NCBI GenBank assembly: GCA_011523395.1
Contig: WTGW01000176.1
Coordinates: 1-56,941 of the forward strand
Length of the DNA: 56,941 nt
Origin: Acidimicrobiia bacterium
GTDB taxonomy: Bacteria; Actinomycetota; Acidimicrobiia; Spongiisociales; Spongiisociaceae
Direction of reading: 5' to 3'
The notes beneath the pieces were generated by a model. It was not told the DNA's origin. It saw nothing but the letters and a program-made list of their open reading frames with translations, and did no database searches. Of this stretch, positions 1-56,941 are shown piece after piece. Numbering within the stretch: position 1 is the first letter of the stretch; every line of letters starts with the position of its first letter. The position numbers and the translations under genes are program-made.

Positions 1-225
1 CCCTCCGTCATCCGCCCCGACCTGGGCAACAGCACCATGGACGCCGCCTTCGCCGGCCCCCTGGGCGCCGCACTGGCCGCCTTCGTCGTCGCCCTCGCCT
101 ACCTGGTGGCGGTCCGGGTCCGCATCGCCCACCTCGAGGCGGTGGTGGCCCGGTCAGCCACCACTTCGCAGCCGGTCGGTGCGTCGGTCGGGCCACCTAG
201 CCTCGGAGGCCCGGATGGCGGGTAG
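1..225 (+). CDS. ccmC: C-terminal end of a CcmC-like heme exporter membrane protein (partial, truncated by window edge)
   Basis: Open reading frame from base 1 (PSVIRPDLGNSTMDAAF...) with a terminal TM segment, directly upstream of ccmD-, ccmE- and ccmF-like genes. Confidence 0.6.
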   Translation, partial: PSVIRPDLGNSTMDAAFAGPLGAALAAFVVALAYLVAVRVRIAHLEAVVARSATTSQPVGASVGPPSLGGPDGG

Positions 226-334
226 CTGGGTGCTGTTCGGCTACCTGGTCGCCTACGGGGCCCTGGTGGTCTACGCCGGTCACCAGGCCCACCGCATCAG
301 GCGGGCACGCCGGCTGCTGCCCCCGGAGACATGA
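215..334 (+). CDS. ccmD: CcmD-like small membrane protein (39 aa), not in the ORF track
   Basis: ATG at 215, TGA at 332-334: MAGSWVLFGYLVAYGALVVYAGHQAHRIRRARRLLPPET. One TM helix then a basic tail; sits between ccmC and ccmE and overlaps the ccmE start by 4 nt. Confidence 0.65.
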   Translation: MAGSWVLFGYLVAYGALVVYAGHQAHRIRRARRLLPPET

Positions 335-750
335 ACCGCCGCCACGTCCTGATCCCGGCCGGGGTGCTCCTGGCGATCGTGGTCGGCTTCCTGGTGTGGG
401 GAGGCATCACGGACAACGTCGTCTACTACCTGACACCCTCGGAGGCGGTCGACCAGCGGGCCGACCAGGAACCCGGCTACCGGTTCCGTCTGGGAGGACT
501 GGTCGAGGCGGACTGGCTCGAGGGTACCGATGACGGGGTCCGGTTCATGGTCGGGGACGGCGCCGTCTCGATAGCCGTCGAGCACGCCGGCACCGTGCCC
601 CAACTGTTCCGCCCCGGGATCGGAGTGGTCGTCGAGGGGGCCTGGGAGGGAGACATGTTCCGGTCGGACACCCTGCTGATCAACCATGACGAGCAGTACC
701 GGGCCGTGGACGGCGAGGGAACCTACCAGGTACCGACCGCCGGGTCATGA
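331..750 (+). CDS. ccmE: Cytochrome c maturation heme chaperone CcmE
   Basis: N-terminal TM anchor, OB-fold-like body, HDEQY heme-attachment His/Tyr motif; ccm operon context. Confidence 0.85.
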   Translation: MNRRHVLIPAGVLLAIVVGFLVWGGITDNVVYYLTPSEAVDQRADQEPGYRFRLGGLVEADWLEGTDDGVRFMVGDGAVSIAVEHAGTVPQLFRPGIGVVVEGAWEGDMFRSDTLLINHDEQYRAVDGEGTYQVPTAGS

Positions 751-2774
751 TCGCCTGGCTGGGACTCGGCTCGATCCTGGTCGCCCTCGGAGCGGCCCTG
801 GTGGTGGCGTGGAGGGGGCTTCCCGCCCTGGCGGGTCGGGGCTCCGTCCCGATGGAGCGGATGAGGGGTCCCGTGCTGTGGCTCCTCGGCGGAGCGGCGG
901 CGGCCATGCTGGTGCTGGAGATCGGCCTCCTGGCCGGCGACTTCTCCATCGCCTACATCGCCAACAACCACCGGGCCGGAACCCCGTTGATCTTCACCAT
1001 CGCGGCCGGATGGGCCGCGCTCGAGGGTTCGATCGTCCTGTGGGGGCTGGTGCTGGCGGCCTTCACCGGAGCGGTCTTCCGAGCCCTGTACCGGCGCGAC
1101 CACCCGCTGGCCGGAGGAACCCTGTCGGTGCTGGGGATGATGGCCGCCTTCTGGTTCGGTCTGATGGCCACGGTCGCCAACCCCTTCGCGGTCTGCATCG
1201 CCGCGGCCGACACCGCCGGGTGCGCCCTGTCGGGTTGGGCGCCCTGGTCGGCCGTGGACCTTCCCGGCGCCGGCCGGGGGGCGAATCCGCTCCTCCAGAA
1301 CCACATCCTGATGGCGGTCCATCCGCCCGTCCTGTACGTGGGGTATGTCGGGTTCTCGGTGCCGTTCGCGGTAGGGATCGCCTCGCTGGCCGCCGCCGAC
1401 CACCAAGAGACCTGGCTCCGCACCACCCGTACCTGGACGCTGACCGCCTGGGGGTTCCTGACCACCGGCATCGTGCTGGGCGCCTGGTGGAGCTACGAGG
1501 TGCTGGGCTGGGGCGGGTACTGGGCCTGGGATCCGGTCGAGAACGCCTCCTTCATCCCGTGGTTGCTGGCCACCGCCTTCATCCACTCGTCAGTGGTCCA
1601 GATGCGGCGGGGCGTTCTCCAGTCCTGGAACTACGTGCTCGTGATCGGCGCCTTCGCAGCCACCATCCTCGGGACCTTCCTGACCCGCTCGGGCGTGATC
1701 GCCTCGGTGCACAGCTTCACCCAGTCGTCCATCGGCCCCGTCCTGCTGGCGTTCCTGGCGGTGGTCCTGGCCGGGTCCCTGGCCCTGTTCGCCGCCCGCA
1801 TCCACCTGGTGGGCAGCGCTCCCCGTCTCGACTCGCTCGCCAGCCGTGAGGGCGCCTTCCTCCTCAACAACCTGCTCCTGGCGGTGTTCGCCTTCGTGGT
1901 CCTGTCGGGCACCCTGTTCCCGCTGGCCGTGGAAGCCTTCCAGGGAAACACCGTGGGCGTGGGCCGGCCGTTCTTCGACCGGTGGGCGGTGCCGCTCTCC
2001 TACTGCCTGATCCTGGCCATGGGCATCGGCCCCATCACGCCGTTCCGGGTGGCGCGCGCCCGGGTTTTGTGGGAGCGGGTACGCACGCCGATGCGGATCG
2101 CCCTGGGACTGGCGGCCCTGCTGGTGCTCCTGGTGAGCCGCAACCGGCACGTGATCGTGGTGGTGCTGCTGGCGGCGTTCGTGGTCTCGACCATCGCCAG
2201 GCACCTTGTCATGCTGGTCCGCAGGCGCGCCACCGCAACGGGCCAGGGATCGATCGCCGCGGCGGGGACCCTGATGAGGCGTGATCCCGGCTACTGGGGC
2301 GGGCAGATCTCCCATGTCGGCGTGGCGATCCTGGCGGTGGGGATCGCGGTCTCGGCCAACCTCGCCAGCTCGGGGTCCATCGCCCTGAGCCCCGGCGAGA
2401 CCGCTCCGTTCGCCGGCTACGAGATCTCCTACCGGACCCCGTTCTCGCGCGCCGAGCCGAACCGGGATGTCCTAGGCGTCCGCCTGGACGTGTCGCGAAA
2501 CGGCCAGGCGGTGACCGTGATGTCCCCGAGCCTCAACAGCTACGGCAACGGCGTCCCCCCGGTGGTCACCCCCGCGGTGTACTCGACGCCCCGGGGAGAC
2601 CTGTACGTCTCGCTCACCCGGCTCGACAGCTCGGGGATGGTGGCCGATGTGTGGAGCTACCCGCTCCAGTGGATGGTGTGGCTGGGCGGGCTGGTGACGG
2701 CGGCCGGAGCAGGCTTCTCGCTCTCGGCCGTGGCGGGACGGAGACGGCAGGCGGCGGGGGCCGGTCGTGGCTGA
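747..2774 (+). CDS. ccmF: Cytochrome c heme lyase subunit CcmF
   Basis: Many TM segments and the tryptophan-rich WWD-type motif WGGYWAWDPVENASF; operon context. Confidence 0.93.
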   Translation: MIAWLGLGSILVALGAALVVAWRGLPALAGRGSVPMERMRGPVLWLLGGAAAAMLVLEIGLLAGDFSIAYIANNHRAGTPLIFTIAAGWAALEGSIVLWGLVLAAFTGAVFRALYRRDHPLAGGTLSVLGMMAAFWFGLMATVANPFAVCIAAADTAGCALSGWAPWSAVDLPGAGRGANPLLQNHILMAVHPPVLYVGYVGFSVPFAVGIASLAAADHQETWLRTTRTWTLTAWGFLTTGIVLGAWWSYEVLGWGGYWAWDPVENASFIPWLLATAFIHSSVVQMRRGVLQSWNYVLVIGAFAATILGTFLTRSGVIASVHSFTQSSIGPVLLAFLAVVLAGSLALFAARIHLVGSAPRLDSLASREGAFLLNNLLLAVFAFVVLSGTLFPLAVEAFQGNTVGVGRPFFDRWAVPLSYCLILAMGIGPITPFRVARARVLWERVRTPMRIALGLAALLVLLVSRNRHVIVVVLLAAFVVSTIARHLVMLVRRRATATGQGSIAAAGTLMRRDPGYWGGQISHVGVAILAVGIAVSANLASSGSIALSPGETAPFAGYEISYRTPFSRAEPNRDVLGVRLDVSRNGQAVTVMSPSLNSYGNGVPPVVTPAVYSTPRGDLYVSLTRLDSSGMVADVWSYPLQWMVWLGGLVTAAGAGFSLSAVAGRRRQAAGAGRG

Positions 2775-3165
2775 CCGCCGCGCCATCCTCGCCAGCGCCG
2801 CCACCCTGATCCTGGCCGGGATCGTCGGGTGGGGCCTGGTGGTCGGCGAGCCAAGCGAACGTGATCGGGTGGAGGCGCTCGGCGCCCGAATCCGGTGCCC
2901 GGTCTGCCAGGGGGAGTCGGTAGCAGACTCACCCACCCCGTATGCCAACGACATCCTGGGGTTCGTGGAGGAAAAGGTGGGCGAGGGTTGGAGCGACGAG
3001 CAGATACTGGACTACCTGGAGGCCAGGTTCGAGGGCATCCGGCTGGATCCCCGCTTCTCGGGCACCACGGTGCTGCTCTGGGTACTGCCGGCCGGCGTGG
3101 CCGCGGCCGGCGCCTGGCTGGCCTTCCGGCGGCTGATCCGGCGACCGGATCCTGCCGATGGGTGA
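2767..3165 (+). CDS. ccmH: Cytochrome c maturation protein CcmH/CycL
   Basis: Conserved RCPVCQGES redox motif and C-terminal TM segment. Confidence 0.9.
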   Translation: MADRRAILASAATLILAGIVGWGLVVGEPSERDRVEALGARIRCPVCQGESVADSPTPYANDILGFVEEKVGEGWSDEQILDYLEARFEGIRLDPRFSGTTVLLWVLPAGVAAAGAWLAFRRLIRRPDPADG

Positions 3166-3931
3166 AGGGCCGCCGGTGAGCCGCCTCCGGGCCGTGGTCG
3201 AGGCGGACATCCGGGACGTACGCCGGCAACTGGACGAGGGGGAACTCGACGCCGCCACCGCCCGGCAGCTGATCGAGAGGTACCGGCGGGAGCTGGAGTC
3301 CGTCGAGGCCGGGACGGAGGCCGGAGCCCCCGAGCCGGCGCCGCCAGCGCGGTCCGGGCGCCGCCTGACGGGGACGTTGCTCCTGATCGGCGCCGTGATC
3401 GTGGTGTCGGTGACCGCCTACCTGGCGATCCGGCCGCGAGAAGGCGGGTTCGTGACCGGCAGCGTGGAAACGCCGGTGGACCTCTCCGAGGTGACCAACG
3501 ACCAGATGGAAGCCGTCATCGCCGCCAACCCCGACGTGCCGGAGATCGCCGCCATGCGGCTCAGCCTGGCCGACCGGTACTTCGAGGCCGGGGAGTTCTC
3601 GAACGCCCTCCCCCACTACCTGGGCGCACTGGAGGGTGACCTCGACCGCACCCGCCGTTCCCGCGCCCTGGCGAGGATCGGTTGGATGACCTTCGAGTCC
3701 GGCGATGCCGGGATCGCCCGGTCCTACCTGGACGAAGCCCTGGCGGTCGATGATGGCTACGCGGAAGCGCATCTGTTCCTCGGGTTGCTGTTGCTGGCCG
3801 AGGGGGACGCAATCGGCGCGCTGGAACACCTGGAACCCTTGCTGGAGGAGGAGAACCTCCCCGAGGGGATCCGGGAGGCGATCGAGCTAACGATCGCCGA
3901 AGCCAGGCGGCTGGCGGAGGTCGGCGGATGA
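3158..3931 (+). CDS. CcmI/TPR-like cytochrome c maturation accessory protein
   Basis: N-terminal helical region, TM, then TPR-like repeats (YFEAGEFSNALPHYLGAL...); ccm operon position. Confidence 0.7.
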   Translation: MGEGPPVSRLRAVVEADIRDVRRQLDEGELDAATARQLIERYRRELESVEAGTEAGAPEPAPPARSGRRLTGTLLLIGAVIVVSVTAYLAIRPREGGFVTGSVETPVDLSEVTNDQMEAVIAANPDVPEIAAMRLSLADRYFEAGEFSNALPHYLGALEGDLDRTRRSRALARIGWMTFESGDAGIARSYLDEALAVDDGYAEAHLFLGLLLLAEGDAIGALEHLEPLLEEENLPEGIREAIELTIAEARRLAEVGG

Positions 3932-4527
3932 GTTCCCGGGGGCGCTACCTGCTGGTAGCCGGGCTGGTGGCCGTCGGCCTGGCGGTGGCCGTCTTCGCCG
4001 CCCGGTTCGGGGACGGCGCCGACCGGAGCGCCTCACCGGTCGTCGGCGCGCCGGTTCCCGACCTCACCCTCCCCTACCTGGACGGCAACGGTTCGTTGAA
4101 CCTGGCAGATCTGAGCGCCTCACACGACGTGGTGGTGGTCAACTTCTTCGCCTCCTGGTGCCTGCAATGCCGCAACGAGCACGCCGATCTGATCTCGACC
4201 GCCGACGCCTACCACGACCGATCGGTCCGGTTCCTGGGAGTCGCCTTCCAGGACGATCCCGCCCGCGCCACCGCTTTCCTGGACGAGTTGGGCCGGGGTG
4301 GCGCCACCCGGTACCTGTCCGATCCGGGCTCCCGCGCGGCCATCGAGTTCGGCATCTTCGGCGTCCCCGAGACCGTCTTCATCTCCGGCGGCGTCATCGT
4401 CGGTAAGTTCCTCGGCGAGTCCGACGCCCTCACCCTCACCGGAGCACTGGAGCAACTCCTATCCGGCCAGGCAATCGAGTCGAGGCAGGTGGGCGAGTTC
4501 CGCCAATCCCCACCAGACCGGGCATAG
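3928..4527 (+). CDS. CcmG/DsbE/TlpA-like thioredoxin-fold protein
   Basis: N-terminal TM, FFASWCLQCRNEH active site, operon position after ccmH/ccmI. Confidence 0.8.
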   Translation: MSSRGRYLLVAGLVAVGLAVAVFAARFGDGADRSASPVVGAPVPDLTLPYLDGNGSLNLADLSASHDVVVVNFFASWCLQCRNEHADLISTADAYHDRSVRFLGVAFQDDPARATAFLDELGRGGATRYLSDPGSRAAIEFGIFGVPETVFISGGVIVGKFLGESDALTLTGALEQLLSGQAIESRQVGEFRQSPPDRA

Positions 4528-4630
4528 CCCACGGGTACTTGTAGGTCGATCTCTCCCCGGGGATTCATGCCACTGTGTCTCTCTTGAGCGAGCCTGGGTA
4601 ACGACCATGCCTGGGTAGGCTTGGGAGCCG

Positions 4631-7171
4631 ATGGAGTCCCGATTCCGTGTCCGTTGCCTTGGGTTCCTGGGGGCTTCGGTGGCCATCATCGCCCTAGCGA
4701 GTTGTGGCGACGACTCGCCGCAGGAGCCAACTCCCACAACCGCGAGCATCACGACGACTAGTCCGACCAGCACGACCACGACTTCTAGCACCACAACCGC
4801 TCCGGGCAGCACGACGACAGCGCCATCCGAGACCACGAGAGCTACCGCCGACTTCGATGTCAGCGTGGATGCGGACACCGAATGGGGAGAGGTGTTCGAC
4901 GCTCTCACCACCACCGAGCAGGAGTGCGTCCGAGACTCGTTCGAGGGCGACCTACTGGAATCGGTGCTGGCCCGACCGGTGATGTCGGAGTCGGACACCC
5001 CGGAGGCGTGGGAGGTCTCGATGTTCTCCTGCCTCGCCCCCCAAACTGCCCGCGCCGTGTTCCTCGCCTTGCTGGTCGCAGGGATGGAAGAGGATGGGTT
5101 GTTCCTGATTGACGCGGATGCGAGGGTCTGCCTGAACGAGTGGGTGGCCGGGATCGATGTGGTTGCCACCATGGTGGCCCTGTCGGCTGATGACGCCGAG
5201 GCGGCAGGGGAAGTCACCACCGCGTTCATGAGGTGCAATCCGGATCTGTTCACATCACTGATGCTCGAGGAGACCGGACTGACCCTCGACGACCTCAGCG
5301 AGGAAGAAGCAACCTGCCTCCGGGAATGGGCAGCCGACACCGACTGGGCAACGCTCCTCGCCGGAGACGACCTCGCGCTTCTCGGCGACTTCCTCCCCGA
5401 CCTGATCGCATGCGCCCCCGACATGTTCATCTCATCCATGATCGAGGACACCGGACTGACCCTCGAAGACCTCAGCGAGGAAGAAGCAACCTGCCTCCGG
5501 GAATGGGCAGCCGACACCGACTGGGCAACGCTCCTCGCCGGAGACGACTTCGCGGTCCTCGTGGACTTCCTCCCCGACCTGTTCTCATGCGCCCCCGACA
5601 TGTTCATTGCCTCCATACTCGAGGACACCGGTCTGACCCTCGAAGACCTCAGCGAGGAAGAGGCAACCTGCCTCCGGGAATGGGTGACCGACTTCGACTG
5701 GGCAACCCTCTTCACTGGCTTCGCCGACGACTCCTTGTATCTGTTCGAGCTGCTGGAGTGCGTGCCCGACCTATCGTGGTCGGATCCCGGTGACCTGCCT
5801 TGGGGCCAGGTGATCGAGGAGGCAACACCCATCGGGATCGGTGTGGCATTCCAGGGCGAGTTGGACCTCGAAGGCGCCGGCGACTACTTCACCTTCGAGG
5901 CCGAACAAGGCGACTTCTACCAACTGGACGTGACCCTCGGCACTCTCGAAGACTCCGTACTGGACCTATATGACGCCGACGGCACCTGGCTGGACAGCAA
6001 CGACGACTATGGCGAAACAACCGCGTCGCGGCTCGTGTGGGACGCACCCGGCACAGGCACCTACTACGTCCAAGTGACCAGCTTTGGCACCGGCACCGGC
6101 ACCTACACGCTCACGATCTCAGGCATCACGGACGACCATGCGAATTCGGCAGCCAACGCAGTACGGGTCGATGTCGGACTGGCCGCCCGAGGCGCGATCG
6201 ACTACGAAGGCGACGGCGACTATTTCGCCTTCGCGGCTGAAGAAGGCGAGCTCTACCAACTGGACGTGACACTCGGAACACTCGAAGACTCTGTGCTTGA
6301 CATCTTCGACACCTACGGCATCTGGCTGGACGGCAACGACGACTCCGCCGAGTCCTCAGCCTCCCGGCTCTACTGGACCGCACCCGGCACAGGCACCTAC
6401 TACGTACGGGTGACCGGCTTCGACGTCGGCACCGGCACCTACACCCTCACCATCGCCCTTTCGGACATCGTGGACGATCACCCCGATTCGACCGCCGACG
6501 CAACACCCGTGGAGATCGGAGTGGACACCCATGGCGCCATTGACTACGAAGGCGACAGGGACTACTTCGCCTTCGAAGCGACGGCCGGCGAGTACTACCA
6601 GCTGGACGTGACCCTCGGAACTCTCGATGACTCCATACTCGAACTGTTCGACGCCGACGGGATCTGGCTGGACGCTAACGACGACTCCGCCGAGTCCACA
6701 GCCTCCCGGCTCATCTGGCTCGCACCCGGCACAGGCACCTACTACGTCCAGGTAGCCAGCTTCCGCACCGGCACCGGCACCGGCACCTACACCCTCACCA
6801 TCGCCATCTCAGACATCGTGGACGACCACCCGAATTCGGCAGAAAACGCAACACCCGTCGAGATCGGTGTGTCCGCACCGGGCGAATTGGAGTACGAAGA
6901 CGACAGTGACTTCTTCGCCTTCGAAGCGACGGCCAGCGAGTACTACGAACTCGACGTAACCCTCGGAACCCTTCAAGACTCCGTACTGGACCTATACGAC
7001 GCCGACGGCACCTGGCTGGACAGCAACGACGACTACGGCGACTCGACAGCGTCCCGGCTCATATGGTTGGCGCCGAGCACAGGCACCTACTACGTCGAAG
7101 TAACCGGCTTCGTAACCAGCTTCGGCTCGGGCACCGGCACCTACACCCTCACCATCGCCACCGCCCTGTAA
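4631..7171 (+). CDS. Large secreted lipoprotein with Thr/Ser-rich linker, tandem 59-aa Cys-containing repeats and about four PPC-like (bacterial pre-peptidase C-terminal) beta domains
   Basis: Lipobox-like ALASCGDD, Thr-rich linker, three (T/S)GLTLxDLSEEEATCLREW units, four DYFxFEAxxGxxYQLDVTLGTL...GTGTYYVxV...YTLTI units. Confidence 0.75.
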   Translation: MESRFRVRCLGFLGASVAIIALASCGDDSPQEPTPTTASITTTSPTSTTTTSSTTTAPGSTTTAPSETTRATADFDVSVDADTEWGEVFDALTTTEQECVRDSFEGDLLESVLARPVMSESDTPEAWEVSMFSCLAPQTARAVFLALLVAGMEEDGLFLIDADARVCLNEWVAGIDVVATMVALSADDAEAAGEVTTAFMRCNPDLFTSLMLEETGLTLDDLSEEEATCLREWAADTDWATLLAGDDLALLGDFLPDLIACAPDMFISSMIEDTGLTLEDLSEEEATCLREWAADTDWATLLAGDDFAVLVDFLPDLFSCAPDMFIASILEDTGLTLEDLSEEEATCLREWVTDFDWATLFTGFADDSLYLFELLECVPDLSWSDPGDLPWGQVIEEATPIGIGVAFQGELDLEGAGDYFTFEAEQGDFYQLDVTLGTLEDSVLDLYDADGTWLDSNDDYGETTASRLVWDAPGTGTYYVQVTSFGTGTGTYTLTISGITDDHANSAANAVRVDVGLAARGAIDYEGDGDYFAFAAEEGELYQLDVTLGTLEDSVLDIFDTYGIWLDGNDDSAESSASRLYWTAPGTGTYYVRVTGFDVGTGTYTLTIALSDIVDDHPDSTADATPVEIGVDTHGAIDYEGDRDYFAFEATAGEYYQLDVTLGTLDDSILELFDADGIWLDANDDSAESTASRLIWLAPGTGTYYVQVASFRTGTGTGTYTLTIAISDIVDDHPNSAENATPVEIGVSAPGELEYEDDSDFFAFEATASEYYELDVTLGTLQDSVLDLYDADGTWLDSNDDYGDSTASRLIWLAPSTGTYYVEVTGFVTSFGSGTGTYTLTIATAL
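5281..5811 (+). repeat. 177-bp (59-codon) tandem repeat, three copies, inside the 4631-7171 gene
   Basis: GACCCTCGA(C/A)GACCTCAGCGAGGAAGA(A/G)GCAACCTGCCTCCGGGAATGGG starts at 5281, 5458 and 5635 (exact 177-bp spacing). Confidence 0.85.
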
Positions 7172-7921
7172 CTACGACAGGGCGTCCGTGATGGCTTGGC
7201 GGAGCTCCTGCTCGGGGATGGAACCGAACCAGCGGTTGACCTCTACGCCGCCCACCGCGAACACCCCCACCGGCTGATAGGTCACCTCGAAGTCGGCGAA
7301 CACCGAATCGTCCAGCAGCCAGCGGGTGGCCCCCGAGGTGAGGAAACCGCGGGCGGCGGAGGCGGTCTTCTCGTACGTCGAAGCCCAGGCGATCGCGATC
7401 ACATCCACCTGGCCGGCGAACTCGGCGGCCACAGAATCGACGACGGGCAACTCCCGTCGGCATGTCGGTCACCACTCCGCCCAGAACAGGTAGAGGACGG
7501 GCTTGGTGGCTTCGGTCGTGACGAACGTAGTCCCGTCGTCCAGTTCCAGGGTTAGGGCCGGGATGGGAGGGCCCTCGGGAACGGCGGCTGGTGCGGTGAC
7601 CGCAGTCGTCTCCGGAGCAGCGGTGGGTTCCGGGGCGACGGTAGTTTCCGTAACTGCAGTCGTCTCCGGAGTGGCGGCAGGCTCCGTCGCCACGGTCGTC
7701 TCGGGGGCGGCCGCGGTCGTGGGGGACTCGGCGGGCGAGTCCGCTGCGGTGGAGCTGGGAGCTTCGGCTACGGCTGTTGTGGCTGCCGGAGTGGTGACCG
7801 CCGAGGTGGTGGCCGGCTCCGCCGGCTCCGGTGTGGCCTGCTCGCCCGAGCCGCCTCCACATCCCCCTACGGCGATCACGGCGGCCAGGACGGCGACCGC
7901 CACTCGATTGCGGTGTCTCAT
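7172..7921 (-). CDS. Candidate selenocysteine-containing thioredoxin/TlpA-like lipoprotein (UxxC active site); in-frame TGA at 7469-7471
   Basis: ORFs 7469-7921(-) and 7172-7450(-) are in the same frame; read through TGA gives ...PVLYLFWAEW-U-PTCRRELPVVDSVAAEF..., with UGA at the first Cys of a WCxxC motif. Lipobox-like VGGC at the N-terminus, then an Ala/Thr-rich linker. Confidence 0.8.
7441..7459 (-). promoter_or_regulatory. Candidate bacterial SECIS hairpin downstream of the in-frame UGA
   Basis: mRNA-sense CGACGGG-AGUUG-CCCGUCG: perfect 7-bp stem, 5-nt loop with G at position 2; apical loop begins after 16 nt from the UGA. Confidence 0.65.
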
Positions 7922-7995
7922 GACCCCGGATGATAAGCATCGAACTGATGTAAACGTGTGCCATCCGGATGGAGATCTCCGGAGAACGTGCGGGC

Positions 7996-9030
7996 TCAGT
8001 CCCCGGCCAGCTCCCGGCTCCGGGCCACCACCCTGTCGAGAACGTCGCCGGCCGCGCCGCTGTCGATCGACTCGGCCGCCACGGAAACCCCTTCGGCCAG
8101 GTCGTCCGTACGGCCGGATGCGGCTATGGCGGCTGCCGCGTTCAGCAGGGAGACATCCCGGCAGGGACCGGGCTCTCCTTCCAGGACTCGGCGGGTGATG
8201 CCCGCGTTCACCTCGGCCGTTCCCCCCAGGAGGTCGGAAACGGGCGCCGGTCCCAGACCCACGTCTCGGGGCGACACCTCGGTTCTGGACACCCGGCCTC
8301 CGTCAAGCTGCCAGACCACGGAAGGACCGCTCAGGGTGAGCTCGTCCAAACCGTCCGAGCCGTGGAACACGAGGGCTCGCTCCGAGCCCCGGAGGCTCAG
8401 CACCCGGACCATGCGCTCCGCCATGCGCCCATCCGCCACACCTAGCGCGTACTTCCGCACCCCGGCCGGATTGCTCAGCGGACCCAGGAAGTTGAAGACC
8501 GTGGGAATGCCGAGCTCCTGGCGGACCGGTCCGGCGAAGCGCATTGCCGGGTGGTAGACCGGCGCCAGGAAGAAGGCGTAGCCCGCATCCATGAACAACC
8601 GGCGGTTCCTATCGGGTGGCAGGTCGATGACCACGCCGAGGGCTTCCAGCACGTCTGCCGAGCCGCACTTGGACGACATCGATCGGTTGCCGTGCTTGGC
8701 GATCGGTATGCCGGCGCCGGCCGCTACGAAGGAGGCGGTGGTGGAGATGTTGAAGGTACCGGAGCGATCGCCTCCTGTTCCCACTATGTCCACGGGATCG
8801 GCGTCGCCCAGGTCGACCCGGACCGCCGCCTCCACCATGCCGTCGACCAGGCCGCCCATCTCCTCTACCGTCTCTCCCTTGATGCGGAGCGCCACGATCA
8901 GGCCGGCGATCTGGGCAGGAGAGGCAAGGCCGCCCATCACCTGGCACATGGCCTGGCGGGCCTGGGCGCGACTCAGGTCGCCACCCTGGGAGATGGTTCC
9001 CAGCACCTCCGGCCAGGAGAATTCCGTCAT
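7996..9030 (-). CDS. trpD: Anthranilate phosphoribosyltransferase
   Basis: DIVGTGGDRSGTFNISTTASFVAAGAGIPIAKHGNRSMSSKCGSADVLEALG signature; start chosen at MTEFSWPEVL. Confidence 0.93.
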   Translation of the reverse strand: MTEFSWPEVLGTISQGGDLSRAQARQAMCQVMGGLASPAQIAGLIVALRIKGETVEEMGGLVDGMVEAAVRVDLGDADPVDIVGTGGDRSGTFNISTTASFVAAGAGIPIAKHGNRSMSSKCGSADVLEALGVVIDLPPDRNRRLFMDAGYAFFLAPVYHPAMRFAGPVRQELGIPTVFNFLGPLSNPAGVRKYALGVADGRMAERMVRVLSLRGSERALVFHGSDGLDELTLSGPSVVWQLDGGRVSRTEVSPRDVGLGPAPVSDLLGGTAEVNAGITRRVLEGEPGPCRDVSLLNAAAAIAASGRTDDLAEGVSVAAESIDSGAAGDVLDRVVARSRELAGD

Positions 9031-9161
9031 GGCGCGAAGCTTATCAGTGGTCCGTCCTCCCTCAACGGGCGAGATCCGCATGACACCCTAAGTTCCGGCG
9101 GAACGGTTGACCCGAACGCGGAAGGTACGGGGCCGGGAGAAGGTAACCGACCCCGTACCTC

Positions 9162-9187
9162 AAAAGGCCTGAGGAGGAAGGCCTTTC
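9162..9187 (-). terminator. Hairpin terminator candidate downstream of the aquaporin gene
   Basis: Minus sense AAAGGCCT-TCCTCCTC-AGGCCTTTT; another 9-bp inverted repeat GGTACGGGG/CCCCGTACC lies next to it at 9124-9159. Confidence 0.5.
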
Positions 9188-9832
9188 TCAGGAAGCCTCG
9201 GTGTTGATGAAACGGTCCACGTAGACCGCCACCGCACCGCCTACCAGCGGTCCCACGATGTAGGCCCAGGCGTCGGTGAAGTCCGCCGCGACGATGGCGG
9301 GGCCCAGGCTCCGCACCGGGTTGACGGAGGCCCCCGTGATCGGAACCAGCGCCAGGTGGATCACCACCAGCGTCAAACCGATGACGACGGGCGCGGCGGC
9401 ATTCTCGCCAGAGGTGACGCGCAGGATCACTATCACCAGGAAGGCGGTGAACAGTGCTTCCAGAGCGAGAACCCAGATCGGACCGATGTTCGCACCGTCC
9501 CCTACCACGGTCCTGCCGACCGCCGAAGCGCCCAGCACGGCGGCCACCAGGCCCGAAGCCAGAACCGCGCCGGCGAGTTGGGCCACGATGTATCCGACCG
9601 CGTCGGCGGCGGTGATCTGACCCCGGATAAGCTGGGCCACCGTGACGGCAGGGTTGTAGTGACCGCCCGACACCGAGCCGAACATGTACAGCGCTATCAG
9701 AAGGGCCAGACCGAACCCGAAGGCGATGGCAGCGATGCTTCCGCCCGAGCTGAGGATCGCCATGGAACCGACGCCGATCAGCACGAACGCCCCCAGCAAC
9801 TCCGCTAGGTACCTGTTGAGTGAACCAGTCAA
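9188..9832 (-). CDS. Aquaporin / MIP family channel
   Basis: SGGHYNPAVT first NPA loop and GASVNPVRSLGPA second loop (NPV), six hydrophobic segments. Confidence 0.9.
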   Translation of the reverse strand: MTGSLNRYLAELLGAFVLIGVGSMAILSSGGSIAAIAFGFGLALLIALYMFGSVSGGHYNPAVTVAQLIRGQITAADAVGYIVAQLAGAVLASGLVAAVLGASAVGRTVVGDGANIGPIWVLALEALFTAFLVIVILRVTSGENAAAPVVIGLTLVVIHLALVPITGASVNPVRSLGPAIVAADFTDAWAYIVGPLVGGAVAVYVDRFINTEAS

Positions 9833-9982
9833 GACGGACCTCCCCTGTTCGAGAGTGGGCTACTTGTCGGAGGTTAGACCTGCCACCATGCCCCGGCGTT
9901 TCATTGAGGCGGCGGACCCGGCCCGGTCCGGGTTGCAGCGCTGTCTCCCGGCAGGCCTGGTGGTCGGAGAGCGACCGGGGTC

Positions 9983-10375
9983 ATGAAGTCCATCAACCTG
10001 GTGGCGGTGGGGCTCGGGGCGGTAGCAGGCCTGCTCTCGATGGTCTTCGCCGGGCTGATCGGCCTGGCTGTCCTGTGGCTCGGCGCCCGTTTCGGGATAG
10101 ACACCGGCGAGACGGTCACCTGGGCCGTGCTGGCCCTGGCCTTGTTCGGGGGCGAGCATGTGGCGGGATACGTGGCCGGGCGCCTGGTTCCACCCTTCTT
10201 CGCCCGAATGCACGGCGCGGTCGCTGCCCTGGCGGTATACGCGGTGGTGGCCTCCTACAGCCTGGTGGCCGGCAGTCCTGCAGGCCCGCTGACCCTGGCA
10301 GGGTTCGCACTGGTCGCCGCCATCATCGGCCACGTCGCCGGAGCGTTCGGGGCCAGGTCCCGCCCTGATCAGTAA
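9983..10375 (+). CDS. Small multi-TM membrane protein of unknown function
   Basis: 130-aa ORF with about four hydrophobic segments. Confidence 0.55.
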   Translation: MKSINLVAVGLGAVAGLLSMVFAGLIGLAVLWLGARFGIDTGETVTWAVLALALFGGEHVAGYVAGRLVPPFFARMHGAVAALAVYAVVASYSLVAGSPAGPLTLAGFALVAAIIGHVAGAFGARSRPDQ

Positions 10376-10408
10376 AACAACATAATCAAGCAACTAGCTA
10401 GCCGACCA

Positions 10409-12268
10409 TCATGACCGCGGCAGTTGCTGTCCGACTAAGCCCACGGGTGTATATGGCGTTCCGTAACGCCGGGCGACCGCCCGGAGCGTGTAGTCACTCA
10501 AGATCGCCATCCCCGCGTATAGGAGCGTGATGAGCAGTCCCGGGGCCCGATCGATAGTAAAGTCCGCGAAGATCGCCAGATTCGTGAGTCCTGGTTGCTG
10601 TCCGAGTGTTCCGACCAAAAGCTCGGTAAGCACGCTCAGGCCCCAAGCCGCTGCCACGGCCAAACGTAAACCCGCGATGAGATGTGGGAGCATCGCTGGG
10701 ACCACGGTCGTGAGGCGCTCCCGGGCTTGCGATGCACCGGTTGCTGCATCGGCTCGAGTGTGGCCCTCCGAGACGAGACCGACCGCGTCCGACAAGTGGA
10801 CGGTGAGGATGATCAGTGCACCGAACGCGACTGCACCAACCTGGGAAGCCGGGCCTAACCCGAACCACACCGGAGCCAGAGCGGCTGCGACATAAAGCGG
10901 AGTCGGGCGCACGATCTCCAGGGAAAACGCCAGCAGGTCCCGCGCCGACCGGCTTCCGACGAGTACGACCATTACTAGGACGCTGCAGGCAATGCCGATC
11001 AGCAGGCCGAACAGGACGCCCCGAACAGTCGTCCAAGCGGCCGCGAGCAAAGCCGTGACGAATGGTTCATCCGCAAAGCCGTACCCACCCTCTCCGGTGA
11101 GAAGCTCGACGAGGTCCCATGGTTGGGGCAAGAGAGTCGCATAGGCATGGCTGCCGCCGGCGACCCACATCCACACGATGAGAAGAGCAACGAGCAGACC
11201 GAGGCGGTGCAGCGTGATCCGGCCATCGACCGCCACGCGTGGCCTGGCCGGTGCAGCAGCCGACTCTTCAACCTCTCCGCTCGTCGCAACCTCGTAGGTA
11301 GGGGTCGGGAGTGCTGACCGGCCGGAGCGATGCTCTCTCCATCCGGTGACAATTCGGCCCAATGCTCGCAGCACCAGGTCCGCGCCAATAGTGAGGGCCG
11401 CGAACACCACCAAGACCGCCATGAGCACGGCAGTAGCTTCACTTCGGTTGTCGAGCCGCGCGCTGGTCACGAGGGGGCCCAGCCCGGATGCTTGTATAGC
11501 CACTGACAGGCCCAACGCCGTCGCGACGGCCAGCCGGGCTGTGTCCAGGGACAGGCCAATCATGTCCGGAGGGACAGCAGCTCGATCCCCGCGGGACGGT
11601 AGACCTCCCCTGGCGAGGGCGTGCAGCGACACCGTGGGATCCGAACGCCGGAACACTGCGACGGTTCAGATCGCGACAATCGGTAACACCCCGACGGTGA
11701 CTACAGCGACCCCCGGTCTCGTCGTGGTAAACCCGTCCACCAAAACAAAGAACGGAGCAAGAAAAACATAGAGGGCGAGGGGGGGAATGAGCCGCAGGAC
11801 ATCGACGTAGAACAGGAACCGCTCCCGCGCCCAACGGCTGTAGCCGAACACCAGCCCGACCACGATACCTGGCACGCCTCCCAGCAAGAGCCCCCACCAC
11901 GCTCTAGCGAGGACCTCTCCGCACAGCGTCGGGACCTCTTCTCGGATGGACCACAACGCGTCGAGGATCTCCTGGGGCGCAGGCAAGATAGCTGGTCGCA
12001 CCAAGCCGACGCTGGAGACAACGGTCCACAGGGCCAAGACCGCCACCGGAACGACCAACGCCCTCGCAACCCGGCTCTCCCGGATCATCGAGCCCATGAC
12101 ACTCCAACCTTCAACCTCAGCCCCTCCCGGATCCTCCTCAGGCCATCGCAGTCGAGCCGGATCCGGCCTCAGGCTAACTTCGTCCCGCGGGCGGTACTCC
12201 GGGCAATCCACCAAGGGTTGCACCGCAGGACCAACCAGTCGCCCAACCACCGTAACGCGTCGTTCCAA
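10409..12268 (-). pseudogene. Fused two-domain SsuC/TauC-type ABC transporter permease interrupted by an in-frame TGA (11666-11668)
   Basis: ORFs 11666-12268(-) and 10409-11656(-) share a frame; the first ends inside a permease domain (VVTVGVLPIVAI*) and the second starts with the rest of that domain followed by a second full permease domain. Likely original start at MGSMIRES (12097). Confidence 0.65.
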
Positions 12269-12489
12269 GTGGAGGCTTTAGCTAGCAATTAGACCCAATC
12301 TCCATGGTGGGGGTCTGTGCGGGTGGAGGAGTAGGAGCCTTGAGCTCCGACCTGGGCTATGACTATTGGTTGCTCCGTTCGGGTCTGGGCGCCAAATGCA
12401 TCCGCCGGGTCATGCGCGCCGCCTTCGAAGCCGGGCTTGAAGTGCCCTGATAGCGCCGGTGTGTAGGGGGACATCAGGAATCAGGGCTA

Positions 12490-12915
12490 GCAGGGGTGCG
12501 GCGAGCCCGCCGGTAAGCCGGATTCTGTACCCGCCTATGACGGGCGACGGCCATCCATCTGGGGTCTGCGTTGCCGCCAGACCTCGGTGCGGTCCACCCG
12601 AAGCTTGACCGGCGGACCACCGACGCCTCTGCTTGACCTTGCTCCGGGAGGGGTTTACCAGCCACCCCGGTTTCCCGGGATGCTGGTGGTCTCTTACACC
12701 ACCGTTTCACCCTTGCCTGTGCCCCCGAGAGGGCCATCGGCGGTCTGATCTCTGTGGCACTTTCCGTCGGGTCGCCCCGCCTGGGCGTTACCCAGCTCCC
12801 TGTCCTGTGGAGTCCGGACTTTCCTCGATTGCCTTGGGCAACCGCGGCCGTCTGGCGGACTCGCCGCACAGGACAGGATAGTGACGGTCGATCTGCAACG
12901 GCCCTACGCGGGCGA
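12490..12915 (-). ncRNA. rnpB: RNase P RNA (bacterial type A); boundaries approximate
   Basis: Minus sense 5' region GAGGAAAGTCCGGACTCCACAGGACAGG (P4/CRI) and 3' region ACAGAATCCGGCTTACCGG. Confidence 0.93.
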
Positions 12916-12947
12916 GCACGCGAGCGGCCGGTAACCTGGACAACCGC

Positions 12948-13640
12948 ATGTGTGGGCGGTACGTCATCAACGCCGAGCCTGACGACCTGGCCGGCTACTT
13001 CGGTGTGGATCACGTGTTGACCGAGCGTCTCGAACCCAGCTACAACGTGGCTCCTACCGATCCCGTGTACGCCGTGGCCGAGCACAGGGGATCCAGGCAG
13101 CTCGGGTCCTTCCGCTGGGGCCTGATACCCCACTGGGCCGCCGACCGGAAGGGCCCGCTCAACATCAACGCCCGGGCCGAGACCGTGGCCACAAAGCCGG
13201 CCTTCCGGGACTCGCTGCGCCGCCGACGGTGCCTCCTGCCGGCCACCGGGTTCTTCGAATGGGGCCATACGGAGGTCGGGAAGCATCCCTACTTCGTGAG
13301 GATGGCCGACGACGCCCCGATGGCGTTTGCGGGTATCTGGGCGGCCTGGAAGGATCCGGAAGGCGGGGAGTGGATCCGGAGCGCCGCCATCATCACGACC
13401 GTGGCCAATGAAGGCCTTTCCCCGATTCATACCCGCATGCCGGTGATCCTGGAACCTGACGATTGGGATCTCTGGCTGGACCGGGACATCCGTTCTGCCG
13501 GGGCCGTCGAGCCGCTCCTGGGTCCCCTCGCCGACTCCAAGCTGACCTGGTACCCGGTGTCCCGCCAGGTCAACAGCGTGCGGAACAACCTCCCCACCAA
13601 CATCACCCCCCTGCCCCGTCTCGAATTGCTCGACTCTTAG
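12948..13640 (+). CDS. SRAP-domain (HMCES/YedK) abasic-site protein
   Basis: MCGRYVI catalytic Cys start, PSYNVAPT, RWGLIPHWA, NARAET, RRCLLPATGFFEW, HTRMPVIL motifs. Confidence 0.93.
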   Translation: MCGRYVINAEPDDLAGYFGVDHVLTERLEPSYNVAPTDPVYAVAEHRGSRQLGSFRWGLIPHWAADRKGPLNINARAETVATKPAFRDSLRRRRCLLPATGFFEWGHTEVGKHPYFVRMADDAPMAFAGIWAAWKDPEGGEWIRSAAIITTVANEGLSPIHTRMPVILEPDDWDLWLDRDIRSAGAVEPLLGPLADSKLTWYPVSRQVNSVRNNLPTNITPLPRLELLDS

Positions 13641-13948
13641 GCGACCGGAGTATCCCCAGGCCCGACGATCGCCAATTGGCCGAGAACTACGGCTCCCGGC
13701 ATCACCAGCCCTGCCCGGAACCTCAGGATCAGGGCGTCATAGACGGTGCGGTAAACCTCAGGTTCGAGAGCCACCGTGAACCTCAGGATCAGGGCGTCAT
13801 ACATGGCGTCCTGTGCATCAAGTTCGAAACCCACACCGAACCTGAGGCTCACAGCGTCATATATGACGTCCTGTGCATCAAGAACCGAGAATCCGGGCAA
13901 AACTCGCGAAAAACCGGTGCTCCGCACCGGGCCCTCCCCCGCCGCCAC
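13637..13948 (-). CDS. Hypothetical 103-aa protein with 20-aa repeats (xAQDxxYDAxxLRFxVxxE) encoded by the 60-bp repeat; reality uncertain
   Basis: Repeat period is a multiple of 3 and the frame stays open; it converges on the SRAP stop codon with a 4-nt overlap. Confidence 0.3.
   Translation of the reverse strand: MAAGEGPVRSTGFSRVLPGFSVLDAQDVIYDAVSLRFGVGFELDAQDAMYDALILRFTVALEPEVYRTVYDALILRFRAGLVMPGAVVLGQLAIVGPGDTPVA
13721..13900. repeat. 60-bp tandem repeat, three copies, each with a palindromic core
   Basis: CCT(C/G)AGG(A/C)TCA(G/C)(G/A)GCGTCATA begins at 13721, 13781 and 13841; cores are GCGTCATACATGGCGT and GCGTCATATATGACGT. Confidence 0.85.
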
Positions 13949-14336
13949 CTGTCCTGTTTGGGAGCGTGGTCGGCCATGCCCGGCTGGCTGCCGGGTATCG
14001 GCGGTTCGCTCGATGAGCTGTCATGTTCCCTCGGGCCGGCCGTTCCGATCGGTCCCACATCATCGGCCGGTGTAGGTGCTTGGCGATAGGCAACGTATAT
14101 GGGAGGTGTGACAATTCCAGGCCGTATTGGTGAGAACGCGAAAAATCTCGCTGTGGCCCCCTGCTCCGAGGACTGCCCGAACACTTCGGGGGAGCCGTGT
14201 CGCGCCGGTCACTCCCGCACCTGTGCCTCGGCTGCACAGTCACCCGGATTCCGGTAACCGGAACCTCACTCGTGACCCACACGCGGAGAAATCGTTTACC
14301 GATGCACGCGGGAGCGATCTAGATTCAGTCGTGCAC

Positions 14337-14939
14337 ATGACCCGCATACTCCTGGTGCGCCACGCCCCCACGCCGGAAACCGGTGACCGCCTGACCGGGC
14401 GGGCCCCGGGCGTCACCCTGGATCGCAAGGGTCGCGAGGCCGCCCAGGCCGCCGCCGAGGCGCTGGCCGGGCTGGACATCGAGGCGGTTTACAGTTCACC
14501 CATCGAACGAACCATGGAAACAGCGGTCCTGGTCGCCCGGCCGCACGAGATGGACCCCGTCGTCGAACCCGGCCTGACAGAGATGGACTTCGGCAGCTGG
14601 ACCGGGCAGACCCTCGACTCGCTGCGGCGTCTGGAGGCTTGGCAATCGGTCCAGATGACGCCTTCCCGGTTCCGGTTCCCAGACGGTGAGTCCTTCGCGG
14701 AGGCCCAGCACCGGTCGGTCGGAAGCGTGGAGCGGATCGCCGGGATGCACGAAGGGAAGACGGTGGTGGCGGTAAGCCACGCCGACATCATCAAGCTGGT
14801 GATCGCCCACTACCTCGGCCAGGCCCTCGACCTGTTCCAGCGGCTGAGGATCTCGACCGCGTCGATCTCCGAGCTCAGCATCGAAGCAGGCCAGCCTCCG
14901 GCCGTGGTCTCCATCAACGCAACCGGGGTGGTCGTGTGA
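14337..14939 (+). CDS. Histidine phosphatase family protein (MSMEG_4193 type)
   Basis: LLVRHAPTPETGDRLTGR, VYSSPIERTMETA, E..FG.W.G motifs; followed by DUF3090 and SCO1664-like genes. Confidence 0.88.
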   Translation: MTRILLVRHAPTPETGDRLTGRAPGVTLDRKGREAAQAAAEALAGLDIEAVYSSPIERTMETAVLVARPHEMDPVVEPGLTEMDFGSWTGQTLDSLRRLEAWQSVQMTPSRFRFPDGESFAEAQHRSVGSVERIAGMHEGKTVVAVSHADIIKLVIAHYLGQALDLFQRLRISTASISELSIEAGQPPAVVSINATGVVV

Positions 14940-15448
14940 GCAGCCCATCCTCCCGGCAGTTCGGACCGGTGGACCTCTTCCTTGTCGGGGCAATCGGCCC
15001 GCCGGGGCAGAGGGCCTTCTACCTGTTCGTCCAGACGCAGCACGAGAGAGCCTGGTTCCTGTTCGAGAAGACCCAGGCGGCGGTGCTCGGCGAGCAGGGC
15101 CTGGAGCTGATCTCGAACATGGGATGGGATGACGACGTGCCGGTGGATGATCTGGTGGCCCAGGGCGCCGACCTGCCCGAGCCGACCCTCGAAACCGACG
15201 TGCTGTTCCGGGTGATGTCCATCGCCATGCGAATCGAGGGGGACGAGGAGATGACCCTGCTGCTGGAGGGTCAGGCCGACGATGAGAAGGCCACCTTTGC
15301 GATCACGCCGCAGCAACTCAGGGCGGGTGCGGTGATGGCGCTGCGTGCGGTCCACTCCGGACGGGCTCAATGCCCGGAATGCCTGTTACCCGAGGACCCC
15401 GAGGGGCACAACTGCCCATCGGGTAACGGCCACCGACTGCCCGGGTGA
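14936..15448 (+). CDS. DUF3090 family protein
   Basis: Pattern of actinobacterial DUF3090, C-terminal CPECLLP...GHNCPSGNGH zinc-type motif; gene context. Confidence 0.85.
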   Translation: MSSPSSRQFGPVDLFLVGAIGPPGQRAFYLFVQTQHERAWFLFEKTQAAVLGEQGLELISNMGWDDDVPVDDLVAQGADLPEPTLETDVLFRVMSIAMRIEGDEEMTLLLEGQADDEKATFAITPQQLRAGAVMALRAVHSGRAQCPECLLPEDPEGHNCPSGNGHRLPG

Positions 15449-16137
15449 CCGGCCCGGCCGGCGACGCCTGGGACATCGCCGAGATCATCGGCCGGTTCCA
15501 GAACGCCTCCAACGCAACCTTGCTGGCGGTGACCGGTACGGGCAGGATGGTGGTCTACAAGCCCGAACAGGGACAGCGCCCGCTCTACGACTTCGACTGC
15601 CTCACCCTCCCGGCCCGCGAGGTGCTGACCTTCGAGCTCGCCAGCGCGGCCGGGCTGGACTGCGTTCCCGAAACGGTGCCGATCAGCGGGCCGTTCGGAC
15701 CGGGCTCGGCCCAGACGTTCGTGGAGGTGGACGAGGACTTCGATCCGGCGCCCCTGATCAACGAGGCCGACCCGACCCTCTGGCCGATCATCACCCTGGA
15801 CCTGGTGATCAACAACGCCGACCGCAAGGCCGGGCACGTGATCGCCGACCGCTCGGGACGGATCTGGTGCATCGACCACGGCCTGACGCTCCACGCCGAG
15901 CCCAAACTCCGCACGGTCATGTGGGGATTCTCCGGCCAGGCCCTGCCCCACACGATGGTGGATTGCGTCAGGAGGCTCGATCAGGCCATCGGCAATCGGC
16001 TGCACGCCCGCACGGAGGAGCTCCTCGGCAGCGAGGAAGCCGACGCGCTGGCCGCCCGGGTGGAGGCGCTGCTCGACGACCCGACCCACCCCTACCCGCC
16101 TACCGACCGGCATCCCCTCCCATGGCCTCTCTGGTGA
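15445..16137 (+). CDS. SCO1664-family (PI3/4-kinase-like) protein
   Basis: MVVYKPEQGQRPLYDF, INNADRKAGH, IDHGLTLH motifs; gene context. Confidence 0.85.
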   Translation: MTGPAGDAWDIAEIIGRFQNASNATLLAVTGTGRMVVYKPEQGQRPLYDFDCLTLPAREVLTFELASAAGLDCVPETVPISGPFGPGSAQTFVEVDEDFDPAPLINEADPTLWPIITLDLVINNADRKAGHVIADRSGRIWCIDHGLTLHAEPKLRTVMWGFSGQALPHTMVDCVRRLDQAIGNRLHARTEELLGSEEADALAARVEALLDDPTHPYPPTDRHPLPWPLW

Positions 16138-16189
16138 GCCGGAGGATTGATCACGACGTTGCGCCGAGTCCGTCTATCCTGTCCCGGCA

Positions 16190-16297
16190 ATGGCGTCGCC
16201 TGCAGACAACGGCCGGAGCCGCTGGGGCTCCTTTCTGGCCACCGTCATCTTCCTCGGGATCATGGTGGCGTTCTATCTGTGGCCCAATCCGGCCTGA
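16190..16297 (+). CDS. 35-aa single-TM microprotein (not in ORF track)
   Basis: MASPADNGRSRWGSFLATVIFLGIMVAFYLWPNPA, between the SCO1664-like gene and the LLM oxidoreductase. Confidence 0.4.
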   Translation: MASPADNGRSRWGSFLATVIFLGIMVAFYLWPNPA

Positions 16298-16329
16298 ACG
16301 ACTCTTAGACACCCTACGGAGATGATCCG

Positions 16330-17319
16330 ATGAAGCGCTTCGCCTATTTCTGCGGCCATGAGCAATGGCACCCCGAGGAGTTGGTCCGCCACGCGGTCCT
16401 CGCCGAGCGAGCCGGATTCGACATGGTGGTCGTCTCGGAACACTTCCATCCTTGGGTCGATGATGTGTCGGCCTCCGGATTCGCCTTCTCGACCCTGGGC
16501 GCCATGGCGGAGGCCACCGAGCGCATCGAGCTAGCCACCGGGGTTACCACCCCCCTGTGGAGGTACCATCCCGCCATCGTCGCCCAGGCTGCCGCCACCC
16601 TCGATCGGTTGAGCGGCGGGAGGTTCAACCTCGGGGTGGGAACCGGCGAGAACATCAACGAGGGCCCGCTCGGCTACCACTTTCCCAAGTACGCGGAGCG
16701 CGCCGCCCGGATGTCGGAGGCGCTCGAGATCATGAGCCGCCTGCTGCAGGGGGAGAAACTCTCCTACAACGGCGACTACTACACGACCGACCGGGCCAGG
16801 CTGTACTCCCCGCCGGTATCCCGGGTACCGATCCTCGTGGCGGCGGGCGGCCCCAAGACGGCCGGTCTGGCGGGTCGCAAGGCGGACGGGATCATCGTCT
16901 CGGTTAAGGATCCCGCGGCCGCGCTGGAGCGGGTCATCGGCCCGGCCCGGGAAGCGGCGGCCGAGGCGGGACGGCCCCGCCCGACGCTGCTCACCTCACG
17001 CTGGTCGATCATGGCCGACAGCGACGACGAGGCTTGGGAAGCGCTCTACTCGTGGCGCGGGCTCCGGGCGCCGGGACGTCTCCAGGCCGTGGATCCGATG
17101 ACGCTGCGGAAACGGGCCGACGATCTACCGCGCGAGGAGATACTCGGGCGTTACGCAAGGGCGACCAGCGCCGAGGACATCGTCAACCTGTACCTGCCGC
17201 TGGTGGGCTCGATCGACGCCGACATCGTCACCATCCAGATGGCCTCGGTCGACCAGGAGGGTCTCATCGACCTCCTGGGCCGGGAGGTACTCCCCGCACT
17301 CCGCGACGCCGCCGGGTGA
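16330..17319 (+). CDS. LLM-class F420-dependent oxidoreductase (TIGR03557/F420-G6PD-like)
   Basis: FAYFCGHEQWHPEELVRHAVLAERAGFDMVVVSEHFHPW, VGTGENINE, VAAGGPKTAGLAGRKADGII. Confidence 0.9.
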   Translation: MKRFAYFCGHEQWHPEELVRHAVLAERAGFDMVVVSEHFHPWVDDVSASGFAFSTLGAMAEATERIELATGVTTPLWRYHPAIVAQAAATLDRLSGGRFNLGVGTGENINEGPLGYHFPKYAERAARMSEALEIMSRLLQGEKLSYNGDYYTTDRARLYSPPVSRVPILVAAGGPKTAGLAGRKADGIIVSVKDPAAALERVIGPAREAAAEAGRPRPTLLTSRWSIMADSDDEAWEALYSWRGLRAPGRLQAVDPMTLRKRADDLPREEILGRYARATSAEDIVNLYLPLVGSIDADIVTIQMASVDQEGLIDLLGREVLPALRDAAG

Positions 17320-17354
17320 GACCCGGAGGGGCGACACTGAACCGCTCTCGCTCA

Positions 17355-18608
17355 CTACGAAACTCCCGGTCCCCGGAGTGCGTCCGCCTCAGTCGGGATG
17401 AGATGTGGCCGGGCGATGTTCCTCTCGCAGAGTGCCAGTAGGTCGAACACTTCGTCGGCCTCCCACAGGAGTAGGCCATGAGCCTTCGGTGCCTTTCTCG
17501 CCCTTAGAACGCCACTGGCCTCAAGGAAGGCCAGAGCGCCACGGGTCCGGCGTTCGGACGCACCGGCCAGTTCACATGCCCGGTCGACCGTCATGACCGG
17601 GTTGGCCGCTATCACGTCCAAAAGTGACCGTACGGTCTTCGAACGTGTCCGGTCGGCCACCTGACTCTGCCACCGTGCCTGGATGGACCGGAGAAGGCGG
17701 TGGTAGTGGACCACCGTCTCGCACGAGTTGATGGCGGCGTCAGAGAACACTTCCACCAACGCCTCCGCCGCCCGGCTTCGCGCCGGATCGTCCGCCTCGC
17801 ATTCGATCGCGAAGCCTTGCAGGGCCTCGATGTAGTCCTCCTTCCGGGCTGACAGATAGAGGCTGATGGGTGGCGCGAACCTGTCGGTGAGCCCCCGCCT
17901 GGCCAGCACGGCGTGGACCAGGGCGCGCCCGATCCTTCCGTTGCCGTCGGCGAAGGGATGGATGACCTCGAATTGGCCGTGTGCCAGGGCGGCTTGGATG
18001 ATCGGTGATTGGTAGTGGCCATTGCAATACGCGACCAGATCGTCCATCAGGCTCGCAACGTGTTCGGGCGGCGGTGGTACGAAACGGGCCCGGTACGGTC
18101 CGTCGTGGTGGCCTATCCAGTTCTGGTCGGTACGGATACGCCCGCTCGCATCTCCCGAACCACCTCCGCGGAACAGCATCACATGGGCCTCGAGCAGGTC
18201 TTCGAGTCCGATGTACCCGGAACTCTCGAGGAAGGCGACGGCCCGCCGAGTGGCATCCAGGTTGGTAATGACCCTGGCGGCCCGCCCATAGTGGTGGATG
18301 CCGCGCCGGAGTTGTACGGCGCGTGCCCGGGCAACCTTCCTAAGGTCGCTGTCAAGCTGCTCTATCCGCGACGATCCGAGCGACTCACCCCAGAGGAACA
18401 GCCGCGCTGAGGCACTCCCGGCGAACTGGTGGTTGGCCCGGGCCAGGTGCCGCACTGCCCAGTCGGCCCGCCTCATAACATCCTCTCCGAAGACCGGATG
18501 CCATCCGGCAAGCGGATCCGGCAAGAATGCCCGGTACGGGAGGCACTCCCGCCGTAGGGTGAGGCTGTCCGGAACCCTCTCCCAAACCTTCCGCACATAC
18601 CGCGCCAC
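17355..18608 (-). CDS. Fic/DOC family protein with N-terminal inhibitory-type SSRIEQ motif and C-terminal wHTH-like region
   Basis: HPFADGNGRIGRALVH Fic core; SSRIEQ; DRACELAGASERRTRGALAFLEASGVL. GTG start at 18608 preceded by GGAAGGAG. Confidence 0.88.
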   Translation of the reverse strand: MARYVRKVWERVPDSLTLRRECLPYRAFLPDPLAGWHPVFGEDVMRRADWAVRHLARANHQFAGSASARLFLWGESLGSSRIEQLDSDLRKVARARAVQLRRGIHHYGRAARVITNLDATRRAVAFLESSGYIGLEDLLEAHVMLFRGGGSGDASGRIRTDQNWIGHHDGPYRARFVPPPPEHVASLMDDLVAYCNGHYQSPIIQAALAHGQFEVIHPFADGNGRIGRALVHAVLARRGLTDRFAPPISLYLSARKEDYIEALQGFAIECEADDPARSRAAEALVEVFSDAAINSCETVVHYHRLLRSIQARWQSQVADRTRSKTVRSLLDVIAANPVMTVDRACELAGASERRTRGALAFLEASGVLRARKAPKAHGLLLWEADEVFDLLALCERNIARPHLIPTEADALRGPGVS

Positions 18609-18777
18609 GATGCTCCTTCCGTTCAGGAAACGGCAACCGACAGATGTACCCTCGATTGTATGACAGTTAGAATATAAAGTGTCCATCAAATACAACGAGA
18701 ATCTCCATGTGGCGGGAAGTCGGTTGCTTCGGGTTGCCGGCATCGGTTATCGGTAGCTCCACGGCAACGACAAGCGG

Positions 18778-19656
18778 TCAGTCCGGGATCGCGGCGGGCC
18801 ACTGGTCCTTCAGCAGCCGGGAAAGGGCCCGGTCGGCCAGGATCCTGCCTCCCGTCTGGCATCCGGCGCAGTAGTTCGTCTCGTTTGATGCGTACACGAT
18901 CCGCCGCACCGGACTCCCGCACACGGGACAGGGTTGCCGGTACTTGCCATGGACGGCCATTTCGGGCCGGAAGGCCGTGACCCGGTCGGGGAACCCGTCA
19001 CCGACCTCGCCCCGCATCCGGTCCACCCATTCGGTCAGGGTGGTGACGGTCGCCTCACGGAGTCGCTCCAGAGCGGGATCGTCGAGCCGGCTGGTCAGGG
19101 TCACCGGCGAGAGCCCCGCCCGGTGGAGTATCTCGTCCGAGTACGCGTTGCCGATGCCCGAGAGGATGCGGGGATCGGTCAGGGCCCGCTTGAGCGTCCG
19201 GTTCTCCCGTCTGAGCGCTTCGGAGAAGGCGGCCGGTCCTGCTTCGAGCGGCTCGAGGCCGCCGCGGTCGTGCTCGGCAAGGCCCTCCGCGCCCCGATGC
19301 ACGTGCAAGGAAGCCCGCTTCTTGGAACCCTGCTCGGTGAGTACCAGCGTTCCGTTCGGGAAGTCGAACGCGGCGTGACCGACCTTCCTGGGTACGGCTG
19401 CGCCGCGATCCCTCCATCTGAACCGGCCCGTAATCATCAGGTGGAACACCATGAAGAGGTCCTCCTCCAGCTCCAGGACCAGGCGCTTCCCCATGCGGCG
19501 GAACCCGACCACCCGCCTGCCCTCCACTTCGGAGAGCGGCGGATCGAAGGTACGGAGGAGTGAGATCGACACCACCCTGGCCCGTTCCAGGACCCGCCCT
19601 CCTACGAACCGCTCGAGGGCCTCCAGATAGACGACCACATCGGGTAGTTCCGGCAT
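18778..19656 (-). CDS. Formamidopyrimidine-DNA glycosylase / endonuclease VIII family
   Basis: MPELPDVVVYLEAL N-terminus, H2TH region GIGNAYSDEILHRAGLSP, C-terminal zinc finger CPVCGSPVRRIVYASNETNYCAGCQTGGR. Confidence 0.92.
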   Translation of the reverse strand: MPELPDVVVYLEALERFVGGRVLERARVVSISLLRTFDPPLSEVEGRRVVGFRRMGKRLVLELEEDLFMVFHLMITGRFRWRDRGAAVPRKVGHAAFDFPNGTLVLTEQGSKKRASLHVHRGAEGLAEHDRGGLEPLEAGPAAFSEALRRENRTLKRALTDPRILSGIGNAYSDEILHRAGLSPVTLTSRLDDPALERLREATVTTLTEWVDRMRGEVGDGFPDRVTAFRPEMAVHGKYRQPCPVCGSPVRRIVYASNETNYCAGCQTGGRILADRALSRLLKDQWPAAIPD

Positions 19657-19741
19657 GCTGCCGAGCCTACAGCGGCCGGTGGTTGATGGACAGTGCCCGG
19701 CCCCAGGTCAGTGACGTGGGGCCGGGCGCTCTCCTCGAAGG

Positions 19742-22189
19742 CTAGATACCGTCGGTGAAGGCGTCCTCGAAGGAGGCGAACCGCCGCCCCCCGTTTCCTG
19801 CCGAGCCTGATCCCCGGCGGTTGCCGCCGCCCTGGCTGCGACCACCCTGACCGCGACCACCCTGGCTGCGACCACCCTGGCCACGACCCCGGTTGCCGCC
19901 GCGGCCTGAAGGGCGGCCGCCACCGCGACCTTGGCGAGGTCCACGACCCCGGTTGGGGCCCCTTCCGCCGCCGCCCCGTCCGGGTCCCCGGTCACCGCGA
20001 TCGCGCGGCTGGCCCGGTGCCCCGACCTTGGCGCCGGGCTTCGGCTCCAGATCGGCCGTCACCTTGAGCGAGACCTTGCCGTTGCGGTCGATGGAGTCGA
20101 CCACCACCGTGAGGGGATCGCCCTCGGACAGGTAGTCGCCCACCCGGCGCACGTGGCGGGTGCTGTCGAACTTGGAGATATGGAGGAGGCCGTCCTTACC
20201 CGGAAGGATGTTCACGAATGCCCCGAAGTCGGTGATGCTCACCACCTTGCCGTCGTAATGCTTGTCGACCTCGGGCGTGGGTGGGAAGGCGATCTCGTTG
20301 ACCCGGTTCAAGGCGTCAGCGAGGGACGTGCCGTCGCTGGAGGACACCAGGACCGTGCCGTCATCCTGAACCTCGATCGAGGCGCCGGTCTCCGCCTCCA
20401 GTTCACGGATGATCTTCCCCTTGGGACCGATGATGTCACCGATCTTGTCCACCGGGATCTGGACGGTCTCCAGCCGGGGTGCGTGCTCCTTCATCTCCTC
20501 GCGGGGCCCGTCTATCGCCTGTTCCATCACGTCCAGTATTTCGAGCCTGGCCTGCCTGGCCTGGATGAGCGCTCCGGCCAGCACCTCCGCCGGCAGACCG
20601 TCGATCTTCATGTCCAGCTGGAGGGCGGTGATGACATCCGCGGTTCCCGCCACCTTGAAGTCCATGTCGCCGAGGGCGTCCTCCGCCCCGAGGATGTCGG
20701 TGAGGGTCACGTAGTTCTCGCCGTCCGCGATCAAGCCCATGGCGATCCCGGCCACCGGACCGGCGATCTTGACGCCCGCATCCATGAGCGAGAGCGACGA
20801 GGCGCAGACCGACGCCATGGAGGAGGAGCCGTTGGACGAGAGAACCTCCGACACCAGGCGGAGCGTGTACTGGAACCCGTCATCAGCGGGGAGCACGGGC
20901 CGGAGGGCCTTCTCCCCCAGGGCGCCGTGCCCGATCTCCCGGCGCTTGGGTCCCCTCATGAACCCGGCTTCGCCGGTGCAGTAGGGCGGGAAGTTGTAGT
21001 GATGCATGTACCGCTTGGCTTCCTCGTTGCTGATGGTGTCGAGCATCTGCTCCATGCGCGGCATGCCCAGGGTCACGACGTTCAGCACCTGCGTCTCCCC
21101 GCGGGTGAACAGGGCGGACCCGTGGGCCCGGCTCAACACGCTGACCTCGGCGGACAGCGACCGGATATCGGTTGCGCCCCGGCCGTCCATGCGGACGCCC
21201 TCTTCGATGATCCGCCGGCGCATCGCCTTCTTGGTGGCGGCGCGCAACGCGGCACGGACCTGCCTGGCAGTGTCGGTGTCATCCTCGTCCACGCCGTACT
21301 CGGAGGCCACCCGCTCGGCAAGTTCCGCCCCTGCGGACTCACGCTCGGCCTTGTCCGCGATCCTGACCACCTCGGCGATCCCTCCGGCGGCAAGTTCCGA
21401 CACACGCTCGTACACCTCGTCGGTGTACTCGATGACCGACGGCCACTCCCCGACTTCCTTGCCGGCGAGTCCTTGCAGCTCGTCCTGGAGATCGAGCAGC
21501 TGCCCGATGTAGGACTTGGCCTCCTCGAGGCCGGCGCCAACCGCCTCCTCGTCCGGCGGGGTACGGCCCTCGTCGATCAGGGCCAGGGCGCCATCGGTGG
21601 CGCCGGCCTCGACCATCACGATGTCCACCGATCCCGAGTCGTTGCGCTTGCCGACCACTACCAGGTCGAACACGCACTCCTCCAGCTCGCTGAACGTGGG
21701 GAACGGCACCCAGCCGTGCTCCCCCAGACCTATCCGGACCCCGCCCAGCGGGCCCTCGAAGGGGAGGTCGCTGATGGTCAGGGCCGCCGATGCGCCGTTG
21801 AGAGCCAGCACGTCGTAGGCGGTCTCACCGTCAACCTGGAGGACGGTGGCCACCACATGGGTGTCATTGCGGTACCCGTCACGGAAGGACGGGCGCAGCG
21901 GCCGGTCGATGAGCCGGGCGCTCAACGTGGCCTTCTCGGTGGCCCGACCCTCCCGGCGGAAGAAGGACCCGGGGATCTTGCCCACCGCGTACATCCGCTC
22001 CTCGACATCGATGGTGAGGGGGAAGAAACTCACCCCTTCCCTCGGCTTGTCGCTGGCAGTGGCGGCTACCAGCACGTCCGTCTCCCCCATGGAGACGCGA
22101 ACCGCCCCGTTTGCTTGACCGGCGAGCTTGCCGGTGGAAATCACGACCTCTTTGTCACCAATATGGCCGCGAACGACTTGTTCAGACAC
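19742..22189 (-). CDS. pnp: Polyribonucleotide nucleotidyltransferase with long RGG/Gly-rich C-terminal tail
   Basis: RNase PH domains, KH (IIGPKGKIIRELEAETGA) and S1 (YDGKVVSITDFGAFVNILPGKDGLLHIS); GTG start at 22189 with AAGGAG upstream. Confidence 0.96.
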   Translation of the reverse strand: MSEQVVRGHIGDKEVVISTGKLAGQANGAVRVSMGETDVLVAATASDKPREGVSFFPLTIDVEERMYAVGKIPGSFFRREGRATEKATLSARLIDRPLRPSFRDGYRNDTHVVATVLQVDGETAYDVLALNGASAALTISDLPFEGPLGGVRIGLGEHGWVPFPTFSELEECVFDLVVVGKRNDSGSVDIVMVEAGATDGALALIDEGRTPPDEEAVGAGLEEAKSYIGQLLDLQDELQGLAGKEVGEWPSVIEYTDEVYERVSELAAGGIAEVVRIADKAERESAGAELAERVASEYGVDEDDTDTARQVRAALRAATKKAMRRRIIEEGVRMDGRGATDIRSLSAEVSVLSRAHGSALFTRGETQVLNVVTLGMPRMEQMLDTISNEEAKRYMHHYNFPPYCTGEAGFMRGPKRREIGHGALGEKALRPVLPADDGFQYTLRLVSEVLSSNGSSSMASVCASSLSLMDAGVKIAGPVAGIAMGLIADGENYVTLTDILGAEDALGDMDFKVAGTADVITALQLDMKIDGLPAEVLAGALIQARQARLEILDVMEQAIDGPREEMKEHAPRLETVQIPVDKIGDIIGPKGKIIRELEAETGASIEVQDDGTVLVSSSDGTSLADALNRVNEIAFPPTPEVDKHYDGKVVSITDFGAFVNILPGKDGLLHISKFDSTRHVRRVGDYLSEGDPLTVVVDSIDRNGKVSLKVTADLEPKPGAKVGAPGQPRDRGDRGPGRGGGGRGPNRGRGPRQGRGGGRPSGRGGNRGRGQGGRSQGGRGQGGRSQGGGNRRGSGSAGNGGRRFASFEDAFTDGI

Positions 22190-22401
22190 ATACTCTCCTT
22201 GAGTTGTACGCCCAGGCACCGAACGCTCGGAGAGCAGCGAAGCCAATTACCAGTGGTCATACCTCCGGACGCTTCGTAGCTGCGCCGCGTCATGAAGGAA
22301 TGGCGACTGACAACTGATCTACGCCGTTTCTCCGGGCGCTACCAGCCTGCTTGTGTTTCGGTTGGCCTACGGGACTTTCCCGATCAGCCATCATCATCGA
22401 T

Positions 22402-22475
22402 GAGCGCCATAAGGGCGCTTCGAATCATCCCACTTCTTCCTTGGCCACCGGATTGAGCGAGCGCTGCCGGTGGCC
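22402..22475 (-). promoter_or_regulatory. Structured rpsO-pnp intergenic leader (candidate pnp regulatory RNA)
   Basis: 9-bp perfect inverted repeat GGCCACCGG/CCGGTGGCC (22443-22451/22467-22475) and a second hairpin GAGCGCC/GGCGCTT (22402-22408/22414-22420). Confidence 0.5.
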
Positions 22476-22514
22476 GGTCCGTTCTTGATACGGAACGACC
22501 GTCTCCGCGGAGTG

Positions 22515-22772
22515 CTATCGACGCAATCCGAGCTTGGCGATCACCCGACGATACCGCTCGGCATCGTTCTTCCGAAGGTAGTCCAGCAACCGCTTCCGCT
22601 TACCCACCATCATCAAAAGGCCTCGGCGGCTGTGATGGTCATGCTTGTGCTCGCGCAGGTGCTCGGTCAGGTGCCGGATTCGCTGGGAGAGCAACGCAAC
22701 CTGGACCTCAGGAGATCCGGTGTCGCTGTCGTGAGCGCCGAAATCGGCAATTATTTCCTGGGTCGCTCTCAT
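22515..22772 (-). CDS. rpsO: 30S ribosomal protein S15
   Basis: [56 protein letters not shown]. Confidence 0.97.
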
Positions 22773-23086
22773 CTCTCTCACTCGATCAGCACATCCCAAA
22801 CCGGCATGTATAGAAGTGGGAACCGGGTGGAGTGTAGCACCCTCCCGGCGACCCGTGCGCGACAGCCCGCCAGCCCTGATTATTCTGTTCCCAGCGCACC
22901 AACGCGAATCACGCCACTTCAACCACATCATTCGCCAGCCGCCGCCCTTCACCCGGCGGTTGACCCACACCTGGCCGGAAGATGGGGCCGTAGAAAGGCT
23001 ATAACCCCCGATCAGGACCACGGAACAACAATTTCCGCCACCCGGACAAACCCCCACCATGAATAATCGGGGCTAACAGCCGCGGG

Positions 23087-23305
23087 TCACCGCCCGTACC
23101 TCTCGCGGAGCTCGGCCTGCGTCGGTCGGGGCGGCGGGCGCTTGTCGATCCCGAGCACCAGGCGGTAGAAGGTGATCATGGCCCAACGCTGGAATTGCAG
23201 GACCGCCAGCAGGATGCGCAAGTAGGTGAGTTCGAACACGGCCAGATAGGCCCGAATGAGTTGCCCGTTGCGGTCTCGATCGTCCACTTGAAACCATCCA
23301 ATCAT
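23087..23305 (-). CDS. Small hypothetical protein
   Basis: MIGWFQVDDRDRNGQLIRAYLAVFELTYLRILLAVLQFQRW..., compact ORF between rpsO and ribF. Confidence 0.45.
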   Translation of the reverse strand: MIGWFQVDDRDRNGQLIRAYLAVFELTYLRILLAVLQFQRWAMITFYRLVLGIDKRPPPRPTQAELRERYGR

Positions 23306-23411
23306 GTCGCTTACCGGTGTGCTCCGTCCCCAAATCGCCCCGTGACGTCCATCGTGGACCCGTATCTGCCGGAGTTCAACCCCTATGTTTCTCACTCTCC
23401 GGGGCGGGGGC

Positions 23412-24317
23412 TCAGGCTCTAGGCGATGAACCACCCATGAGGCGACGCGCCCCGGCAAGATCCGCCGTGGTGATCCGGGGCGGGGCATGGCCTCCCGGCG
23501 GCGCGGGGCGGAGGCGGTCGATGAAGGTCAGAGCCAGGCGGTCACCCGGGACCCGGCCGGTCCTCCGATCCGGCAGGCGGACCCGGAGCGGCCGGCCGCT
23601 ACCGCCGATCGAGCAGGCGCCGGGACCGGCCGAGCCGACCGTCACGGCGTACACACCCGATCCGGGCACCGCCATCGACCAGTCCACTTCCACGGCCACG
23701 GTCGAGGCATCCCCTCCCTCCGTTACCACGCGCCGGCCGGGCACTTCATGGTGCCGTCCGAGCAACCCGGCGGCGGCGGCCACCTCGCCCGCCGCGATGT
23801 GGCGACGGATCGCGGAAGACGAGATCGGCCCTTGCTCGCCGTCCCGTAGCCGGATGGCGTCGACCCCGAAGCCATGGGTCCGGCCCGATGCCACCAGGTC
23901 GTCCACGTCCCCTGCTCTCCCCGCTCCGTAGCGGAAGCCCTCCCCCACCACGACAGCCCGGGCGTTGAACCCGCCCGAGACCACCCGGCGGATGAACTCC
24001 TCGGGTTCGAGATGGCGCACTTCCGCGAAGGGGAGCACCCCCACCTGGCCCACACCAACCGACTCCAGCAGCTCGAGCCGGCGGGACAGCGTCACCAGCA
24101 TGGCCGGCCCGTCGATCGGGTCGAAGAACCGGCGGGGATGGACATCGAAGGTGACCACGACCGTCTCGAGTCCCCCCATCACGGCAGCCCTCTCGGACAG
24201 GGCCTCCAGCAGGGTTCGGTGACCACGATGGACACCGTCGAACACGCCGATGGTCACAGCCGTCCCCCGATCCGGGCCCGGTCCCCAGGCGAGCGGATCG
24301 CCCCTCCAGATCTTCAT
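23412..24317 (-). CDS. ribF: Bifunctional riboflavin kinase/FAD synthetase
   Basis: VTIGVFDGVHRGHRTLLEAL and SSSAIRRHIAAGEVAAAAGLLGR motifs; follows truB. Confidence 0.92.
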   Translation of the reverse strand: MKIWRGDPLAWGPGPDRGTAVTIGVFDGVHRGHRTLLEALSERAAVMGGLETVVVTFDVHPRRFFDPIDGPAMLVTLSRRLELLESVGVGQVGVLPFAEVRHLEPEEFIRRVVSGGFNARAVVVGEGFRYGAGRAGDVDDLVASGRTHGFGVDAIRLRDGEQGPISSSAIRRHIAAGEVAAAAGLLGRHHEVPGRRVVTEGGDASTVAVEVDWSMAVPGSGVYAVTVGSAGPGACSIGGSGRPLRVRLPDRRTGRVPGDRLALTFIDRLRPAPPGGHAPPRITTADLAGARRLMGGSSPRA

Positions 24318-24327
24318 CGGACGCGAC

Positions 24328-25209
24328 TCACGCCAGCACCACCTCCGGAACCAGCCGGTCATCGCCGGCACGGTAGATGGCTAGCAGCCGACCGTCCGCG
24401 ATCACCCGAACGTGCCCGTCCAGGTCTCGAGGGGAAGGCAGTCGCTGCCCGCTGGACACCCGGACGGCCTCATCGTGGTCCACGCTCACGGACGGCAGAT
24501 GCGACAGAGCGACGGCCGGTTCCAGCACCGCTTCGGCCAGCCGACCCTCGGCGCCGAGGCGGACCAACCGGTCGACCGTCCACGCTTCCTCCACCCGGAG
24601 GCTGCCGCTGGCCACCCTGCGGAGGGAACTCAGATGGGCGCGCCCGCCGAGGGCCCTGGCCAGGTCGTCGGCCAGCACCCGGACGTAGAGACCGCTCCCT
24701 CCCACCACCCGGAGGCGGACCTCCGGGAACGGCCCCGCCGCGAACCCCTCGAGGTCCAGCCGGTGCACCCTCACCCTCCGGGCCGGCCGTTCTACCTCCT
24801 CGCCGCGCCTGGCCAGCTCATGCAGGCGCGTGCCGCCCACCTTCACCGCCGACACCATCGGCGGTGTCTGGAGGATCTCCCCCCTGAAGCGATCCATGGC
24901 ACCGACGACATCCTCACGATCGATGCTCATCGCCGCCCGCTCCGTCTCCTCGCCGTCGGCGTCCAGGCTGTCGGTGGCCACGCCGAATCGGGCCGTGGCC
25001 TCGTACTCCTTGGGCAGGTCGGTGACGAAGCGCAGCAACCGGGTGGCCCTCCCGATGCCGAGGACGAGCAGGCCGGTGGCCATGGGATCGAGGGTGCCTG
25101 CGTGCCCGATGCGGCGCATGCCGAGGATCCGGCGGCACTTGGCCACCACGTCATGGGATGTCCACCCGCCGGCCTTGTCGACCAGCACGAATCCGGACCC
25201 GGAACTCAC
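24328..25209 (-). CDS. truB: tRNA pseudouridine(55) synthase
   Basis: GFVLVDKAGGWTSHDVVAKCRRILGMRRIGHAGTLDPMATGLL; GTG start overlapping the upstream stop. Confidence 0.95.
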   Translation of the reverse strand: MSSGSGFVLVDKAGGWTSHDVVAKCRRILGMRRIGHAGTLDPMATGLLVLGIGRATRLLRFVTDLPKEYEATARFGVATDSLDADGEETERAAMSIDREDVVGAMDRFRGEILQTPPMVSAVKVGGTRLHELARRGEEVERPARRVRVHRLDLEGFAAGPFPEVRLRVVGGSGLYVRVLADDLARALGGRAHLSSLRRVASGSLRVEEAWTVDRLVRLGAEGRLAEAVLEPAVALSHLPSVSVDHDEAVRVSSGQRLPSPRDLDGHVRVIADGRLLAIYRAGDDRLVPEVVLA

Positions 25210-26174
25210 CCGGCCAGCCGTTTCCTGACCATTTCGACCGCTTCGTCCCGGGTGCCGGAGAACGAGCATCCGGCGGCGCGGTGGTGACCGCCACCACCCA
25301 TCGTCTCCGCTATGGCCGCTACATCCACGTGGCGGCGGGATCTCAGGCTCAGCTTCCACTCCCCGCCGGGCTGCTCTTTGAGCAACAGCGCCACCTCGGC
25401 CTCCCGAGCCACCCGGATGTCGTCGATCAGGGCGTCGGCGTCCTCCATACCGATTCCGTGGCGCCCGAGATCGTCCTGGGTGACGTAGGACCACACGAGG
25501 GCGTGAGCCGGCTCCAGCGTGGCCCGGGACAGGACCGCTCCGGCCACGCCGAGGTACCCGAACGCCATCGACTCGTAGACGGACTGCCCGATCACCTCCG
25601 GGCGCGCCCCGGCTTCCACCAGCTCCGCCGCCGCCCGGAGGACCTCGGGATTCGTGTTGCCGTACTGGAAGCGACCGGTGTCGGTGACCAGGCCCAGCAG
25701 CAGGGCCGTGGCCGCTGCCGGCGAGACATCCCATCCGATCAGCCTGATCAGGCGGTAGCAGAGCAGCGCGGCCGCCGGAGCATCCGGGTCGCAAACCCTA
25801 ATGTCTCCGAATCCGGGACCCGCCACGTGATGATCGATCATCACCACCGTCCCGGCCGCCTCGACCACCGGGGCCAGTTCCGGGCCGAGCCGGTCGGGGT
25901 CATTGCAGTCGAAGGCCACCAGCACGTCGGGCGTACCCACCTCGGCGGGATCCACCACCGGACGGGTATCCAGGAAGTCGAATTGCCGTCCCAGGACGAA
26001 GCGCTCCCCGAAGCAGACTCGTACCGAGCCGCCCGCGGCGCGGGCCGCCAGAGCCAGGCCCAGGGCTGATCCCAGGGCATCGCCATCCGGCTTGACATGG
26101 CCCGTGGTGACCAGCGTACGGGCCTCCCGGACGGCGCGGGCCGCGTCCCTGAGGCCACGGCTCACCCCCGCCAT
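25206..26174 (-). CDS. nrnA: DHH/DHHA1 phosphoesterase (NrnA-like oligoribonuclease / pAp phosphatase)
   Basis: TTGHVKPDGDALGSALGL, VMIDHHV, GGGGHHRAAG. Confidence 0.88.
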   Translation of the reverse strand: MAGVSRGLRDAARAVREARTLVTTGHVKPDGDALGSALGLALAARAAGGSVRVCFGERFVLGRQFDFLDTRPVVDPAEVGTPDVLVAFDCNDPDRLGPELAPVVEAAGTVVMIDHHVAGPGFGDIRVCDPDAPAAALLCYRLIRLIGWDVSPAAATALLLGLVTDTGRFQYGNTNPEVLRAAAELVEAGARPEVIGQSVYESMAFGYLGVAGAVLSRATLEPAHALVWSYVTQDDLGRHGIGMEDADALIDDIRVAREAEVALLLKEQPGGEWKLSLRSRRHVDVAAIAETMGGGGHHRAAGCSFSGTRDEAVEMVRKRLAG

Positions 26175-26524
26175 CACCGGCTCCCGCCTTGCCCGTCCAT
26201 GTTCCTCAGTATCTCCTCTATCCGCCGGGCATGCGCCACGGCCGGATCGGGCACGAACCTCAACTCGGGGAGGTACTTCATCCGCACCTGCGGACCGACC
26301 GCGGCGCGGATCCGGGAGGCCGCCGCCGCCAGCGCCTCGGCGGTCCGGGCCTCGGTCTCTTCGTCGCCCAGAACGGTGTAGTAGACCTCGGCCTTGCGGA
26401 GATCCGGGGACGCGGACACCCCGGTCACCGTCAGGAACCCGATGCGGGGATCCTTGAGGTTCTGGCACTCCTCCGCGATGACCTCCCTGAGGATCTCGTT
26501 GACCCGGCGCAGCCTCAGACCCAT
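26174..26524 (-). CDS. rbfA: Ribosome-binding factor A
   Basis: RRVNEILREVIAEECQNLKDPRIGFLTVTGVSASPDLRKAEVYYTVLG. Confidence 0.94.
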   Translation of the reverse strand: MGLRLRRVNEILREVIAEECQNLKDPRIGFLTVTGVSASPDLRKAEVYYTVLGDEETEARTAEALAAAASRIRAAVGPQVRMKYLPELRFVPDPAVAHARRIEEILRNMDGQGGSR

Positions 26525-26537
26525 CCTGTCCCCTCCA

Positions 26538-26840
26538 TCATGGCGGATCCTCCAGGTAGGAAACCCCGACCGAGAGGACTTCGGCCTCCTCCCACCGATC
26601 GAAGAAGCGGCACACCGAATGGACCGCCATCTCCAATTGCGTGGCATGTGACGAGACGATGCCCACCGCGACCGCGGTCCGCTGCCACTGGTCATGGTGA
26701 TCGACCTCGGCAAACGCCACGGGGAAGGCCCGGCGCAGTTTGGCGGACAGCCGAGCGATCCGTTGCCGCTTGGCCTTCAGCGAATGAACATCCCGCAAAC
26801 GCAGATCAACCCGGAGCGCCGCTGCGTGCATGCTCGCCAT
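26538..26840 (-). CDS. DUF503 (YlxP-like) family protein
   Basis: HSLKAKRQRIARLSAKLRRAFPVAFAEVDHHDQWQRTAVAVGIVS; between infB and rbfA. Confidence 0.88.
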   Translation of the reverse strand: MASMHAAALRVDLRLRDVHSLKAKRQRIARLSAKLRRAFPVAFAEVDHHDQWQRTAVAVGIVSSHATQLEMAVHSVCRFFDRWEEAEVLSVGVSYLEDPP

Positions 26841-26861
26841 GGGGAACTCACGTCAGCACGA

Positions 26862-28886
26862 TCATGTGGCCGCGATCTCATCGATGCGGTAGGTCTCGAT
26901 GACGTCGCCCTCCTTGACGTCCCGGAATCGTTCGAGCCCGACACCGCACTCGTATCCGGCCACCACCTCGCGCACATCCTCCTTGAACCGGCGCAGTGAC
27001 GCCACCCGACCGTCGTAGACCACGCTCCCGCCCCGGACCACCCGGGCCTTCGCGTCTCTCACGATGTTGCCCTCGGTCACGTAGCAACCGGCCACCGCAC
27101 CCAGGCGCGGCACGCGGAAGGTGGCCCGGACCTCGGCCACGCCGACCAGGGTCTCCTCCCGCGTCGGCGCCAACCGGCCGACCAGCATCTGCTCCATCTC
27201 GTCGAGGAGCTCGTAGATGATCGAGTAGGTGAGCACTTCGATGCCCGCCGCCGCGGCCGCGCGCCTCGCGTTGGGATCGGGACGGACGTTGAAGCCGACC
27301 ACCACCGAGCCGGTCGCGTCGGCGAGGGTGATGTCGTTCTCGTTGATGCCGCCCACGGCGGCATGCACCACGTTGACCCGGCCGCCCTCGCGGGCGATCC
27401 GGCCGACCGCCTCCCGGATCGCCTCCACCGAACCATCGGCGTCGGCCTTGATGATCAGGAGGAGTTCGGTCTGCTCCTGGGACCGCAAACGCTCCAGCAA
27501 CTGCCCGAGGCGCTCGCGGGCGGTGGGCACGACGAGCGTCCTGGCCCGGACCGCATCCACCTGCTCGGCGGCCATGGACCGGGCTATGCGGTCGTTCTTG
27601 ACCACCTCGAACATGTCGCCTGCCGCCGGGACCGATGCCCATCCGGACACCAGCACCGGAGTGGACGGAGTCGCGGCGGAGACGCGGCGGCCCTTGTGAT
27701 CGATGATGGACCGTGCCCGACCGCTCACCGTCCCCGCTACCAGGGAATTCCCCCTCTTCAGGGTTCCCCGTTGCACGATCACCGTACCGACCGGACCCAA
27801 CCCTCGATCGAGGTGGCTCTCGATCACCACTCCCGACGCCGGGGCCTTCGGGTTGGCCTGGAACTCCGACACCTGGGCGACCAGGTCGACCATCTCCAGG
27901 AGGTTGTCCATTCCGTCCCCGGACGTTGCGGACACCTCGACCGAGACGACGTCGCCACCCAGTTCTTCCGTGACTATCCCGTGCTCGGTCAGCATGGCCC
28001 GTACCCTCACCGGGTCGGCATTCTCGAGGTCCATCTTGTTGATGGCCACGATCATCGGCACGTCCGCCGCCATGGTGTGGCTGATCGCCTCGATGGTCTG
28101 TGGCATGACGCCGTCGTCCGCCGCCACCACCAGCACCACGATGTCGGTCACCTCGGCGCCCCGGGCCCGCATGGCCGTGAAGGCGGCATGGCCGGGCGTG
28201 TCGATGAAGGTGATCGGACGGCCATCGACCGTGGCCTGGTAGGCCCCGATGTGCTGGGTGATCCCGCCGGCTTCTCCGGACACGACATTGGTGTTACGGA
28301 TGAAGTCCAGCAACGTGGTCTTGCCGTGATCGACATGCCCCATCACCGTGACCACGGGCGGGCGACCGACCAGGGAGGAGGGATCGTCGTCGAACACCCT
28401 CTTCGGCTTCACCAGCGGCTTGTCGGCCTCCTCCGGCTCCGCGTCCTTCTCGACTTCCACCATGATCCCGAAGTGCTCCGCCAGGGGCTCGATGGCCTCG
28501 GGTGGAACGGGCGCCGCGGCAGCCGCCATCAGCCCCATGGACAGCAGCTGCTTGACCAGCTCGCCCACGGGCTGGCGCATGGCTCTCGCCATCTCGAGCA
28601 CCGACACCCCGGCGGGCACCACGATGACCTCGACTTCGGGCTCGGTGTACTCGGGTTCGGGAGCGGGGGTGTCATCGGCCTGGTCGGGCGCCTGTTCGGA
28701 AGCGTCGGCGACATCTTCCTCGGGCTCCTCCGGCAGGAGCATGGAGCGAAGGGCCTCGGCATCGCCCGGGTCCAACCCGGAGGAGGCGGTGGTGACCGGC
28801 AGTCCCAGGTCCTGCGCCGTGGCCAGAACGTCACGGGAGGTGAGGCCCAACTCCTTGGCCAGTTCGTAGATGCGCTTGGTCACCAT
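26862..28886 (-). CDS. infB: Translation initiation factor IF-2
   Basis: VTVMGHVDHGKTTLLDFIR, DTPGHAAFTAMRARGA, NKMDL. Confidence 0.97.
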   Translation of the reverse strand: MVTKRIYELAKELGLTSRDVLATAQDLGLPVTTASSGLDPGDAEALRSMLLPEEPEEDVADASEQAPDQADDTPAPEPEYTEPEVEVIVVPAGVSVLEMARAMRQPVGELVKQLLSMGLMAAAAAPVPPEAIEPLAEHFGIMVEVEKDAEPEEADKPLVKPKRVFDDDPSSLVGRPPVVTVMGHVDHGKTTLLDFIRNTNVVSGEAGGITQHIGAYQATVDGRPITFIDTPGHAAFTAMRARGAEVTDIVVLVVAADDGVMPQTIEAISHTMAADVPMIVAINKMDLENADPVRVRAMLTEHGIVTEELGGDVVSVEVSATSGDGMDNLLEMVDLVAQVSEFQANPKAPASGVVIESHLDRGLGPVGTVIVQRGTLKRGNSLVAGTVSGRARSIIDHKGRRVSAATPSTPVLVSGWASVPAAGDMFEVVKNDRIARSMAAEQVDAVRARTLVVPTARERLGQLLERLRSQEQTELLLIIKADADGSVEAIREAVGRIAREGGRVNVVHAAVGGINENDITLADATGSVVVGFNVRPDPNARRAAAAAGIEVLTYSIIYELLDEMEQMLVGRLAPTREETLVGVAEVRATFRVPRLGAVAGCYVTEGNIVRDAKARVVRGGSVVYDGRVASLRRFKEDVREVVAGYECGVGLERFRDVKEGDVIETYRIDEIAAT

Positions 28887-28928
28887 GGCTGCCTACGCCC
28901 CCGATGTTCCCTCACGAGGGTGCGGCCC

Positions 28929-29951
28929 TTACCGGCCACCGGCGGTGACCGGACCGCGTCCCCGCTCGCGAGTATGGCGCGGGGATCTGGAGTCGCTCTG
29001 TATGTCGATGCGGTAGCCGGTGAGCCGGGTGGCCAACCGCGCGTTCTGACCTTCCCGGCCTATGGCCAGCGAGAGCTGGTGCTCGCTCACGATCACCACG
29101 GCCGACTTCTCCTCCTCATCGACCTGCACGTCACGCACCTTGGCCGGGCCGAGGGCTTCGCCGATGAATTGGGCCGTGTCCTCGCGCCACTGCACCACGT
29201 CCACCTTCTCGCCCCGCAGCTCGTTTACAACGTTGCGTACCCGGGAGCCACGGGCGCCTACACAAGCGCCTTTCGGATCTACGTTCGGATCGTTGGACAC
29301 CACCGCGATCTTGGTTCGATGGCCGGCTTCCCGGGCTATCGAACGGATCGTCACCGTGCCGTCCAGCAACTCCGGCACCGCCAGCTCGAGCAACCGGCGA
29401 ACCAGGTCGGGATGGGAGCGCGACACCACGATCTGCGGACCCTTGGTCTCCCGCCGGACCTCGATGATCAAGGCCTTCGCCCGGGCGCCTCGCTCCAGCC
29501 GTTCGTAGGGAATCCTCTCGGAGCCGGGCATCATCGCCTCGGCGTTTCCCAGGTCGAGGATCGTGTACCGGTTGTCATGCTGCTGCACCATGCCGGTGAC
29601 CAGGTCGCCCTCCCGGCCCTCGTAGGCGTCGAACACCTGCTCGCGCTTGGCTTCCCGGAGCTGCTGGGCGATCACCTGCTTGGCGGTGCTGGCAGCTATC
29701 CGACCGAAGTCCGTGGAGTTGTCCTCCCACTCCTCGATCACGTTTCCGTCGTCATCGAGCTCCTGGGCGTAGACGATGATCTCGCCGGAGTCCGGTTCGA
29801 TGGTCACGCGGGCCTCCTCGGCCGCTCCCGGGGTCCGCTTGTAGGCCGACACCAGGGCGTTGGCCAGGGCAGCGAGAATCGTGTCGACAGGAATGCCTCG
29901 CTCCCGCTCCAGCATCTCGAGAGCCTCCATGACCCGGTAGTCAATCTTCAT
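28929..29951 (-). CDS. nusA: Transcription termination/antitermination factor NusA
   Basis: NusA N-domain, S1 and KH motifs (DPKGACVGARGSRVRNVVNELRGEKVDVVQW). Confidence 0.96.
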   Translation of the reverse strand: MKIDYRVMEALEMLERERGIPVDTILAALANALVSAYKRTPGAAEEARVTIEPDSGEIIVYAQELDDDGNVIEEWEDNSTDFGRIAASTAKQVIAQQLREAKREQVFDAYEGREGDLVTGMVQQHDNRYTILDLGNAEAMMPGSERIPYERLERGARAKALIIEVRRETKGPQIVVSRSHPDLVRRLLELAVPELLDGTVTIRSIAREAGHRTKIAVVSNDPNVDPKGACVGARGSRVRNVVNELRGEKVDVVQWREDTAQFIGEALGPAKVRDVQVDEEEKSAVVIVSEHQLSLAIGREGQNARLATRLTGYRIDIQSDSRSPRHTRERGRGPVTAGGR

Positions 29952-29955
29952 CCCG

Positions 29956-30438
29956 TTACCCCGACTTCCTGGTCGCCCTGCCTTGCCTGTTCCACTCGAA
30001 CCGCGTGCGCGCCGACCGGATCTGTCCGTACCCGATCAGCCTCGACTCACCGTCGACCCGCACGGAACAACCATCCGAATCGGCAGCTTCCAGCACGCCC
30101 CGATGGTGCCGGTGACCAGCCACGTCGACGTCGGTCTTGATGACCACGTCCCGGCCGATCGACTTGTGGAAGTGGCGGGGAAGGTGAAGGGCGCGCTCGA
30201 GCCCCGGCGAGGACACCTCCAGCGAATAGGAGCCCTCGAAAGGATCAAGGCGGTCGAGCTGGCGTGACAGGGAGCGGGACGCGGCCGCCAACTGGTCGAC
30301 CCCCACCCCGCCGTCGCGATCGACGATCACCCGGACTATCCGCGGACCCCTGCCGGCCACCTGGAGATAGTCAAGCTCCAGGCCCTGGCCGGCCAGGTGC
30401 TGCTCGAACAGGTCGCCAAGCTGTTTCTCAATACTCAT
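29956..30438 (-). CDS. rimP: Ribosome maturation factor RimP
   Basis: YSLEVSSPGLERALHLPRHFHKSIGRDVVIKT; adjacent to nusA. Confidence 0.92.
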   Translation of the reverse strand: MSIEKQLGDLFEQHLAGQGLELDYLQVAGRGPRIVRVIVDRDGGVGVDQLAAASRSLSRQLDRLDPFEGSYSLEVSSPGLERALHLPRHFHKSIGRDVVIKTDVDVAGHRHHRGVLEAADSDGCSVRVDGESRLIGYGQIRSARTRFEWNRQGRATRKSG

Positions 30439-30555
30439 GGGCCCCGGCTCCGAGCCACCGGCCGTAACGGAAGAGAGCGCGACCAGCCGCTTCGGCGTGG
30501 AGGCATGGCGGGCTCCCGGCGCGGCGGAATGCGCCGGCCAGCCGGTTTCTACAAT

Positions 30556-30579
30556 AAAAAAAGCGGGCTGGGCGCCCAC
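30556..30579 (-). terminator. Intrinsic terminator/attenuator between proS and rimP
   Basis: Minus sense GUGGGC-GCCCA-GCCCGC followed by U7; flanked by CUACAA/UUGUAG (30581-30586/30549-30554), able to form an enclosing stem. Confidence 0.7.
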
Positions 30580-30662
30580 CTTGTAGCACAAAGTCACGTC
30601 CTTCGAGTGTCTAGCCGAGAATCATAGCATTCGTCCCACCCAAAGAGACCTCAGCGGGAGCG

Positions 30663-32360
30663 CTAGGACACCAGCGCGGCGAGCCGCTCCACCACCTGAT
30701 CGAGGGGTAGGGATTCGGTCAACGAGCCGTCGCGGGCGACCAGTTCGGCCTCTCCGGCCTCGATGCCCCGGGGGCCTATCGTCAGCCGGTAGGGGATCCC
30801 GACCAGCTCGGCATCGGCGAACTTGACCCCGGGACGCTCGTTGCGGTCGTCCAGCAGGACCTCGATCCCGGCGCTGTCCAGGTCGCGGTAGACGGTCTCT
30901 CCCGCCTCGGCGACTACCGGGTTGTCGGGTCGCAGGAGCGTGATCACGACCATGAACGGCGCCACGGCGGGGGGCCAGATGATTCCCCTGCCGTCGTGGC
31001 TCACCTCGACGACGGCAGCCATCGACCGCCCCACACCGATCCCGTAGGAACCCATCACGATGGGTGTGGGCCGGCCCGACTCGTCGAGAACGGTGGCCCC
31101 GAGGGCTTCGCTGTACTTGCGGCCGAGCTTGAAGATGTGACCCACCTCGATCACTCGCGACAACGAGAGGGAACCGGACGGGCAACTCAGGCAAACCTCC
31201 CCCTCGCGTACCGAGCGCATGTCGAGCCACCTGGCCACCGGGAGATCGCGCGCTACGTCCACCCCTCGAAGGTGAACGTCGTCCTCGTTGGCGCCCGTCA
31301 CCATGTTGGAGCGCCCCCGAAGGGCCGGATCCGCGATCACGGGATACTCGACGCCTACCGCTCCGAGGCTGCCGGGATGGGCGCCGAGCCTCGCGACGAT
31401 CTCTCCTTCCGTCGCCGGGCGAACCACGCCGTCCATCGCGTCCGCCAGCTTCTGGACTTCGAGGTCGTGGTCGCCCCTCAACGCCAGGAGGGTGAACTCG
31501 TCCCCCACGAAGTAGGCAAGCGTCTTGATCTGCCGCCGGGCGGCCGCGAACCGGCCCACCGCGGTGAGCGCTGCGATGGTGCGCACCCCGGGAGTCGGGA
31601 AGGGCTCGGGCGGACCCTCCCACGGGTCGTCCGGCACGTCGTCAGGTGCGCTGACAGCCCGTTCCAGGTTGGCTGCGTACCCGCAGTTGTCGCATAGAGC
31701 GACGAGGTCCTCACCCGTGTCCGAGCGCACCACGAACTCCACGGAGTCGCTGCCGCCCATGTTGCCCGAGGACGCCTCCACCTGGATGGACTCGAGACCC
31801 ATCCGGGTGAATATCCGGTCGTAGGCGCCGCGGTGAGCCTCGAACTGGACGTCGAGGCCTTCCGAGCCGACGTCCAACGAGTAGGAGTCCTTCATGATGA
31901 ACTCTCTCACCCGGAGGAGGCCGGACTTGGGCCGGGCTTCGTCCCGGAACTTGGTCTGGAGGTGATACCAGAGCTGGGGCAGCTCCCGATAGGAGTTCAA
32001 TTCCGACGCCAGGTGGGCGAACACCTCCTCGTGAGTGAGGGCCAGCACGAGGTCGGCGCCCCGGCGATCCTCGAGCTTGACCATGATCCCCTCGACGTCG
32101 TCCCACCGGCCGGTCTTCTTCCACAGCTCGGCCGGATGGACCACGGGCGCCAGGAACTCCTGGCCACCGATGGCGTTCATCTCCTCCCGGATGATGTCGG
32201 AGACCTTCGTGGCGACCCGCATCCCGAGCGGGAGCATCGAATAGGAGCCGGCCATGAGCTGGCGGATGAAACCGCCCCGGATCAGCAAGCGGTGGCTGGC
32301 CGCGACCGCATCCGCCGGGTCGTCGCGGAGGGTGGGAATGAACGTCCGTGACCAGCGCAC
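30663..32360 (-). CDS. proS: Prolyl-tRNA synthetase
   Basis: Class II aaRS motifs, GSYSMLPLGMRV, VMGSYGIGVGRSMAAVVE; inserted editing-type domain. Confidence 0.95.
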   Translation of the reverse strand: MRWSRTFIPTLRDDPADAVAASHRLLIRGGFIRQLMAGSYSMLPLGMRVATKVSDIIREEMNAIGGQEFLAPVVHPAELWKKTGRWDDVEGIMVKLEDRRGADLVLALTHEEVFAHLASELNSYRELPQLWYHLQTKFRDEARPKSGLLRVREFIMKDSYSLDVGSEGLDVQFEAHRGAYDRIFTRMGLESIQVEASSGNMGGSDSVEFVVRSDTGEDLVALCDNCGYAANLERAVSAPDDVPDDPWEGPPEPFPTPGVRTIAALTAVGRFAAARRQIKTLAYFVGDEFTLLALRGDHDLEVQKLADAMDGVVRPATEGEIVARLGAHPGSLGAVGVEYPVIADPALRGRSNMVTGANEDDVHLRGVDVARDLPVARWLDMRSVREGEVCLSCPSGSLSLSRVIEVGHIFKLGRKYSEALGATVLDESGRPTPIVMGSYGIGVGRSMAAVVEVSHDGRGIIWPPAVAPFMVVITLLRPDNPVVAEAGETVYRDLDSAGIEVLLDDRNERPGVKFADAELVGIPYRLTIGPRGIEAGEAELVARDGSLTESLPLDQVVERLAALVS

Positions 32361-32395
32361 CGGGAACTCCTAGTGGTCTGTGAGGAGTCGGGCCG

Positions 32396-33601
32396 TCACC
32401 GAGCCGCCACATCGGCGACCGCGGCGCGGCGAGCTGCGGCCCGATTGGCGTCGCCCTGGATGTCGATCAACACCTGGCGGTCCTGGGCAGCCAGGTCCGC
32501 GGCCAGGTCGTCTGCGGCCGCGATCCGGGCCTCCACGCCCTCGTCCACCAGCTTGCGGGCCTCGTCGAGCAACGCTTCCACCATCTCGTCCTCCGGCACC
32601 ACCCTCACCACCTTCCCCTTGATGAACAGGTGCCCGCGGCCCCGACCGGCAGCGATCCCCAGGTCGGCCTCCCTTGCCTCTCCGGGACCGTTCACGACGC
32701 AGCCCATCACGGCCACCTGGATGGGGAGCTTCGCCTCCTCCAGCTTGGCCTGCGCCGCCTGTGCGACCTCGAGCACGTCGACCTCCGCCCTCCCGCAACT
32801 GGGACAGGCGATCAGGTCGAGCCCGGTACGCTCCCGCAGGTCCAGATACTCGAGGAGCTGGCGTCCGGCCCTGGCCTCCTCGACGGGATCGGCGGTCAGC
32901 GAGAAGCGGATGGTGTCGCCGATGCCTTCGAGCAGCAGGGTGGCTATGCCGGCCACCGACTTGATCAATCCCCCCGGTGGGGGTCCCGCCTCGGTGACAC
33001 CGAGATGGAGCGGGAATCCGACCGTATCGGCCAGCAGGCGGTAGGACTCGACCATGGATGGCACGTGGGAATGCTTGACCGAGATCTTGATGTCATGGAA
33101 GTCTTCCTCGGCCAGGTACTCGATCTCCTTGAGCGCCGACGCCACCAGCGCCTCGGGCGTGGCGGAACCGTATCGCTTCATCAGATCGCGGTCCAGGCTT
33201 CCGGCGTTGACGCCCACCCGGATCGGGATTCCCCGATCCTTGGCGTCGCGGGCCACCGCCCGGATCTGGTGCGGCTTCCGGATGTTGCCGGGGTTGAGTC
33301 GCAAGCCCTGCACGCCGGCTTCGAGCGCGGCGAGGGCCAGGCGGTACTGGTAATGGATGTCGGCGATGATCGGCACCGGCGAGCGAGGGACGATCTCGGC
33401 CAGCCCCTCCGCCGCGGCCACATCGTTGCAGGTGATACGGACGATGTCGGCGCCCGCGCCAGCCAGGGCATAGACCTGGGCCAGGGTGCCGTCCACGTCG
33501 GCGGTCTTGGTGGTGGTCATCGACTGCACCGAGACCGGAGCGCCACCCCCCACCGGTACCCGACCCACATGAAGCTGCCTGGTTCGTTCGCGGTGAGCCA
33601 T
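32396..33601 (-). CDS. ispG: 4-hydroxy-3-methylbut-2-enyl diphosphate synthase
   Basis: VQSMTTTKTADVDGTLAQV, iron-sulfur Cys motifs IACPSCGR and VMGCVVNGPGEA. Confidence 0.95.
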   Translation of the reverse strand: MAHRERTRQLHVGRVPVGGGAPVSVQSMTTTKTADVDGTLAQVYALAGAGADIVRITCNDVAAAEGLAEIVPRSPVPIIADIHYQYRLALAALEAGVQGLRLNPGNIRKPHQIRAVARDAKDRGIPIRVGVNAGSLDRDLMKRYGSATPEALVASALKEIEYLAEEDFHDIKISVKHSHVPSMVESYRLLADTVGFPLHLGVTEAGPPPGGLIKSVAGIATLLLEGIGDTIRFSLTADPVEEARAGRQLLEYLDLRERTGLDLIACPSCGRAEVDVLEVAQAAQAKLEEAKLPIQVAVMGCVVNGPGEAREADLGIAAGRGRGHLFIKGKVVRVVPEDEMVEALLDEARKLVDEGVEARIAAADDLAADLAAQDRQVLIDIQGDANRAAARRAAVADVAAR

Positions 33602-33620
33602 CAGAATGCCATGTTACTAC

Positions 33621-33660
33621 CAGTGGGCAGTGGGCAGTGGGCAGTGGGCAGTGGGCAGTG
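33621..33660. repeat. Heptamer tandem repeat (CAGTGGG)x5.7 in the ispG-rseP intergenic region
   Basis: Direct reading of 40 nt with perfect 7-nt period. Confidence 0.98.
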
Positions 33661-33736
33661 AAGGTTGTGACCCGGGACTGTTAGGGACATGCATTACGTC
33701 GGGGCCCAGAGGAACCTGATCACCTCCAAGTCGCCT

Positions 33737-33771
33737 CTGGCCACTGGCAACCGGCCACTGGCCACTAGCCG
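33737..33771. repeat. Degenerate heptamer repeat (CTGGCCA/CTGGCAA/CCGGCCA/CTGGCCA/CTAGCCG)
   Basis: Period-7 reading immediately beyond the rseP stop. Confidence 0.8.
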
Positions 33772-33772
33772 G

Positions 33773-34924
33773 CTAGAGAGTCAACGGATTGACGATGTCG
33801 AGGACGATCGCCACCAGGCCGAGGAACAGCATGAACAGGACCACCAGGGCGGCGATGGGTACCAGGTTCCGGTGATCCACCCGCCGGCCCGTGACCTTCT
33901 CGTAGAGGGCCACCGCGAAATGCCCTCCGTCCAACGGGTACAGGGGCACGCTGTTGAACAGCGCCAGGGTGACGTTCACCACCGCCAGGATGAAGACGAT
34001 GTTGCCGATGCCGACCTCCGACGCCTGGCTGCCGATCCTGACCAGACCGATGGGGCTGACCGGCCGTATCTCTTCCGGAACGTCGCTCTGTCCGGCCAGC
34101 ACGCCGCCCAACTCAAGCAGCGATCCGGGCCGAACGATGCGCAGGATTGCGTCCAGTGCGCCGGTGATGATCGCCCACTCCGCGGCAGCCGCCCGTCCGG
34201 CTGCCGTGACGGGCCCGATCGAGACCCGCCGCGCCACGGGTGAAACGCCTAGGAAGCCGACCGCCTCACCGGTCTGCGGATGGTACGAGCCCAGGGTGGC
34301 GGTCAGGGAACGGGGAAGGCCGTCGCGAACGACCTCCAGGGTGACGGTCTCGCCGGGGCGGCTCATGATCAGCTGCACGGCCTGCTCCCAACCGTCCAGG
34401 GCCACGCCGTCGATGGCGGTCATGACGTCTCCGTCCAGGACACCGGCGACTGCGGCCGGACTGGGCACTCCTGGTGAGATCTCGGGGCTGACCCTCTCCA
34501 CCGCGGTGGTCAGCTCGGCGGCGCCGGAGTACCAGAACAGACCGAACAGCAGCAGGTACGCGGTCAGGAGGTTCAGCGTGACCCCGGAAAGGACCACCAC
34601 CGACTTCTTCCAGAAGGGCTGCTCCCGGTAGGCGCGGCCCGCGTCGGCCGGGTCGATCCTCTCTCCGATACTCATACCGGCGATCCGCACGTACCCGCCG
34701 AACAGGAGCGCCTTCACTCCGAACTCGGTCTCGCCGCGGCGGAACGACCACAGCCGGGGCCCGAAGCCGAGGAAGAACTCGGTGGCCTTCATCCCGGTGG
34801 CCCGGGCTGCCCAGTAGTGGCCGGCCTCGTGCACGACGATGAACGCCGAGATGGCCACCACCATCATTATTCCGCCGACCAAGACCTCTCCTCTACCGGC
34901 GCTCCACTGCGGCGCGAGCCGCAC
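33773..34924 (-). CDS. rseP: Site-2 protease RseP/RIP family zinc metalloprotease (start likely an internal TTG near 34885)
   Basis: FIVVHEAGHYWAARATGMKATEFFLGFGPRLWSF, PDZ-like region, NSVPLYPLDGGH. Confidence 0.92.
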   Translation of the reverse strand: MRLAPQWSAGRGEVLVGGIMMVVAISAFIVVHEAGHYWAARATGMKATEFFLGFGPRLWSFRRGETEFGVKALLFGGYVRIAGMSIGERIDPADAGRAYREQPFWKKSVVVLSGVTLNLLTAYLLLFGLFWYSGAAELTTAVERVSPEISPGVPSPAAVAGVLDGDVMTAIDGVALDGWEQAVQLIMSRPGETVTLEVVRDGLPRSLTATLGSYHPQTGEAVGFLGVSPVARRVSIGPVTAAGRAAAAEWAIITGALDAILRIVRPGSLLELGGVLAGQSDVPEEIRPVSPIGLVRIGSQASEVGIGNIVFILAVVNVTLALFNSVPLYPLDGGHFAVALYEKVTGRRVDHRNLVPIAALVVLFMLFLGLVAIVLDIVNPLTL

Positions 34925-36026
34925 TCCGGGCGGCCCGATCGGCTTCGATCACCACGTCGATCGAGGTCGCCTCCAATGCCTCGTGACCCTCGAGCACCTC
35001 GGCGATCACGGCGGGAATGTCGAGAAACCCGATCCGCCGCTCCAGGAAGGCGGCCACCGCCACCTCGTCAGCTGCGTTGAAGGCCGCCGGGACGGTTCCT
35101 CCCGCCCTTCCCGCCGCGTAGGCGAGGTCGAGCGCCGGAAAGGAGTCGCGTTCGACCGCCTCGAATGTCAGGTCGGACCGCGTCAGGTCGAACCGGGAAA
35201 AACCACCCGGTGAGCGTTGTGGATAGGTCAGGGCGTACTGGATCGGGATCCGCATGTCGGTGACGCCCAGATGAGCCTTCAGCGACCCGTCCACGAACTC
35301 CACCAGCGAGTGGACGATGCTCTGCGGATGTACCACCACGTCCACCTTCTCGAAGGCCAGACCGAACAGGAAGTGCGCCTCGATCACCTCTAAGCCCTTG
35401 TTCACCAGCGTGGCCGAGTCGATGGTTATCCGGGGTCCCATGTTCCAGGTGGGATGGGCCAGCGCCTCATCGACTCCCACGCTGACCAGCCCTTCCCGGT
35501 CCCGGCCTCGAAAGGGGCCGCCCGAAGCGGTCAGCACCAGGCGGGAGACCTCGGGAAGCCGCTCCCCCACCATGCACTGGAACAGGGCGGAGTGCTCCGA
35601 GTCGACGGGGATCAACTCACCGTGCCGCGCGGCCGACATCACCAACTCCCCGCCCACGACCAGGCTCTCCTTGTTGGCCAGGGCGAGACGGTTTCCCGCC
35701 TCCAGTGCGGCAATGGAGGATTCGAGGCCCACCGACCCCACCACGCCGTTGACCACCGTCGAACCCGGGTGCTGCGCCATCTCCACCAGGGCGGCGGGAC
35801 CAGGCTCGTAGCGGTCGCCGTAGTGCCGGCGAAAACGGTCATGGCCGTCCGGGTCGGGCGCCACCGCCACCACGGTGGCCCGCGGGTAACGGTCGGCCAA
35901 CCGCGCCAGGTCGTCCCCTGCTCGCCGCGCGGCGAGTCCCGCCACCGGAACGCCGAGGCGGTCCGCTACTTCGAGTGTCTGGCGACCGATAGACCCCGTC
36001 GCCCCGAGGACGACAACGGGCCTCAC
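34893..36026 (-). CDS. dxr: 1-deoxy-D-xylulose 5-phosphate reductoisomerase
   Basis: VVLGATGSIGRQTLEVADR, NKESLVVGGELV, PVDSEHSALFQC, GGPFRG. Confidence 0.96.
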   Translation of the reverse strand: MRPVVVLGATGSIGRQTLEVADRLGVPVAGLAARRAGDDLARLADRYPRATVVAVAPDPDGHDRFRRHYGDRYEPGPAALVEMAQHPGSTVVNGVVGSVGLESSIAALEAGNRLALANKESLVVGGELVMSAARHGELIPVDSEHSALFQCMVGERLPEVSRLVLTASGGPFRGRDREGLVSVGVDEALAHPTWNMGPRITIDSATLVNKGLEVIEAHFLFGLAFEKVDVVVHPQSIVHSLVEFVDGSLKAHLGVTDMRIPIQYALTYPQRSPGGFSRFDLTRSDLTFEAVERDSFPALDLAYAAGRAGGTVPAAFNAADEVAVAAFLERRIGFLDIPAVIAEVLEGHEALEATSIDVVIEADRAARSAARAAVERR

Positions 36027-37132
36027 AGGTATCCGAACCAGAGATACACCAGATAGGCGGTAGGAATGGCGAACATGAAGGCGTCCAGTCGATCCAGCAC
36101 CCCACCGTGGCCGGGCAAGCTGCTACCCATGTCCTTGATGTCGATCGAACGCTTCACCGCCGACTCGGCCAGGTCACCGATGGGTGCGAACACGCTGATG
36201 GCCGCGGCCAGCGCTACGCCTGATTGCAGGGTGAGCGGCTCCAGCAACCCGAACCTCCCCACCACGACCCCTGCCAGCACGGTGATGACGGTGGCTCCGA
36301 GGAAGCCCTCCACGGTCTTGTTGGGCGAGAGGTTGGGGGCCATGCGGCGTTTCCCGAGCGTGCGTCCGTAGGAAAAGGCGGCGATGTCGTTGAGAGCGGT
36401 CAGCACCACCAGCGCGGTGGTCAAGGCCCATGCTTCCGGGGATCGGAAGATCGGCACCGCGAACGAGGCCAGGACCGGCACCCAGGCCACGCCGAGGACC
36501 GTGACCCCGATGTTGGCCAGCGGGTAGTTCCGGCCGGCCGCAACGAAGAACAGGCCCGACAGCAGGATCACGGCTGCCAGCACACCGCCCACCGCGGCGG
36601 GTCCCGAGTCCCAGGCCACGTACATGACCGCCGCGGCCCCGGGTAGGCCGATGAACGCCAGGGGCGTGAAGCCGACCTGGCGGACGGCCTGGTAGAACTC
36701 CGCCACCGCGACCAGGATCAGGAGGCTGACGAACAGGGTGACCCATAGCGCTCCCGCATACAGGGATCCGAAGAAGACAGCCACCACAGCCAGGCCGGTG
36801 GCGATCCGGAGCGCCAGCTCGGAACGGCGGGCCCGGTCGATCTGCTCGATCTGCTCCGGGTCCTCCTCCTCGACGCCCGTCACATCCTCGAAGCCGACCA
36901 CGCTGGTGCCGACCCCCGGGATCGAAGCCGCCACCGCCGACTGCTCGACCTCCTCCTCGCCCGCCCGGGCTACCGCTTCGGCCAGGCCCTTGTACTCGCG
37001 GGTGGTGGATCGGATGTAGTCGCGGTCGGTGAACTCGTCGGACTCCGTAGGAGGGGCCTCGGAGTCGGCAGGCTGGTCCCCAGCCTCCTCATCACCTAAC
37101 TCGGGGGGCGGATCGGTGCCGTCACCAACCAT
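36023..37132 (-). CDS. cdsA: Phosphatidate cytidylyltransferase with acidic N-terminal extension
   Basis: C-terminal CDP-alcohol signature SAVKRSIDIKDMGSSLPGHGGVLDRLDAFMF. Confidence 0.93.
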   Translation of the reverse strand: MVGDGTDPPPELGDEEAGDQPADSEAPPTESDEFTDRDYIRSTTREYKGLAEAVARAGEEEVEQSAVAASIPGVGTSVVGFEDVTGVEEEDPEQIEQIDRARRSELALRIATGLAVVAVFFGSLYAGALWVTLFVSLLILVAVAEFYQAVRQVGFTPLAFIGLPGAAAVMYVAWDSGPAAVGGVLAAVILLSGLFFVAAGRNYPLANIGVTVLGVAWVPVLASFAVPIFRSPEAWALTTALVVLTALNDIAAFSYGRTLGKRRMAPNLSPNKTVEGFLGATVITVLAGVVVGRFGLLEPLTLQSGVALAAAISVFAPIGDLAESAVKRSIDIKDMGSSLPGHGGVLDRLDAFMFAIPTAYLVYLWFGYL

Positions 37133-37261
37133 GCGTAACCGTTTCCTCGGGGTAAGTCGGTCCAGAATACCCCTATGAGGGCCGATCCCGTGGCTATTCC
37201 TGATCGAGAGCGCTCGCGAGGACGAACCTGCGCAGCCTGTGGTTCTCAGTTTGTAGCTTTA

Positions 37262-37308
37262 GTTGCTGATTATTGGTTGAATGACGACCAATTACCGACT
37301 AACAACTA
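37262..37308. repeat. AT-rich imperfect inverted/heptamer repeat abutting the frr stop codon
   Basis: AGTTG...TTGGT-loop-ACCAA...CAACT; reads with near 7-nt periodicity. Confidence 0.6.
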
Positions 37309-37848
37309 GATCTTGAGGAGTTCCTGCTCCTTGTTGGCGAGCAGCTCATCGGTCATGGTGATGTGGCGGTCTGTCTGCTGCTGGAGTGACTTCTCGGCCC
37401 TCCAGACCTCGTCCTCCGACTCGCCGATCTCGTTCAGGTCGCTACGGGTCGACCTCCGTATGTGGCGTATCGCTACCCGGCCCTCCTCGGCCATGCTCCG
37501 GGCCAACTTGACGAGCTGGCGCCGCCGTTCTTCGGTGAGCGGCGGGAACACCAGGCGGATCACCTTCCCGTCACTGGCAGGGTTGAGATCGAGGCCCGAC
37601 AGGCGGATGGCCCGTTCGATGGACACCAGGTCATTCGAGTCATGGGGGATCACCACCAGCAGGTTCTCGTGGCTGGCGGTCCTGGCGAGCTCCAGGAGGG
37701 CCACCTTCTCCCCGTAGTAATCGACCATGACCCGGGAGAGAACGGCCCCGCTGGCCCGATCGGTGCGGAGCGTCGCGAACTCGCTCTGCGTGTGCTTCAC
37801 GGCCGACGCCATTCGCTCTACGGCATCCTCGAGCAATTCATCCAGCAT
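37306..37848 (-). CDS. frr: Ribosome recycling factor
   Basis: RTDRASGAVLSRVMVDYYGEKVALLELA, FPPLTEERRRQLVKLA. Confidence 0.95.
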   Translation of the reverse strand: MLDELLEDAVERMASAVKHTQSEFATLRTDRASGAVLSRVMVDYYGEKVALLELARTASHENLLVVIPHDSNDLVSIERAIRLSGLDLNPASDGKVIRLVFPPLTEERRRQLVKLARSMAEEGRVAIRHIRRSTRSDLNEIGESEDEVWRAEKSLQQQTDRHITMTDELLANKEQELLKI

Positions 37849-37874
37849 GCGTCAACCTCCTCTCCGGATGTGTC

Positions 37875-38585
37875 TCAACACACCCGGGTACCGATCGACT
37901 CGCCCTCCACGGCCCGCCGAATATTACCGGGATCTACCAGGCGGAACACCACGATCGGCAGCCGGTGATCCATGCACATCGTGACGGCGGTGGTATCCAT
38001 CACCTTGAGTTCGGCGTTGATGAAGTCCATGTAGCCGATCCGGTCCAGCAACTCGGCATCCTCATGAAGCTCGGGATCAGCGGAGTAGATGCCCTCTACC
38101 TTGCTGGCCTTGAGCATCGCCTCGGCGCCGATCTCCACAGCGCGAAGAGCGGCCGCCGTGTCGGTGGTGAAGAAGGGATTCCCGCTGCCGGCCGCGAAGA
38201 TCACAGAGCGGCCCTTCTCCAGGTGGCGGATGGCTCGCAAGCGAATGTAGGGCTCGGCCAGCTGCTGCATCGTGATGGCCGACTGCACCCGGCACTCCAC
38301 ACCCCGGGCCTCGATGGCGTCGCGGAGGGCCAGGGCGTTGATGACGGTGGCGAGCATGCCCATGTAGTCGGCATTGGCAGGGTCCATGCCCGTAGCTGCG
38401 GCGGACACGCCCCGGAAGATGTTGCCGCCGCCCACCACGATCCCGATCTGGTGCCCGGCCTTCTGCGACTCCGCTATCTCGCCGGCCGCCCGCTGCACCG
38501 TCTCGGGAGATATCCCGTAGCCGATGGCGGGATCGGCGAAGGCCTCCCCGGACAGCTTCAGCAGGACCCTGCGGGCTCGAGCCAT
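37875..38585 (-). CDS. pyrH: UMP kinase
   Basis: [44 protein letters not shown]. Confidence 0.96.
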
Positions 38586-38775
38586 CTACGAGGGTTCCCG
38601 GGAACCCGCAACGGGAGGGTTCGCACTGTCGGCATCGAATCTCACACGACGTAGTTTGCCACAGGCGAGCCCGGCCCGGAACCGACCGCTCAATTCGGCC
38701 GGCTATTCACACCCATTGTCCTGATCATCAGTCGTCCACTCCCCGGACCGCGATGCCGGCAGCGGGAAAGGCCGG

Positions 38776-39612
38776 CTAGCTCGAACCGGCCGGCCGATCG
38801 CCAGGACCTCCATCAAGATGACCATTGCCGCACCCCCACGCGCTCATGAGGCGGCGTAACTCCTGGACCTGCTCGATGTCGAGCCAGACCTGGGCGCGGG
38901 CGCCGTCTACTTCATCGGACGCTACGGTGAGCTCCAGAGCGAAGTACTGGCCAAAGCCGAACGACAGGTCGCCGCGCACCGTCCGAAAGGAGCCCCTTCC
39001 CGGTAGGTCGCCCCCTGCGAGCCTCATCATCGCCGCGAACGAGCCAAGCGGCACGGTCATGCTCTCGACCAGACCCAGGCCCTGCCGCACCGTCTCGGCG
39101 GTGACCACGATCCCGCCTTCGCAGGGGGTCAGTCTCAACTGGCCGTCCCCCCATCCGAACCCCACCGTCTCGTAAGTGTCCGGGGTCGATTCAAGACAGG
39201 AGGCTTCGCCGCTGTCGGCCAGCGGGTGGGATGCCGCCGCTCCCTCCAGGAACGCGGACAGCTTCAGCACCTCGTCAACTTCGATTGAGATCCGAACGTC
39301 GCCGCCGGTCTCGTAACTGCGGCCCCTGAAATCACAGAAGGTGTCGTAGCTATCCAGAGCGAGCGTCCCGTCCGCTCCCCGGATGGTTACGTTGAAGGCC
39401 AAGGCCGGGTCGGCCGCTGCTGCTACTGCTCTGCTCAGATCAAGGACATCCAACAGGGCGGTCGCGGATTGGCTGTCCACCCCTCGGCCTTCGTCGGTGA
39501 CGGTCACAACACCGGTGTGTGAATCCGTGACCACCACGTGCAGTTCATCCCGTGGCAGGCTCCCAATCTTCTTGCTATTGACTTTGAACTCTGTGGAGTG
39601 AGCGATCAGCAA
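38776..39612 (-). CDS. Orphan protein of unknown function (278 aa)
   Basis: Long ORF with sustained coding character, preceded by a locally AT-rich region; no family recognised. Confidence 0.6.
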   Translation of the reverse strand: MLIAHSTEFKVNSKKIGSLPRDELHVVVTDSHTGVVTVTDEGRGVDSQSATALLDVLDLSRAVAAAADPALAFNVTIRGADGTLALDSYDTFCDFRGRSYETGGDVRISIEVDEVLKLSAFLEGAAASHPLADSGEASCLESTPDTYETVGFGWGDGQLRLTPCEGGIVVTAETVRQGLGLVESMTVPLGSFAAMMRLAGGDLPGRGSFRTVRGDLSFGFGQYFALELTVASDEVDGARAQVWLDIEQVQELRRLMSAWGCGNGHLDGGPGDRPAGSS

Positions 39613-39745
39613 CCTCCTATAGCTTTGCTTTATGACACACCAGGAGTGTATCAGCTATACCTTGCTATATAGATAAGTAAAGGTAATACTCATTCATCTG
39701 ACCACAGTCCATCAATGACATGTGCCCCTAATGACGGAATGGACA

Positions 39746-40016
39746 GCAGTGGTTTCGACCACCGCTAGGGAACCTCATACATGGATGTCGGTCCGGGGGA
39801 CGGGTCGATCCCCCACCCGGATGGCATGCCGGTCCGGCGTCGGCAGTCTCCAACCCTGCCGAACGCCTCCCGTGGCGGGTGCCGACCAGGACGGCTAGGC
39901 ATAGACGTGGACAACCGTTTCAGATCCGCCGGAACGAGCGGATCATGATCGAAGCGGGATCCGCCGACCCGATCCCTTGCCCCGGGATCGTGATCGGCGG
40001 CGGGTCGGGTGGGGGG
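39746..40016. other. Hairpin-rich intergenic region (candidate structured RNA plus tsf terminator)
   Basis: GTGGT-TTCG-ACCAC; GGGGGA/TCCCCC; GGCGTCGGCAG/CTGCCGAACGCC (39836-39846/39856-39867); CCCG-TGG-CGGG; large stem near 39955-40010. Confidence 0.45.
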
Positions 40017-40643
40017 CTAGCCGTCCGTCTCCTGTTCGCCCACTGCTAGGCGGGCGAACCGCCGGACACCGATGTTCTCGCCCATGGAGGCGGCCAACTC
40101 GGTCACCATGTCCCCGACCTTGCCTTCGTACTGATCGGTCCTGATGTACTCCTGCTCGTAGAGCACGTTGTCCTTGTAGAAGGACTTGATCCGCCCCTCC
40201 ACGATCCGCTCCACGATCCGCTCCGGCTTGCCCGAAGCCAGCGCCTCCCTGGCGATCAGCTCCTTCTCCCTGTCGACCAGCTCTCCGGGTACGTCCTCGG
40301 TCCGTACCCACTTGGGCTGGGCGGCGGCGATATGCATGGCCACGTCGTGGGCCATCTTCTGGAACCGGTCGCTCTTCGCCACGAAGTCGGTCTCCGACGC
40401 CAGTTCCACGATCACCCCGACGGTGGGATACCCGGCCGGCTGGTGCACGTAGAAGCCGACGGTGCCCTCGTTGGCGTCCCGCCCGGCCCGCTTCTTGGCG
40501 TCGGCCAGGCCTTTCTCCCGGAGTAGGTCCTTCGCCCTATCCATGTCCCCGTCGCACTCCACCAGGGCCTTCTTGGCGTCCATCATGCCGACGCCGGTGG
40601 CCTTGCGCAGAGCCTGTACGTCCTTGGCTGTGAACTGTGGCAT
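40017..40643 (-). CDS. tsf: Elongation factor Ts
   Basis: KDVQALRKATGVGMMDAKKALVECDGDMDRAKDLLREKG. Confidence 0.96.
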   Translation of the reverse strand: MPQFTAKDVQALRKATGVGMMDAKKALVECDGDMDRAKDLLREKGLADAKKRAGRDANEGTVGFYVHQPAGYPTVGVIVELASETDFVAKSDRFQKMAHDVAMHIAAAQPKWVRTEDVPGELVDREKELIAREALASGKPERIVERIVEGRIKSFYKDNVLYEQEYIRTDQYEGKVGDMVTELAASMGENIGVRRFARLAVGEQETDG

Positions 40644-40714
40644 CTTTGCTCGTCCTTCGATTGAGGTTCTGTTGGTGATCTCTAGTCGTGTATGTGCGGT
40701 CCGGAACTACGGCG

Positions 40715-41449
40715 CTAGCTGTCGTCGCCGGCCTCCTCGGTCTGGCCCTCGGCAGCGGCCAGAGCCTGCTCCCGGCCCGCCACACAGGCGTCAGCGATCG
40801 CCGAGGCTATGAGCGAAGCCGACCGGATGGCGTCGTCGTTCCCGGGAATGACGAAGTCGATGTCGTCCGGGTTGCAGTTGGAGTCGACCAGCGCGATCAC
40901 GGGGATGTTCAACCTCACCGCTTCCCGCACCGCGATGTGTTCGGTGTTCAGATCGACCACGAACACGGCCGCCGGTGTTCCGCCCATGTCCGCCACCCCG
41001 CCCAGGGTCCGCTCGAGATGGGCATACTCGCGGCGCAGGCGGAGGCGTTCCTTCTTCGGCAGCTGGTCCATGTCGCCCGAGGTCTCCATGGCCGCCAGCT
41101 CCTTCATGTAGAAGATGCGCTGGTTGATGGTCTTGAAATTGGTCAGCATTCCGCCCAGCCAGCGAAAGCTCACGTACGGCATGTCCACCCGTTGGGCGGC
41201 TTCCTCGATGGCGGACCGGGCCTGCTTCTTGGTGCCCACGAACAGGACGGCGCCGCCCTTGGCTACCAGGTCCTGGACGAATGCGTGGGCCCTCTGGACC
41301 TCCTCGAGCGTCCGGCGCAGGTCGATGATGTGGATCCCGTTGCGCTCTCCGAAGATGTACGGGGCCATCTTGGGGTTCCAGCGCCGGGTCTGGTGGCCGA
41401 AGTGGACCCCGGCTTCGAGCAACTGCTTCATGGTGACGGCAGACAACAA
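40715..41449 (-). CDS. rpsB: 30S ribosomal protein S2
   Basis: [41 protein letters not shown] start with AGGAGG upstream. Confidence 0.97.
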
Positions 41450-41694
41450 TGCCTCCTAAGTTCGGTTCTTCCTCCGCCCACCCTTCTCGGAAGCCAGGCG
41501 CCGGCCTGCCGGGCGCCCTCCCGAACCTCCCCGGGCTTGCTGCCCGACCGCGGGAGGCCGTAGTGAACGTGCGTAATCGGCTCGATATTAGTGGCCATTG
41601 ACCGGTTCCCAGCGGCCAGTCGGCGACCCGGGGACAATCAAGCTCCCGGTGACCCTCAGGCCTTATGGGTTGCACCATCAGTCCTGCTTACAAA

Positions 41695-41715
41695 ACCACT
41701 GACCACTGACCACTG
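41695..41715. repeat. Heptamer tandem repeat (ACCACTG)x3 next to the xerC stop
   Basis: Direct reading; ends 2 nt before the xerC stop codon. Confidence 0.9.
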
Positions 41716-41716
41716 A

Positions 41717-42643
41717 CTAGGCGCGAGGGTGACTCCGTTCGTAGGTGGCCCTCATGTGATGGCGGGTGACGGAGGTGTAGACCTGGGTGGTTCCCAGCTC
41801 GACATGGCCCAGGAGCTGCTGGACGGAAGTCAGGTCGGCGCCGCGTTCGAGCAGGTGGGTGGCGAAGGAGTGGCGTAGGGCGTGGGGAAAGGTGCCCGCC
41901 CGGTTCCGCACCATCCGGCGGAGCGTTCGAGGGCTCATGGGCACTCCCCTGGCGCCCACCCACAGGGCGTCAGTGGGCCGATCGCCCACGAGATGGGGCC
42001 GGCCCGCCCGCACGTAGCGTTCGATGGCGATCCGTGCCTGCGCTCCCAACGGGATCACTCGATGGCGGCCGCCCTTGCCCTCCACCACCAACCGATCCAG
42101 CCCGACCGTCCCGTCCATCGTGAGAGAGGCCAGCTCGGACACCCGCAAGCCCGTGGCGTAAAGGGTCTCGAGGACGGCCCGGTCCCTCAAGGACTTCGGG
42201 TCGTCCCCGTCGATCGCCTCGAGGAGCGAGGTTGCGGCCCGCTGGGTGAGGGCTTTGGGGAGGGTCCGGCGCGACTTGGGTCGGGCGATACCGTCGGCCG
42301 GGTTGGCGCTGAGGGCGCCGCGCCGCACTGCATCCGAGAGGAAGGCCCGGATGGCGGAGATCTTGCGGGCTACCGAGCGCCGGGCATAACCCTTGCCGTC
42401 GAGGTGGGCCAGGAACGCGCGGATCGAGTTACGGTCGATACCGGCCGCAGAGTCGATGCCCAGGCCCTCGGCATGGCGGAAGAACTGGATGAGATCACGC
42501 CGGTAGGCCGCCACCGTGTGTTCCGACAAGCCCCGCTGGCTCTCCAGACGGGAGAGGTACGACGACAGATCGGCCTCCCACCATGGGGCCGGATCGGGCT
42601 CGTGGCCCGGTAAGTCCTTCGGGGTCGCCGACATGGTGCTCAT
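41717..42643 (-). CDS. xerC: Tyrosine recombinase (XerC/XerD type)
   Basis: [39 protein letters not shown] catalytic box, SAM-like N-terminal domain. Confidence 0.9.
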
Positions 42644-42683
42644 CTTGGTCGATTCCGGCCGCCGCGCGGCGCATTGTGCCCGG

Positions 42684-43097
42684 TCAGGACGCTACTTCGC
42701 CCAAGGGGACAGCGTGCCCGTCCGCCATCTTGTAGGCCCGGATGACCCACGTGGCGGTCCGGTTGCGTCCGATGACGAACGAAATCCAGTCCGGATCGAT
42801 CCCGGCGGCCAGGTCCGTAGCGGATGGCCGGGCGGGACCCCGCGGATGGGAGTGGTAGACCGCGCCGATCCGCCACCCGTGCTCGTCCGCGTCCCTCACC
42901 ACCCCGAAGTGCTCGACCGGGTCCAACTCGAAGCGATCTGGATCGGGGTGGACGTTGGTGGTGGGATAGAGCCGCACCGGACACCCGGCGCCGTCATACA
43001 CGATCAAACCGCAGGCCTCTCGGGGGCTGGACTCGGCGGCATGGGCGATCATCGCCTTGACCATCGCCGGCCGGAGTCGGGCATCGGCGGCGATCAT
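42684..43097 (-). CDS. JAMM/M67 family metallopeptidase
   Basis: E..G and [18 protein letters not shown] motif. Confidence 0.88.
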
Positions 43098-43738
43098 GGC
43101 GCCAGCCGTACCCGCCGCCAGCCGTCGCCGTCAGCGAGGTAGGCGACCCGGTCGTGGAGGCGATGGCGCCGGCCCTGCCAGAACTCGAACCGTTCGGGTC
43201 GGACCCTCCACCCGCCCCAATGGGCAGGCCTGGGCACCTCCCCATCCTCGAACTCGGCCTCCTTCTCCGCCACCAGGCGTTCGAGCGCGGTCCGGTCGGG
43301 TATCTCCCGGCTCTGCGGGGAAGCAGCGGCCGCGATCCGAGCCCCCCTCGGACGCGAGGCGAAGTACTCGTCAGAGTCCGTATCTCGGACCGCCTCGACC
43401 GGCCCCTCGATCCTGACCTGACGGTGCAGCTCAAGCCAGAGAAAGCAGAGGGCCGCCCGCGGGTTGGCCGTCAATTCATCCGATTTACGGCTCCCGAGGT
43501 TGGTGTAGAACACGAACCCGGACCGGTCGTACCCCTTGAGCAGCACTACCCGTGCCGAGGGATGTCCGCGATCGTCAGCAGTGGCGACCGTCATGGCGTT
43601 GGCCTGCGGCACACCCGCGTCCAACGCTTCTTCGAACCAGCGGTCGAACTGGCGGACCGGGTCCGGATGGGCCTCCCCCATCGAGAGCCCCTCCGTCTCG
43701 TACTCCTCCCGGAGGCGGGCCATCCGCCGATCAACCAT
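43094..43738 (-). CDS. pdxH: Pyridoxamine 5'-phosphate oxidase
   Basis: ARVVLLKGYDRSGFVFYTNLGSRKSDEL, HWGGWRVRPERFEFWQGRRHRLHDR. Confidence 0.93.
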   Translation of the reverse strand: MVDRRMARLREEYETEGLSMGEAHPDPVRQFDRWFEEALDAGVPQANAMTVATADDRGHPSARVVLLKGYDRSGFVFYTNLGSRKSDELTANPRAALCFLWLELHRQVRIEGPVEAVRDTDSDEYFASRPRGARIAAAASPQSREIPDRTALERLVAEKEAEFEDGEVPRPAHWGGWRVRPERFEFWQGRRHRLHDRVAYLADGDGWRRVRLAP

Positions 43739-43959
43739 CAACCACCTGTCACATCGCCGCACCGGCGCCCCCAGCGTACCCCTGTATCCGGCTACATCCC
43801 GAAGGGTGCCGGCCCCTCGCACCCGATCGGGGGGGCCGGCACGGCAGTCGACCGACGGAGACATCCCACGCCCTTCCGATTGCCTCGCCGGTTATCGACC
43901 GATCTTCGCGTTGCTGCCGTATGCTTCGGATACGACCGTAGGGATGAAGGCAGGACTTC

Positions 43960-45261
43960 ATGGATCATGATGTGCTCGTCGTCGGTGGCGGCATCGCCGG
44001 TCTGACCGCCGCCCGTGATCTGGCTCAGGGTGGATACCGGGTCCTGGTGCTGGAGGCGCGCGACCGGTTGGGCGGGCGGACATGGTGGAAGCGCTTCGGC
44101 GACACCGACCACCACACCGAGATGGGCGGTACGTGGTTCGACGAGGGCACCCAGCACAACATCGCCCGCGAGATCAAGCGCTACTCCCTGCCCACCGTCC
44201 TGAGCCCGGCCGGCCAGGAGTTCCGCGTCACGCTCGGCGGTCGCAGGCTGGCGCGTCCCGACCAGCCCGTACCCCGTGACGTCCGCCCCGATCTGGACAA
44301 GGCCCTCGATCACATCGTCGACCAGTCCCGCCGGGTGACCTTCGGGTCCGATCTCGACAGCCCGGACCTCCATGACCTGGACATCCCATTCTCCGAGTTC
44401 ATCGCGCCCTACACCGACCAACCCCTCGTAGCGGAGTACCTCTCGATGTGGGCCGCCTTCGCCTTCGGATGCGATCCCTCGGAGGTGTCGGCGCTGCAGG
44501 TCCTCACCTGGGTGGCCGGGTACGACAACACCACCTGGACGCTCGACGACGCACCGGCGACCAAGTTCGCCCAGGGAACGGAGAGCCTGGTCGCAGCCCT
44601 GGCCGAGGACGGGGGCGCGGACATCGGGCTCTCGACGCCGGTCGCCTCGATCGTCGACGCCGGCGACCACATCGTGGTGACGACCACCGGCGGCGACACC
44701 CACCAGGCCCGCTTCGCGGTGCTGGCCACCCCCGTCAACACGTGGGAGGACATCGAGTTGCCGTTACCGGTCGGCTCGCTCAAGAGAAGGTTCGCCGCGG
44801 AAGGACTGCCAGGCCATGCGGTCAAGCTGCATGCCCTGGTCGACAACGTGCCCGAGTTCCTGATGGCTTCGGGCTGGGGCGGCCCTCTCTGTTGGGTCTC
44901 GGAGCAGGCCAACTTCGACGGCGGGCGGCTCCTGGTGGGAATAGGCGAGGATGACTCGGCGATCGACGGAATGGACCGCGCCCAGGTTCAGCAGGCGATC
45001 CGCCGGTTCGCCCCGGAGGCGACCGTCCGGATGTGCCACAGCCACAACTGGTCGACCGACCCGTACGCCAAGGGGACGTGGACGGCCTACCGCCCTGGAC
45101 AGCTGTCGCGCTACTACTCCGACTTCCCCATCCCCCACGGCCGGCTCTACTTCGCCGGTTCGGACCTCGCCCGGGGCTGGGCCGGGTTCATGGACGGCGC
45201 CATAGAGAGCGGCGCCGACGCAGCCGCAGCCCTCGGCCGGCGCCTCGCCGAGGACGGCTAG
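43960..45261 (+). CDS. FAD-dependent (mono)amine oxidase family
   Basis: DVLVVGGGIAGLTAARDLAQGGYRVLVLEARDRLGGRT and C-terminal GWAGFMDGAIESG. Confidence 0.9.
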   Translation: MDHDVLVVGGGIAGLTAARDLAQGGYRVLVLEARDRLGGRTWWKRFGDTDHHTEMGGTWFDEGTQHNIAREIKRYSLPTVLSPAGQEFRVTLGGRRLARPDQPVPRDVRPDLDKALDHIVDQSRRVTFGSDLDSPDLHDLDIPFSEFIAPYTDQPLVAEYLSMWAAFAFGCDPSEVSALQVLTWVAGYDNTTWTLDDAPATKFAQGTESLVAALAEDGGADIGLSTPVASIVDAGDHIVVTTTGGDTHQARFAVLATPVNTWEDIELPLPVGSLKRRFAAEGLPGHAVKLHALVDNVPEFLMASGWGGPLCWVSEQANFDGGRLLVGIGEDDSAIDGMDRAQVQQAIRRFAPEATVRMCHSHNWSTDPYAKGTWTAYRPGQLSRYYSDFPIPHGRLYFAGSDLARGWAGFMDGAIESGADAAAALGRRLAEDG

Positions 45262-45290
45262 GAGGGTCTTGCCCCTGAGGACGGGGCAGG

Positions 45291-46565
45291 ATGGCGGGGC
45301 CCGGGCAGAGGAAGGCGACCTTGAGACTCACCGCCCTGGGCAACTCCTACACCAAGTTGTTGACCTCCTACGCCATCTCCAATCTCAGCACCGGGGTGTT
45401 GATCGTGGCGCTGCCGTTGCTGGCCACCTCCATCACCCGGCATCCGCTCTCGATCAGCGGTCTCACCGCCGCGGCCGGACTCCCCTGGCTCCTGGTCGGC
45501 CCCCTGTCGGGAGCGATCGCGGATCGGGTCAACAGGCGCCGGGCTATGGCTCTGGCCGAATTCGGTCGAGCCGCGATCGTGGGCTTGGGGGCTCTCTTCG
45601 TCCTCGGGGGCGGCAAGTCGCTCCTGGTCTTGTACCTGGTGATGATCCTGATCGGAATCGGAGAGACCCTATTCGATCCGATCGGGCTTGCCATGGTTCC
45701 GACCTTGGTCAAGCCCTCCGGGATGGACACGGCCAACAGCCTGCTCTACGGGACCCAGACCCTTGGGCAGCGTTTTGCGGGACCCGCGCTGGGGGGATGG
45801 CTCTTCGGGCTGGCCGTCTGGGCGCCCCTGGGATTAGACGCCCTGACCTTTCTGATGTCCGGTCTGGTGGTGCTGATGCTCCCCAGAACGCCCTCCCACA
45901 CGGAGTCGGAGTGGACGGTCGCCGGGCTCTCGGCCGACATCATGGAAGGGGTGCGGTGGGTGTGGGCCGACCGGCCGCTCCGCGCTTTCCTGCTGGGCAC
46001 CGCCACCATACATTTCTCGACCGCCGCCGGTACGTCGGTGTTGGTGCTGGTGGCCCAGGATCGTTTCCGACTGAGCGGTATCGGCTTCGGGCTCATCCTC
46101 GGTGGATTGGCCGGTGGGTACTTTCTCGGTTACCTCGTCGCTCCCTCCATAGTCAGCCGGTTTGCCCGGGCGAAGCTCTGCGTGGTAGCCGTACTCGGGG
46201 CCGGCGGCGGTTTCCTGCTGGTGGCAGTGTCAGGTGTCGCTGTGTTGGCCGGGTTGGGGTTGGCCGTGGTGGGGTTCTTGGCCGCACAGCTCGAGATCGT
46301 GTCGATCACGTACCGGCAGATGGGGGTTCCGGACCGTATTCGCGGTCGGGTGATGGCGGGATTCCTGTTCGTGGGCCACGGGTCGATCCCGATCGGCGCG
46401 GTCTTCGGAGGAACGGTGGCCACCTTGACAAATGTCGGCTATAGCTACGTGGCTGCGGCAATAGCGATAGCGGCGATCGCTCCCTTTCTCTGGAGCGCGT
46501 TGAAGGATGCCGACCTTGATGCGGGAAGCGCAGGCGCCCGATCGGAAGGTCAGGAACCTGCCTGA
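45291..46565 (+). CDS. MFS transporter
   Basis: 12-TM-like hydrophobic profile, GPLSGAIADRVNRRRAM motif. Confidence 0.87.
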   Translation: MAGPGQRKATLRLTALGNSYTKLLTSYAISNLSTGVLIVALPLLATSITRHPLSISGLTAAAGLPWLLVGPLSGAIADRVNRRRAMALAEFGRAAIVGLGALFVLGGGKSLLVLYLVMILIGIGETLFDPIGLAMVPTLVKPSGMDTANSLLYGTQTLGQRFAGPALGGWLFGLAVWAPLGLDALTFLMSGLVVLMLPRTPSHTESEWTVAGLSADIMEGVRWVWADRPLRAFLLGTATIHFSTAAGTSVLVLVAQDRFRLSGIGFGLILGGLAGGYFLGYLVAPSIVSRFARAKLCVVAVLGAGGGFLLVAVSGVAVLAGLGLAVVGFLAAQLEIVSITYRQMGVPDRIRGRVMAGFLFVGHGSIPIGAVFGGTVATLTNVGYSYVAAAIAIAAIAPFLWSALKDADLDAGSAGARSEGQEPA

Positions 46566-46583
46566 CGGGTTGGAGGGGTATGG

Positions 46584-48227
46584 ATGGCTGAGATAACCGT
46601 GTTCCCGGCCCGGACGGTGCGGACGATGGAACCGTCCCTGCCGGTGGCGGAAGCGGTGGCGGTGCGGGATGGCCGCATCGTCGAGGTCGGGACGATCGAG
46701 ACGATGCGACCGTGGCTCGAGTTGCACAGCCACGAGGTGGATGACACGTTCAAGGACCTGTGCATCATGCCGGGTTTCGTCGACCCCCACCTGCATCCCT
46801 CCATGGCGGCGCTGCTGTTGAACATGCACTTCACGACCGCGGTGGGGTGGGACCTCCCGGGGGAGGAAATCGAGCCCGTACGTGACGAGAAGCAGTTCCG
46901 CACCCGCCTGGTCGACATCGAGGCCGGCCTGGCGCCTGGCGAGCCGCTGTTCGCCTTCGGGCATCATCCCATCTGGCACGGCAATGTCGACCGGAGCGTC
47001 CTCAACGACGTGTCGACAACCCGCCCCATCGTGGTCTGGCACCGCGGCTACCACTCGCTGGTAGTGAACGACGCCTGCCTGCGGTGGATGGATCTGGACA
47101 CGGCGGTTGCGCGCCGCCACCCCCAGATAGACCTCGAGGCGGGCAAGTTCTTCGAAACGGGCCTGGAAGTGGCGCTCCACCACCTCCGCGGCTTCATCCT
47201 GGAGACGGAGCGGTTCCGCAACGGGTTGGAACGAATGCGCCGGGTCATCCACAGCGGCGGACACACGACCATCGGCGACGCCGCGTTCGGCTTCTATGGC
47301 TTCGAGGAGGAATGGGCCCACCTGCTGGCGGTGATGGAACAGCCCGACACCCCGTTCCGGATCCAGCTGATGCCCTACACCGCGGGACCGGACGGCGATG
47401 CGGAAAGCGACCGTCAGTTCCTCGAACAAGTGCTGGCGTACCCATCACGTAACACCCACCGCCTGCGGTTCAGCGACCATGCCAAGCTGTTTGCCGACGG
47501 CGGGTTCTTCGCAGAGCTGCTGATGCTCAAGCCCCCCGGACACCTCGACGGCCGCCACGGCGAGTGGATAACACCCCCGGACAGGTTCGAGGAGATCGCC
47601 CGGGTCCTCTGGAATGCCGGACTGAAGATCCACGTTCATTGCAGCGGAGACCTCGGCGTGGAGCTGGCCCTGTCCACCCTCGAGAAGCTTCAGTGGGAAC
47701 GGCCCCGCTTCGATCATCGCTTCACGTTCGAGCACCTCGGCATCTCGAGCTCGCAACAGGTCGACCGCATCGCCGCGGTCGGGGGCGTTGCCTCGGTCAA
47801 CGCCTACTACGTCTACGAGCTCTCGGAGGCCTTCGCCGCCCGCACGGTCGGGTACGAGCGGGCGTCCCAGATCTCCAGACTCGGCTCCCTCGAGCGAGCA
47901 GGAGTGCGGTTCGCCGTCCACTCCGACTTCCCGATGGCGCCCGCGAAGCCCCTGAACAACGCCTGGGTAGCCGCCAACCGGCTCACCGAATCCGGGGCCG
48001 TCATGGGCCCGAACGAGCGGGCCTCCCTAGACGCCGCCATCAGGGCCATCACCACCAACGCCGCCTACGTACTCGGCCTCGAGGACGAGATCGGATCGCT
48101 GCGCTGGGGCAAGCGAGCGGACTTCACGATCCTCGAGGCAGACCCCTACACGGTCGACATCGACTCCCTCCGCGACATCCCCATCTGGGGAACCGTGTTC
48201 GAAGGCAACAAACACCAGTACCACTAG
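46584..48227 (+). CDS. YtcJ-like amidohydrolase (Amidohydro_3)
   Basis: MPGFVDPHLHPS, HCSGDLGVELAL, FTFEHLG, SDFPMAP, GLEDEIGSLRWGKRADFTILEADPY. Confidence 0.88.
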   Translation: MAEITVFPARTVRTMEPSLPVAEAVAVRDGRIVEVGTIETMRPWLELHSHEVDDTFKDLCIMPGFVDPHLHPSMAALLLNMHFTTAVGWDLPGEEIEPVRDEKQFRTRLVDIEAGLAPGEPLFAFGHHPIWHGNVDRSVLNDVSTTRPIVVWHRGYHSLVVNDACLRWMDLDTAVARRHPQIDLEAGKFFETGLEVALHHLRGFILETERFRNGLERMRRVIHSGGHTTIGDAAFGFYGFEEEWAHLLAVMEQPDTPFRIQLMPYTAGPDGDAESDRQFLEQVLAYPSRNTHRLRFSDHAKLFADGGFFAELLMLKPPGHLDGRHGEWITPPDRFEEIARVLWNAGLKIHVHCSGDLGVELALSTLEKLQWERPRFDHRFTFEHLGISSSQQVDRIAAVGGVASVNAYYVYELSEAFAARTVGYERASQISRLGSLERAGVRFAVHSDFPMAPAKPLNNAWVAANRLTESGAVMGPNERASLDAAIRAITTNAAYVLGLEDEIGSLRWGKRADFTILEADPYTVDIDSLRDIPIWGTVFEGNKHQYH

Positions 48228-48431
48228 GGGTGCCGGGCACTGCGCCGGGTTTAGGATGCTGGCCGATTTCGAACTTGGTGAATAGAGCTTGGCCATAGAC
48301 TCGTTTCCCGAACGTCAGCCTGAGTGGGTGAACTCGTCCCGCTGCGGTCGCGCCGCTTGGCTCGTCCTTGGGCGCGGCCGGAGTGTGTGGAGTTTGTGCG
48401 GTTGGCCCGCTCCGGTGGCCCCTTGCAGACT

Positions 48432-49049
48432 ATGAGGCCGAGCAGAGCATCGTTTGCGGCGGTCGCCCGAAGGCATCCGGTGCTCGCCGGAGTGACGGGG
48501 CTGTATGTGGCGGTGTGGACCGTGTACGGCATCGGTACCGATGCGGCCGGGGTGTACGCGTATCTGGTCTGGATGGTCTTCGCCTTCGGCCTCATGATGT
48601 ACCTCGACGGGCTGGTTGGCTTCTCCACGCATGTGCTCTTAATGCTGTGCATAGTCGGCTTCTGCCACATGGCGGGCGCCAACCTCGAGGTCTCCGGCGC
48701 CATCCTCTACAGGCAGGTCTGGTTCGGGTTCATCCACTACGACCACCTGGTCCATGCCTTCGGTATGGGCGCCGGCGGGTTGGCCGTCTGGGAGGCAACG
48801 CGCCGCATGCTGGCCGCTGATGGTGGTATGAGAGCCGCTGTCGTGGTCGTCCTCGGCGCCAACACGGTCGGGGCCCTCATCGAGATCGGGGAGTACCTGG
48901 CCAGCTTGACCCTCACGGAGGTCCGGGTGGGCGCCTACGCCAACAACATGCAGGACCTGATCGCCAACCTCGTCGGCGCACTCGTCGCCGCCTGGTGGGT
49001 TATGCGACGAACCGAGCCAGCACGACCCCCACGATCACCAGATCGGTGA
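48432..49049 (+). CDS. DUF2238-like polytopic membrane protein
   Basis: Multi-TM, IHYDHLVHAFGMG and NNMQDLIANLVGAL motifs. Confidence 0.65.
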   Translation: MRPSRASFAAVARRHPVLAGVTGLYVAVWTVYGIGTDAAGVYAYLVWMVFAFGLMMYLDGLVGFSTHVLLMLCIVGFCHMAGANLEVSGAILYRQVWFGFIHYDHLVHAFGMGAGGLAVWEATRRMLAADGGMRAAVVVVLGANTVGALIEIGEYLASLTLTEVRVGAYANNMQDLIANLVGALVAAWWVMRRTEPARPPRSPDR

Positions 49050-49788
49050 CGGTGTGCGCTATGACCGGCACGGCCAGGCCCCCGGATCGCCGCCGCAAGA
49101 GACCCAGCACCAGGCCGTAGGAGAAGGCGAGTCCGACTCCGGCGAATCCTTGCAGGATGCCCGAGGGGAAGTGCAGGGCGGCGAAGACGGCCGCCTGTAG
49201 CACCAGTGCCGTGACGCCTGGTCGAAGGACCCTCTCGAGCGAGTCCTGGACGATCCCCCTGTAAACGGCCTCTTCGACCACCGCGTTGACAACGGCTGCG
49301 ATAACTCCGAGCGATGAGAGGGTCCAGATGGACCAGTCGCTTGTTAGATCGATGATGTCGGCCAGTTGCTCCGGTCTTTGCTCGTACCACACCCAGAGGG
49401 CCAGTCCTGCGACCAGGCCGACCGCGGCCCCGACGGCTCCCTGCCGGAGGTTGCACGACCAGACACGGCGCCAAGGGGCTACCTCGCGCAACCACGGCAA
49501 TCGCGATGCGGCCATCACGTATACGACAACGGCGAGGCCGAACAGCAACCGTTTCGGCCGCAGGCCTGTGACCCCGAGCGCGAGGAAGGCCACCAGCAGG
49601 AGGCCGATCGAACCCGCCGCCGGCATCCTCCGGACCATGGCGATGGTTGCCAGCACGACCGCCGCGATCCCTCCCGTGGCCAACAGGACGGCCGACCTTG
49701 CGAACGGAAGGACGATCGCCAGACCTGTGAGCGATACGACGACTACCGCCTCGCTCGACCGATCCCTACGCCGTCCCATCACCTTCAT
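49000..49788 (-). CDS. CPBP family intramembrane metalloprotease (CAAX protease/bacteriocin-processing type)
   Basis: NAVVEEAVYRGIVQDSL, AALHFPSGILQG, IAHTVTDLV. Confidence 0.85.
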   Translation of the reverse strand: MKVMGRRRDRSSEAVVVVSLTGLAIVLPFARSAVLLATGGIAAVVLATIAMVRRMPAAGSIGLLLVAFLALGVTGLRPKRLLFGLAVVVYVMAASRLPWLREVAPWRRVWSCNLRQGAVGAAVGLVAGLALWVWYEQRPEQLADIIDLTSDWSIWTLSSLGVIAAVVNAVVEEAVYRGIVQDSLERVLRPGVTALVLQAAVFAALHFPSGILQGFAGVGLAFSYGLVLGLLRRRSGGLAVPVIAHTVTDLVIVGVVLARFVA

Positions 49789-49850
49789 CTTCACAGGTGA
49801 GCCGGCGCCCGCCGGTGACGATTCGCCAGGTCGTGGATCCCGCAACCGCG

Positions 49851-50036
49851 TTACCAGGGACCCGTCAGCCGGCGAGGCAGGTCGATGCGCAACAAAGGCG
49901 CGATCTCACTCAGGATCTCGGGGCTGCACTGCTCACGTAGAAACGTCATCAGATCGTCCTGTCGCCGCTGCCCGAAGACCATCCGGTAGACAGCAAGGGG
50001 ACCGCTCGAGCGCTCGGAGTTGAGACGCGCCCTGAC
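49851..50036 (-). pseudogene. Remnant of a protein-coding gene (C-terminal fragment, no start codon)
   Basis: Open frame LNSERSSGPLAVYRMVFGQRRQDDLMTFLREQCSPEILSEIAPLLRIDLPRRLTGPW*, upstream in-frame TGA, no nearby start; absent from ORF track. Confidence 0.4.
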
Positions 50037-50131
50037 TCAGAGGGAGCGTCGGGACATGCCGCCCGATACGCTCGCCCCGCCTCTATGAGTCCGCTCCTCA
50101 CTCTTCACGAATACTGACACTCTTGGTTGAT

Positions 50132-51094
50132 CTAGAACACATCGCCATCGCGTGCCGAATGTACTGGGCCCGAATAATGGCGCTTGAATTCCCTCATCAA
50201 TGCGTCGGGTTCATACGGGTCCGTATAGTTTCGCTCATGCATCGTCACGAGCTGCTTGACGTTCATCTCGGTCGCAAAGTCCGCCAGCTCCTTAGGCCGA
50301 ATGTGGTACGACCAGATCGTCTTCGCCTTCTCTTCGACGGTCTCGCCGCCCCAGTTGGCGTTCGCAATCATGTCTTCGGTGGACAGCTCGCAGAAGAACA
50401 GGTCTGCATCCTGGGCTGCTTTGTCAAGCTGACCCTCTACCCGGCCATCTCCTGACCAGGCAATCACTCGATCCTGGGATGTGAAGCGATAAGCGAAGTT
50501 CTGTTCGAAGTTGCCGTGCTTATGGTGGAACGCCTCGATCTTCACGTTCCCGTCTTCATAGACTGTGCCCGAGTCCTCGATCTCATGCGTTACCGTCTTG
50601 TGCGCATCGATCTTCCTCTTGTCAGCCCCCGGCCCAAACGTACGTTCCTGCAAGTCTGCCTGATAAGCCTGTTCCAGGTGCTCCATCAAGCTCCGTGTAC
50701 CGATCGGTCCATATACCTCCAGTGGAACCTCTCGCCCATAGGCCCAGGGCATGAGCCAGACGGCCGGTAGTCCGATCGTGTGGTCGGAATGCAGATGGGT
50801 CAGGAAGAGGGTGGTGAGCCTGTGCGGGGCCAGGTGCTCGGCGATCAGCTCAGGATGAGATGCCGCAGCCCAAGCAAGGCCGCGCCATATCCCTTCGCCG
50901 GCGTCGATCAGGTAAGTCGTGTCGTTGACGATGACCGCCGCTCCAGGGCCGTGTCGATGCGGGTTCGGCGTTACTCCTCCGGATCCCAGGACAACTGCGC
51001 GGGCCTTTGCCCCTTCAGGCGCCAGGTAGCGGGGTGGTCCTGGTGCAAACCCGATCTCACTGAGCAGCCATGGAGTCCCTCGTCTCGGAGTCAA
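50132..51094 (-). CDS. Metallo-beta-lactamase-fold hydrolase (RNase Z/arylsulfatase-like)
   Basis: THLHSDHTIGLP metal motif, AWSGDGR, HERNY. Confidence 0.85.
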   Translation of the reverse strand: MTPRRGTPWLLSEIGFAPGPPRYLAPEGAKARAVVLGSGGVTPNPHRHGPGAAVIVNDTTYLIDAGEGIWRGLAWAAASHPELIAEHLAPHRLTTLFLTHLHSDHTIGLPAVWLMPWAYGREVPLEVYGPIGTRSLMEHLEQAYQADLQERTFGPGADKRKIDAHKTVTHEIEDSGTVYEDGNVKIEAFHHKHGNFEQNFAYRFTSQDRVIAWSGDGRVEGQLDKAAQDADLFFCELSTEDMIANANWGGETVEEKAKTIWSYHIRPKELADFATEMNVKQLVTMHERNYTDPYEPDALMREFKRHYSGPVHSARDGDVF

Positions 51095-51147
51095 ATCAGC
51101 CTCCTAGCTCACTCTCGTGGCGAGCTCCGAACTCATTCGTGGAGAGA

Positions 51148-52488
51148 TCATCCACTCACTAGCTCGGCCCGCGCCAGTACACGCTCGGCAGAGTCGCTCG
51201 CACGGGCGCGGATCTCCGTGGGATCGAGCTCGGTGAACTCCCCGCCACGAACAAGGACCTTTCCGTCGATGATCACGCTATCGACATCAGACGCTCTGTG
51301 CTCGTATACCAATTGCGCTATCGGGTCATCACCGACTTGGGGTTGGGTGTGAAGCCCGTCGCGGCGGATCACGATGACATCGGCCCGCTTCCCGGGTTCG
51401 AGCGACCCGAGCTCGTCTTCCAATCCGAGCGTCCTCGCTCCCCCGAGGGTGGCCATTTCCAGCACGGACATCGCCGGCATGCTACGAGGGCCTCTCCGCG
51501 GCTTGTGAACGAGCGATGCCAGACGCATCTCCTGGAACATGTCCAGGTTGTTGTTGCAAGGGGCACCGTCCGCGCCCAGACCGACGACCACGCCTCGCTC
51601 GAGGAACTCCGGAACCGGGGCGAGCCCGGAGGCGAGTTTCAGGTTGCACGAAGGACAATGGGCCACCCTGGTCCCGGTCTCGGCCAGGATCTCGATCTCG
51701 GGCTCGGTCACCCAAATGCAGTGCGCGGCGACCAATCGCCGGCCCGTCGCGCCCAGGCTGTGTAGATACTCGATGTCGGTCGTGCTCTCGATAGCAAGAA
51801 GCTCGGTCTGTGCCTCGTTCTCGGCCGCGTGCGTGTGGATGACCGTATCGTGCTCGGCGGCCAGCGCGACGATGTCCGCCCATAGACCCTCGGTGCAGTT
51901 GCGTGAACCACGGGGGCAGAACGCGACCTGCAGCCGGCCGTCCCCCGCACCATGGAACTCCTCGAGAAGTTCGAGGCTCATGTCGAGCGAAGCCCGGGTC
52001 TCCTCCCCGACCATCTCGGTTCCCGGCTCCCAACGGTCCATCATCGCCTTGCCGCTGATCGCCCGGAAGCCGGTCTCGAGCACCGCCCGGAACGCCTCTT
52101 CCGTATGACGGACCGTCTCCATCGTGAGTGCGCAGGTTGTACCGCCGCGAATCATCTCGGCAATCGCCAGCCGAGCAGCGTCGTATACGGACTGCCCATC
52201 ATGGGCCTGCTCGAGCGGCCAGATTCGCAGGCGAAGCCAGTCGATCACGTCCATGTCATCCGCCATCCCGCGAAAGAGGGTCTGGCACAAGTGAACGTGG
52301 GTCTGAACGAACCCGGGCGCCACCAGACAATCGGTCGCGTCGATCACCGTGTCGGCCTTCGTCCGAGCGGAAGGGATCTCGAGGATGCGCCCATCCTCGA
52401 TGTAGACGCTCCCATGCAGGACCTGGCGGTCGGCGTTCATCGTGATGAGCAACCCGTTCCGGATCAGGATCGAAGAGGTGGTCTTCAT
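51148..52488 (-). CDS. ATZ/TRZ-type amidohydrolase/deaminase
   Basis: PGFVQTHVHLCQTLFRGMADD, HTHAAENE, HCPSCNLKLASG, GADGAPCNNNLDMFQEMRLASLV. Confidence 0.9.
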   Translation of the reverse strand: MKTTSSILIRNGLLITMNADRQVLHGSVYIEDGRILEIPSARTKADTVIDATDCLVAPGFVQTHVHLCQTLFRGMADDMDVIDWLRLRIWPLEQAHDGQSVYDAARLAIAEMIRGGTTCALTMETVRHTEEAFRAVLETGFRAISGKAMMDRWEPGTEMVGEETRASLDMSLELLEEFHGAGDGRLQVAFCPRGSRNCTEGLWADIVALAAEHDTVIHTHAAENEAQTELLAIESTTDIEYLHSLGATGRRLVAAHCIWVTEPEIEILAETGTRVAHCPSCNLKLASGLAPVPEFLERGVVVGLGADGAPCNNNLDMFQEMRLASLVHKPRRGPRSMPAMSVLEMATLGGARTLGLEDELGSLEPGKRADVIVIRRDGLHTQPQVGDDPIAQLVYEHRASDVDSVIIDGKVLVRGGEFTELDPTEIRARASDSAERVLARAELVSG

Positions 52489-53273
52489 CTCTGCTCAGAA
52501 GAGGCATGCAGGCGCTCGACGGCGCCCAGTGCGGTAGCGATCGCCGCGTCGATCCCTGTGGTGTAATCCTCCAATCGCTGGCCCTGATAGGTGCTCTTCT
52601 GGCCCGTTACCAGATTGGACCCGGGTACGAGAATGGAGCCGCTGCGCACGCCGCGCGCCATGGCCACGGTGAAGAGCGCCGAGCTTTCCATCTCGAAGAC
52701 GAGAACGTGTAGTGCCCGCCATTGGTCGATGATCTCGACCTTGCGCTCCCCCTCGTAGAACGAATCGGTACTTCGCACCAGCCCCAGATGGTACGGCGTA
52801 CCGTCCGCCTCCGCCGTGGCCCGGAGGGCGGCGACCACGTCGGGATCGGCGATCGCAGGATAGATGGCGGGCGCGTAGGTATGGCTCAAGCCCTCATCCC
52901 GAACGCCGGCCGTGCCGATGACCACGTCACCGATCGGAATATTCTCTGCGATGCTCGCACAGCTACCGACCCGGATGAAGACTCTCCCCCCGGCCAGCGC
53001 CAACTCCTCGATCGCAATCGCGACGGATGGGGCGCCGACTCCGCTCGATGCCAGCGTCACCGGCGTACCCCGATATGAACCCGTGTAAGCAACGTAGCCG
53101 CGTTCCCTGCCAACCGCCTCCGCCTCGTCCAGCCAGGTCTTCATCTTCTCGACGCGACCGGGGTCGCCCGAGAGCAGGACATACGGGGCAACGTCCCCGC
53201 CGCCCTTCACGCCCATGTGCGGCAGCGAACCGTCGGGCAACCGCAAGAAGCGCTCCGTCAGGTAATCTCCCAT
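52485..53273 (-). CDS. Nucleoside phosphorylase (uridine phosphorylase-like)
   Basis: VLLSGDPGRVEKM, TLASSGVGAPSVAIAIEELALAG, RVGSCASI, VFEMESSALFTVA. Confidence 0.9.
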   Translation of the reverse strand: MGDYLTERFLRLPDGSLPHMGVKGGGDVAPYVLLSGDPGRVEKMKTWLDEAEAVGRERGYVAYTGSYRGTPVTLASSGVGAPSVAIAIEELALAGGRVFIRVGSCASIAENIPIGDVVIGTAGVRDEGLSHTYAPAIYPAIADPDVVAALRATAEADGTPYHLGLVRSTDSFYEGERKVEIIDQWRALHVLVFEMESSALFTVAMARGVRSGSILVPGSNLVTGQKSTYQGQRLEDYTTGIDAAIATALGAVERLHASSEQR

Positions 53274-53283
53274 GTCTTCCTCC

Positions 53284-54684
53284 TCACTCCATTGGCCATG
53301 CCGGGGCCACCTCGATCCCCGCCCTCTTCAACAACGCCAGGCCCCGCTCCTGGGCCTCCTCCAGAATTGCCGCCTCATCGGCCACCAGCACCCGCCGGCC
53401 CTGCATCAACACCTGACCCGCCACGATCACCGTGTCTACGTCGCCTCCATGCGCTGCATACACGAGGTTGGCGATCGGATCATGGATCGGCATCGTGTGC
53501 GGTCGCTTCAGGTCGACCAGGATCACGTCTGCCTGCTTCCCTACCTCGAGCGACCCCAGTTGATCACCACGCCCTATGGCGCGCGCCCCTTCGATCGTCG
53601 CCATCTCCAGCGCATCCTCGGCTGTCAGGGTGGTGGGGTCCATCATCGCCACGTTGTGCAGCAGCGAGGCCGCTTTCATCTCACGGATCATGTCATGGCA
53701 GTTGTTGTTGGCTGCCGCATCACATCCCAGCGCCACCGTAACCCCGGCGTCCCGCATCTGCGGTACCTTGGCGAAACCCTCTCCCATCTTCATGTTGGCC
53801 GAGGGGCTGTGTACCAGCCGCGTATCGGTCTCGGCAAGGATCGGGATCTCCTCCTCAGAAAACCAAGTGCCGTTGATGAGCAGCACGTTGGGTCCCAGAA
53901 GGTCGTAGCGACGGGCGAACTCGGCAGGAAGCATGCCGAATTCCCGCTGAAAGAAAGGAGGGTCATCGACAGTGCCGGCGAAGTGAACGGTGATCCCCGT
54001 CCCGTGTTTCGCCGCCAGCCGAGAGACCCTGCGGTAGAAACCCGGCGAGGCGCTGGCCGGTGGCTCCTCCCGCGGCACCAGTGGCCCGAGCCAGACCTGC
54101 AGCCGGCCACCAGCCGCACCGTGCCAGGCGCCGATCCCCCGCTCGGCGTCGGCCAAAGACTCGTCCTCCCCGCTGAACCCACCCGTATCCACAGGGCTCT
54201 CGTTGCGTCCGAACAAGGCGTCCGGCAAGACATACTTCGCCAGCACGCCACGCATCCCCATTTCCTGCACCGACTGCGCCAACCCATCAAAGTCATAGTG
54301 GCTCGGAACGATCGAGTCGACGAAACAGGTCGTGCCGGCCTTGATCATCTCCAGCATGCACAGTCTCAGACTGATCCGGGCATCCTCCTGGGTCCGCTGA
54401 CCCAGCAGCGGCCAGATGACCTCCTGGAGAAAGGGCCGCCAGGGCAGGTCGTCGGCGGCACCCCGCAGGAGCGCCTGATCCGAGTGGGCGTGGGCGTCGA
54501 TCAGCCCCGGCAAGGCCAGCATGCCATGGCCCTCGAGTAGTTCCGCATCGGGGTGGCGGGGAGCCAGGTCGGCGGCTTTGCCGATGTCGGCGATGCGGTC
54601 GCCCACGACTGCGATCGCTGCGTCGGTGATGATTCGCCGCTGCGCATCGACCGTCACCGCCGTCACGTTGGTGATCAGAAGCAT
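53284..54684 (-). CDS. Second ATZ/TRZ-type amidohydrolase/deaminase
   Basis: PGLIDAHAHSDQALLRGAADDLPW, HSPSANMKMGEG, GCDAAANNNCHDMIREMKAASLLH. Confidence 0.88.
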   Translation of the reverse strand: MLLITNVTAVTVDAQRRIITDAAIAVVGDRIADIGKAADLAPRHPDAELLEGHGMLALPGLIDAHAHSDQALLRGAADDLPWRPFLQEVIWPLLGQRTQEDARISLRLCMLEMIKAGTTCFVDSIVPSHYDFDGLAQSVQEMGMRGVLAKYVLPDALFGRNESPVDTGGFSGEDESLADAERGIGAWHGAAGGRLQVWLGPLVPREEPPASASPGFYRRVSRLAAKHGTGITVHFAGTVDDPPFFQREFGMLPAEFARRYDLLGPNVLLINGTWFSEEEIPILAETDTRLVHSPSANMKMGEGFAKVPQMRDAGVTVALGCDAAANNNCHDMIREMKAASLLHNVAMMDPTTLTAEDALEMATIEGARAIGRGDQLGSLEVGKQADVILVDLKRPHTMPIHDPIANLVYAAHGGDVDTVIVAGQVLMQGRRVLVADEAAILEEAQERGLALLKRAGIEVAPAWPME

Positions 54685-54868
54685 GGTTGTGCCCTTCGAA
54701 CGCGCATCCTAATTGGCGACCGTCTCCGCCGACCCCGGCACCCGGACGCCAGGAACGGGCGTAGACACTCTTGGCCTACGCAGGCCCATGCCCGCCATGT
54801 CGATCCTCTCTACGCTCGTCGCTTCTGGCTCACACACCACATCGTCATAAGGCGCAAGCCTTCCTACC

Positions 54869-55756
54869 TCAATTGAACCCGCTGCTAACCACGCCTTCGA
54901 CGTAGTAACGCTGCAAGAAGAGGAAGAGCAGGATCAGTGGCACCGTACCGATGAACGCACCCGCGAAAATGAGCTCCCACAAGACATTCTGGTCTGTAAA
55001 GAGCCGCGAGATAGCCAGTTGGATCACCGTCAGATCCGGATCTCGTGTAACGATCAGCGGCCAGAGGAAAGCGTCCCACGAGAACACGAACTTGACAAAG
55101 GCGGCACTGACCAGCGCCGGGCGTATGTTTGGCAGCATCACGTTCCAATAGACGCGGAACAGTGAGCAACCATCTACGATGGCCGCGTCCTGCAGTTCAT
55201 CGGGGATATCTCGAAAATGCTGTCTAAGCAGGAAGATGATAAAGGCATCCGTAACCCAGGGTAAGAAAAGCGCCGGATAGGTATCGAACAGTCCCAGGCG
55301 CTGTATCGTCAAGAACACCGAGACCATGATCGTCTCAAACGGAATCAGAATCGTAGCAAGGATCAACACGAACACGACTTCGCGCCCGGGGAACCTAATC
55401 CTAGCAAGGGCGAAGGCAATCATACTTCCGATGAATAGAGTAATGACGACTGTGACGATTGCGATGAGCAGACTGTTAGCCAGTGCCCGACCAAAGTTGC
55501 GCTCCAGGAACAAGTGGCGAAAGTTGTCAAGCGTCGGTGCCAACGGAATGAAGGTCCGCCATGAGACTGGGTTTACGTAACGAAAGATCTCTTCCCGGGG
55601 CCTGAAGGCTGAGCCTGCCAACCAAAGATAAGGAAACACAAAGAAGAAGGCGACTCCGACAACTACCGGCAGCCGGAGTACGGCCCAGGTCCCCCGGCTT
55701 GGGCCGGACAGGCGATCCGATCGCCGCCCGACTATTCTCGAGTACATGAGCGCCAC
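54869..55756 (-). CDS. Carbohydrate-type ABC transporter permease (MalG/UgpE-like)
   Basis: Six TM, EAA-loop region ELQDAAIVDGCSLFRVYWNVMLPNIRPAL. Confidence 0.9.
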   Translation of the reverse strand: MALMYSRIVGRRSDRLSGPSRGTWAVLRLPVVVGVAFFFVFPYLWLAGSAFRPREEIFRYVNPVSWRTFIPLAPTLDNFRHLFLERNFGRALANSLLIAIVTVVITLFIGSMIAFALARIRFPGREVVFVLILATILIPFETIMVSVFLTIQRLGLFDTYPALFLPWVTDAFIIFLLRQHFRDIPDELQDAAIVDGCSLFRVYWNVMLPNIRPALVSAAFVKFVFSWDAFLWPLIVTRDPDLTVIQLAISRLFTDQNVLWELIFAGAFIGTVPLILLFLFLQRYYVEGVVSSGFN

Positions 55757-55775
55757 CAGGTTCGAGTCATTGTAA

Positions 55776-56651
55776 TCACTTCGCCCTGGACGCGCGAAGC
55801 GAGTACACGCTTAAGATCAGCAAGAACAGGGCAAGCAACACCGAGATCGCCGCGGCATATCCCATCTTGTTGTAGCGAAAGGCATTCTCAAATATGTAGA
55901 GCACGACAACCCGAGTAGCATTGATGGGGCCCCCTTCCGTGATCAGGAAGATAGGGGTGAACACCTTGAACGCAGTGACGGTGTTCGTGATAAGCAAGAA
56001 CACTACCGTGCCTCGCAACAGCGGAAGGGTTACATAACGAAGGAGTTGACGGCTGTTCGCTCCGTCTGTAGCAGCCGCCTCATAATAGTTTCTCGGGATG
56101 CTCACCAAGCCGGCTAGGAAGAACAGCATGCTGAAGCCGACGTTCTTCCAGATCATCAGCAGCGCTATCGAGGGCATGGCCTGTTGCGCGCTGGTGAGGA
56201 AGGGCTGAGGAGGCACGCCGACACCGGCCAGCAGGCTGTTGATCAACCCGCTGTTCGGGTGATACATCAACCCCCATATGACACTCACTACAACCATCGA
56301 GGTAACGGTCGGAACCAATATGATGGTGCGGAGCCAAGCCGGACCGCGCTGGACGAGTAGTGCCAGAGCGAGGGCCAGAGCCATTTGTAGCGGCACTTCC
56401 ATCAGGAAATAGATCACCGTGTTCAAGAACGTGAGGCGTAGCAGCGGGTCGGTTGCAGCGGTTTGATAGTTTTCGAAACCAGTCCATGCATGGCTGCCGG
56501 ACATCAGGTTGTAGTCCTGAAAGCCCAGAATCACGGCTTGAATGGTTGGCCAGTACCAGAAGATGGCAAGGCCGACGAGCGCAGGTGCGCTTAGGAGGAG
56601 AGCGGAACGATAGCGCTCGACCGCATGAGCGCTAGGTCTCCTTATGTCCAT
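55776..56651 (-). CDS. Carbohydrate-type ABC transporter permease (MalF/UgpA-like)
   Basis: Six TM, EAA-loop region YYEAAATDGANSRQLLRYVTLPLLRGT. Confidence 0.9.
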   Translation of the reverse strand: MDIRRPSAHAVERYRSALLLSAPALVGLAIFWYWPTIQAVILGFQDYNLMSGSHAWTGFENYQTAATDPLLRLTFLNTVIYFLMEVPLQMALALALALLVQRGPAWLRTIILVPTVTSMVVVSVIWGLMYHPNSGLINSLLAGVGVPPQPFLTSAQQAMPSIALLMIWKNVGFSMLFFLAGLVSIPRNYYEAAATDGANSRQLLRYVTLPLLRGTVVFLLITNTVTAFKVFTPIFLITEGGPINATRVVVLYIFENAFRYNKMGYAAAISVLLALFLLILSVYSLRASRAK

Positions 56652-56718
56652 GTGGTCGGTCCTTGGGACGCGTGATGCCGTTCCCAGGCCCGAACAGGGA
56701 TCACGAGGCTAGGACTGT

Positions 56719-56760
56719 CCAGATTGCCGCTCCCCGGTCGAACGGAGAGCGGCAATCTGG
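56719..56760 (-). promoter_or_regulatory. Intercistronic stem-loop between substrate-binding protein and permease genes
   Basis: Perfect 14-bp inverted repeat CCAGATTGCCGCTC/GAGCGGCAATCTGG with 14-nt loop, no T-tract. Confidence 0.8.
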
Positions 56761-56783
56761 TATAGCGCTTACTTGGACTAGGA

Positions 56784-56941
56784 CTATCCGAATTGGGCCA
56801 GTTGGGCATCGAGTTCAGTTACAGCTGCTTCAACAGCTGCCTCAATGTCCGCTCCCTGTGCGATATCCAGCATCAGGTCGCCGACAATTTCGGCGTATAT
56901 CGCGCCGCCGGGACCACCAGGTGCCGCGTAGGCAACCGTGA
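56784..56941 (-). CDS. C-terminus of an extracellular solute-binding protein (partial, window edge)
   Basis: ...VAYAAPGGPGGAIYAEIVGDLMLDIAQGADIEAAVEAAVTELDAQLAQFG*, directly upstream of two sugar-type permeases. Confidence 0.7.
   Translation of the reverse strand, partial: TVAYAAPGGPGGAIYAEIVGDLMLDIAQGADIEAAVEAAVTELDAQLAQFG

Follow-up and report, generated by a model that had tools for sequence, protein, structure and literature searches.

Two open reading frames on the minus strand of the window (the whole 56,941-nt stretch of DNA that we analysed), 7469-7921(-) and 7172-7450(-), lie in one shared frame and are split by an in-frame TGA at 7469-7471. The start of the second, at 7450, is the first TTG past the TGA, and the coding frame runs unbroken from 7921. 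When the TGA was read as selenocysteine (Sec, U), translation gave 249 residues ending at a TAG, with U as residue 151 in FWAEW-U-PTCRRELPVVD (in its wider context, PVLYLFWAEW-U-PTCRRELPVVD). Read by eye, the translation begins with a signal sequence and a VGGC lipobox and continues through an Ala/Thr-rich linker into the domain (Table 1). The read-through translation thus bore out a first-pass annotation of this DNA, which had described two TGA-separated frames, a VGGC lipobox with an Ala/Thr-rich linker, and a UGA at the first active-site Cys: U opens a UxxC motif, and Cys aligns to U in homologues. The annotation had also anticipated that gene callers would truncate or split the protein, and calling with table 11 indeed stops at residue 150. 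The lipobox motif suggests that the protein is extracytoplasmic and membrane-anchored.

The convergent neighbour at 4631-7171(+) encodes a putative lipoprotein of 846 aa in which pre-peptidase C-terminal (PPC) domains are repeated, and related genes adjoin the candidate selenoprotein gene in several close relatives.

Table 1. Features of the candidate selenoprotein gene and its neighbours in the window.
Feature	Position	Strand	Basis or remark
Candidate selenoprotein CDS, complete	7172..7921	-	ATG at 7921, TAG at 7172-7174; homologues align over the full length
Lipoprotein signal peptide, lipobox VGGC (Cys at 7859-7861)	7859..7921	-	Predicted from motif
Ala/Thr/Pro-rich low-complexity linker	7580..7858	-	Translation; length and sequence vary among relatives
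Thioredoxin-fold (TlpA/ResA/redoxin-like) domain	7175..7579	-	Pfam, AlphaFold, Foldseek
Putative Sec UGA codon (residue 151) that opens the UxxC site	7469..7471	-	TGA in 94/101 matching genomes
Second active-site Cys of U-P-T-C	7460..7462	-	Invariant in all aligned rows
bSECIS-like hairpin CGACGGG-AGUUG-CCCGUCG	7441..7459	-	Folding, model criteria, covariation
trpD	7996..9081	-	Upstream neighbour, same orientation; kept in many families of the order
ccmE, ccmF, ccmH, TPR gene, Cys-type CcmG/DsbE (FFASWCLQC)	331..4527	+	Convergent with the candidate selenoprotein gene

The TGA codon and the selenocysteine machinery

Were the TGA a real stop, the gene would be a pseudogene or encode a truncated 150-aa lipoprotein, and the frame downstream would be a remnant or an assembly error. 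TGA is normally a stop in the window's genome (G000; 239 contigs, 93% complete), and table 11 gene callers would end the gene there. Against this, the identical codon is TGA in 94 genomes. We found TGA at this codon in six of six relatives from GTDB-derived contigs (MAGs labelled Acidimicrobiia or just bacterium), and a domain profile run against 395 genomes of the class found a match in 101, and 94 of these have TGA. Nearly all of the 101 belong to the window's own order; when the search was extended to the phylum, strong matches were confined to the order and weaker ones, some with TGA, lay outside it. Purifying selection acts on the part that follows the UGA (dN/dS of ∼0.11 to 0.41 against genus- and family-level relatives), invariant residues occur there, and conservation past the UGA, where the first-pass annotation had seen a possible point of failure, continues across the order. 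Since the Sec machinery is intact and the downstream half completes the thioredoxin fold, and since order-wide conservation is a refutation in practice, we give the stop reading practically no credence. A pseudogene or assembly error was rejected on the conservation of the TGA across genomes.

It is also extremely improbable that read-through, whether genome-wide or near-cognate, places an ordinary Trp or Cys at the UGA. The frame is open and some relatives have Cys at the position, but at least six other genes in the window are terminated by TGA (ccmE, ccmF, ccmH, the TPR gene, trpD, and an aquaporin gene), a dedicated tRNA-Sec(UCA) is present with selA, selB, and selD, and the covarying hairpin beside the UGA would be superfluous for a reassigned codon. 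Because TGA is a normal stop for those six genes, the recoding would be site-specific rather than general; we accordingly rejected genome-wide recoding, which had been judged unlikely from the start.

All four components of the machinery that the first-pass annotation had proposed looking for (selA, selB, selC, and selD) were found in G000: selA on contig C140 (422.6 bits), selB adjoining it (319.4 bits in total), selD at C77:936-1856 (371.5 bits), and tRNA-Sec at C51:9911-10001 (anticodon TCA, that is UCA; 77 bits). The selD gene has its own in-frame TGA, reading GGGUASK, with a stable hairpin after it; this is the UxxK position known from Sec-containing SelD (motif from PMC13188914), and SelD is itself likely a selenoprotein, judging from these features. 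Three more AhpC/TSA-family genes in G000, each with a single in-frame TGA, are candidate selenoproteins: a peroxiredoxin-like gene with TRGU (TxxU) at C118:23518-23883, and two UxxC thioredoxin-like candidates at C123:3155-3505 (WAEWUPTCRAH) and C41:5144-5458 (SPFUETCREE).

Across the matching genomes, selA was present in 84/94 with the Sec form versus 1/5 with the Cys form (Fisher P = 0.0012, kinship ignored). The search for selA gave no match in the remaining 10 Sec-form genomes; five of these (G304, G315, G321, G343, and G373) are no more than 77% complete, and four of the 10 (G292, G234, G317, and G315) yielded a tRNA-Sec or selB. On computational grounds, the case for Sec decoding at this UGA is very strong.

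Two further observations concern the spread of the family. Some genomes of family f4, for example G264 (C31:66000-75000), carry the Sec TlpA-like gene three times in tandem, and every copy has a TGA and a hairpin region; three tandem copies were also noted for G237, G164, and G198. A remoter relative, from a different family of the class (G246:C4:4789-5181), has UxxC with TGA in FWAPSUPICRREAPVV.

The hairpin downstream of the UGA

A 7-bp hairpin (−11.6 kcal/mol) that fits the bacterial SECIS model begins 9 nt past the UGA, and its AGUUG loop, at 7448-7452, is spaced 16 nt from the UGA and has G as its second base. We took the bSECIS criteria from PMC13188914, with an energy cut-off of −7.5 kcal/mol plus a stem criterion. 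By all of these criteria a bSECIS was present in 72 of 83 U forms, compared to 1 of 10 Cys rows and 13.6% of control codon positions; the other 11 U-form hairpins miss the energy cut-off or the stem criterion, most of them narrowly (−7.0 to −7.2 kcal/mol). No family in Rfam matched the hairpin. In one of the tandem copies of G264 its register is shifted (CGGC-AGTT-GCCG).

The stem could in principle be conserved through protein constraint on CRRELPVV, with no RNA element. These residues are strongly conserved, and the energy of the hairpin beats that of shuffles only modestly (z = −2.2, 58-nt window). However, third positions are constrained as well (TTG/TTA Leu and CCC Pro), with the loop Leu codon being TTG or TTA in 76/83 U forms versus 21/220 elsewhere in the same genes, and the codons differ in Cys forms whose residues are similar. 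Core pairs are near-invariant in U forms and broken in Cys forms. Pair 14-30 varies, being G-C in 56 of the 83 distinct U forms, A-T in 19, T-A and C-G in 1 each, and a G-T wobble in 4. The variation is driven from residue +4, where Arg gives way to Gln, Lys, Leu, or Ser, and is matched in the third base of a Val codon. This base keeps step with the second base of the codon that lies five positions before it (C for R, T for Q/K, A for L, and G for S). In a permutation test on 29 unique stems, none of 100,000 shuffles reached the observed pairing. On supported branches of the tree, about five of six independent pairs pointed the same way and none the opposite way, for which the sign test by itself gives P = 0.0625. 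We therefore hold protein constraint by itself to be very improbable as an explanation of the stem, and we favor an RNA element. The search for a bSECIS downstream of the UGA, as the first-pass annotation had proposed, thus led to a hairpin that covaries and is lost in Cys forms.

Under this reading, the UGA would be decoded by tRNA-Sec(UCA), brought by SelB bound to the hairpin, while SelA and SelD would produce the Sec-tRNA from selenophosphate. After export, signal peptidase II would cut at the lipobox and leave a lipid-anchored protein whose long disordered linker may keep the domain away from the membrane. Sec151 would then be the nucleophile that attacks disulfides of the substrate, with Cys154 resolving the selenenyl-sulfide.

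Fold, kind of enzyme, and genomic context

Three Pfam families, PF08534 (Redoxin), PF00085 (Thioredoxin), and PF00578 (AhpC-TSA), scored above cut-off for the domain. An AlphaFold model of moderate confidence (pLDDT 72.8), in which the half downstream of the UGA completes the thioredoxin fold, was matched by Foldseek to DsbF, a Thermus thiol-disulfide isomerase, TlpA, ResA, and CcmG (among them 3ios, 3ia1, 4txv, and 1st9, each with probability 1.00), and a profile search of PDB sequences returned DsbF as the top match. The window protein thus has a thioredoxin fold with a WAxW(C/U)xxC active site. None of the curated NCBIfam families TIGR01068, TIGR00385, NF041054, and NF041057 reached its cut-off, the best score being 35.2 bits for TIGR01068 against a cut-off of 96.8. 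The motif, Pfam, and Foldseek results lend support to the earlier description of a UxxC oxidoreductase, an activity that is predicted.

Several Sec redoxins are peroxidases, and together with the AhpC-TSA and Redoxin matches this raises the alternative that the selenoprotein is a peroxidase or peroxiredoxin-like enzyme instead of a disulfide oxidoreductase. We consider this unlikely, because the active site has UxxC rather than TxxU, within the WAEW surroundings also seen in TlpA, ResA, and thioredoxin; because DsbF, ResA, TlpA, and thioredoxin came out best by fold and by sequence; and because the same genome encodes a separate TxxU peroxiredoxin candidate. We are nearly certain that the window gene encodes an exported, lipid-anchored thiol-disulfide oxidoreductase of the TlpA/ResA type with Sec as its nucleophile, the UGA being decoded through the hairpin and the Sec machinery.

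Its physiological role is perhaps extracytoplasmic thiol-disulfide exchange, which is less certain than the Sec reading. Given that the gene lies near the ccm cluster, our favored guess at a substrate would be apocytochrome c or Sco/CuA-type copper sites, as for TlpA; the ccm cluster is near the selenoprotein gene in several families. From the neighbourhood alone, a role in the redox maturation of cytochrome c or copper centers is plausible, and a point against a ccm-linked role is that the cluster already has a Cys-type CcmG. That protein (3928-4527), whose best NCBIfam match is TIGR00385 (E = 1.1e-21), belongs to the same superfamily as the candidate selenoprotein, but it is a CxxC member of the ccm cluster and is separated from the Sec family by a long, fully supported tree branch.

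In fold, active-site context, and placement as anchored or secreted oxidoreductases, the window family resembles TlpA (Bradyrhizobium), ResA (Bacillus), CcmG/DsbE, and DsbF (M. tuberculosis), all of which are CxxC whereas the predicted nucleophile here is Sec. With the UxxC Prx-like thiol:disulfide oxidoreductase, Redoxin family, and thiol-disulfide isomerase-like selenoproteins of PMC13188914 it shares Sec at the first position of UxxC and a TlpA/redoxin fold; it differs from those entries in being a lipoprotein with a long Ala/Thr linker, in its spread across one actinobacterial order, and in its near-invariant AGUUG-loop hairpin. NF041054 (ResA-like, WAxxUGC) and NF041057 (Rcas_1661 thioredoxin-like (seleno)lipoprotein) likewise describe Sec-containing exported thioredoxin-like proteins, but they gave the window protein 20.5 bits (cut-off 300) and 14.5 bits (cut-off 190), respectively, and its motif is UxxC, not UGC. 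Because no curated NCBIfam selenoprotein model reaches its cut-off, the window family is, by comparison with these models, a new subfamily of a kind already known, the UxxC TlpA/redoxin selenoproteins. Our search of the literature on selenoproteins in Acidimicrobiia found nothing relevant.

Cysteine forms within the order

The first-pass annotation had suggested looking in homologues for a Cys aligned to U, and such forms were seen. Five genomes have a Cys form and no Sec form: G148, G192, and G201, from one genus of family f4, and G026 and G251, from family f2. A further match, in G222 (WASWCVPC), has the look of an ordinary paralogue of the Cys TlpA type and was left out of this count. With the residues of the active site and the hairpin masked, the tree nested Cys forms within Sec clades in at least two places. 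A single clade of all five was rejected (p-AU = 0.0006), and for the two f2 forms as one event versus two p-AU was 0.376. Supported branches demand at least three state changes in the data set, one divergent Cys paralogue included.

Searches for selA, selB, and tRNA-Sec found none of the three in G148, G192, G026, and G251 (93 to 97% complete). All three are retained in G201, whose Cys form is on contig C64, and this genome is a possible intermediate in Sec loss. An apparent absence of tRNA-Sec from G022 and G001 had proved to be a threshold effect, both genomes having a tRNA-Sec(TCA) at 58 to 60 bits, so we rechecked the Cys-form genomes at 1e-7. This recheck gave 15 matches in total for the 11 genomes searched, which ARAGORN called as tRNA-Ser or tRNA-Leu and none as tRNA-Sec.

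The tRNA-Sec genes of G001 (C4:40768) and G022 (C1:1070443), both of family f2, score below the 68 to 77 bits seen elsewhere, and SelA matches in this family lack the first tens of model positions; f2 possibly has a divergent Sec synthesis pair of tRNA-Sec and SelA. In G001, an 88-nt tRNA-like gene at C2:139699-139786 is a tRNA-Trp(CCA) by ARAGORN, yet it reaches 50.8 bits on the tRNA-Sec model, over the cut-off.

The placement of Cys forms inside Sec clades is consistent with Sec-to-Cys reversal. An ancestral Cys form with many independent gains of Sec is unlikely, because each gain would have to rebuild the same stem and AGUUG loop. We think it probable that a Sec TlpA-type lipoprotein was ancestral across the order, was tandem-duplicated in some genera, and reverted to Cys independently at least twice, with selA, selB, and tRNA-Sec lost as well in four of the five Cys-form genomes. 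Published accounts call Sec-to-Cys reversal rare and place it mostly in FdhA and SelD (PMC1794560, PMC13188914), with only 15 events reported in four families, again mostly FdhA and SelD (PMC1794560).

A standard gene caller ends this protein at residue 150, and its active site is lost. Given that the same TGA is present throughout the order, mechanical use of table 11 would produce wrong annotations of a conserved exported redox enzyme. If the proposed history is true, nature has provided, in this order, a series of Sec-to-Cys reversals affecting one UxxC thiol oxidoreductase, from which the succession of events could be read, and an order-wide thiol oxidoreductase would join a record of reversal mostly confined to FdhA and SelD. 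The paired Sec and Cys forms in close relatives with and without the machinery would make the order in which Sec is lost testable.
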